Shown piece by piece: positions 1-33,199 of a DNA stretch of 33,199 bases (the stretch's first letter is position 1; each line of letters opens with the position of its first letter). The notes under the pieces are model-generated. The model saw nothing but the letters and a program-made list of their open reading frames with translations. It was not told the origin of the DNA and ran no database searches. A program made the translations under genes and the position numbers. Source of the stretch: Pleurocapsa sp. CCALA 161 (lineage in GTDB: Bacteria; Cyanobacteriota; Cyanobacteriia; Cyanobacteriales; Xenococcaceae); NCBI RefSeq assembly GCF_003003995.1, contig NZ_PVWF01000056.1, positions 1-33,199 of the forward strand, written 5' to 3'.

Positions 1-285
1 TACGTCAATATAATTGCCTGTAAAATTTACATCTTCGTAGAATCTCCATGCTTTATCATTACGGATAGTAATAGATCCAGTAGCATCATTAAAACCAAAC
101 TCAGTTAAGTCTTCTATTTTTTTATTACTGGAAAATTGAGCTCCGTATAAGTCTGATTCGGAGTATAAAGTCACATCTGTAGCTTTTAACGCTCCACCAG
201 AAATAGCAGCAGCAGATTCATGGTCAATATCTTCTACAGCTTTGATGTTAGAGAGAGATATGGATTGTTTGTTGATCTTAGTCAT
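1..285 (-). CDS. Gly-Gly leader protein with beta/gamma-crystallin-like segment (partial)
   Basis: The reading frame begins at the ATG complementary to 283-285 and runs off the left edge, leaving 95 residues visible. Residues 1-31 look like a double-glycine leader: a hydrophilic, helical-looking stretch ending in ESAAAISGG (GG at 30-31), the type cut by C39 peptidases. After it comes a mixed polar region, and near residues 81-95 the segment RFYEDVNFTGNYIDV, which fits the aromatic-x-x-x-aromatic-x-G pattern of beta/gamma-crystallin Greek-key motifs. There is no Sec signal peptide and no clear Shine-Dalgarno. A C39-containing exporter lies about 15 kb away on the other strand, so this could be a protein-sized export substrate. 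The leader is quite clear; the crystallin assignment rests on one motif and on a missing C-terminus. Confidence 0.6.
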   Translation of the reverse strand, partial: MTKINKQSISLSNIKAVEDIDHESAAAISGGALKATDVTLYSESDLYGAQFSSNKKIEDLTEFGFNDATGSITIRNDKAWRFYEDVNFTGNYIDV

Positions 286-790
286 TGTTTTTTTCTAATA
301 ATTTGAGTTGATTTAAGTTATCTACCAAGCAAGAGTTAATGAACTTGTGCTTTGGTTTTTAACTAGCTTTATATTAAAATTTAAACCCAAATAAAACATC
401 TAACAAACGTCTATAATTTCAATCAACGAAATAAGGAGACTCCCTATTACTTTAGTTACTTAGCTAGATTAATTTATCTATGACTAAAGTTGCAATTATA
501 ATTAATAGTAATCAAAGTATATTTAATTGATAAAAAGTGTTAAATATAAAAAAAACTCTCACCAAAAAAGGCATAAGAGTTCTAGTAAAAAATATTGAGT
601 TGGGTATAAAAATAATTTATAAATTATTTCTAAGTGCAGGATAAACTCCAAATGCTACGTCAGCTATGTCAAAAGATATGTAATGCGATCGCTATTACAG
701 AAGTGATGAAAGTTAAGGCACAGCCTCAAGGCTTGAATATCTCTAAATCTCGTTTTTTACGCTCGTTTGGCAAAAATTAGCGATCGCTAT
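286..790. other. AT-rich intergenic region
   Basis: This 505-base stretch lies between two minus-strand genes. I see no convincing coding frame. It should hold the promoter of the Gly-Gly leader gene and the 3' untranslated region of the histidine kinase. A weak minus-strand terminator-like hairpin sits at 548-581, and HIP1-type octamers occur near 687 and 780. Confidence 0.6.
548..581 (-). terminator. Possible intrinsic terminator after the histidine kinase gene
   Basis: Read on the minus strand, a 6-bp stem (aactct/agagtt, arms at 576-581 and 554-559) is followed directly by a T-run made by the A-run at 548-553. The loop is long and the stem AT-rich, and the kinase gene ends about 200 bases upstream, so this is only a plausible terminator. 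Confidence 0.3.
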
Positions 791-2008
791 TTATGTGACT
801 TTTTGCAAAACATTTTGGAACGCATTAGTATTTGGGATTTTAACCTCAATTCGACATCCGTTTCCTATTGAAGAGATTAGCTGAAACTGACCATTAACTG
901 AGGTTATGCGCTCTTGCATTCCCTGCAATCCAAACCCAGAAACTTTTTGCTTAGGGTCAAAACCTTTACCATTATCTTCTATGGTTAAGCTCAATTCTGC
1001 TGAAGTAGTTTTAAGATCAATTCTAACCTCCGTAGCTTCAGCATATTTAAAAATATTAGTTAAAGCTTCTTGGACAGTACGGTAAATTGTTTTAGCTACT
1101 GGTGTAGAAACCTGACCACAGCGACAAATATTTGTACAAATTAATAATCCAGTCCCTTTACGAAAATCATCTACCAAAGTTTCCATCCTGGCTTCTAGAG
1201 GTTGTTCTTCTTTAGCGTCTTCCCTTAAAGTGCTAATAGATTTACGTACCTCTTGCATTGCCGTTTTCCCCAATGATTGAGCCTGAGTGAGAAAAGAATG
1301 AGCCTGTACGGGTTCTTTTTCCCATAGTTTGACGGCAGTTTGCATCTGAATATTTAAACTGGTAAGAGCATGACCCAAAGAATCGTGAATATCACGAGCA
1401 ATACGATTGCGTTCCTGCACAGTTGCTAGTTCTTCAATTTTTTGAGCATATTCTTGTAACTGTTCGTGAGCTTGAGCCAGTTTTTGCCTCATCTGGCGTT
1501 CGGATAGTATTTTGTTGGTCAACTGTAAGACAAAAAAGACTCCTAAGCCAAACACCAGGGTTTCGGCGACGACGTGCATCCCAAAATGAATTTGTAGTTC
1601 TGGATCTTGTGGTACAGACCGTACAATATATTTGTACTGGTCAGTCAAAAATAATATAAAGATTATCCCCGTAACGATCCAACGTCCCATAAGTTTAAAC
1701 AGGAAACAACTCCGCATCACGACAATTAAATATAACGTCGGCAAGATATGCAGATAGCCTAGTCTTGTGCCGTAAAAGATCAAGCCAATTTCCAGTGCCG
1801 TGTAGACAACCTTGATCGCTAGGTTTCCACTAGGTAAAACCAAACCCATCAAACCCAACAGAAATAAGATCGAGATGTGTTCTATGGGGATTGTATGACC
1901 CTGCCAAGCTTCTACTACTGCCAAAGAGCCACAACTGGCAAGCATTACCCATTCGGTAATGAGCAGGAAGCGAAATGGATTGGGTAAAAATTTAAAAGAA
2001 GAAATCAT
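791..2008 (-). CDS. NarX/DesK-type membrane sensor histidine kinase
   Basis: A 405-residue sensor kinase that autophosphorylates on His and passes phosphate to a NarL/FixJ-type receiver. Roughly residues 13-162 contain about six hydrophobic segments, forming a membrane sensor without a large periplasmic domain. A short coiled coil (about 167-200) leads to the HisKA_3 H-box ERNRIARDIHDSLGH, with the phosphoacceptor at His208. The HATPase_c domain follows, with the N-box EALTNIFKYA, the G1 box DNGKGFD and the G2 box GFGLQGMQER. No separate response-regulator gene is adjacent. The only receiver domain in the window is the NarL-like one fused to the HlyD adaptor at 18687-20675. The start at 2008 has no obvious ribosome binding site. 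The family is secure; the ligand and partner are unknown. Confidence 0.9.
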   Translation of the reverse strand: MISSFKFLPNPFRFLLITEWVMLASCGSLAVVEAWQGHTIPIEHISILFLLGLMGLVLPSGNLAIKVVYTALEIGLIFYGTRLGYLHILPTLYLIVVMRSCFLFKLMGRWIVTGIIFILFLTDQYKYIVRSVPQDPELQIHFGMHVVAETLVFGLGVFFVLQLTNKILSERQMRQKLAQAHEQLQEYAQKIEELATVQERNRIARDIHDSLGHALTSLNIQMQTAVKLWEKEPVQAHSFLTQAQSLGKTAMQEVRKSISTLREDAKEEQPLEARMETLVDDFRKGTGLLICTNICRCGQVSTPVAKTIYRTVQEALTNIFKYAEATEVRIDLKTTSAELSLTIEDNGKGFDPKQKVSGFGLQGMQERITSVNGQFQLISSIGNGCRIEVKIPNTNAFQNVLQKVT

Positions 2009-2430
2009 AAAAATTACATTAGGAATAATGTTCTTCTATTTAACTGTGAAATGTAATTTATTTACCACTGTTGCAGGTAAACTTATCACTTTGGTAGCGC
2101 TCAATGATTTAGTTAGGAGACTAAAGTCTTAGGAATATATACCTAACACATTACTAAAGTCAGAGATTCAATTATCACTTTTGTCAGAGGTCAATTCGAG
2201 ACGTTTTTCAGATGTCTAGATTAGTTTAATTCTCTACGATTAAGACAGTCAAAAATATCAGAGAAACAGCGATCGCTACTTTTACTTTAAGTCACAATCG
2301 CTTCATTGATCTCAAGTTAATCGTCAAACTCTCAAGCCGATCATCTTTATTCTGGCTCTCATCTCAAACTAAATAAATTCCCATTAAATAATTTAATCTC
2401 GCTCAAAATTTACGTATTAGGTGCAAGCAG
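2009..2430. promoter_or_regulatory. Divergent promoter region with nested inverted repeats
   Basis: This 422-base region separates the minus-strand histidine kinase from the plus-strand kinase fusion and should hold both promoters. At 2118-2129 there is a palindrome, agact-aa-agtct, and around it an outer inverted pair gttagg (2112-2117) and cctaac (2142-2147). Such symmetry could be an operator or a cruciform. No coding frame is evident. One HIP1-type octamer lies near 2269. Confidence 0.35.
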
Positions 2431-4818
2431 ATGAGAGACATAGAACAAGCAATAATCAAGTCAATGCTGCTAAATTCAGGAGATATATTGCGATCGCGCT
2501 ATCGTATTTTACACCAGTTAGGTTTTGGCGGATTCAGCCGTACTTATTTGGCAGAAGATACCAATCGTTTTAACGAACTTTGTGTTCTCAAAGAATTTGC
2601 ACCTCAACTTAAAGGTACATTTGCCCTAGAAAAAGCACAGGAGTTGTTTGAGCGAGAAGCTGGTGTTTTATATCGCTTACGGCATCCTCAGATTCCTCAA
2701 TTTCGCCAGTTATTTCGCTATCGACAACATAACGATCAAGAAGAACATTTATTTTTGGTTCAAGATTATATTGAGGGAGTAACCTATCATACTTTACTAA
2801 ATCAACGTTTAGAAACAAATAATAGATTTAGCGAGGGGGAAATTAAAAAATTACTCACTCAAGTTCTGCCAATTTTAGAGTACATTCATTCGATGGGAGT
2901 GATTCACCGCGATATTTCTCCCGATAATCTGATTTTACGCAATCAAGATGAACTCCCAGTCTTGATTGACTTTGGCTGCATTAAAGAAGTCGAAATCAAA
3001 ACTCAACTTGAATTAAGCCAAGTAACTACAAATGCCCCAATACCTCTAGTTGCTACGGCACTGGGTAAGGCTGGTTATGCCCCTCCAGAACAGGTGGAAC
3101 GGGGAATTATTTACGCCCACAGCGATTTATATGCCTTAGCTGCTACGGCAGTAGTGTTATTAACGGGCAAAGAACCCCAGCAATTAATCAATCCTGATGG
3201 CTACCGTTGGAATTGGCAATCAGAAGTTACTCTTAGTCCCAAGCTTGAATGGATATTAAATACCATGCTGTCACCTCATCCTAGTGAGCGCTTTGGTAGT
3301 GCAGCCGAAGTCTGTAAAACTCTCCAAGACATCTCTATAATTACAACTTCTCAATTTAGCCAAACTACTACTGCTGAAAATTTCAATCAACCAAGTTTCA
3401 GGACAAAAACCTCAATTCTCGGTGACTTATTAGCTAAATCTCTATTTTTTATCCCTTTTTCCGCAGTTTTAATCTTAGGGGGATTTTTATGTCTAAAAGT
3501 GTCAGATTTAGATGTTGCCCCTGGGCTTTCTGACACCAATAACTCAGTTGGCAAAGATGCCCAACTGCAAGCTCGATTTAGTCAGGGAGAAAAGATCTTA
3601 ATTCCTCAAACTACTACGCCAGAAAAAGAAATGGCGATCGCTGCTTTTGCTCAAGGCAATTATGATCGTGCGACATCTTTGTTAACTGCATCCCTCAAAA
3701 ACGTGGCTAATGATCCAGAAGCTCTAATTTATCTGAACAATGCCCGTATCGGTAACGCCAAATCTTATAGCATCGCTGTTTCTATTCCGATTGGAAGTGA
3801 TGTCAATGCCGCCCAAGAAATTTTACGGGGTGTCGCCCAGGCACAAAATCGAATTAATCAAGCAGCAGGAATTAATCACATTCCTTTAAAGGTGCAAATT
3901 ATTAACGATGATAATGATCCAAAAATTGCCAAACAAGTAGCTAAAAAACTTACTCAAGAGCGAGAGATTCTAGGAGTAGTGGGACATTATGCCAGCGATG
4001 TAACTCTAGCTACCGCACCAATATATCAAGCTCATAAATTAGTTGCCATTTCCCCGATCAGTACTTCCATCAAACTATCTAACCTCAGCCCCTATATCCT
4101 TCGTACTGTACCCAGCGATTATCTGGCAGCTAGGGGGTTAGCGGGCTATATGCTCGAAAATCTTCAGCAAAAAAAGGTGGCGGTTTTTTATAACTCTCAA
4201 AGTAACTATAGTGAATCTCTCAAATCCGAGTTTACGGCTGCGGTTTATCTTGCTGGAGGAGAAGTAGTTAATACTTTTGATCTAGCCGATCCTAACTTTA
4301 ATGCCAGCGATCGCTATCAAGAAGCAGTGGCTGGTGGTGCCAAAGCAATTATGCTGGCTGCTAATACTAGTACCCTGGATAAAGCTCTCCAGGTGGTTCA
4401 GGTAAATCGTCAAAAGTTAAGTTTACTGGCTGGGGATGATGTCTATACTCCCAAAACTTTACAAATTGCTGGTGAAGCTGCCGAAGACATGGTGTTAGCC
4501 ATACCTTGGCATATTAAAAACAATCCCGATGCTGAGTTTAGTTTAATCGCCCAAAAACTTTGGGGAGGTAAGGTTAACTGGCGCAGTGCTACAGCTTATG
4601 ATGCCACCCAGGCTTTAATTACAGCGATCGCCCAAAGTCGAGATCCTACTCGAATTAGTATCCAACAAAATCTTTCTAATCCTAGTTTTTCTGCCCCAGG
4701 TGCGACTAGTCCCGTTGACTTTCTTCCTTCAGGCGATCGCGCTGGTAATATTCAGCTAGTTAAGATGCAGCCAGGAAATGACAAGTTTGGTTATGAATTT
4801 GTCCCGCTCAATCCGTAG
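2431..4818 (+). CDS. Ser/Thr protein kinase fused to a periplasmic-type ligand-binding domain
   Basis: A 795-residue two-part protein. The N-terminal half is a Hanks-type kinase: Gly-rich loop LGFGGFSRTYLA, ATP lysine in CVLKEF (Lys54), catalytic loop HRDISPDN (Asp161), DFG at Asp180, and APPEQ in the activation segment. A single membrane segment lies near residues 337-357. The C-terminal half (about 440-790) resembles type I periplasmic ligand-binding proteins of the branched-chain amino acid/ABC type (Peripla_BP_6), with the typical openings YSIAVSIPIG and VVGHYASDVTLATAPIY. The layout suggests a one-protein transmembrane receptor in which ligand binding outside controls kinase activity inside. 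ATG at 2431 is used; an in-frame ATG at 2464, just before the kinase domain, is an alternative. The stop is TAG. Confidence 0.88.
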   Translation: MRDIEQAIIKSMLLNSGDILRSRYRILHQLGFGGFSRTYLAEDTNRFNELCVLKEFAPQLKGTFALEKAQELFEREAGVLYRLRHPQIPQFRQLFRYRQHNDQEEHLFLVQDYIEGVTYHTLLNQRLETNNRFSEGEIKKLLTQVLPILEYIHSMGVIHRDISPDNLILRNQDELPVLIDFGCIKEVEIKTQLELSQVTTNAPIPLVATALGKAGYAPPEQVERGIIYAHSDLYALAATAVVLLTGKEPQQLINPDGYRWNWQSEVTLSPKLEWILNTMLSPHPSERFGSAAEVCKTLQDISIITTSQFSQTTTAENFNQPSFRTKTSILGDLLAKSLFFIPFSAVLILGGFLCLKVSDLDVAPGLSDTNNSVGKDAQLQARFSQGEKILIPQTTTPEKEMAIAAFAQGNYDRATSLLTASLKNVANDPEALIYLNNARIGNAKSYSIAVSIPIGSDVNAAQEILRGVAQAQNRINQAAGINHIPLKVQIINDDNDPKIAKQVAKKLTQEREILGVVGHYASDVTLATAPIYQAHKLVAISPISTSIKLSNLSPYILRTVPSDYLAARGLAGYMLENLQQKKVAVFYNSQSNYSESLKSEFTAAVYLAGGEVVNTFDLADPNFNASDRYQEAVAGGAKAIMLAANTSTLDKALQVVQVNRQKLSLLAGDDVYTPKTLQIAGEAAEDMVLAIPWHIKNNPDAEFSLIAQKLWGGKVNWRSATAYDATQALITAIAQSRDPTRISIQQNLSNPSFSAPGATSPVDFLPSGDRAGNIQLVKMQPGNDKFGYEFVPLNP

Positions 4819-4865
4819 GAGTAAACAGCCTCGCCCTGATAAATAGTAAGTCAAAGGTAAAAATC

Positions 4866-7800
4866 ATGCAAAAGTATCTGAGATTAGCAAAATTAGTCAA
4901 GCTTATTCCCGAAGCGATCGCTTTAATAATTATCTTAAATACAGTTCAAACTAGAGAATTATTTTATATTTGCTCGTTATTAATAATTTATGCTTTAATC
5001 TTGAGATTAGTTTGGAACAGCGCAATTATAATTCACGGCTTGGGACATACCACCGCGATCGCTCTTGCCGACAGAGAATTATCAGCTTTTAATTTAACCA
5101 ACATTCTGGAACATCAAAATATTGAAACTGTTTTAAAATCCTTATTACCTTGCAATAAAATATTCATTCCTATTCTTTCTCCCTATCTCCTTATCTCCCC
5201 ATCTCCCTATCTAGCATCAGGAAAAACTACCTACACAAAAATTAAGGCATCAGGGGGAATATTCTTTAATCTCTCGCTGGCGATCTTCTTTTTCTGGTAT
5301 GCCGATAATCTTTTCAGTCAAACTTTGAGCGTTGCTAATCTACTAATTGCCGTATCTTCCTTATCCGATCTCCAAGCGTTCAGAACAGGAGTGGCAGATT
5401 GCTTTTACTGTGGCAACTTTGGCTTAATTGCTCTACGTCAACCCGATGATGGAAATCTGCTGTTACCTACCAGAATGCTCGACATAGCTCAACAAATGGC
5501 GCAAGAGACAGAAGTTAGAGGCGAACAGGCGGGTGGAGGATTAGTTATCGGCAGAAATGGCGATCGCAATGTGTTTGTGGGCAAAAAAATCGTTAAGCAA
5601 AAAAGAGGTAATTTAACTAAATCTCTCGAAGCAGCCTTTGCATTGATCCGCAATCAAGCGATCGCTGCTGGCGTAAAACCGCCAAAAGCTTCGGTAATGG
5701 GGATATGGCACTATCGCTATGCTACCAGTGGTGCTGTCCCCTCGGAACTAGAAACCCATTGGCACGAATGGATGGGGGAGAGAAACGAAAAGGTATGGCA
5801 GTTTAAGGAACAAAAATGGCGGTGTGCAACTAAAAATGTTCATCATCGCATTACTCATAATGGCGATTTTGCTAGTTGGCAAATATTTAATCAAAATGTC
5901 GATTATACTACCCTGGGCTTGTGGTTAGAGCGAGTTTTAGATACACCCAACGCCACTCAAGGAGATTCCCCTAAGATTGCAGGGATGATGGATTTATTAG
6001 TAACTCAGGGAATGTGGTATCCCTCGGTGCGACTGGCTTATCAACAAGCGATCGCCAGTTCTATTGAAGCTGCCTTTGACGGACAAAAACCGACGGCTGC
6101 TGCATCGAATACCGCCCCAAGGGAGCAAGATTTAAATATTTGGGCAGAAATATTTGAACAGATCTATACTTTAGAACTTTCTAACTTAGAACAAGATGCC
6201 TGGCAGATTAACCCTGACTCTTTAAAATACTCTAGCAACCTGCGCCAAAATTTGCTTCAAGCATTGGAAAACCATAGTTCAACGGTAAACTGGTCAAAAT
6301 TGCAGACGATATCCCTAATTCAATTTACCCTCCAAGCATTTTTTGATAACGATGTATATCGGGCAAACCAAATCTTTATTTCTCAAGCCCAAGGCAGTTT
6401 CGGTTTGGTTACGGCTTCTACTTTGGCAGAGTCAGAATTAGTTCTGTGTGCCAAGGGGCAACCACTTACCATCGGTTTTAATTGGTCGCAAGACTATATG
6501 GTGTATGCTTCTGAACCTGCTGCTGTGGATCGCGTTTTGCTGAATAAGCCCCAGTCTTTTCGTTTAGATTTGTCGCCCCAAAGCGGTGAAGTGGCAAAAG
6601 TCACGGCAAAAGATCTAATCGTTTACTCCTTAAGCCAACAGCAGGAATTAGGAAAGCAGGATCTAAAAGACAGATGGATCTCGATGGAGGATCATCCTTA
6701 TTTATCCCACATTAGACTTTCCACTCCAGAAAAACCCGATCCTATTGCCAATGACATAAATTCAATTCCCAGATTACTCCATGAAATTAAAACCGACTGG
6801 CAAAATCCCACTTCCCTTAACCGTCGCAGTGCCGATTATTTAATTTATCTTTTGACGGAAAAAGTGCAGCGATTTGAGAAAAAACAACGATTGATGTTTC
6901 AGGCTGGATTAATCAGTCAGATCAGAACCATGCCCACTACCGATCTGTTAATCACAGGCGAAGAAAATAGCCTCTGGTTAGGAGAAAAATTCGCTCAAGA
7001 TTTAACAGTAGTTTTTCCCTTTTTAAACATTGTCACTACCTCTGCCAATCAGCTTTTACAGCAGCTAGATCGGGGTTTTGGTCAACTCAACCTGGGTAGA
7101 GATTCCCTGGTACTAGCGATCACTCAATCGGGTCAAACCTTTTCTACAGTCAAGGTAATTAATATTTTTGATTATCTATGTAATCAGGGGATTATTGGCG
7201 AAATATTTATCCTGACGGGAGAATTAAGCAGTTTTATTAATTCTATTCAAGGTAAAGGTGGACTAACGACAATTACCAACTCTGCTTTTTTAAACAATGA
7301 CAACGATCGTCGCGATCGCGTTTTTATCAACGGTAGCGATCGCACAATAGCCGAACCCAGTACAGTAACGGTAGCTGCTGCGCTGCAAACCTTGACCGAG
7401 TTATTATTTTATCTCGCCAAGCAGATGAGGCATGATTTTCCCCTTTCTAATCCTTTGGGTATGACCTTAACTTCAGAAAGTTTAATGGTTTTAGCAATGA
7501 TGAAAGAAGATTTTTTAAATAAAAACGTTGTGCAGATTATCGGTACTACTGCCCAGGGTGAATCAATCAAATCAATTACCAAACAAAGATTATGCGATCG
7601 TGGTCGTTATTGGGCAAATCACGTTACTGAAACTCCTCTAGCCTGGGCAATTCACGCCCTATATATTTTAATTTCCGTCGGTTGGGCAATTCCTTTTGGT
7701 CATGCTCTACCTTTAGTCAAAACCCTGTCGGGATTACTATTTAACCTCGTTAACCTTTCTACAGATATAACCCAACTTCTAGCACCGATAATTGCTCTAG

Positions 7801-8534
7801 CTGATATCACTTTCTATATCTTTGGTGCTTGGTTATGGACATTAGGCATCCGCTATTATCAAGGCCGACAATTACTCGCCAGGATCGGTAAAAGAACTCT
7901 AGTTATTGGCGATGTAACTTGGGTAAACCAACTCTTACAGGCATACGTTAGTAAACTCTTTTCCCTTAGCTACGGCATTGCAACTATCGAAGTACATAGT
8001 GCTAATCCCCAGAACCATTTACTACACACTTTTGGACATCGAGTAGTGCGTGGTACGTTAATTTGGCTAGGTATCCCTGACGGCAGACGTGGTCAACAAC
8101 AGCAAGCAGTAGAAAATGCCGTAATTATGACAGGAAAACAAGCAAATGGCATAAAAAACTTGAATATTGGTGCAGAAATAGTTGCTGTAGGTCAAAATCC
8201 AGCGATCGCCCGTCAGGGTTTTAGTCAATCTCTAATTTTAAACAGTAACAACGATGGGATCTATTTCCGAAATCCTGCCGTCACAGAACAAAAAGAGCAG
8301 ATCGAACAGCTACGAGAATCTTGTTTTGGTGCATCAGAACGCTTGTTAGCTAGTTATGTCTTCTTCTGGGCGTTGGCGAAAAAGGTTGCTTCTTTTCCTC
8401 TACTCAAGTACGAATATTGGAAATCTCAAAGTCGCACCAAAGTTATGACCACTGCTGCCCCTGTAGAGGGATTGGATCTCAATCAACTCGATGAGCGATC
8501 GCGGCAAGAAGCTCAGATGAGAAAATGTGTGTAA
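4866..8534 (+). CDS. Membrane protein with class II glutamine amidotransferase and SIS (GlmS-like) domains
   Basis: A 1222-residue protein. The first ~175 residues are hydrophobic and resemble the start of an M50 site-2 protease, but HGLGH (57-61) replaces HExxH, so the metalloprotease would be inactive. A class II glutamine amidotransferase domain then starts internally at Cys182 (CGNFGLIAL). It keeps RGEQAGG, HYRYATSG (Arg284) and HNGD (Asn332, Gly333), which match the glutamine site of GlmS/PurF. Cys182 would need to become N-terminal by cleavage to be active. Further on are SIS-type sugar isomerase motifs (ITQSGQT, Ser755), two or more membrane segments near 925-995, and a second SIS-like region. 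GlmS makes glucosamine-6-phosphate; whether this paralogue does so is unknown. It lies 49 bases upstream of a glycosyltransferase and 47 after the kinase fusion. A low-complexity insert is listed separately. Confidence 0.72.
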   Translation: MQKYLRLAKLVKLIPEAIALIIILNTVQTRELFYICSLLIIYALILRLVWNSAIIIHGLGHTTAIALADRELSAFNLTNILEHQNIETVLKSLLPCNKIFIPILSPYLLISPSPYLASGKTTYTKIKASGGIFFNLSLAIFFFWYADNLFSQTLSVANLLIAVSSLSDLQAFRTGVADCFYCGNFGLIALRQPDDGNLLLPTRMLDIAQQMAQETEVRGEQAGGGLVIGRNGDRNVFVGKKIVKQKRGNLTKSLEAAFALIRNQAIAAGVKPPKASVMGIWHYRYATSGAVPSELETHWHEWMGERNEKVWQFKEQKWRCATKNVHHRITHNGDFASWQIFNQNVDYTTLGLWLERVLDTPNATQGDSPKIAGMMDLLVTQGMWYPSVRLAYQQAIASSIEAAFDGQKPTAAASNTAPREQDLNIWAEIFEQIYTLELSNLEQDAWQINPDSLKYSSNLRQNLLQALENHSSTVNWSKLQTISLIQFTLQAFFDNDVYRANQIFISQAQGSFGLVTASTLAESELVLCAKGQPLTIGFNWSQDYMVYASEPAAVDRVLLNKPQSFRLDLSPQSGEVAKVTAKDLIVYSLSQQQELGKQDLKDRWISMEDHPYLSHIRLSTPEKPDPIANDINSIPRLLHEIKTDWQNPTSLNRRSADYLIYLLTEKVQRFEKKQRLMFQAGLISQIRTMPTTDLLITGEENSLWLGEKFAQDLTVVFPFLNIVTTSANQLLQQLDRGFGQLNLGRDSLVLAITQSGQTFSTVKVINIFDYLCNQGIIGEIFILTGELSSFINSIQGKGGLTTITNSAFLNNDNDRRDRVFINGSDRTIAEPSTVTVAAALQTLTELLFYLAKQMRHDFPLSNPLGMTLTSESLMVLAMMKEDFLNKNVVQIIGTTAQGESIKSITKQRLCDRGRYWANHVTETPLAWAIHALYILISVGWAIPFGHALPLVKTLSGLLFNLVNLSTDITQLLAPIIALADITFYIFGAWLWTLGIRYYQGRQLLARIGKRTLVIGDVTWVNQLLQAYVSKLFSLSYGIATIEVHSANPQNHLLHTFGHRVVRGTLIWLGIPDGRRGQQQQAVENAVIMTGKQANGIKNLNIGAEIVAVGQNPAIARQGFSQSLILNSNNDGIYFRNPAVTEQKEQIEQLRESCFGASERLLASYVFFWALAKKVASFPLLKYEYWKSQSRTKVMTTAAPVEGLDLNQLDERSRQEAQMRKCV
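5178..5209 (+). repeat. Octanucleotide tandem repeat inside the SIS-domain gene
   Basis: Four imperfect copies of the 8-base unit tctcccta (variants tctcctta and tctcccca) lie head to tail and encode the low-complexity Pro/Ser/Tyr/Leu stretch LSPYLLISPSPYLAS. Such pyrimidine-rich repeats usually occur between cyanobacterial genes. Here it sits between the degenerate M50-like start and the amidotransferase domain and leaves the frame open. Confidence 0.7.
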
Positions 8535-8583
8535 TTAAGTTCAGCGTCAATTCCCAGACAAAATTTTTTACTTAAGAGGTATT

Positions 8584-9882
8584 ATGACTCATTTTGGCAT
8601 TGTTTGTCCTCCTGCTATTGGACACCTTAACCCAATGTGCGCTTTAGGAGGAGAATTACAAAGACGTAATCATAAGGTTACTATTTTCGGTATCTCAGAC
8701 ATTGAAACTAAAGTCAAAAATTCAGGATTAAACTTTTGGTTAATTGGAGAACAAGAATTTCCTCGCGGATCGCTAGAGCAACAATATGAAAAACTAGGAA
8801 AAATGAGCGGGAAAGAAGGTCTCCAATTTACTATCGAGTTGATTTTAAATGAAACTAAAATGATTTTTAATAATCTGCCAGAAGCAATCAAATCTGCTGG
8901 AGTAGAGGTTTTGATTGTTGACCAGGTTCTTAGAGCTGGCGGCACAGTTGCAGACTGGCTTAAATTACCGTATATAACTGTATGTAATGCTTTATTGATT
9001 AATTGCGAAGCTGGTGTTCCACCTTATTTCACCAATTGGGATTATAACACAGCATGGTGGGCGCAACTTCGGAATCAAGTAGGTAACTTTTTCCTTAATC
9101 GCATATCAGTTTCTATTTGGCAAGAAATTCAAAAACAGCGGCACCAATGGAAATTACCTTTGTATCAAAATCGGCAGGATGCTTACTCGAAACTGGCTCA
9201 AATTTGTCAGTTACCGAGGGAATTTGATTTCCCCAGAGTCAATTTGCCCGCTCATTTTCATTACACTGGTCCATTACAAAATCCGTCTAGTATAGAATCC
9301 GTTTCTTCTCCCGATCTTACTTTTCCTTGGGAGCGATTAACAGATCGACCTCTTATTTATGCTTCTCTTGGAACATTACAAAATAAAGTACCACAAATAT
9401 TTCAGTCTATTGCAGAGGCTGTGGCTAAACTAGATGCACAGTTAGTCATTTCTTTAGGCAATCCCCTTAACAAACCCGAGGATTATAATTTGCCAGATAG
9501 TGTTATTGTAGTTTCTTTTGCACCTCACCAAAAACTAATAAATCGAGCCATTTTAGTTATTACTCATGCAGGGATGAATACAACTTTGGGCGCATTGAGT
9601 AGTGGAGTACCTATTGTTGCCATTCCGATTACGAATGAACAGCCTGGAATAGCTGCTCGTATAGTCAGAACAGGCACAGGGGAAGTTGTTCCACTTAAAC
9701 AAGTAAGTGTAGAGAAGTTACAAAAGGCGATTAAACAAGTCTTGACAGTTGATGCTTATAAACAAAATGCTTTAAAGCTGCAAGCAGCAAATAAGCAAGG
9801 GGGAGGAGTAAGTAAAGCTGCCGACATCATCGAACAGGTTATTGCTACAGGAAAACCAGTTTTGGCTCGCACTACCAATTAA
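8584..9882 (+). CDS. MGT/UGT-family glycosyltransferase (GT1 fold)
   Basis: A 432-residue glycosyltransferase. The N-terminal acceptor domain opens with the typical strand and GHLNP motif (His14 is the likely catalytic base). The C-terminal domain has the nucleotide-sugar signature HAGMNTTLGALSSGVP starting near His328, followed by the acidic/Gln pair region NEQPGIAARI. This is the pattern of macrolide/zeaxanthin-type UGTs that transfer a sugar from a UDP-sugar to a small lipophilic acceptor. No membrane segment or signal is evident. It has a good ribosome binding site (aagagg) and follows the GlmS-like membrane gene by 49 bases, so the pair may act on one glycolipid or glycoside. The acceptor cannot be read from sequence. 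Confidence 0.88.
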   Translation: MTHFGIVCPPAIGHLNPMCALGGELQRRNHKVTIFGISDIETKVKNSGLNFWLIGEQEFPRGSLEQQYEKLGKMSGKEGLQFTIELILNETKMIFNNLPEAIKSAGVEVLIVDQVLRAGGTVADWLKLPYITVCNALLINCEAGVPPYFTNWDYNTAWWAQLRNQVGNFFLNRISVSIWQEIQKQRHQWKLPLYQNRQDAYSKLAQICQLPREFDFPRVNLPAHFHYTGPLQNPSSIESVSSPDLTFPWERLTDRPLIYASLGTLQNKVPQIFQSIAEAVAKLDAQLVISLGNPLNKPEDYNLPDSVIVVSFAPHQKLINRAILVITHAGMNTTLGALSSGVPIVAIPITNEQPGIAARIVRTGTGEVVPLKQVSVEKLQKAIKQVLTVDAYKQNALKLQAANKQGGGVSKAADIIEQVIATGKPVLARTTN

Positions 9883-9896
9883 CTTTTTTATCAAAA

Positions 9897-10127
9897 AGCT
9901 TTTAGCTTCAGAGCTAATCAAGATCACGCGAGTGTAAACGGCTAACAGCTGCGGACGCGGTAGCGTCCCAGTCGTCTTACGACGATCTGCGCTACGCGCT
10001 GCGCTATTGGGTAAAAGAGCCCCCGCTAAAAATCTTTGATTTTTAGCGGTACATCATTCAGTGGTGGGTCACAATCCCCCACTGAATGCCAATTAACACC
10101 TGTTACAGTTAACTTAAGCTAAAAGCT
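9897..10127. mobile_element. MITE-like palindromic element (non-coding)
   Basis: A 231-base non-coding block bounded by a 12-bp inverted repeat (agcttttagctt-type at 9897-9908, complement at 10116-10127). Inside are several hairpins: ggacgc-ggta-gcgtcc (9953-9968), a GC-rich cluster to about 10005, a perfect 12-bp stem at 10023-10049 with a 3-base loop, and a 10-bp stem at 10055-10088. The GC-rich core contrasts with its AT-rich surroundings. It carries no transposase, so it resembles a miniature element or a clustered palindromic interspersed repeat. A near copy of its left flank, ttttttatcaaaaa-agct-type, recurs at 11518-11542. Confidence 0.45.
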
Positions 10128-10158
10128 AAGAGCTATTGAATCTAATCAAGGGATCATT

Positions 10159-10983
10159 ATGTCAACTATGCTTTTTGAAGCAGAACTACCCAATGGCACT
10201 CAAATATTTTGTCTACAACCAGAAGAAGTGCCAGTGCTTTACGAGCAGATTCAAGACTATATCAAATATGGAATCAAGCTATGTGAAGGGGATACTATCT
10301 TTGATGTAGGAGCTAATATTGGTTTATTTTCGCTCTGGGCTGATCAAAAGTGTCGTCAAAATGTCAATATTTTTGCTTTTGAACCTATTCCTGCTATTTA
10401 CAAAGTTTTACAGGCTAATGCTAATCGCTTTAATCCAGAGAAAATCAAAGTTTCTCCCTGTGGACTTGCCCAGGAATCCAAAAGTATCCAGTTCGCTTAT
10501 CATCCCAATGCCACAATGTTATCCACCGCCTACCAGGATGATCTACCAGAACTAAAAAATCAACTTCAACAGACTATTGTGCGCAATCTTAAAAATGCAC
10601 CTAAATCTATGCGCTGGCTTCAATGGTTGCCTTCATTTTGGCGATCGCGATTAATTCAATCTAAATTAGATACTGCTTTTAAAACCCAGCAAGTTACTTG
10701 CCAACTAAGGACTCTCTCCGAAATTATCCGCGAACATCAAATTGATCAGATTAACCTACTGAAAATAGATGTCGAGAAAGGCTAGTTAGATGTACTTTTA
10801 GGTATAGAAGATCCCGATTGGCAAAAGATCGAGCAAGTTGTCGTTGAGGTTCACGATCTAGAGCATCGACTGCAAATAATTACAGATTTACTAAAAAAGC
10901 ACGGTTTAGCAGAAATTAAAGTTACTCAAGAAAATATGTTCAAAGGTTCTAATCTTTTTAACCTATATGCTTGGCGCAAATAA
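10159..10983 (+). pseudogene. FkbM-family methyltransferase, interrupted by an amber codon
   Basis: The frame opens at ATG 10159 and encodes an FkbM-type SAM-dependent O-methyltransferase. It has the SAM loop FDVGANIGLFS (about residues 48-58), the acidic strand FAFEPIP, and the late motif LLKIDVEKG. There a TAG at 10783-10785 stops it. The same frame continues at once with LDVLLGIEDPDW and QVVVEVHDLEHRL, completing the usual FkbM C-terminus up to TAA at 10981-10983. In the family the motif reads KIDVE-x-x-E-LDVL, so the stop most likely arose from GAG to TAG. TAG is a normal stop elsewhere in this window (for example at 4816-4818), so recoding is unlikely. The gene looks recently inactivated, or there is a sequencing error. 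FkbM enzymes often act on glycans or natural products, and a glycosyltransferase lies upstream. Confidence 0.85.
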
Positions 10984-11040
10984 AATCTCAACTTTCCCAG
11001 TATTTATTATATTGTTCATCATTATTAGTAGTAAAAAATC

Positions 11041-11505
11041 ATGATTCATCATATCTCTCTTCCTGCTCAAAATCCCCTTCATGTTGCGGAGGTGATAGCA
11101 GAACTTTTCCAAGGCTATTGCGCCCCTTTTCCCTCTCATCCAGGTAGTTTTGTCGCCTTTGCTGGCGATGAGTACGGAACTTTAGTTGAGGTTTACCCCC
11201 TGGGGACAGAAATGATTCCAGGAGAAGACGCAAAACCCATACAGTATCAACAAAATACTTTCAGCCAATTTATTGCGACTCATGCTGCTATTTCTATACC
11301 CCTTGACCAGTCTCAAATTGAATCGATTGCCCAGAGGGAACAGTGGCGATGTGTACGCTGTAGCCGTGGTTACTTTGATGTGCTTGAGTTTTGGTTGGAA
11401 AATACCGTGTTATTGGAATTAGCCACGCCAGAATTGGCACAGCAATACACTGCTGTTTTATCAGCCGAAAATTTAGCCAAGCATTTTGCCCAAGAAAATT
11501 CCTAA
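11041..11505 (+). CDS. Small uncharacterised protein, possibly VOC/glyoxalase-like
   Basis: A 154-residue soluble protein with no signal or membrane segment. The opening MIHHISLPAQNPLHVAEVIAEL resembles the first beta-alpha unit of the vicinal-oxygen-chelate fold. A second half with similar rhythm (IATHAAISIPLDQSQIESIA) supports a two-module structure, but I cannot point to a complete metal-binding set. The codon use looks normal for the window. It lies between a broken FkbM gene and a truncated dnaJ. The function is unknown and the fold assignment is an inference from the N-terminus. Confidence 0.7.
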   Translation: MIHHISLPAQNPLHVAEVIAELFQGYCAPFPSHPGSFVAFAGDEYGTLVEVYPLGTEMIPGEDAKPIQYQQNTFSQFIATHAAISIPLDQSQIESIAQREQWRCVRCSRGYFDVLEFWLENTVLLELATPELAQQYTAVLSAENLAKHFAQENS

Positions 11506-11669
11506 TCAGTTAGCAAATTTTTTATCAAAAAAGCTTTTAGCTAGTTGGGTTTAGGTTTTTGCTCGATTACTATATATTAAACACTGTGAGCTAAACAACT
11601 AGAAGAGCTACAGCAAACTTTGATTCTTGTTCTCTCTCCTGTCCATAATTACGGAGGTGAAAGCAAATA

Positions 11670-11795
11670 ATGGCAGCAACCGATTTTAAAGATTACTATC
11701 AAATTTTAGGGGTGAGCAAAGCAGCAACCCCTGAAGAAATCAAAAAAGCTTACCGCAAACTAGCCAGAAAATATAGTAGCGGTCACGAGTGTTAA
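11670..11795 (+). pseudogene. dnaJ-like J-domain gene, truncated
   Basis: A strong Shine-Dalgarno (ggaggtga) precedes ATG 11670. The first 35 residues are a textbook J-domain start ([18 protein letters not shown], then AYRKLARKY). The next residues should be HPD, the motif that stimulates DnaK, but the sequence switches to SSGHEC and a TAA at 11793-11795. The switch coincides with the left end of an IS630-type remnant. No continuation of the J-domain, the G/F region or the C-terminal substrate domains is found downstream. The 41-residue product would be non-functional as a co-chaperone. Confidence 0.85.
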
Positions 11796-11917
11796 GACAA
11801 AAGGTAAGATAAAAGAAACTAAATAGAGCGATAAAAATGGCAAAGGCTTATAGCTATGATTTACGACAAAAAGTAATTCAAGCGATCGCGGGTAGTAGTT
11901 TTTCTACTTTAATCTAA
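11776..11917 (+). mobile_element. IS630-family remnant with transposase start only
   Basis: Right after the J-domain break, at a TA-rich junction, a short leader leads to ATG 11837 and the peptide MAKAYSYDLRQKVIQAI, which is the usual start of IS630-type transposases. The similarity ends after about 18 residues, and a stop follows at 11915-11917. The rest of the element (HTH, DDE catalytic domain, right end) is missing. The stop of the HopA1-family gene on the opposite strand lies at 11914. The remnant therefore marks one boundary of the RiPP locus. Exact element ends cannot be fixed without a full-length copy for comparison. Confidence 0.65.
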
Positions 11918-13020
11918 AATCTAACAATACCGTGGTCATATATATCTGGCGAATCAGGATTAAGATATGGTTGCGCTAGCTTAATTCCTGCATCGGTAAA
12001 GCGATCGCGGATCTGCTGAAGTTTCATGGCTGGAGTTGGTTGATTAGCTTTCCAAGCGTCGAGCAAACCCTGTGCCACTAATTGAAGACAGTATTGACTA
12101 CGAGTTTTAACAGCATCATCATGAGAAAATGGTCTTTCGGCTAAACCCACTCCATCAGCGAGATACTTGGTAAATAAAGGAATTGTGGATTGAAAATAGG
12201 ATTGGGTCTGACTATAAATATTCGCGAGAATTGGCTTGACTTGAGGATAATCATCTTTACTAAAACTCAATACCGCAGCATCACACCATTGATAATTATC
12301 GGGATAATAAATCACTTTGAAATGAAAGGGAATGGTAATTTGATTGAGTTCAATGGTCAAGCGATCCATTAATGCCAATGCACCCTCAGAATTGAGATGA
12401 CAATAAACATCGACAATAGTGCAATTGCTTGGAAGATCATTAATTGAACCCTTGCTACCAACGGCAGTATAAAAACCTGGTTCGACCAATTGAGGGGGCA
12501 TTTTAACGGCAATAGTATCTCCTATCTGGGCATTTTGCTCTTGAGGAAGCACATGGCGATCGCTGCGAATATGCAGAGTTAGATCATTTTTGCGGACTTG
12601 TAAAAAGCCTTCAGCTGTTGTGCCAGTGATTAACCAGCCAGATTCAAAGTGACCATCGCAATGATTGTTAATCCGCAGTTGCTGATAAAATTCGCTCTTT
12701 GACCATTTAATCGCTTGATTTTCTATGCTAGCTGGTAGTTGAGGGATTGCCTTCAAGGACTCGCTTTGCGCACTGGCTTCGTCAATTGCAGCAGAGTGAT
12801 AATAAAGCTCGTGAATTAAAGTTTGTATCTTAACCTGTAAATATTGATCTTGAACTGATTCAGGCATTTGTCGGAAACGTTCTTGAATTTCTCTGGGTAA
12901 TTCAATCGGTTTGTGTTGAGGATGGGTAATGGTAAAATCAGCTTGAATTTCAATTGTGCTGGCAATATCGGCTAATGTATCTTCCAGTCTAGGATTTTTG
13001 CGGTCTAGTGATACAGTCAT
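11914..13020 (-). CDS. HopA1-family protein, probable class V lanthipeptide lyase (LxmY-like)
   Basis: A 368-residue soluble protein that I assign to the HopA1 effector family. Features are a helical N-terminal region, a middle beta-rich part (GWLITGTTAEGFLQV, then GDTIAVKMPP and EPGFYTAVGS), and a C-terminal part with FHFKVIYYPDNY, AVLSFSKDDY and a late helical block GVGLAERPF. In class V lanthipeptide pathways (lexapeptide, pristinin), a HopA1-type protein works with a phosphotransferase-like kinase and is thought to eliminate phosphate from phospho-Ser/Thr to give dehydroamino acids. Here it starts 20 bases after the stop of exactly such a kinase, and a Ser/Cys-rich precursor precedes both. 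No Shine-Dalgarno is visible. The family call rests on overall pattern and context, as I cannot align it here; catalytic residues are not assigned. Confidence 0.72.
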   Translation of the reverse strand: MTVSLDRKNPRLEDTLADIASTIEIQADFTITHPQHKPIELPREIQERFRQMPESVQDQYLQVKIQTLIHELYYHSAAIDEASAQSESLKAIPQLPASIENQAIKWSKSEFYQQLRINNHCDGHFESGWLITGTTAEGFLQVRKNDLTLHIRSDRHVLPQEQNAQIGDTIAVKMPPQLVEPGFYTAVGSKGSINDLPSNCTIVDVYCHLNSEGALALMDRLTIELNQITIPFHFKVIYYPDNYQWCDAAVLSFSKDDYPQVKPILANIYSQTQSYFQSTIPLFTKYLADGVGLAERPFSHDDAVKTRSQYCLQLVAQGLLDAWKANQPTPAMKLQQIRDRFTDAGIKLAQPYLNPDSPDIYDHGIVRF

Positions 13021-13040
13021 AATATTTTTCTGATTAAAGA

Positions 13041-14192
13041 TTAAACAGCTACGGCGTTATCAGGGGTCAATTCTGTCAGTTCTGAACCAAATACGCTAAC
13101 AATAGACTGTTCGGGATAGCACAGCAGACTTTTTGCTACTTGCATAGTACAGATCGCTCGATTATCGAAGGGTTGATGATACTCAGCATTTTGCTGTAGA
13201 TGTTTAATTAAACTAAGTCCTGCAAATTGTGTTGCTTGCTGAAGGTAGTTTGGTTTAATGATCAAAATTTGCGCAAACTGGCTTAGATAACTTTGAATAA
13301 ATGCTTTGAGGCTGGGTTGAATTTTTTCTAGAGGACAAGTAGCTAAACTTAACGCCACACTAAAATCTGTATCAGAATCTATATACAAACTATCTAACCA
13401 CAGTTCTAAATATTTGGCGATCGCCGTACCTAAATCTAAGGCAGGATCTCCCCATTCAAAAAACTCCCAGTCAATTAATTTTAATGATTTGCTGTTGCCT
13501 GATTGATTAATTAAATAGTTGCTAAATCTTAGATCATTGTGAGTTATGCAGATAGCCTGATAGTCTTGATGTAGATTGACTACTGCTTGATGCAGACTGG
13601 GAAACTTTTGGTAGAGTTTAAAAAATTCGATGCTATCGGAACAAATATTGCCAAAAATTCCTGGTCCAACTCTTGCTAACCCCCGCAAGAAGTTTGGGGT
13701 TTCTCCAGCACTACGTTTACTAGTATATTGAGCGAGAAATTTTTGATATTCAGATTTAGCGAAAGTGAGGCGATGTATTTGCCCTAGATTTGTCCCCAAG
13801 GCTTCAGCAATGGCTAAAGGATAATCATGATTATCTTGATAGAAATCAGACAAGGGAAGATATTCGGGAAAATAATTCAATACTAGAATTTTATTTTCGT
13901 CATCAAAATGTACAGGTTGGGAAACTGATTTTTGAATTGGATTTAGTTGGGCAAAATTAGCCCACAACAAATTAATCAGCCATTCATACTTTAAGCAACC
14001 AGTCGCTTCTCCTTTTCCATTAAAGCGCTCCTGCTTAACAATATAATTAGTCCCATCGGTCAATCTGACAATTAAATTAAAGTTTTTATATTCTTCAGGG
14101 ACAACTGGTTGTGCTAGTTGACTATCTAAAGGACAAACTTGCTGTTGTTTCAAGTAGGGAATTACGTTCTCGGAACTCAGAATTAATGACAC
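13041..14192 (-). CDS. Phosphotransferase-fold kinase, probable class V lanthipeptide kinase (LxmK-like)
   Basis: A 383-residue protein of the aminoglycoside/choline phosphotransferase superfamily. An N-lobe lysine is in NYIVKQE (Lys53). The catalytic Brenner loop reads THNDLRFSN (Asp220, Asn225), and the metal-binding motif is LIDWEFFEWGDPALDLG (Asp241). All key residues are intact, so it should be active. Choline, aminoglycoside or homoserine kinases are the generic alternatives. Its place between a Gly-Gly precursor and a HopA1 gene argues for a peptide Ser/Thr kinase, as in class V lanthipeptide synthetases. The start is GTG at 14190-14192 with no clear ribosome binding site. The gap of 154 bases from the precursor holds only a weak hairpin, so readthrough into a precursor-kinase-HopA1 operon is plausible. 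Confidence 0.8.
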   Translation of the reverse strand: MSLILSSENVIPYLKQQQVCPLDSQLAQPVVPEEYKNFNLIVRLTDGTNYIVKQERFNGKGEATGCLKYEWLINLLWANFAQLNPIQKSVSQPVHFDDENKILVLNYFPEYLPLSDFYQDNHDYPLAIAEALGTNLGQIHRLTFAKSEYQKFLAQYTSKRSAGETPNFLRGLARVGPGIFGNICSDSIEFFKLYQKFPSLHQAVVNLHQDYQAICITHNDLRFSNYLINQSGNSKSLKLIDWEFFEWGDPALDLGTAIAKYLELWLDSLYIDSDTDFSVALSLATCPLEKIQPSLKAFIQSYLSQFAQILIIKPNYLQQATQFAGLSLIKHLQQNAEYHQPFDNRAICTMQVAKSLLCYPEQSIVSVFGSELTELTPDNAVAV

Positions 14193-14276
14193 AAGCTTAA
14201 AAATTTTTACTTAAAGTTTTAAATTTATATTTATTTAGGTTCAATTACCCGCAACTTAAACTTAGATGTAACTACA

Positions 14277-14309
14277 AGAAGAGCTAATGCTCATCACAAT
14301 AACTCTTCT
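14277..14309 (-). terminator. Hairpin between precursor and kinase genes (possible partial terminator or processing site)
   Basis: A 7-bp stem, agaagag (14277-14283) with ctcttct (14303-14309), surrounds a smaller gagc-taat-gctc hairpin (14281-14292) that competes with it. No T-run follows on the minus strand, so full termination is unlikely. Such a structure could stabilise the precursor message relative to the enzyme genes. Confidence 0.25.
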
Positions 14310-14346
14310 GTAACCGTGAAAATCTTAAGCTAGAGCAAAATTCGCT

Positions 14347-14583
14347 TTAGCAGCCATAGCCACAGCCACAGCCGTAATGACCGCTACCGCTACCTTTACT
14401 TTTGCTTTTGCTTTTGCTTTTGCTTTTGCCACTGCCACTGCCACTATGACCGTGACCGTAGCCGCCACCACCAGAGACTTTTAGTTCATCTTCGGAAAGC
14501 GAGCGAATGTTACCCATGAAGCTTTCGGAGTCTGCAAATAAGTTAGCGCCTACAGGAGAAAGTTCGTTAATTTTGATTCCCAT
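14347..14583 (-). CDS. RiPP precursor peptide with Gly-Gly leader and Ser/Lys/Gly/Cys core
   Basis: A 78-residue precursor. Residues 1-39 form the leader: acidic and helical, containing SPVGANLFADSESF and ending in LSEDELKVSGG, the classic double-glycine motif for C39 peptidases. The core (from 40) has Gly-Tyr-Gly-His repeats, three Ser-Gly pairs, five alternating Lys-Ser units, two more Gly-Ser pairs, and ends HYGCGCGYGC. It holds ten Ser (47-67), six Lys, three His, no Thr, and three Cys (72, 74, 78) only at the C-terminus. That is a fitting substrate for Ser phosphorylation/elimination and Cys addition by the neighbouring kinase and HopA1 protein, and for export by the C39 transporter across the 0.5-kb divergent region. 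Metal binding through His/Cys is an alternative role. It is followed by the kinase gene on the same strand. Confidence 0.85.
   Translation of the reverse strand: MGIKINELSPVGANLFADSESFMGNIRSLSEDELKVSGGGGYGHGHSGSGSGKSKSKSKSKSKGSGSGHYGCGCGYGC
14395..14430 (-). repeat. Hexanucleotide repeat coding Lys-Ser units in the precursor core
   Basis: On the plus strand the unit tttgct appears four times perfectly (14401-14424), flanked by variants tttact and tttgcc. On the coding strand this reads as alternating AGC/AGT and AAA. Being a multiple of three, the repeat can expand or contract by slippage while keeping the frame, changing the number of modifiable Ser residues. Confidence 0.85.
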
Positions 14584-15083
14584 TTTGTTTACCTTTGATA
14601 ATTTTGCTGTGAGTTAATACCAAAGAGCATATACTACGTGCATCTCTTTAGATATTGAATGAATTAAGGGGAAATAAATCCTTGTGTATGTTTATAACGC
14701 AAAATTTCCGCCAAAATTCATCTAAATGGCAGAAAAAAAGACATAAGCTACAGTAGCTTAAAAATTATGTCTTAACTTATTATTTTGACTAGGTTAATTA
14801 GAATGTATTAAACTTAACTACAGCTTAACTATTCTTTAATAACCACAGTCAACGAAATTCAGGTATGATTCATTCAAGTGAAAATACCCAAAAAAGTACT
14901 TTATTTATTTAGACTCAATTGAGATAATCATGCAAATAAAGCAGTTAAATTAGTATATAACACTTATCTTTTTGACTTAATTGTCGTCTTTTTGTCTTTT
15001 TTCTAATTAATAAAACTTAGTAGTGTAGTTAATCGAATGCTATAAGTAAAACCAAGAATCTGAATCATTTTTAATGGAGAATA
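14584..15083. promoter_or_regulatory. Divergent regulatory region between precursor and exporter operon
   Basis: This 500-base AT-rich stretch separates the minus-strand precursor gene from the plus-strand HTH/exporter operon and must hold promoters for both. Its clearest element is the minus-strand terminator at 14733-14773. No frame with a ribosome binding site was found. The longest minus-strand start-to-stop frame (about 21 codons near 15060) overlaps the plus-strand leader and has no support. Short T-rich direct repeats (tttttgact/tttttgtct-like) occur at 14970-15002. A tggag Shine-Dalgarno precedes the HTH start. Confidence 0.45.
14733..14773 (-). terminator. Intrinsic terminator/attenuator upstream of the precursor gene
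   Basis: Read on the minus strand, aagacataa (complement of 14765-14773) pairs with ttatgtctt (14738-14746), and the inside can form taagcta-ctg-tagctta (14744-14760). A run of seven T follows at once, from the A-run 14733-14739. This is a strong rho-independent terminator by form, placed about 150 bases before the precursor ATG in the same direction, with no complete gene upstream for it to serve. It may be an attenuator in a long leader or the end of a small RNA. Confidence 0.6.
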
Positions 15084-15656
15084 ATGACTGTCAACTATCA
15101 AGCTCAAGACTTGAGCAGTATCTTGGCTGAGATACTGTCCGACAAGTCGGTCAAAAACTTAGATCCCAGACATCGTCGTCGCTTAGAAATAATTCTGCGG
15201 AGTCACTTAGGTCAATCCCAGGTGGAGATTTGTTCCGCTTTGGGCTGTTCTAAAGATATGGCTCGTTATTGGATGGCGATCGCCAAAAAACCAGCAAGTG
15301 ATTCTTGGCAAGATACCTGTGTCGGAAGACCCAAAAGGGTTAGCGATGAATATCTTCAGCGTCTGCAAGAATTAGTAACCAGTAGTCCTCAAGACCACGG
15401 GTATGCGTTTAAACGTTGGACAGCCAGATGTCTAAGCCAACATTTAAGCACCGAACTAGGTATAGAAATTAGCGATCGCCATGTGAATCGTTTGCTCAAG
15501 CAGATGGGTCTATCAACCAGAAATTCCCAGGATTCTGCTAACGCAATTCAATCTTCTAGTAACTCAAAATCAGGCAGAATTACCATTCAAGACCTTAACC
15601 CATCTGCTTCTTCTCAATTAAACGATTCACTATGGTGGTTTCAAAACCAGATTTAA
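15084..15656 (+). CDS. HTH protein derived from an IS630-type transposase DNA-binding region
   Basis: A 190-residue protein carrying two DNA-binding units and no catalytic domain. Residues about 29-70 form a homeodomain-like HTH (RRLEIILRSHLGQSQVEICS, then LGCSKDMARYWMAIA). Residues about 85-152 match the winged HTH of IS630 transposases (GYAFKRWTARCLSQHL, then ISDRHVNRLLKQMGLSTR). The DDE domain is absent, replaced by a Ser/Asn-rich tail. It starts at ATG 15084 after a tggag ribosome binding site, and its last 25 bases overlap the exporter gene, so translation is probably coupled. A role as regulator of the precursor/exporter region is likely from position but unproven. Confidence 0.8.
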   Translation: MTVNYQAQDLSSILAEILSDKSVKNLDPRHRRRLEIILRSHLGQSQVEICSALGCSKDMARYWMAIAKKPASDSWQDTCVGRPKRVSDEYLQRLQELVTSSPQDHGYAFKRWTARCLSQHLSTELGIEISDRHVNRLLKQMGLSTRNSQDSANAIQSSSNSKSGRITIQDLNPSASSQLNDSLWWFQNQI

Positions 15657-18634
15657 ACCCACAATTTATTCAGCAGTCTTTAAATCATCTTTTATCAGAA
15701 TCTCAACTTCAGCAGTTTTTATCCCAACTACAAGTTATTGACCCCAATCCAGGAGAACTTTTTCGGCGTTTTGATCAGACAGAAGGCGGAATTTACCTCA
15801 TTTTGACAGGGAAAGTCAGATTAATCGATCGAGAAGATAATTTGATTGCTTCTGTAACTCAAGGTTGGCTGGGGCAAATCGGTCTGTTTACCGATCCTGG
15901 TTGGCAGCCTTACAGTCTTCGGGCTTCTTTGGGCTTAAAGCTGGCTTATTTGGATGCCAAATCAGCACGATTTTGGTTTGAGACTCATCCCCAGCTTCAG
16001 GAATATATTTATCGTCAGGGAGAAAAGTTAGATTTATTGATGTTGTGTCAACAAGTCAGTGGTTTAAACTCGGTGGAAGAACTACTGCCTATTTTGCCTT
16101 TATTAACAACAGAGCAATTTGAGCCAGGAATATTGCCCGATCAATTGACCGAAAACAGACAACTGTGGATATTGCGTCAAGGAGAAATGGTTCATGGTTC
16201 GGGTCTAAAATTAACTCCAGGTCAATTGTACTCCCAAGAAATCTTGCCTTTAGAAGGGGAATGGTTAATCACCAAACCCACTCAACTATATATTTTGGCA
16301 GATAGTGCTGAAGCAAAAGTAAATGTCAAACCGTCAAGCAAAACCAAAAACAAAAATTCTGTCCTTAAAATCGCTCCTTTAAAAACAGTAATTCCTCCAG
16401 CAAAAGTTGCTCCAGCCACCACACCTCTGCCCTATTTGCCCAGTCCCCAAATAAAAATTGCTCATTGGTGGCAACAATCTTCCAAACGTTATCCTTTTTT
16501 CAAACAACATAGTAATTCCGACTGCGGGGTGGCTTGTTTGGTCATGGTTAGCAAATATTGGGGTAAAAACTTTAGTATTAATCAATTAAGGGCAGTAGCT
16601 AATGTAGATCGTTCAGGAGCATCCATTAAGGGCTTAATTACTGCTGCGGAATCCGTAGGCTTTATGGTCAGACCGCGCAAAGCAGATTTATTAGCACTCC
16701 AAAGTCAAGAATTACCAGCGATCGCCCATTGGGAAGGAAACCATTATGTAGTGGTTTACCAAGTTACCAAACGGCAAGTTATTATTTCCGATCCAGCGAT
16801 CGGCAGACGTGTGATCAGTCGCCAGGAGTTTGTTGCTGGTTGGACTGGCTATACATTACTGTTAACACCAACAGCCAAGTTTGAACAAGTGCCAGAAACA
16901 GAGGCAAACCTCTGGAAGTATGGAAAAATACTTGAGCCATACAAAGCAGTTTTACTGGAAATCTTTGCAGCCTCGCTAATCATTCAAATTATTGGGTTAT
17001 TTTCTCCTATATTTACCCAGATTTTATTAGATCGGGTAGTGGTGCAACGTAGTGTTCCTACTTTAATTGCGGTAGGAACAGGGTTGCTTATTTTCCGAAT
17101 TTTTCAGGTCGTAATTTCGACCCTACGACGTTATTTGCTCTATCATACGGCTAACAGATTGGATTTATCCTTAATTGTGGGATTTATAGGGCATACCTTT
17201 AATTTACCTCTGAACTATTTTGAAACTCGTTATGTCGGCGATATTACCTCAAGAATTAACGAAAATCGCAAAATCCGTGGTTTTCTCACGGGAGATGCCA
17301 TCACTACAGTCTTAGACGTTCTCAGTTTGTTTGTTTATGTCGCTTTAATGGTTTGGTATAGCTGGAAATTATCGCTGTTGGCTTTAGTCGTCGTGCCTAT
17401 ATTTGCGATCGTGACGATCTTTGCTACACCGTTTTTAGTGAGAATATCCCGCGAAAGTTTTAATGCCAGCACTAAAGAAAAAAGTTATCTCATTGAAGGT
17501 TTGACGGGGATTAGTACGATCAAGTCGATGGGAGTAGAACAAACCGTGAGGTGGCGTTGGGAAGATTTGATCAATGAGTCAATTCGGATTACCTTTTCTG
17601 GGCAAATGATTCAAGAACGGGTGAAATTGTGTACTGATTTAATTGACACCACTGTTTCTAGCCTGTTGTTGATTTTTGGGGTCTGGCAGGTAATTCAAAA
17701 TCAACTGACGATTGGACAATTAATTGCTTTTAATATGCTGGTGGCTAACGTAATTAGTCCGATCAAAAGAATGATTACTCTGTGGAATAATTTTCAAGAA
17801 ATTAGAATTGCAATTGAACGCACAGATGATGTCATCAATACTCCAGCCGAAGCAGGGTTAGCAGGAGAAAATTTAGTCACTATCCCCCCGATCAAGGGAA
17901 AGATTCGGTTTGAAAATGTTACTTTCCGCTACGACTTAGAAAGCGAAACTAATACGATTGAAAATCTTAGCTTTGAGATTCAACCAGGACAGACAATTGC
18001 CTTAGTGGGGCGCAGTGGTTCGGGCAAAACCACGATTTCTAAACTGTTGCTGGGACTTTATCCCCCTGTTAAGGGAAAAATTACTATTGACGGGTACGAC
18101 ATTAATAAAATCTCCCTTAAATCCCTCAGACAACAGACAGGGGTGGTGAATCAAAATACGTTTTTGTTCGGGGGGACGATTCTAGAAAATCTTACCATTG
18201 GTCATCCTCATGCCAGTCAAGGAGCGATCGAAGAAGCTGCGCGCCTGGCGGGGGCGGCCGACTTTATTGAAGAGTTACCGCTTAAATATGGTTCTCAAGT
18301 GGGAGAAGGAGGAGGGCTGCTTTCGGGGGGACAAAGACAGCGTTTGGCGATCGCCCGTGCTTTATTAGGAAAACCTCGTTTGCTAGTTCTGGACGAGGCT
18401 ACTAGCAATTTAGATGCAGAATCAGAACGAATTATTCAAAATAATTTAAATACTATTTTAAAAAATCAAACCACTTTAGTGATTGCTCATCGCCTTTCGA
18501 CCGTACGCCAGGCAGATTTAATTTTGGTGATGGATCGCGGACTTTTAGTCGAAAGCGGTACTCATGAAGAATTAATGGCTCAACGGGGTCAATATTTCCA
18601 CCTCAATCAACAACAGCTAGCGATCGCTCATTGA
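15632..18634 (+). CDS. Peptidase-containing ABC exporter with N-terminal cyclic-nucleotide-binding-like domain
   Basis: A 1000-residue exporter that cuts Gly-Gly leaders and pumps the product across the inner membrane. Domains in order: a cNMP-binding-like beta-barrel (about 25-135), a linker, a C39 peptidase (about 285-415) with catalytic Cys298 in SDCGVACLVMV, His in GNHYVVVYQ and Asp in SDPAIG, a membrane region with about six helices (about 430-720), and an ATPase with Walker A GRSGSGKTT (Lys799), signature LSGGQRQRLAIARAL, Walker B LLVLDEATSNLD and H-loop IAHRLS. All catalytic residues are present. The N-terminal domain is larger than in lactococcal-type transporters and is common in cyanobacterial relatives. 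It overlaps the HTH gene by 25 bases and is followed by the HlyD adaptor. The likely substrate is the precursor at 14347-14583, and perhaps the Gly-Gly protein at the left edge. Confidence 0.95.
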   Translation: MVVSKPDLNPQFIQQSLNHLLSESQLQQFLSQLQVIDPNPGELFRRFDQTEGGIYLILTGKVRLIDREDNLIASVTQGWLGQIGLFTDPGWQPYSLRASLGLKLAYLDAKSARFWFETHPQLQEYIYRQGEKLDLLMLCQQVSGLNSVEELLPILPLLTTEQFEPGILPDQLTENRQLWILRQGEMVHGSGLKLTPGQLYSQEILPLEGEWLITKPTQLYILADSAEAKVNVKPSSKTKNKNSVLKIAPLKTVIPPAKVAPATTPLPYLPSPQIKIAHWWQQSSKRYPFFKQHSNSDCGVACLVMVSKYWGKNFSINQLRAVANVDRSGASIKGLITAAESVGFMVRPRKADLLALQSQELPAIAHWEGNHYVVVYQVTKRQVIISDPAIGRRVISRQEFVAGWTGYTLLLTPTAKFEQVPETEANLWKYGKILEPYKAVLLEIFAASLIIQIIGLFSPIFTQILLDRVVVQRSVPTLIAVGTGLLIFRIFQVVISTLRRYLLYHTANRLDLSLIVGFIGHTFNLPLNYFETRYVGDITSRINENRKIRGFLTGDAITTVLDVLSLFVYVALMVWYSWKLSLLALVVVPIFAIVTIFATPFLVRISRESFNASTKEKSYLIEGLTGISTIKSMGVEQTVRWRWEDLINESIRITFSGQMIQERVKLCTDLIDTTVSSLLLIFGVWQVIQNQLTIGQLIAFNMLVANVISPIKRMITLWNNFQEIRIAIERTDDVINTPAEAGLAGENLVTIPPIKGKIRFENVTFRYDLESETNTIENLSFEIQPGQTIALVGRSGSGKTTISKLLLGLYPPVKGKITIDGYDINKISLKSLRQQTGVVNQNTFLFGGTILENLTIGHPHASQGAIEEAARLAGAADFIEELPLKYGSQVGEGGGLLSGGQRQRLAIARALLGKPRLLVLDEATSNLDAESERIIQNNLNTILKNQTTLVIAHRLSTVRQADLILVMDRGLLVESGTHEELMAQRGQYFHLNQQQLAIAH

Positions 18635-18686
18635 AGTTTATTAGTTTATAAAAATTTATTTAGATTTTAGATTCTCAAAACAGACG

Positions 18687-20675
18687 ATGAAAAAAATTGA
18701 AAACTATACTGTCATTCCTGAATCTAATCAGCATCAAGAAATAAAGATTTTGCTGGTAGACGATCAGAGTTTTGCCCGACGTTTTATTAGTAAACAAATC
18801 GAAACTGTTAATCATCTCAGAATTATCGGCATGGCGGGGAATGGAGAAGAGGCGATCGCTATGGTCGAATCCCTAGAGCCAGATGTGGTATTAATCGATT
18901 TAGAAATGCCCGAAATGGATGGAGTGACCGCCATCGAAATTATTGTCGAGCGATTCCCTAGCTGTAAGGTTATGGTGCTAAGTTCTCACGAAGATGAACA
19001 ATATCTGCAAAATGCCTTATTTGCTGGGGCGACAGGCTATTTACTCAAAGGAAGTTCAGCACAAGAGTTAACTAACGCTATCACCTCAATTCGCCAAGGT
19101 TACACTCAATTAAGTCCAGGGCTGTTGAAAAAAGTTCTTACCCCCAAAATCGAGATCCTAGACAATGAAACACAATTTCCCCCAGTAGCAACCGCTGATC
19201 ATAACTGGTCAGAATCTACTAGAGAAGGAGTCGAAAACTTACCCAGAGTTTCTTTGCGAGCCTTACTATATGTATTGATTGGCTTAACAATGGTAATGAT
19301 TCCCTGGATCACCTTTAGCAAAGTGGATGAAATTGGTGCAGCTAAAGGTAAATTAGAGCCTCAAGGTAAAGTCGTCAGGCTGGATGCCCCCGTCAGCGGT
19401 GCTGTAATGTCGATTGAAGTTCGAGAGGGAGACAAAGTTACCCCAGGACAAAAGCTGGTGGAATTAGACACGGAACTTGTCAACGCAGAGCTTAATCAGC
19501 AACTACAAAAATTACAGGGGCAGCAAAATCAACTAAACCAATTACAATTACTCAAAAATCAACAGTCAATCTCGCTGCAAACTCAAAAGCAGCAAAATCA
19601 GGCACAGCAGTTTGAAAAAGAAGCTTTAATCGCCCAAGCAAAAGAAAATCTGTCTTCTCTCAAAGCCAACTATGAAAATCAACTAGCCGAAAAACAAGCC
19701 CAAATCCAACAGGCTGAAGGTGCAATCAAAGCTAGTCAGTCTGCCCATCAGATGGCAAAAATTAGATGGCACAAAGCGATCGCCAAAGTACCCCGTTATC
19801 AATATGCTTTTAAAGAGGGTGGCATATCTCAAGATAGGTTGGCAGAAGCCGAACAAACCGCTGAAGAAACTAAGGAAAGTATTAATCAAACTCAAGCTGA
19901 AATTGCTCAGGCTCAGTCCCGCTATCAAGAGCAAGAGCAGGGCTTTGACAAGTTACGTCAGCAAACAGCAGGCGAAATTGAACAAGCTGCTTTACGTTAT
20001 CAAGAACAGCAACGAGGGCTTAAATCTTTAGTGGAGGCAAATAATTTAGCGGGTCTGAAAATAGAAGAAGAATTAAAAAATACTGGGTCGCAAGTTGTCA
20101 ACCTCCAAGGAGAAATCGCGCAAACGGAAACTTTAATTAAAGGTTTAAATTATCAATTGCAGCAACGCAAGATTTATGCTCCTGTCAAGGGAACAATCTT
20201 TGAATTACCGATCGCCAAACCAGGGGCAGTGGTGCAGCCAGGGCAAACGATCGCCCAAATTGCCCCCGAAAATGTGCCTTTAGTTTTACGCGCCAGAATG
20301 AGTAGTAATCAAAGTGGCTTTCTGGAAGTGGGTTTACCTGTCAAACTCAAGTTTGATGCCTATCCATTTCAAGACTATGGTATTGTGCCTGGTCGTTTAA
20401 CCTGGATTTCCCCTGATTCGCGCGTTAGATCAAGTTTATCAAGTTCGTCAAGTTCATCATCATCGACAAATGAGTCCCCTGGATCAAATCTGCCAGCAGA
20501 ATTCTATGAGATTGAAGTTGAATTAGCACAAAACTATATTCAATATGGCGATCGCCGAGTTATGTTGACCCCAGGACAAACTGCTACTGCGGAAATTGTC
20601 ATTCGTCAGCGCCGTTTAGCGGATATTTTTCTCGCTCCATTTAAAAGTTTAAAAAAGGGTGGTATTCAGCTTTAA
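18687..20675 (+). CDS. HlyD-family membrane fusion protein with N-terminal response-regulator receiver domain
   Basis: A 662-residue fusion. Residues about 20-140 form a complete NarL-type receiver: acidic pair Asp25-Asp26 in LLVDDQSFARRF, phosphoacceptor Asp71 in VLIDLEMPEMDG, Ser in VMVLSSHED, and Lys121 in GYLLKGSS. Instead of an output HTH there is a linker, one membrane helix (LLYVLIGLTMVMIPW, about 190-208), and a full HlyD adaptor: lipoyl half (KVVRLDAPVSGAV), a long Gln/Glu-rich coiled coil (about 265-480), the second lipoyl half (IYAPVKGTIFELP) and a C-terminal beta domain with a poly-Ser insert near 578-590. The adaptor would link the ABC exporter to an outer-membrane channel, while the receiver stays in the cytoplasm. 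It follows the exporter by 52 bases. Phosphorylation could gate export; the partner kinase is not known. Confidence 0.9.
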   Translation: MKKIENYTVIPESNQHQEIKILLVDDQSFARRFISKQIETVNHLRIIGMAGNGEEAIAMVESLEPDVVLIDLEMPEMDGVTAIEIIVERFPSCKVMVLSSHEDEQYLQNALFAGATGYLLKGSSAQELTNAITSIRQGYTQLSPGLLKKVLTPKIEILDNETQFPPVATADHNWSESTREGVENLPRVSLRALLYVLIGLTMVMIPWITFSKVDEIGAAKGKLEPQGKVVRLDAPVSGAVMSIEVREGDKVTPGQKLVELDTELVNAELNQQLQKLQGQQNQLNQLQLLKNQQSISLQTQKQQNQAQQFEKEALIAQAKENLSSLKANYENQLAEKQAQIQQAEGAIKASQSAHQMAKIRWHKAIAKVPRYQYAFKEGGISQDRLAEAEQTAEETKESINQTQAEIAQAQSRYQEQEQGFDKLRQQTAGEIEQAALRYQEQQRGLKSLVEANNLAGLKIEEELKNTGSQVVNLQGEIAQTETLIKGLNYQLQQRKIYAPVKGTIFELPIAKPGAVVQPGQTIAQIAPENVPLVLRARMSSNQSGFLEVGLPVKLKFDAYPFQDYGIVPGRLTWISPDSRVRSSLSSSSSSSSSTNESPGSNLPAEFYEIEVELAQNYIQYGDRRVMLTPGQTATAEIVIRQRRLADIFLAPFKSLKKGGIQL

Positions 20676-20704
20676 TAGACCAATGGTCTTTAATGTGATT
20701 CAGA

Positions 20705-21424
20705 ATGTCAGAAAAAATTGCTATTAGCCCAGAAGAAATTATTCAACAAATAAAATTTTCTCGTCTAATGCCTGAGGTTACCAAAGAAATTGCTAGTCGT
20801 AAGATTATTAGCGATACTGCCACAGCCGAAAATGTTGTCCTCAGCGAATTGGAAATACAGCAAGCAGCAGATAGTTTTCGCTTGCAAAATAATCTTTTTA
20901 GTACTCAAGCAACTTTAAATTGGCTAGAAAAATATAGTTTATCCATTGAGGAGTTTGAACAACTAATCTATTACAATTGCCTCTGTTTAAAATTAGCTCA
21001 ACATTTATATGGCGATCGCGTTGAAGCATATTTTTACGAACATCAGCTTGATTATACTGAAGCCATAATTCACGAGATAGTTTTGGCAGATTTTGATTTA
21101 GGAATGGAATTATTTTATGGAATTCAAGAACAAGAATTTAGCTTCTGGGATGTTGCCCATCAATATATTCAAGAACCAGAATTACGTTACAGCGGCGGCT
21201 ATCGAGGCTGCTTAAAGCGGAGTCAACTCAAGCCAGAAATTTCCATGGCGGTATTTGCGGCTAATCCCCCACAAGTCCTTAAGCCTATTGTTGTCAACAA
21301 GCAAACATACTTGATTTTTGTTTCGCAAATTACTCAGCCCAAGTTAGATAGTAAAATGCGCTATCTCATTGCTAGCGATCTGTTTAACCAATGGCTACAA
21401 GAACAAGTTAAACAATTACTATAA
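20705..21424 (+). CDS. Parvulin-type peptidyl-prolyl isomerase (SurA/PpiC-like), no signal peptide
   Basis: A 239-residue protein with a helical SurA-like N-terminal part (about 1-110) and a parvulin-like C-terminal part: FWDVAHQYIQEPELRYSGG, then SMAVFAANPPQVLKPI and YLIFVSQI, matching the family's order of A-x-x-Y/S, GG, A-F, P-I and the final strand. There is no signal peptide or lipobox, so it should act in the cytoplasm, unlike SurA or PrsA. The gene starts 29 bases after the HlyD adaptor. Such parvulins recur beside HlyD/C39 exporters in cyanobacteria, as far as I recall, and may keep the substrate unfolded or help modification. Active-site residues are only partly conserved, so a pure chaperone role is possible. 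Confidence 0.75.
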   Translation: MSEKIAISPEEIIQQIKFSRLMPEVTKEIASRKIISDTATAENVVLSELEIQQAADSFRLQNNLFSTQATLNWLEKYSLSIEEFEQLIYYNCLCLKLAQHLYGDRVEAYFYEHQLDYTEAIIHEIVLADFDLGMELFYGIQEQEFSFWDVAHQYIQEPELRYSGGYRGCLKRSQLKPEISMAVFAANPPQVLKPIVVNKQTYLIFVSQITQPKLDSKMRYLIASDLFNQWLQEQVKQLL

Positions 21425-21470
21425 TAAGATTATTTTTTAAGCTTGATAGCTTGTTTGTTATTCTCAAATT

Positions 21471-23726
21471 ATGTCGACCGCCAAAACTACTCGAATCTAT
21501 TCCCTGAATGGTTTTGGGGAAACACCATTTCTCTTTGCTTTATACTTTGTTTCTGGTTTTAATGCCTTATTATATCAGGTGGCTTGGCAGAGAATGCTGG
21601 GTTTGTTTTCTGGTTCTGATGTGCGTTCGGTGACGATTATTGTCGCTTCATATCTATTAGGTTTGGGCTTAGGAAATTTGCTTGGGGGTTCGCTTAGCGA
21701 TCGCCTGACTAATCAAAAATGCGTCATGGTATACGGCTTTTGCAATCTAGGTATTGCTGCTTTTGCCTTGGCTAGCCGTTTTCTTTTTTATGATTTGCTT
21801 TTTCTGCGTCTGCAATATCTGGCTCAATCTTTACCAGTAACTTTGGGCATTGTGTTTCTCAGTTTATTAGTCCCTACTGTCTTGATGGGGATTTCTTTGC
21901 CCATGCTTTCTAAAGCAGTTAACCGTAGCACTGAGGGGGCTGCGTCTTTAATTGGCTGGCTGTATGGCTTTAATACCCTTGGTTCTGGGTTGGGAACGTT
22001 GGTTTCTGGCTGGTATATTGTTGGAACTTTAGGTTATGACAAGACTGTCTATTTAGGCGCGAGTTTTAGCTTTACAGTTGGGGTGTCGGCGTTAATTTTA
22101 GCAGCTCGTTTTTCCCAGAGTAAATTTCTGCAACATCAATTAGAGGTTGCCACTGCACCGTTAGAAAATAAGACTCAATCTCTTCAATCTTGGTATTTAT
22201 TAGTATTTATTTCGGGTTTTACGGCAATTTCTTGGGAAATTATCTGGTTTAGGGTCTTAGATATTGCCCTTCAGTCTAATGCTTATACCTACGGTCATTT
22301 ATTGGCTTTTGTCTTAATTAGCAGTGCCATCGGCAGTATGATTGGGGCGAAAGCTGTTGCCTATATCCGTCAGCCAAAAAAAGTATTTTTAATTATTCAA
22401 GGGATTATCTCTCTTTATTCAGCGATCGCCATTTGGGGCATTGGGCTTTACTGGCAAGCTCATCCTAGTTTGCGATCGGATGCAGGATTTATCAACTTAA
22501 ACAACTTAGGTGGAGAAGTATTATTTAAATATTTAGTTATCCCTGGAGTAATTACCATTGTCCCCAGTTTATTAATGGGTTTTTATTTCCCTTTGGTACA
22601 GCAAGCAGTTCAGCAAAATTATGGTGAAATTGGCAAGCGAGTAGGCTTTATTTATCTGGCTAGTATTTTGGGCAATACTTTAGGTAGCTTATTAACAGGC
22701 TTAGTCTTAATCGATATATTAGGTACAGCAGGATCGATTCGGCTTTTAGTGATTATTGGCGTCTGTTTCTTACTCTTAATTCGCCCTAACTTACTCAAAA
22801 ATCTGTCGATCGCTGCTTTAATTATGCTTGCCGTCGTGACAACGGCGATTTTCCCTAGTAATAATCGTCTTTGGGCTGCTCTTCATGCCGTCGATCCCCA
22901 AGCCTATTTCCAAGTAGTCGAAGATTCTACCAGCGTAGCCGCGATCGCCGAAACCAATGGTACAGGCAAACTACTTGCTAGCGGTCAGGTACAGGCTAAT
23001 TTTCCCTATCTACACATCCATGGATTATTAGGCAGCATCCCCGCGCTTTTGCATCCTAACCCCAAAAAGATTATGATTATCGGGCTTGGATCGGGGGGAA
23101 CTCCCCACACCGTCGGCGTTAATCCCCTGACCAAAAAAATCAAAATTATCGAGCTATTAGGGGCAGAATTACCCGTATTAAAGCAATACGCCAAAAGACC
23201 AGCAGGAAAGGCTTTAAACTATCTATTTCAAGACCCTAGATACGAAATTATTGTGGGGGATGGACGCAGGGAACTAACTATGAGCCAGGAAAAATTCGAC
23301 ATTATTGAGGCAGATGCCATTCAACCTTGGCGATCGCGCGCAGGAATGCTCTATTCTCAAGAATTTTTCCAAGAGGTACAGGCTCATCTTCAACCGGTCG
23401 GCTTTTTTGTCCAGTGGGATGTGGGGGCAGGGGCGCAACAAACTATGCAAAGTGTCTTTCCCTATGTTGTCAAAGTCGGTATGGCAAAAAATCTTTGGAT
23501 TTTAATTGGCAGTAATGAACCCATTGCTTTTGATAAAGAGTTGTTGTTACAAAGATTAGAGCAACCCCAGGTGGTCAGCTTCTTAAAACAGGCACAAATC
23601 GATCCAGTTAAAGTTAGGCAGGATGTTCGTCAAGCTTATGTGCGTCAGTTTGCACCCCAAGCCACGAAACCCCAACCATACAATACAGACTTGTTCCCCC
23701 GTGGAGAATATTATCTCAATCGATGA
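21471..23726 (+). CDS. Membrane protein with C-terminal spermidine-synthase-like domain
   Basis: A 751-residue protein. The first ~470 residues contain many hydrophobic helices in two blocks, each opening in a similar way (LFALYFVSGFNALLYQVAWQ; YLLVFISGFTAISWEIIWF), which suggests an internal duplication. The C-terminal ~270 residues have a Rossmann methyltransferase/aminopropyltransferase fold: IMIIGLGSGGTPH near residue 534, an acidic strand KIIELL, VGDGRREL, and FDIIEADAIQPW. This is the layout of fused MFS/spermidine-synthase-like proteins, whose reaction is mostly unknown. It follows the parvulin by 46 bases, so it may be the last gene of the exporter operon or an independent neighbour. 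Confidence 0.8.
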   Translation: MSTAKTTRIYSLNGFGETPFLFALYFVSGFNALLYQVAWQRMLGLFSGSDVRSVTIIVASYLLGLGLGNLLGGSLSDRLTNQKCVMVYGFCNLGIAAFALASRFLFYDLLFLRLQYLAQSLPVTLGIVFLSLLVPTVLMGISLPMLSKAVNRSTEGAASLIGWLYGFNTLGSGLGTLVSGWYIVGTLGYDKTVYLGASFSFTVGVSALILAARFSQSKFLQHQLEVATAPLENKTQSLQSWYLLVFISGFTAISWEIIWFRVLDIALQSNAYTYGHLLAFVLISSAIGSMIGAKAVAYIRQPKKVFLIIQGIISLYSAIAIWGIGLYWQAHPSLRSDAGFINLNNLGGEVLFKYLVIPGVITIVPSLLMGFYFPLVQQAVQQNYGEIGKRVGFIYLASILGNTLGSLLTGLVLIDILGTAGSIRLLVIIGVCFLLLIRPNLLKNLSIAALIMLAVVTTAIFPSNNRLWAALHAVDPQAYFQVVEDSTSVAAIAETNGTGKLLASGQVQANFPYLHIHGLLGSIPALLHPNPKKIMIIGLGSGGTPHTVGVNPLTKKIKIIELLGAELPVLKQYAKRPAGKALNYLFQDPRYEIIVGDGRRELTMSQEKFDIIEADAIQPWRSRAGMLYSQEFFQEVQAHLQPVGFFVQWDVGAGAQQTMQSVFPYVVKVGMAKNLWILIGSNEPIAFDKELLLQRLEQPQVVSFLKQAQIDPVKVRQDVRQAYVRQFAPQATKPQPYNTDLFPRGEYYLNR

Positions 23727-23762
23727 AGATTGGGGATTTGGGGACTTAGGGAATCAATCCTC

Positions 23763-23783
23763 CCTACTACCTACTACCTACTA
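23763..23783 (+). repeat. Heptanucleotide tandem repeat, three copies
   Basis: Three perfect head-to-tail copies of the 7-base unit cctacta lie just after the membrane spermidine-synthase-like gene. Heptamer tandem repeats are a known cyanobacterial class (STRR); another with a different unit lies at 27853-27926. Confidence 0.75.
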
Positions 23784-23786
23784 CCT

Positions 23787-23853
23787 GTACGGGCGAACGC
23801 CCTAAAGGATTAGCTCGCAAGCTCGCGTCCTTCGCGTCGCCGTTCGCCCCTAC
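23787..23853. repeat. GC-rich palindromic repeat between convergent genes
   Basis: A 9-bp perfect stem, gggcgaacg (23791-23799) with cgttcgccc (23841-23849), is extended by a mismatch and three more pairs to 23787-23853. The inside holds a direct repeat, agctcgca/agctcgcg. It sits between the ends of the spermidine-synthase-like gene and clpP, which converge, and may act as a two-way transcription barrier. It is the familiar type of cyanobacterial interspersed palindrome. Confidence 0.7.
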
Positions 23854-23856
23854 CTA

Positions 23857-24465
23857 CTAGCTAACTAGTTCAGGAGGATTAGTGGCAGAAGGACGACGAG
23901 AAATTACTTGATCGATCAGACCATATTCTTTGCATTCTTCGGCAGACATAAAGAAATCGCGATCGGTATCTTCTTCAATTTTAGATAAAGGCTGACCCGT
24001 GTGGTCTGCCAAATGCTGATTAAGCTTCTGCTTTAAATATAATATTTCTTTAGCTTGAATCTCAATATCCGTTGCCTGTCCCTGTGCGCCACCTAAAGGT
24101 TGGTGAATCATAATCCGCGAATTAGGTAAGCTCATGCGCTTGCCTTTTTCTCCCGCGCTCAACAAAAAAGCACCCATGCTGGCAGCCAAACCAATACAGA
24201 TCGTACAAACATCAGGACGAATCTGATTCATGGTGTCAAACATCCCCATCCCCGCCGACACTGAACCACCTGGGGAGTTGATATAAAGATAAATATCTTT
24301 ATCGGGGTCTTCTGCTTCTAAAAACAGCAGTTGGGCTACTACCAAGTTGGCAATTTCATCGGTAACTTGCTGTCCTAAAAAGACAATTCTTTCTCGTAGG
24401 AGACGAGAGTAAATATCAAAGGCGCGATCGCCGCGACCTGAACTTTCAATTACTGTAGGTATCAT
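23857..24465 (-). CDS. clpP: ATP-dependent Clp protease proteolytic subunit
   Basis: A 202-residue serine protease that forms the two-ring ClpP chamber fed by ClpX/ClpC ATPases. It has the full catalytic triad: Ser96 in [11 protein letters not shown], His121 in [11 protein letters not shown], and Asp170 in [12 protein letters not shown]. It also has the oxyanion region [11 protein letters not shown], and its length is the family norm. The N-terminus [21 protein letters not shown] is typical. Cyanobacteria carry several clpP paralogues and one ClpR; the intact triad excludes ClpR, but which paralogue this is cannot be said. It is transcribed away from htpG, sharing a 244-base divergent region, so the two proteostasis genes may be coregulated. 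Confidence 0.97.
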
Positions 24466-24547
24466 GCAGCTATGCTCTGTAAATGTTTTCTAATTGTAAC
24501 TATTTTAAGGTAATGAATACTTTGACGGCGAAATGCATTGACCGCCT

Positions 24548-24633
24548 GTGACATCAATAAATCTGTCACTTAGGGCTGCAATAAATCTTTTCTCTCAGGT
24601 AGGGTAATCCGCATCCTTGTGGGTAGGGTATCC
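24548..24633. promoter_or_regulatory. Candidate operator elements between clpP and htpG
   Basis: The divergent clpP-htpG region holds an inverted repeat gtgaca-N10-tgtcac (24548-24569). It also holds a direct repeat ggtagggta(a)tcc at 24598-24610 and 24622-24633, spaced about two helical turns apart. Neither matches the CIRCE heat-shock operator. They are candidates for binding sites that coordinate both promoters. Confidence 0.35.
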
Positions 24634-24709
24634 AAGAACATTTAAGGTCGAGCGATCGGACAATATTGATAATTAAAAGTAGTTTACGATTGATACTCTA
24701 GTTATAAAT

Positions 24710-26677
24710 ATGGCTGTACTTGAAAAAGGCAACATTTCGATTCATACCGAGAATATTTTCCCCATTATTAAGAAGTCTCTCTATACAGATCACGAAATCT
24801 TCTTGCGGGAATTAATCTCTAATTCGGTTGATGCTATCTCGAAACTAAAAATGGCATCTCTAGCAGGGGAGGTGCAGGGAGAAATTGCTGAACCCAAAAT
24901 TAAGCTGGCGGTAGATAAAAGCAAAAAAACTCTCTCCGTATCTGATAATGGTATCGGCATGACGGTTGAGGAGATCAAAAAATATATCAATCAGGTCGCC
25001 TTCTCTAGTGCAGAAGACTTTATTAAAAAGTATGAAAAAGATGCCAATGATTTGATCGGTCATTTTGGCTTAGGTTTCTATTCTGCCTTTATGGTGGCAG
25101 AAAAAGTAGAAATTGATACTCTTTCTTATCAAGAAGGAGCAACTGCGGTACATTGGTCTTGTGATGGTTCACCAGAGTTTGAATTAACTGAAAGCGATCG
25201 CACTACCGTCGGTACTACTATTACTCTGACTCTACTTGATGATGAAGTAGAATACGCCGAACCCCAAAGAATCAGACAGTTAATTAAAACCTACTGTGAC
25301 TTTATCCCTGTCAAAATTGTTCTCGATAATGAGCAGATCAATAAACAAGACGCACTCTGGAAAAAATCTCCTCGCGATCTAACCGATGAGGATTATCTAG
25401 AATTTTATCGTTATCTCTATCCTTTCCAGGAAGACCCTTTATTATGGGTACATCTCAACACTGATTATCCTTTCTTACTTAACGGTATTCTCTATTTCCC
25501 TAAACTCAAGCCAGACGTAGATTTTTCTAAGGGACAAATTCAGCTTTACTGCAACCAGGTATTTGTTAGTAAACACTGTGAAGCGATTATTCCCGAATTT
25601 TTGATGCCGTTGCAGGGAGTAATTGACAGTCCTGATATTCCCCTCAACGTCTCTCGTAGTGCCTTGACTAACGATCGCACTGTGCGCCGTATTGCCGATT
25701 TTATCACCAAAAAGATTGGTAGTCGTCTCAAGTCTCTTTATGAGGAAGATCGCAGTAAGTATATTAGCTCTTGGTCTGATGTAGGTACGTTTGTTAAATA
25801 TGGAGCAATCAGAGATGAGAAGTTTAAAAAGCAGGTAGAAGATCTGATTATCTACCGCACTACTTATCAACCTGATGTAGCAGAAGTAGCAGAAGCACCC
25901 AAGGTAGAAGTGCAGACTGCGGGGGATGATGCTTGGTCTAGCGTCGATGATAAGCAAAATAACGCATCCACCGAACCTTATACTACCCTGCAAGAGTACC
26001 TAGCACGAAACAAAGATAAACGCGAAAATCAAGTTTACTACTGTAGCGATCCTAGTACTCAGAATACTTTTGTTGAACTGTATAAAAATCAGGGACTAGA
26101 AGTTTTATTCCTCGACTCTTTTATCGATGCGAATTACTTTATTCCTTTCTTGGAAAGAGAATATTCCGAAGTTAAATTTGCGCGGGTTGATTCTGAACTA
26201 GATGATACTTTAGTGGAAGACGATAAAGCACAAGAAATTGTCGACCCCACGACTAATAAAACCCGCAGTGAAATACTTAAAGAGCTATTTGAAAAAGCCC
26301 TGAATAAACCCAGAGTTAATATTAAAACTCAGGCAATTAAATCTGACAATCCTCAAGATACTCCTCCCGCGATGGTATTGCTACCCGAAGCAATGAGAAG
26401 AATGCAGGAAATGGCTGCCTTGATGCAAGAAAAAGCGATGGCATTCCCTGAAGATCATGTGCTGATGATTAATACCGCACATCCCTTGATTCAAAACCTG
26501 TTGGATTTAAACAAAACTACTATTATCCAAGGGGATAATTCCAACTCGATGGTCAATCTAATGTGCAATCATATCTATGATCTGGCGCTAATGTCACAAA
26601 AAGCTTTTGATGCTGAAGGAATGAAAGCCTTTGTCGAACGTTCTAATCAGGTATTGACTAACCTCACTAATAAGTAA
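24710..26677 (+). CDS. htpG: Hsp90-family molecular chaperone HtpG
   Basis: A 655-residue cytosolic Hsp90. The N-terminal GHKL ATPase has the ATP-binding motifs ELISNSVDAISKL, DNGIGM and IGHFGLGFYSAF. The middle domain has FPKLKPDVDF, the catalytic-arginine region SRSALTNDR, and the SDVGTFVKYG segment. The C-terminal dimerisation domain follows and ends without the eukaryotic MEEVD tail. Length and order are standard for cyanobacterial HtpG, which protects against heat, cold and oxidative stress. It starts at ATG 24710 with no strong ribosome binding site and ends in a clear terminator. Confidence 0.97.
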   Translation: MAVLEKGNISIHTENIFPIIKKSLYTDHEIFLRELISNSVDAISKLKMASLAGEVQGEIAEPKIKLAVDKSKKTLSVSDNGIGMTVEEIKKYINQVAFSSAEDFIKKYEKDANDLIGHFGLGFYSAFMVAEKVEIDTLSYQEGATAVHWSCDGSPEFELTESDRTTVGTTITLTLLDDEVEYAEPQRIRQLIKTYCDFIPVKIVLDNEQINKQDALWKKSPRDLTDEDYLEFYRYLYPFQEDPLLWVHLNTDYPFLLNGILYFPKLKPDVDFSKGQIQLYCNQVFVSKHCEAIIPEFLMPLQGVIDSPDIPLNVSRSALTNDRTVRRIADFITKKIGSRLKSLYEEDRSKYISSWSDVGTFVKYGAIRDEKFKKQVEDLIIYRTTYQPDVAEVAEAPKVEVQTAGDDAWSSVDDKQNNASTEPYTTLQEYLARNKDKRENQVYYCSDPSTQNTFVELYKNQGLEVLFLDSFIDANYFIPFLEREYSEVKFARVDSELDDTLVEDDKAQEIVDPTTNKTRSEILKELFEKALNKPRVNIKTQAIKSDNPQDTPPAMVLLPEAMRRMQEMAALMQEKAMAFPEDHVLMINTAHPLIQNLLDLNKTTIIQGDNSNSMVNLMCNHIYDLALMSQKAFDAEGMKAFVERSNQVLTNLTNK

Positions 26678-26707
26678 GCTGCTAAAAATCACTCAGCAAT
26701 TACGATG

Positions 26708-26737
26708 AGAGCGGGAATTAACACCCCGTTCTTTTTT
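26708..26737 (+). terminator. Intrinsic terminator of htpG
   Basis: An 8-bp stem with one G-T pair (agagcggg, 26708-26715, with cccgttct, 26725-26732) is followed by a run of six T to 26737, about 30 bases after the htpG stop. Confidence 0.85.
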
Positions 26738-26981
26738 GTAATTTAACAGTATTGCTTCCAGCTTATGATAGCCATCAGAATTATACTACCATAGTAATCA
26801 AACAATCAAAGTTAAGATCGTCGCTATTTAGTTAAAGCTAACTGTGCATAATATTTGCGAAAATTATATAACTAATATATCCTTTTAAACAACTATAAAT
26901 AATCAATAACAGCCTCTTTAATAGCCAGCAAGTTTGCTAATTAGTTAACTTTAAGTGACTTGATTACCATATAATAATTAC

Positions 26982-27014
26982 GATCAGCATACTTAGATAA
27001 TAAATATGCTGATC
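26982..27014. promoter_or_regulatory. Perfect inverted repeat upstream of the coiled-coil gene
   Basis: A 10-bp perfect inverted repeat, gatcagcata (26982-26991) and tatgctgatc (27005-27014), with a 13-base AT-rich spacer, ends 20-30 bases before the start of the coiled-coil gene. The spacing fits a dimeric repressor site or a leader hairpin. No T-run follows. The rest of the 357-base gap after htpG (26678-27034) is AT-rich and, apart from the htpG terminator, shows nothing recognisable. Confidence 0.45.
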
Positions 27015-27043
27015 CTAGGTAAGCAAATATTGTTGTGGTTGAT

Positions 27044-27670
27044 ATGGATATTCACCAACTTATCGATACAGTCGCTCAATTAAATACTAAATTGAGCGAT
27101 TTAAATAAGATAGAAATAGCAAAAAAACAAGTGATTGAAGATGTTAATCGAGACATAGCAAAATCGCGTCAATTACTGGAGGATAAGGCTAAAGGACTAG
27201 AAAAAACCATAGAAAATAAATTAAATGGATTAAAAAAACTGGATGATGAGTTATTAAAAAACCGAGCTTTATTAGCCAAGCTCAATAACAGTCAAAATCT
27301 TAATTCTTCTGGCTATATTAAGAATGATATTCCATCAGAAGAACAAAAAACCAATATACAATCTGACAATAATCAAGATACAAACTTACAAACAGGTCAA
27401 TCAAGAGCCGATCTAATGAACACTTCTCTTGAAGACTTTATTGCTCAAAAGTTTCAAGAAGAATACAAAGTAAAATATCCTGAAAATAATAATTTTCGCC
27501 TGAGCAATAAAGATTTTGAGAAAGTGCTGTCTACGATCAAAGGAAAAGCAAAGCAATCTGATGATCTGCAAAAAATTATTGATGAATATTTGTCAAGTTA
27601 TTCCCAGACTTTAACTGATTCCCAGATCAAGATGCTTGAACAAGAGAAAAATAGATCCTTAGCAAAATAA
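27044..27670 (+). CDS. Coiled-coil protein of unknown function
   Basis: A soluble protein of about 208 residues; GTG at 27035 would add three residues, but ATG 27044 (MDIHQLIDTVAQLN) is the more natural start. Residues about 5-90 are a Lys/Glu/Leu-rich coiled coil (heptad spacing in LIDTVAQLNTKLSDLNKIE). A polar Asn/Gln/Ser linker spans about 90-130. The C-terminal ~75 residues form a compact helical region (DFIAQKFQEEYKVKYPENNN, then FEKVLSTIKGKAKQS). There are no membrane segments, signal or catalytic motifs. It is single, between htpG and a repeat-rich gap. I do not recognise the family. Confidence 0.75.
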   Translation: MDIHQLIDTVAQLNTKLSDLNKIEIAKKQVIEDVNRDIAKSRQLLEDKAKGLEKTIENKLNGLKKLDDELLKNRALLAKLNNSQNLNSSGYIKNDIPSEEQKTNIQSDNNQDTNLQTGQSRADLMNTSLEDFIAQKFQEEYKVKYPENNNFRLSNKDFEKVLSTIKGKAKQSDDLQKIIDEYLSSYSQTLTDSQIKMLEQEKNRSLAK

Positions 27671-28288
27671 TTGAATAATTTGCTTGATGGAGTTTAACTA
27701 TCTCTGTCAATTGGGTTTAGTTTAAAGTCCGTTCAAGGGCAGATTCGCGATCGCTTTGACTATTTTTGGCTCAAGCAAACCAGTGGTCAAGAAAATATTT
27801 GAGCGATCGCACATAATACTGAATCCGTTTCATATAGGTTACTTAAAAATTTGAGTAACAAGTAACAAGTAACAAGTAACAAGTAACAAGTAACAAGTAA
27901 CAAGTAACAAGTAACAAGTAACAAGTTATTCTGACTTCATCACCAAATTTTTACGCAGAAATTAAACATTACCTTTGCCAAGCGGATTTAGTATAAAGTA
28001 AGTCTGGTGTGAATTAACAGCAGTTTTCAGTTGAATAGACTCCGTTGTTGAATAACTAGTTTTTGGTTCTAAGCTCTAAGCCTTAAGAGAGAGATACAGG
28101 CGGGCAAGGGCAAAGTGGTGTATCGATGGTCAAGAAAGAGTTTTCAGGCTTGGTGGTTCGGGCGATCAACTGTAAGTTAGCCGAGAAATGTGTTGAGGTT
28201 TACCTAGGCTAATCGACAAGCAAGGTATACTCAAAATCGTTAGTATTTAGATCAAAGTTTAACCCAAAACATCATCTTCAATTCTTAA
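27671..28288. other. Repeat-bearing intergenic region
   Basis: This 618-base gap holds HIP1-type octamers (near 27748 and 27803) and the AAGTAAC tandem repeat at 27853-27926. A frame without a credible start runs 28087-28212, with an internal ATG at 28126 giving 28 residues (it ends in LAEKCVEVYLG). It may be a gene remnant, but I see no ribosome binding site and do not recognise it. No RNA gene was identified. Confidence 0.5.
27853..27926 (+). repeat. Heptanucleotide tandem repeat (AAGTAAC)n
   Basis: Nine perfect copies of aagtaac (27860-27922), led by one variant copy gagtaac (27853-27859) and trailed by a partial unit. This is the short tandemly repeated repetitive (STRR) type described in cyanobacteria. 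The copy number is likely to vary between strains by slippage. Confidence 0.95.
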
Positions 28289-28291
28289 TTG

Positions 28292-28909
28292 ATGACTCTA
28301 AATCTATTTTTCCTCAGACATGGTGAAACCGTTGCTAGCAGAACAGATGGTTTTTGTGGAACTACTGATCTGCAATTAACCGCAGCAGGAGCAATTATGG
28401 CAAAAGACTTTGCTGTTGCCTATTCTCAGCTTAACTGGACAGCAATTTTTGCCAGTCCCATGATACGCACGATTTCTACAGCCAAACCTTTATGTGACCT
28501 GATCAATATGGAAATGCAGTTACGGGATGGCTTAAAAGAAATAAACTTTGGTCAATGGGAAGGTAAAACTCCCGCAGAAGTCAACCAGCAATATCACGAT
28601 CAATATGTGCGCTGGCAATCTGAACCTGGGTGGAATGCTCCTCCTGATGGAGAAAGAGCCATTGATATTGCCCGTCGTAGTTCTGAAGTTGTTGAAGAAA
28701 TCGAGCAAACTTATCAATCTGGAAATGTGTTAATTGTTTCCCATAAAGCTACCATCAGAATTATGTTGTGTTCTCTGCTGGGCATCGATGTGGGAAGATA
28801 TCGCGATCGCATTGATATGCCTGTTGCTGCCTTGAGTATAGTTGAATTTTGTGAACAGGGACCAAAACTGAAAAAATTGAGCGATCGCTCTCACCTTAAA
28901 CATAATTAA
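28292..28909 (+). CDS. Histidine phosphatase family protein (phosphoglycerate-mutase-like)
   Basis: A 205-residue enzyme when started at ATG 28292; a TTG three bases earlier is also in frame. The phosphohistidine motif FLRHGET (His10) is near the N-terminus. A second Arg lies in ASPMIRTISTA, the acid/base Glu region in LKEINFGQWEGKTPAEV, and the late His in VLIVSHKATIRIM. This is the broad-specificity acid phosphatase/cobalamin phosphatase/GpmB-like branch rather than true glycolytic mutase, judging by size. The substrate cannot be read from sequence. It stands alone between two long non-coding stretches. Confidence 0.9.
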   Translation: MTLNLFFLRHGETVASRTDGFCGTTDLQLTAAGAIMAKDFAVAYSQLNWTAIFASPMIRTISTAKPLCDLINMEMQLRDGLKEINFGQWEGKTPAEVNQQYHDQYVRWQSEPGWNAPPDGERAIDIARRSSEVVEEIEQTYQSGNVLIVSHKATIRIMLCSLLGIDVGRYRDRIDMPVAALSIVEFCEQGPKLKKLSDRSHLKHN

Positions 28910-29170
28910 TTTAAAGGCTGATGTGAGGTAGTGGAGTACTGAAGTACTGGAGATAGGGGAGAAAAATAAGAATCCGTTGTTTTAGCCAAGAAAACGAAGG
29001 CGAAGCTAATTCTTGAGGGCAAGAAAACTATTTGTTGCCCATTTTCGACTGATTGATGGGGAATTGGAGCAATAGTGAATCAATAATTGAATGCTTCAGC
29101 CTTCACGCTTCACAACTTCTTCAAGTTTTTAGCTTACCTTGAGGATACAGACGAGTATTGGAGATGTTTC
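28910..29170. other. Intergenic stretch with short palindromic repeat
   Basis: Contains a small repeat with agtact palindromes (about 28930-28954, ggagtactgaagtactgga). I see no supported gene. A Shine-Dalgarno-like ggag at 29159-29162 precedes the next reading frame. Confidence 0.4.
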
Positions 29171-29647
29171 ATGAGTAAGAGACAAACAAGAGCAATTAAA
29201 ATTAGCTTCCCTTTTGGTCTGTATTTTGAGCAACTATTTTATAATGATACTTACGTCAGATTTATTAATCCTTTCAGCTTTTAGCGTAAATATAGGATTA
29301 AACATTTAGAAAGCTGTCGTGAACTAAATACAGTCCAATATTTAGAAAGCTGTCATCAGCTAGAGTGGCAATCTTGGAAACTACCTCACAGTGGCATAAA
29401 TGAAAACTCTCTAAAAATATCAACACTTAGTACCTCTTTTGAACAAAAGACTTCAAATACAATATTTGTCTTACAATCTAGTATTGAGTTGAAATATCGG
29501 GGCGTTACTTATCGTACTAGAAAAATTGTTAGTGTAAATATTAGTAGTGTTCAAGTTGAACCTGGATTGCTTAAGCCAAACAATTTTGTACAGCCTGCAA
29601 ATTATAACAACACCAATACTCCAGAGATTTTTGGTGGTAATCAATAG
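29171..29647 (+). pseudogene. Unknown protein gene interrupted by an in-frame amber codon
   Basis: After a ggag ribosome binding site, ATG 29171 opens a frame of 37 residues (MSKRQTRAIKISFPFG and FINPFSF), ending at TAG 29282-29284. The same frame then stays open for 120 more codons to a second TAG at 29645-29647. That part gives a polar, beta-rich sequence (TIFVLQSSIELKYRGVTYRT, then KIVSVNISSVQVEPG) with an Asn/Pro-rich tail. A direct repeat atttagaaagctgtc occurs twice near 29304 and 29339. It may be one gene of 158 codons broken once, or two unrelated frames. I do not recognise the product. The 212 bases after it hold nothing clear. Confidence 0.4.
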
Positions 29648-29859
29648 GTAAATAAAGCGAATCTTTGGTCATCCTCACAAAATCTTCAAATTTTATGAAT
29701 ATTCTTAAACCAAAGAACTAAATTCTTGCTCAATTTCACGATGGATAGCTTAACCGTAATGTTCCACTAGCAGAAAATTTTTAAAGACTATCTCCTCTGA
29801 CAAGGTGGCAGTTCAACCAAGACATCCTAGCTGAATAATAAATTAAAAAGGTAAAAGAT

Positions 29860-30009
29860 ATGAAAGTTTTTACATGGATGCAAAGCACAGTTCAAGATCT
29901 TTGGGATGGAGTGTCAAGACTTTTTAAACCTACAGACGATGACTATCCAAAAACTGGAGTACAGCCATTTAGTGGTGAACCTGGCGATGACTCCCAGAAA
30001 TATTCTTGA
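29860..30009 (+). CDS. Small protein of 49 residues, unknown function
   Basis: A short gene with a good purine-rich ribosome binding site (aaaaggtaaa) before ATG 29860 and an intrinsic terminator about 35 bases after its TGA. The product begins with an amphipathic Trp-rich helix (MKVFTWMQSTVQDLWDGVSR) that could lie on a membrane surface. A second part is acidic and Pro/Gly-rich (KPTDDDYPKTGVQPFSGEPG). There is no Gly-Gly leader or signal. The start, stop and terminator together make it a believable monocistronic gene. I have a vague memory of similar tiny cyanobacterial proteins but cannot give a function. Confidence 0.65.
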   Translation: MKVFTWMQSTVQDLWDGVSRLFKPTDDDYPKTGVQPFSGEPGDDSQKYS

Positions 30010-30042
30010 TAGTTAAACAGTAACAACTAATCTTTCCAAGAC

Positions 30043-30079
30043 AAGCTAGTAGAGACAAAAAATATTCTACTGGCTTTTT
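30043..30079 (+). terminator. Intrinsic terminator of the small-protein gene
   Basis: A 9-bp stem with one G-T pair, gctagtaga (30045-30053) with tctactggc (30066-30074), extended by two A-T pairs, is followed by a run of five T to 30079. Confidence 0.8.
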
Positions 30080-30289
30080 AGTTGATGCTACTACACGTTT
30101 ACACGTTTTAAATCTTAATTTTAATTAAACATGCTGGGGCTTGAATAAAAATCATCAGTCGCGATCGCGTAACTTAACACTACGTTCTTTACATCAGAAA
30201 ACATCAAACTAGAATGTTAAGATAAGTCTTCGTAATTAAGTCTTACCTAACTACTTTGCTTTCTTAAGCGATTAAAACTGCCCTAAGCG

Positions 30290-33115
30290 ATGAATTCTAA
30301 AAATACTTCAAGTGTCTTTAGTACATTTACAAGTACCAAAGATTGGCATACTCTTAATTCTCAACAAGCAATTGAGTTACTGGAGAGCGACCCGATTGCT
30401 GGTTTGAACAGTAACGAAGTTATTCAAAGACAAAAATATTTTGGGGAGAACGAACTAAAACAGGCGGACGGACGAGGCAAGTTAACGATTTTGTGGGATC
30501 AGTTTACCAATATTATGTTGGTAATGCTGATTGCGATCGCCATAATTTCGGCAATCCTCGATCTGCGTAAGGGTGATTTTCCCAAAGATTCCATCGCAAT
30601 TTTCACGATCGTTGTTTTAAATGGCATCTTAGGCTATGTTCAGGAAAGTAGAGCCGAACAAGCTTTAGCTGCTCTCAAACGCCTCTCTTCTTCTTCGGTG
30701 AAGATGATGCGCGACGGTATAACTCAAGAAGTCGATGCTAAAGAGTTGGTTCCAGGAGATATCGTATTTTTAGAAGCAGGAGTACAAATAGCTGCGGATG
30801 GGCATTTGCTTGAGACGCAAAACTTACAGATTAACGAGTCCACCCTCACAGGAGAGGCTACGGCTGTTAATAAAAATGCCGATCCTATTTTCCCAGAAGA
30901 TGCTCCTTTAGGCGATCGCCTAAACCTCATATTTAAAGGTACGGAAGTTTTTCAAGGTCGAGGTAAAGCGATCGTCACCAAAACGGGGATGGACACCGAA
31001 ATTGGTAAAATTGCCAAGATGTTGCAAGGGGTAGAAACCGAACCAACTCCTCTGCAAAAACGCATGACCCAACTAGGAAATGTCCTGGTTAGTGGTTCGC
31101 TAGCTTTAGTCTTCTTGATCACTGTTGGCGGTTTACTAACATCAGGATGGCAGATTTTTGAAGAGATCTTGGAAACTTCTTTAAGTATGGCCGTAGCCGT
31201 TGTTCCAGAAGGATTGCCTGCTGTGGTAACCGTAACTCTCGCTATTGGCACCCAAAAAATGATTCGTCGTCAGGCGTTAATTCGTAAACTACCTGCGGTG
31301 GAAACTCTGGGTTCGGTGACGACGATTTGTTCTGACAAAACAGGTACTCTGACCCAAAATAAGATGATTGTGCAGGAGGTACAAACAAACTCTTTTAACT
31401 TTGGAGTTACGGGAATAGGCTATCAACCATCAGGAGAATTTCAAGCCCCAGATAATCACCAGGTAGAAAAAGAGCCAGAAGTCCAAAAGTTGTTGCAAGC
31501 TTGCGTACTGTGTAACGATGCTTTGCTGCAATACTCACAAGACAAGGCAAAAAAAGCTGTAGAGTGGTCGATTTTGGGAGATCCAACCGAAGGCGCACTA
31601 TTAGTTTTAGCGGGTAAAGCAGGGATTTTCAAAGCAGAATTAGAGGAGCAAATGCCTCGCAAGAGCGAGTTTGCTTTTTCTGCCGAACGTAAGCGCATGT
31701 CCGTTATAGTGGCAAATCCAGAGCCTGGCGAATTTCCCTATGTCATGTTTACCAAAGGCTCCCCTGAGTTAATTTTAGAGCGATGCGATCGCATCGCTTG
31801 GACGAAGCCCAATCAGCAGCAAATTAACGATAATTCTGAACCAATTACCGAGCCAAAAAAACAGCAGATTCTCGAATCTAATGCTCATTTAGCTAGTACA
31901 GGCTTAAGAGTTTTAGGTTTTGCCTATAAATTCTTGAGTGAAATTCCCGCAGTAAATACAGAAGAAGAATCTGAGCAAGGACTTACTTGGTTAGGCTTAG
32001 TCGGAATGTTAGATGCACCGCGAGAGGAAGTAAAACAAGCTGTGCAAAACTGTCGTCAATCAGGCATTAGACCGATTATGATTACAGGCGATCATCCTTT
32101 GACTGCCATGGCGATCGCTAGTAAGCTAGGTATAGCTCATGCAGGTGAGCCAGTGGTTTCAGGGCAAGAAATCGCCAGGATGTCGCCAGAAGAATTAGAG
32201 GAATCTGTTAGACAAGTTAATGTATATGCTCGCGTTGCTCCCGAACATAAGCTGCGTATTGTTCAAGCACTCCAGAAACAGGGACAATTTGTGGCAATGA
32301 CAGGGGATGGAGTCAACGATGCTCCAGCTTTAAAACAGTCTAATATTGGGATTGCGATGGGCATCACGGGTACTGACGTGAGTAAAGAAGCTAGTGACAT
32401 GGTTTTGCTAGATGACAACTTTGCCACAATTGTGGCAGCGATCAAGGAAGGCAGAGTAGTCTATGACAATATTCGTCGCTTTATTAAATATATTTTAGGT
32501 AGCAACATCGGCGAGGTATTAACGATCGCAGCAGCACCTCTATTGGGTTTAAATGTTCCCCTTTCTCCCCTGCAAATCCTGTGGATGAACCTAGTCACTG
32601 ATGGTTTACCCGCTTTGGCTTTGGCTGTAGAACCAGCGGAATCCAATGTCATGAATCGTCCAGCCTACGATCATCAGGAAAGTATTTTTGCTCGTGGTTT
32701 GGGAATATATATGGTGCGAATCGGCATTATCTTTGCCGTAATAACTATCGCTTTAATGGCTTGGTCTTACAACTACGATCGAGTTACTGGAGCAGAGCCT
32801 AATCACTGGAAAACCATGGTATTTACTACCCTTTGTTTAGCGCAAATGGGTCATGCCCTAGCTGTTCGTTCTGACACTAAGCTGATCGCCGAAATAAATT
32901 TTTTTTCCAATCCCTATTTATTAGGCGCGATCGCCTTAACCACTGTTTTACAAATGTTACTAATTTACGTTGCTCCTTTACGCAACTTCTTTGGTACTAG
33001 TGTTCTAAGTTTGACAGATATATTAATTTGTCTGGGCTTTAGTATGTTGGTGTTTGTCTGGGTAGAAATGGAAAAACTATACTACCGTTATTTTTCGGCT
33101 CGCCGTAGTCGATAG
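30290..33115 (+). CDS. P-type cation ATPase, Ca2+-transporting (PMCA/SERCA-like) type
   Basis: A 941-residue P2-type ATPase that pumps a cation, most likely Ca2+, out of the cytoplasm. The N-terminal cation-ATPase domain ([13 protein letters not shown]) precedes the actuator TGEATAV. The M4 ion-binding motif is VVPEGLP. The phosphorylation site is [11 protein letters not shown] (Asp349), the ATP domain is present, and the hinge is [13 protein letters not shown]. Six C-terminal membrane helices include [18 protein letters not shown] (M6, with the Asn and Asp used for Ca2+). It has the PEGL of Ca2+/Na+ pumps rather than the CPC of heavy-metal pumps. A duplicated taagcgat lies just before the start codon. 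It resembles cyanobacterial PacL-type pumps, but I give no symbol. Confidence 0.93.
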
Positions 33116-33199
33116 ATATTTATCAACGTGAGTTCGACAAAGTTAGAAAGTAGCAGAAGGTAGTGCCAATAATTCTTTCGGCTCTAGATCGAGAGAAGG
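33116..33199. other. Right edge of the window
   Basis: 84 bases after the ATPase stop with no recognisable element; too short to judge. Confidence 0.5.

What the first reader, a model, noticed from the sequence alone, without database searches (positions are those of the whole stretch)
11914..14583. Class V lanthipeptide-like synthetase (kinase + HopA1) next to a Ser/Cys precursor in a cyanobacterium
Seen: a Gly-Gly precursor with ten Ser and three Cys in its core, an intact phosphotransferase-fold kinase, and a protein I assign to the HopA1 family, in this order on one strand. Known: class V lanthipeptides (lexapeptide, cacaoidin, pristinin) use a phosphotransferase-like kinase and a HopA1-type protein for Ser/Thr dehydration. 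Inferred: this trio makes a lanthipeptide-like product. It differs from the actinobacterial clusters in leader type, core composition, C39 export and lack of a recognisable LxmX cyclase gene, so it could be a separate branch.
Basis: partly seen in the sequence, partly recalled or inferred. Interest (0 to 1): 0.93.

Follow-up and report, generated by a model that had tools for sequence, protein, structure and literature searches.

The report
Kinase with disarmed lyase, Lys-Ser peptide
A cyanobacterial gene trio that looks like a lanthipeptide maker has kept its kinase but lost key catalytic residues of its lyase, and its relatives act on lysine-repeat peptides that sometimes hold no serine, threonine or cysteine, so it more likely makes exported phosphorylated peptides than lanthipeptides.

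Summary
The trio is real: a Gly-Gly precursor with a (KS)n core, an APH-fold kinase and a HopA1-family protein (PF17914 E 6.7e-41; predicted fold nearest LxmY), divergent from a C39 exporter operon. The reading as a lanthipeptide synthetase is not supported. At the positions of CaoY residues R187, K219, R229 and Y236 the window HopA1 has D, K, W and S. R187A in CaoY nearly abolishes elimination and leaves phosphopeptide (PMC9486802). The kinase keeps its catalytic residues. Of 132 HopA1 proteins at 134 loci, 73 keep R/K/R/Y. Lys-Ser or Lys-Gly repeat peptides occur at 10 loci, all with R187 lost. Two (KG)n cores hold no Ser, Thr or Cys, so no lanthionine can form in them. All four (KG)n loci, and no other of the 134, have a 2OG-Fe(II) oxygenase gene after the HopA1 gene. 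A same-genus genome shares 94% identical exporter DNA up to about the precursor's start, then has the (KG)n plus oxygenase cassette. Best reading: a RiPP kinase with a disarmed HopA1 partner that leaves phosphate on Ser or, inferred, on hydroxylysine. No biochemistry was done, and only about two independent origins support the correlation.

The parts
14467..14583 (-). leader of the precursor (39 aa, ends in GG); the stretch ES-x-MG-x-[IL]R-x-L[ST]E[DE]EL is shared with L055, L065, L066 and L067
   Evidence: 54-68% identity over 33-39 aa to leaders of L055, L104, L066, L099, L065, L067, L096 (first), L077, L076, L103
14347..14466 (-). core: GGYGHGHSGSGSG(KS)5KGSGSGHYGCGCGYGC, net charge +6, ten Ser, three Cys, no Thr; then stop
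   Evidence: nearly the same core in L103
13041..14192 (-). LanK-like APH-fold kinase, residues K53, E70, H218, D220, N225, D241 intact
11914..13020 (-). LanY-like HopA1-family protein, lyase residues lost
   Evidence: PF17914 E 6.7e-41; LxmY fold; residues D204, K235, W245, S252 where CaoY has R187, K219, R229, Y236
12409..12411 (-). codon of D204, position of CaoY R187
12265..12288 (-). codons W245 to S252, positions of CaoY R229 and Y236
15084..15656 (+). 190-aa helix-turn-helix protein (HTH_32; like the N-terminal part of IS630 transposases), first gene of the divergent operon
   Evidence: relatives in front of the exporter in L055, L065, L066, L067, L076, L099, L103, L104
15632..18634 (+). 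peptidase C39 ABC exporter with a cNMP-domain-like N-terminal part, expected to cut after GG
   Evidence: PF03412 E 7.6e-42, PF00664, PF00005; cNMP_binding only E 0.0011, below cut-off
18687..20675 (+). response regulator fused to HlyD adaptor
   Evidence: PF00072 E 1.3e-25 and PF13437 E 2.6e-19
20705..21424 (+). PpiC-like TIGR04500-related peptide maturation protein
   Evidence: TIGR04500 E 1.1e-18, below its cut-off

Best explanation
A RiPP system derived from the class V kinase/lyase dehydratase in which the lyase has been disarmed. The kinase phosphorylates hydroxyl side chains of a polycationic repeat core while bound to the HopA1 partner, which no longer eliminates phosphate and serves as scaffold and peptide holder. 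In the window the acceptors would be the Ser of (KS)n, giving an alternating Lys/phosphoSer polyampholyte. The C39 exporter then cuts at GG and secretes it. Shown by sequence: gene set, loss of lyase residues, intact kinase residues, link to Lys repeats, linked exporter. Inferred: phosphorylation itself, loss of lyase activity, the scaffold role, cleavage, secretion and the nature of the product.
For: R187, R229 and Y236 positions are D, W, S in the window; CaoY K219A gives only and R187A almost only phosphopeptide, and R229Q is inefficient (PMC9486802 section 6). Of 14 loci with a core of at least 15% K+R and a lost R187 or Lys/Arg repeats (listed in the full report), 14 lack R187 and 13 lack Y236; the kinase residues are all present in 13 of 14, and in L104 they are spread over two frames. 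K[SG]-type repeats: 10 of 134 loci, all R187-lost, none among the 73 with R/K/R/Y. Cores of net charge +6 or more: 12 of 19 at R187-lost loci, 2 of 161 at R/K/R/Y loci. L060 shows the same pairing inside the canonical clade (sister to L085, 96/87). Relatives' altered HopA1 genes are under purifying selection: dN/dS 0.38 (L065/L066) and 0.24 (L101/L102), against 0.12-0.20 for three canonical pairs. LxmK alone is soluble only as an MBP fusion and LxmKY is a stable heterodimer (PMC12141560 section 10), a reason to keep a dead partner. No LanC-like gene in the genome.
Against: No product or activity is known. The window protein keeps the K219 base, as do 9 of the 14 loci, itself included, and L060 keeps Y236. 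Of 16 loci with R187 lost and a kinase not dead (leaving out the five of family f6 and L069, whose contig starts too close), the two Moorena loci L101 and L102 have cores below 15% K+R, though one L102 core has net +7. Six of 56 canonical loci with a GG peptide have one core of at least 15% K+R; one of these is L085, the sister of L060. L104's core has net charge -1. The 15% limit was set after seeing the data and just admits the window. Only two independent pairs on starred branches, sign test p 0.5. The window's own HopA1 has no close relative to test for selection. Two (KG)n cores have no hydroxyl side chain but Tyr, which needs the extra hydroxylation step.
Confidence: 0.5

Rival explanations
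1. Class V lanthipeptide-like synthetase after all: the altered HopA1 still eliminates phosphate with substitute residues, the ten Ser become Dha and the three Cys close thioether rings without a dedicated cyclase.
For: Homology and fold to LxmKY; K219 kept in the window; Ser and Cys both in the core; CaoY R229Q kept some activity.
Against: R187 reversed in charge, Y236 lost, the ESFGxNRCQ motif of the canonical proteins lost; sister loci without Ser/Thr/Cys (L067, L099); no LanC-like gene.
Confidence: 0.15
2. The pair acts on another group: Tyr or Lys directly, with Ser and Gly only as spacers between lysines.
For: Cores of L067 and L099 have no Ser, Thr or Cys but end in YRYYYH and RYYYKW; all ten K[SG]-repeat loci have a precursor with at least one Tyr in the core.
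Against: The cationic cores of L076, L068 and L078 have no Tyr; the oxygenase, present only with (KG)n cores that have no or one Ser, suggests that missing hydroxyls are being supplied.
Confidence: 0.17
3. The product is an unmodified cationic bacteriocin-like peptide; kinase and HopA1 are leftovers or act in regulation or self-protection.
For: A cationic Gly-rich peptide with GG leader and C39 exporter is a usual bacteriocin layout (recalled); no product known.
Against: Kinase residues present in 13 of 14 such loci, the fourteenth split over two frames; both genes under purifying selection in relatives; kinase, HopA1 and precursor differ together between same-genus genomes.
Confidence: 0.13
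4. The HopA1 gene is simply decaying in this genome.
For: Loss of several motifs; broken HopA1 genes or fragments exist in relatives (L072 in two frames; fragments in L073 and L066).
Against: Full-length open frame, fold predicted with confidence, loss of the same positions in many species, dN/dS below 0.4 in two pairs of relatives.
Confidence: 0.05

Closest known systems
LxmKY, lexapeptide dehydratase (PDB 9DK1-9DK3), and CaoKY of cacaoidin: class V lanthipeptide LanK/LanY
   Same: APH-fold kinase plus HopA1-family protein encoded side by side; same folds; kinase residues intact
   Different: lyase positions R187, R229, Y236 changed; GG leader and C39 exporter; Lys-Ser repeat core; no LanC-like gene in the genome. 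LxmX was not searched with a profile
Cyanobacterial LanKY with type-B precursors (PMC9486802; its Figure S6 was not seen), probably the canonical R/K/R/Y loci here, such as L033 in the same genome
   Same: same phylum, related leader, kinase and HopA1; several canonical loci have the same kind of exporter, HlyD and PpiC genes
   Different: canonical HopA1 keeps all four residues; cores contain Ser or Thr in 161 of 161, are rarely cationic, and only 8 of 161 hold Cys
TvaC/TvaD of thioviridamide and ThoD of thioholgamide (from PMC9486802 passages)
   Same: kinase plus HopA1-like protein on a RiPP precursor
   Different: those pairs dehydrate Ser/Thr; products are thioamitides
Diatom silaffins (recalled, no call)
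   Same: analogy only: Lys-rich, Ser-rich, phosphorylated, hydroxylysine in some
   Different: eukaryotic, unrelated genes; resemblance of composition is not homology

Membership tests
Class V lanthipeptide (LanK/LanY) | APH-fold kinase with intact catalytic residues | tested here: met
Class V lanthipeptide (LanK/LanY) | HopA1-family protein next to the kinase | tested here: met
   PF17914 E 6.7e-41, LxmY fold
Class V lanthipeptide (LanK/LanY) | phosphoSer/Thr lyase residues (CaoY R187, K219, R229, Y236) | tested here: not met
   D, K, W, S in the window; LxmY (9dk1_B) has R, K, R, Y at the aligned places
Class V lanthipeptide (LanK/LanY) | NCBIfam LxmK equivalog cut-off | tested here: not met
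   74.6 bits against 315
Class V lanthipeptide (LanK/LanY) | core with Ser/Thr and Cys to form lanthionine | tested here: met
   ten Ser, three Cys in the window; not met in sister cores L067 and L099
Class V lanthipeptide (LanK/LanY) | lanthionine in the product | not testable with these tools
   needs mass spectrometry
Class V lanthipeptide (LanK/LanY) | LxmX-like kinase-fold cyclase | not tested
   no LxmX profile was run; among 19 window frames scanned with Pfam the only other APH-like match is a Ser/Thr protein kinase at 2431-4818; LanC-like gene absent from the genome
GG-leader peptides exported by C39 ABC transporters | GG motif leader and linked peptidase-C39 exporter | tested here: met
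   cleavage itself not testable here

The most novel reading that the evidence does not exclude
A new class of RiPP: secreted phosphorylated polycationic repeat peptides made by a kinase and a disarmed HopA1 lyase, with two interchangeable cassettes. In one, Ser of (KS)n is the phosphate acceptor. In the other, (KG)n cores have no or one Ser, and a dedicated 2OG-Fe(II) oxygenase first makes hydroxylysine, which the APH-fold kinase then phosphorylates. Cassettes replace each other behind the same exporter and promoter region. The products would be bacterial counterparts of silaffin-like polyampholytes.
Probability: 0.3. Interest if true: 0.92.

Novelty: new variant of a known kind. Interest (0 to 1): 0.76.

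Why it matters
Kinase plus HopA1 has been proposed as a handle for finding class V lanthipeptides (PMC9486802). This branch suggests that the pair can lose elimination and go on with peptides in which lanthionine is impossible, so the rule over-calls lanthipeptides, at least in cyanobacteria. If the product is a Lys/phosphoSer or phospho-hydroxylysine polymer, it would be a RiPP type with phosphate as the final modification and a pseudoenzyme as a working partner, directly testable by co-expression of three small genes.

Tried and rejected
Viral contigs: no relative of the kinase among 141 stretches. Plasmids: 13 records, none above 60% identity; the Tolypothrix one is annotated with HopA1, aldo/keto reductase, PpiC, HlyD and C39 genes, but its HopA1 residues were not scored. 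An aldo/keto reductase as a sign of dehydration: beside 12 of 73 canonical, 0 of 24 R187-lost and 0 of 35 K219-changed loci, suggestive only. Terminator scan of 11800-15150 found none; promoter-like matches are at chance level. PDB sequence search with the kinase profile A1 found nothing at E 0.001, although the single sequence hit 9dk1_A at 2.8e-06. The oxygenase was sought in 386 genomes: 30 have a relative at E 1e-20; the three read in context (61%, 52% and 37% identity) had no HopA1 or kinase gene within the 13-17 kb taken, so the family is not specific to this system. No paper on phosphorylated RiPPs from a dead LanY was found in 10 searches of the held library; that library lacks most subscription journals. 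Silaffins and human hydroxylysine kinase are recalled; a search for the latter found no paper.

Rows dropped: L095, L097, L098, L100 are the same loci as L067, L077, L065, L076, and L191 as L102 (shared 500-base stretches); they were left out of counts. L075 was left out of one alignment because it had been cropped wrongly; searches use its domain. For one search, one core per locus was chosen and typed by hand, with the residue signatures; L067 and L099 came out one repeat short, and for L085 I chose a core of 14% K+R although another there has 20%, so that pair is weaker than the script shows. D241 of L104 is a misalignment; the true residue lies in its second frame. Cores of L060, L068 and L078 were found by a looser scan, so the single regular-expression count (11 of 15 R187-lost against 6 of 56 canonical) is the fair comparison; the Fisher test mixed the two ways, ignores kinship and is not relied on.
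Full report
What is there. On the minus strand lie a 78-aa precursor (14347-14583), a 383-aa kinase (13041-14192, GTG start) and a 368-aa HopA1-family protein (11914-13020). Pfam gives HopA1 PF17914 E 6.7e-41 over the whole profile and APH PF01636 E 1.6e-11. NCBIfam's LxmK model matches the kinase at 7e-21 but far below its cut-off. By sequence the nearest solved chains are the lyase (E 2.7e-4) and kinase (E 2.8e-6) of 9DK1, which is LxmKY of lexapeptide (PMC12141560, section 10 read). An AlphaFold model of the HopA1 protein (pLDDT 88) matches LxmY best (9dk2_B, E 5.3e-15), then two P. syringae effector structures (4rsx, 4rsw) and, weakly (E about 0.05 and above), class III synthetases. The kinase model (pLDDT 74) matches LxmK best. 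On the other strand runs an operon of a small helix-turn-helix protein, a C39 peptidase exporter, a response regulator fused to HlyD, and a PpiC-like protein.

The lyase looks disarmed. In CaoY, K219A gives only phosphorylated peptide, R187A almost only, and R229Q dehydrates inefficiently; Y236 corresponds to a catalytic Tyr of SpvC (PMC9486802 section 6 read). The window protein has D, K, W and S at the positions of R187, K219, R229 and Y236. The equivalence with CaoY numbering is by motif, spacing and the match to LxmY, which has R, K, R, Y at the aligned places; CaoY itself was not aligned. The kinase keeps the six APH residues checked. The same genome has a second, canonical cluster (L033) with R/K/R/Y and four Cys-free precursors.

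Relatives. PF17914 occurs in 56 of 386 sampled genomes of the phylum, and a protein search found relatives of the window HopA1 in 14 of 27 genomes of its family. I took 40 neighbourhoods, ten named loci from the GTDB scan (four of them duplicates of loci already held) and 87 further ones. In the census of 134 loci, 132 HopA1 proteins were long enough to score: R/K/R/Y 73; R187 kept but K219 changed 35; R187 lost 24. All six kinase residues were read as present in 126 of 132 kinases scored (one of these, L104, is in two frames).

Substrates follow the lyase state. Lyase-lost loci carry lysine-repeat cores: (KS)n in the window, L060 and L103 (Oculatellaceae Prado106, nearly the window's core); KKS or KSS mixtures in L055, L077 and L096; (KG)n in L065, L066, L067 (Xenococcus sp. 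PCC 7305) and L099 (Acaryochloris); other Lys- or Arg-rich cores in L076, L068 and L078; and in L104 a Ser-rich core with 17% K+R but net charge -1. These are the 14 loci counted in this report. Repeats of K[SG] at least four long, or of K/KK with S/SS, were found at 10 of 134 loci, all R187-lost, none at the 73 canonical loci. By one regular expression, 11 of 15 R187-lost loci with a GG peptide had a core of at least 15% K+R, against 6 of 56 canonical loci; the four exceptions are L070 and L074, whose kinases have lost catalytic residues too, and the Moorena loci L101 and L102. By net charge of +6 or more the counts are 12 of 19 cores against 2 of 161. The kinase tree puts the window with L055 and the (KG)n loci (100/97), with L076, L077 and L096 around them (100/95); L060 lies apart in the canonical clade beside L085 (96/87), so the pairing of a lost R187 with a Lys-repeat core probably arose twice. 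Formal independent pairs on starred branches are only two, p 0.5.

Why lanthionine is excluded in part of the branch. The cores of L067 and L099 hold no Ser, Thr or Cys, the only two of 180 cores without Ser/Thr, yet the kinase and HopA1 genes are kept. L065 and L066 have one Ser each. All four (KG)n loci, and none of the other 130, encode a 2OG-Fe(II) oxygenase (PF13759, E 1.5e-21 to 7.6e-23; histidines expected for iron present by eye) directly after the HopA1 gene. In G399, G402 and G409 (L066, L065, L067) it is the only PF13759 match above cut-off in the genome; the window's genome has none, nor has G396 (L055); G392 (L060) has one elsewhere. Oxygenase dN/dS between L065 and L066 is 0.055. 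I infer that it supplies the hydroxyl that Ser supplies in (KS)n cores, most simply as hydroxylysine; that an APH-family kinase phosphorylates free hydroxylysine is recalled. Tyr in these cores is an alternative acceptor.

Cassette exchange. Window and L065 (same genus) share 93.6% identical DNA over 7 kb of exporter operon and intergenic region. Identity is 84-98% per 100-base block from 14658 outwards to 15757, 78% in the block over the precursor's start codon, and 41-64% across the precursor; kinase and HopA1 proteins are 42% and 35% identical between the two. So precursor, kinase, HopA1 and oxygenase differ as a unit behind a shared exporter and promoter region; that they were exchanged by recombination is inferred. 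L066 has a 38-codon stretch 53% identical to the window's HopA1 just beyond its oxygenase gene (E 6e-7), a possible scar of such a replacement.

Selection. Altered HopA1 genes of relatives are not decaying: dN/dS is 0.38 (L065/L066) and 0.24 (L101/L102), against 0.12, 0.14 and 0.20 in three canonical pairs. The window's own gene has no near relative for this test. In lexapeptide the kinase alone is soluble only as an MBP fusion and forms a stable heterodimer with LxmY, which makes a scaffold role plausible.

Mechanism proposed. Shown by sequence: gene set, changed lyase residues, intact kinase residues, linkage to Lys repeats, oxygenase only with (KG)n cores, cassettes that differ as a unit. 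Inferred: the pair phosphorylates the core and stops there; the exporter cuts at GG and secretes a polyampholyte. What the product does is unknown; a part in surface coats or mineral contact is a guess that rests on no call.

Against this reading. K219 is kept at 9 of the 14 loci, the window among them, and L060 keeps Y236. The Moorena loci have mostly non-cationic cores, and one canonical neighbour of L060 (L085) has a mildly cationic core. A HopA1 protein with a substitute active site is not excluded.

Relation to what is known. Kloosterman et al. (PMC7794033, passages seen) reported distant homologues of the pair in cyanobacteria, and the CaoKY paper (passages and sections 6 and 7 read) named type-B precursors from cyanobacteria. 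In the parts I saw neither mentions lost lyase residues, lysine repeats or the oxygenase. Of PMC10880069 I saw passages; other papers only as search listings. Supplementary figures were not seen.

Noticed in passing
L081-L083, L086, L088, L094 and 34 more loci (list): A second altered HopA1 group of 40 proteins, all from family f6 genomes: 35 keep R187 but have Q, E or H at K219, 5 more have lost R187 too. Kinase residues are present in 37 of 40 and no GG peptide was found nearby (0 of 35 and none of the 5). Function open.
   Followed up: partly
L033 (second cluster of the same genome, contig C32): Canonical kinase/HopA1 cluster with four Cys-free precursors, aldo/keto reductase and PpiC genes; suggests dehydrated, perhaps reduced, Cys-free peptides.
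   Followed up: partly
census of 161 cores at R/K/R/Y loci: Only 8 of 161 cores found at canonical cyanobacterial loci hold Cys, so most of these cores cannot form lanthionine by themselves.
   Followed up: partly
L070 389-2737 and L074 9083-11365: Kinase/HopA1 pairs in which both partners have lost catalytic residues; in L074 the pair lies beside a HopA1 with R/K/R/Y.
   Followed up: no
L069 257-2659, L078 9751-12210, L075 7413-9902: Single-chain fusions: kinase with HopA1 (L069, L078), and HopA1 with a LanC-like region judged by eye only (L075).
   Followed up: no
window 18687-20675: Response regulator domain fused to a HlyD adaptor, with similar long proteins beside relatives' exporters; an export adaptor with a receiver domain.
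   Followed up: no
window 15084-15656: Helix-turn-helix protein like the N-terminal part of IS630 transposases, without the catalytic part, kept in front of the exporter in relatives; perhaps a domesticated regulator.
   Followed up: no
window 4866-8534: 1222-aa open frame with no Pfam match at E 0.01.
   Followed up: no
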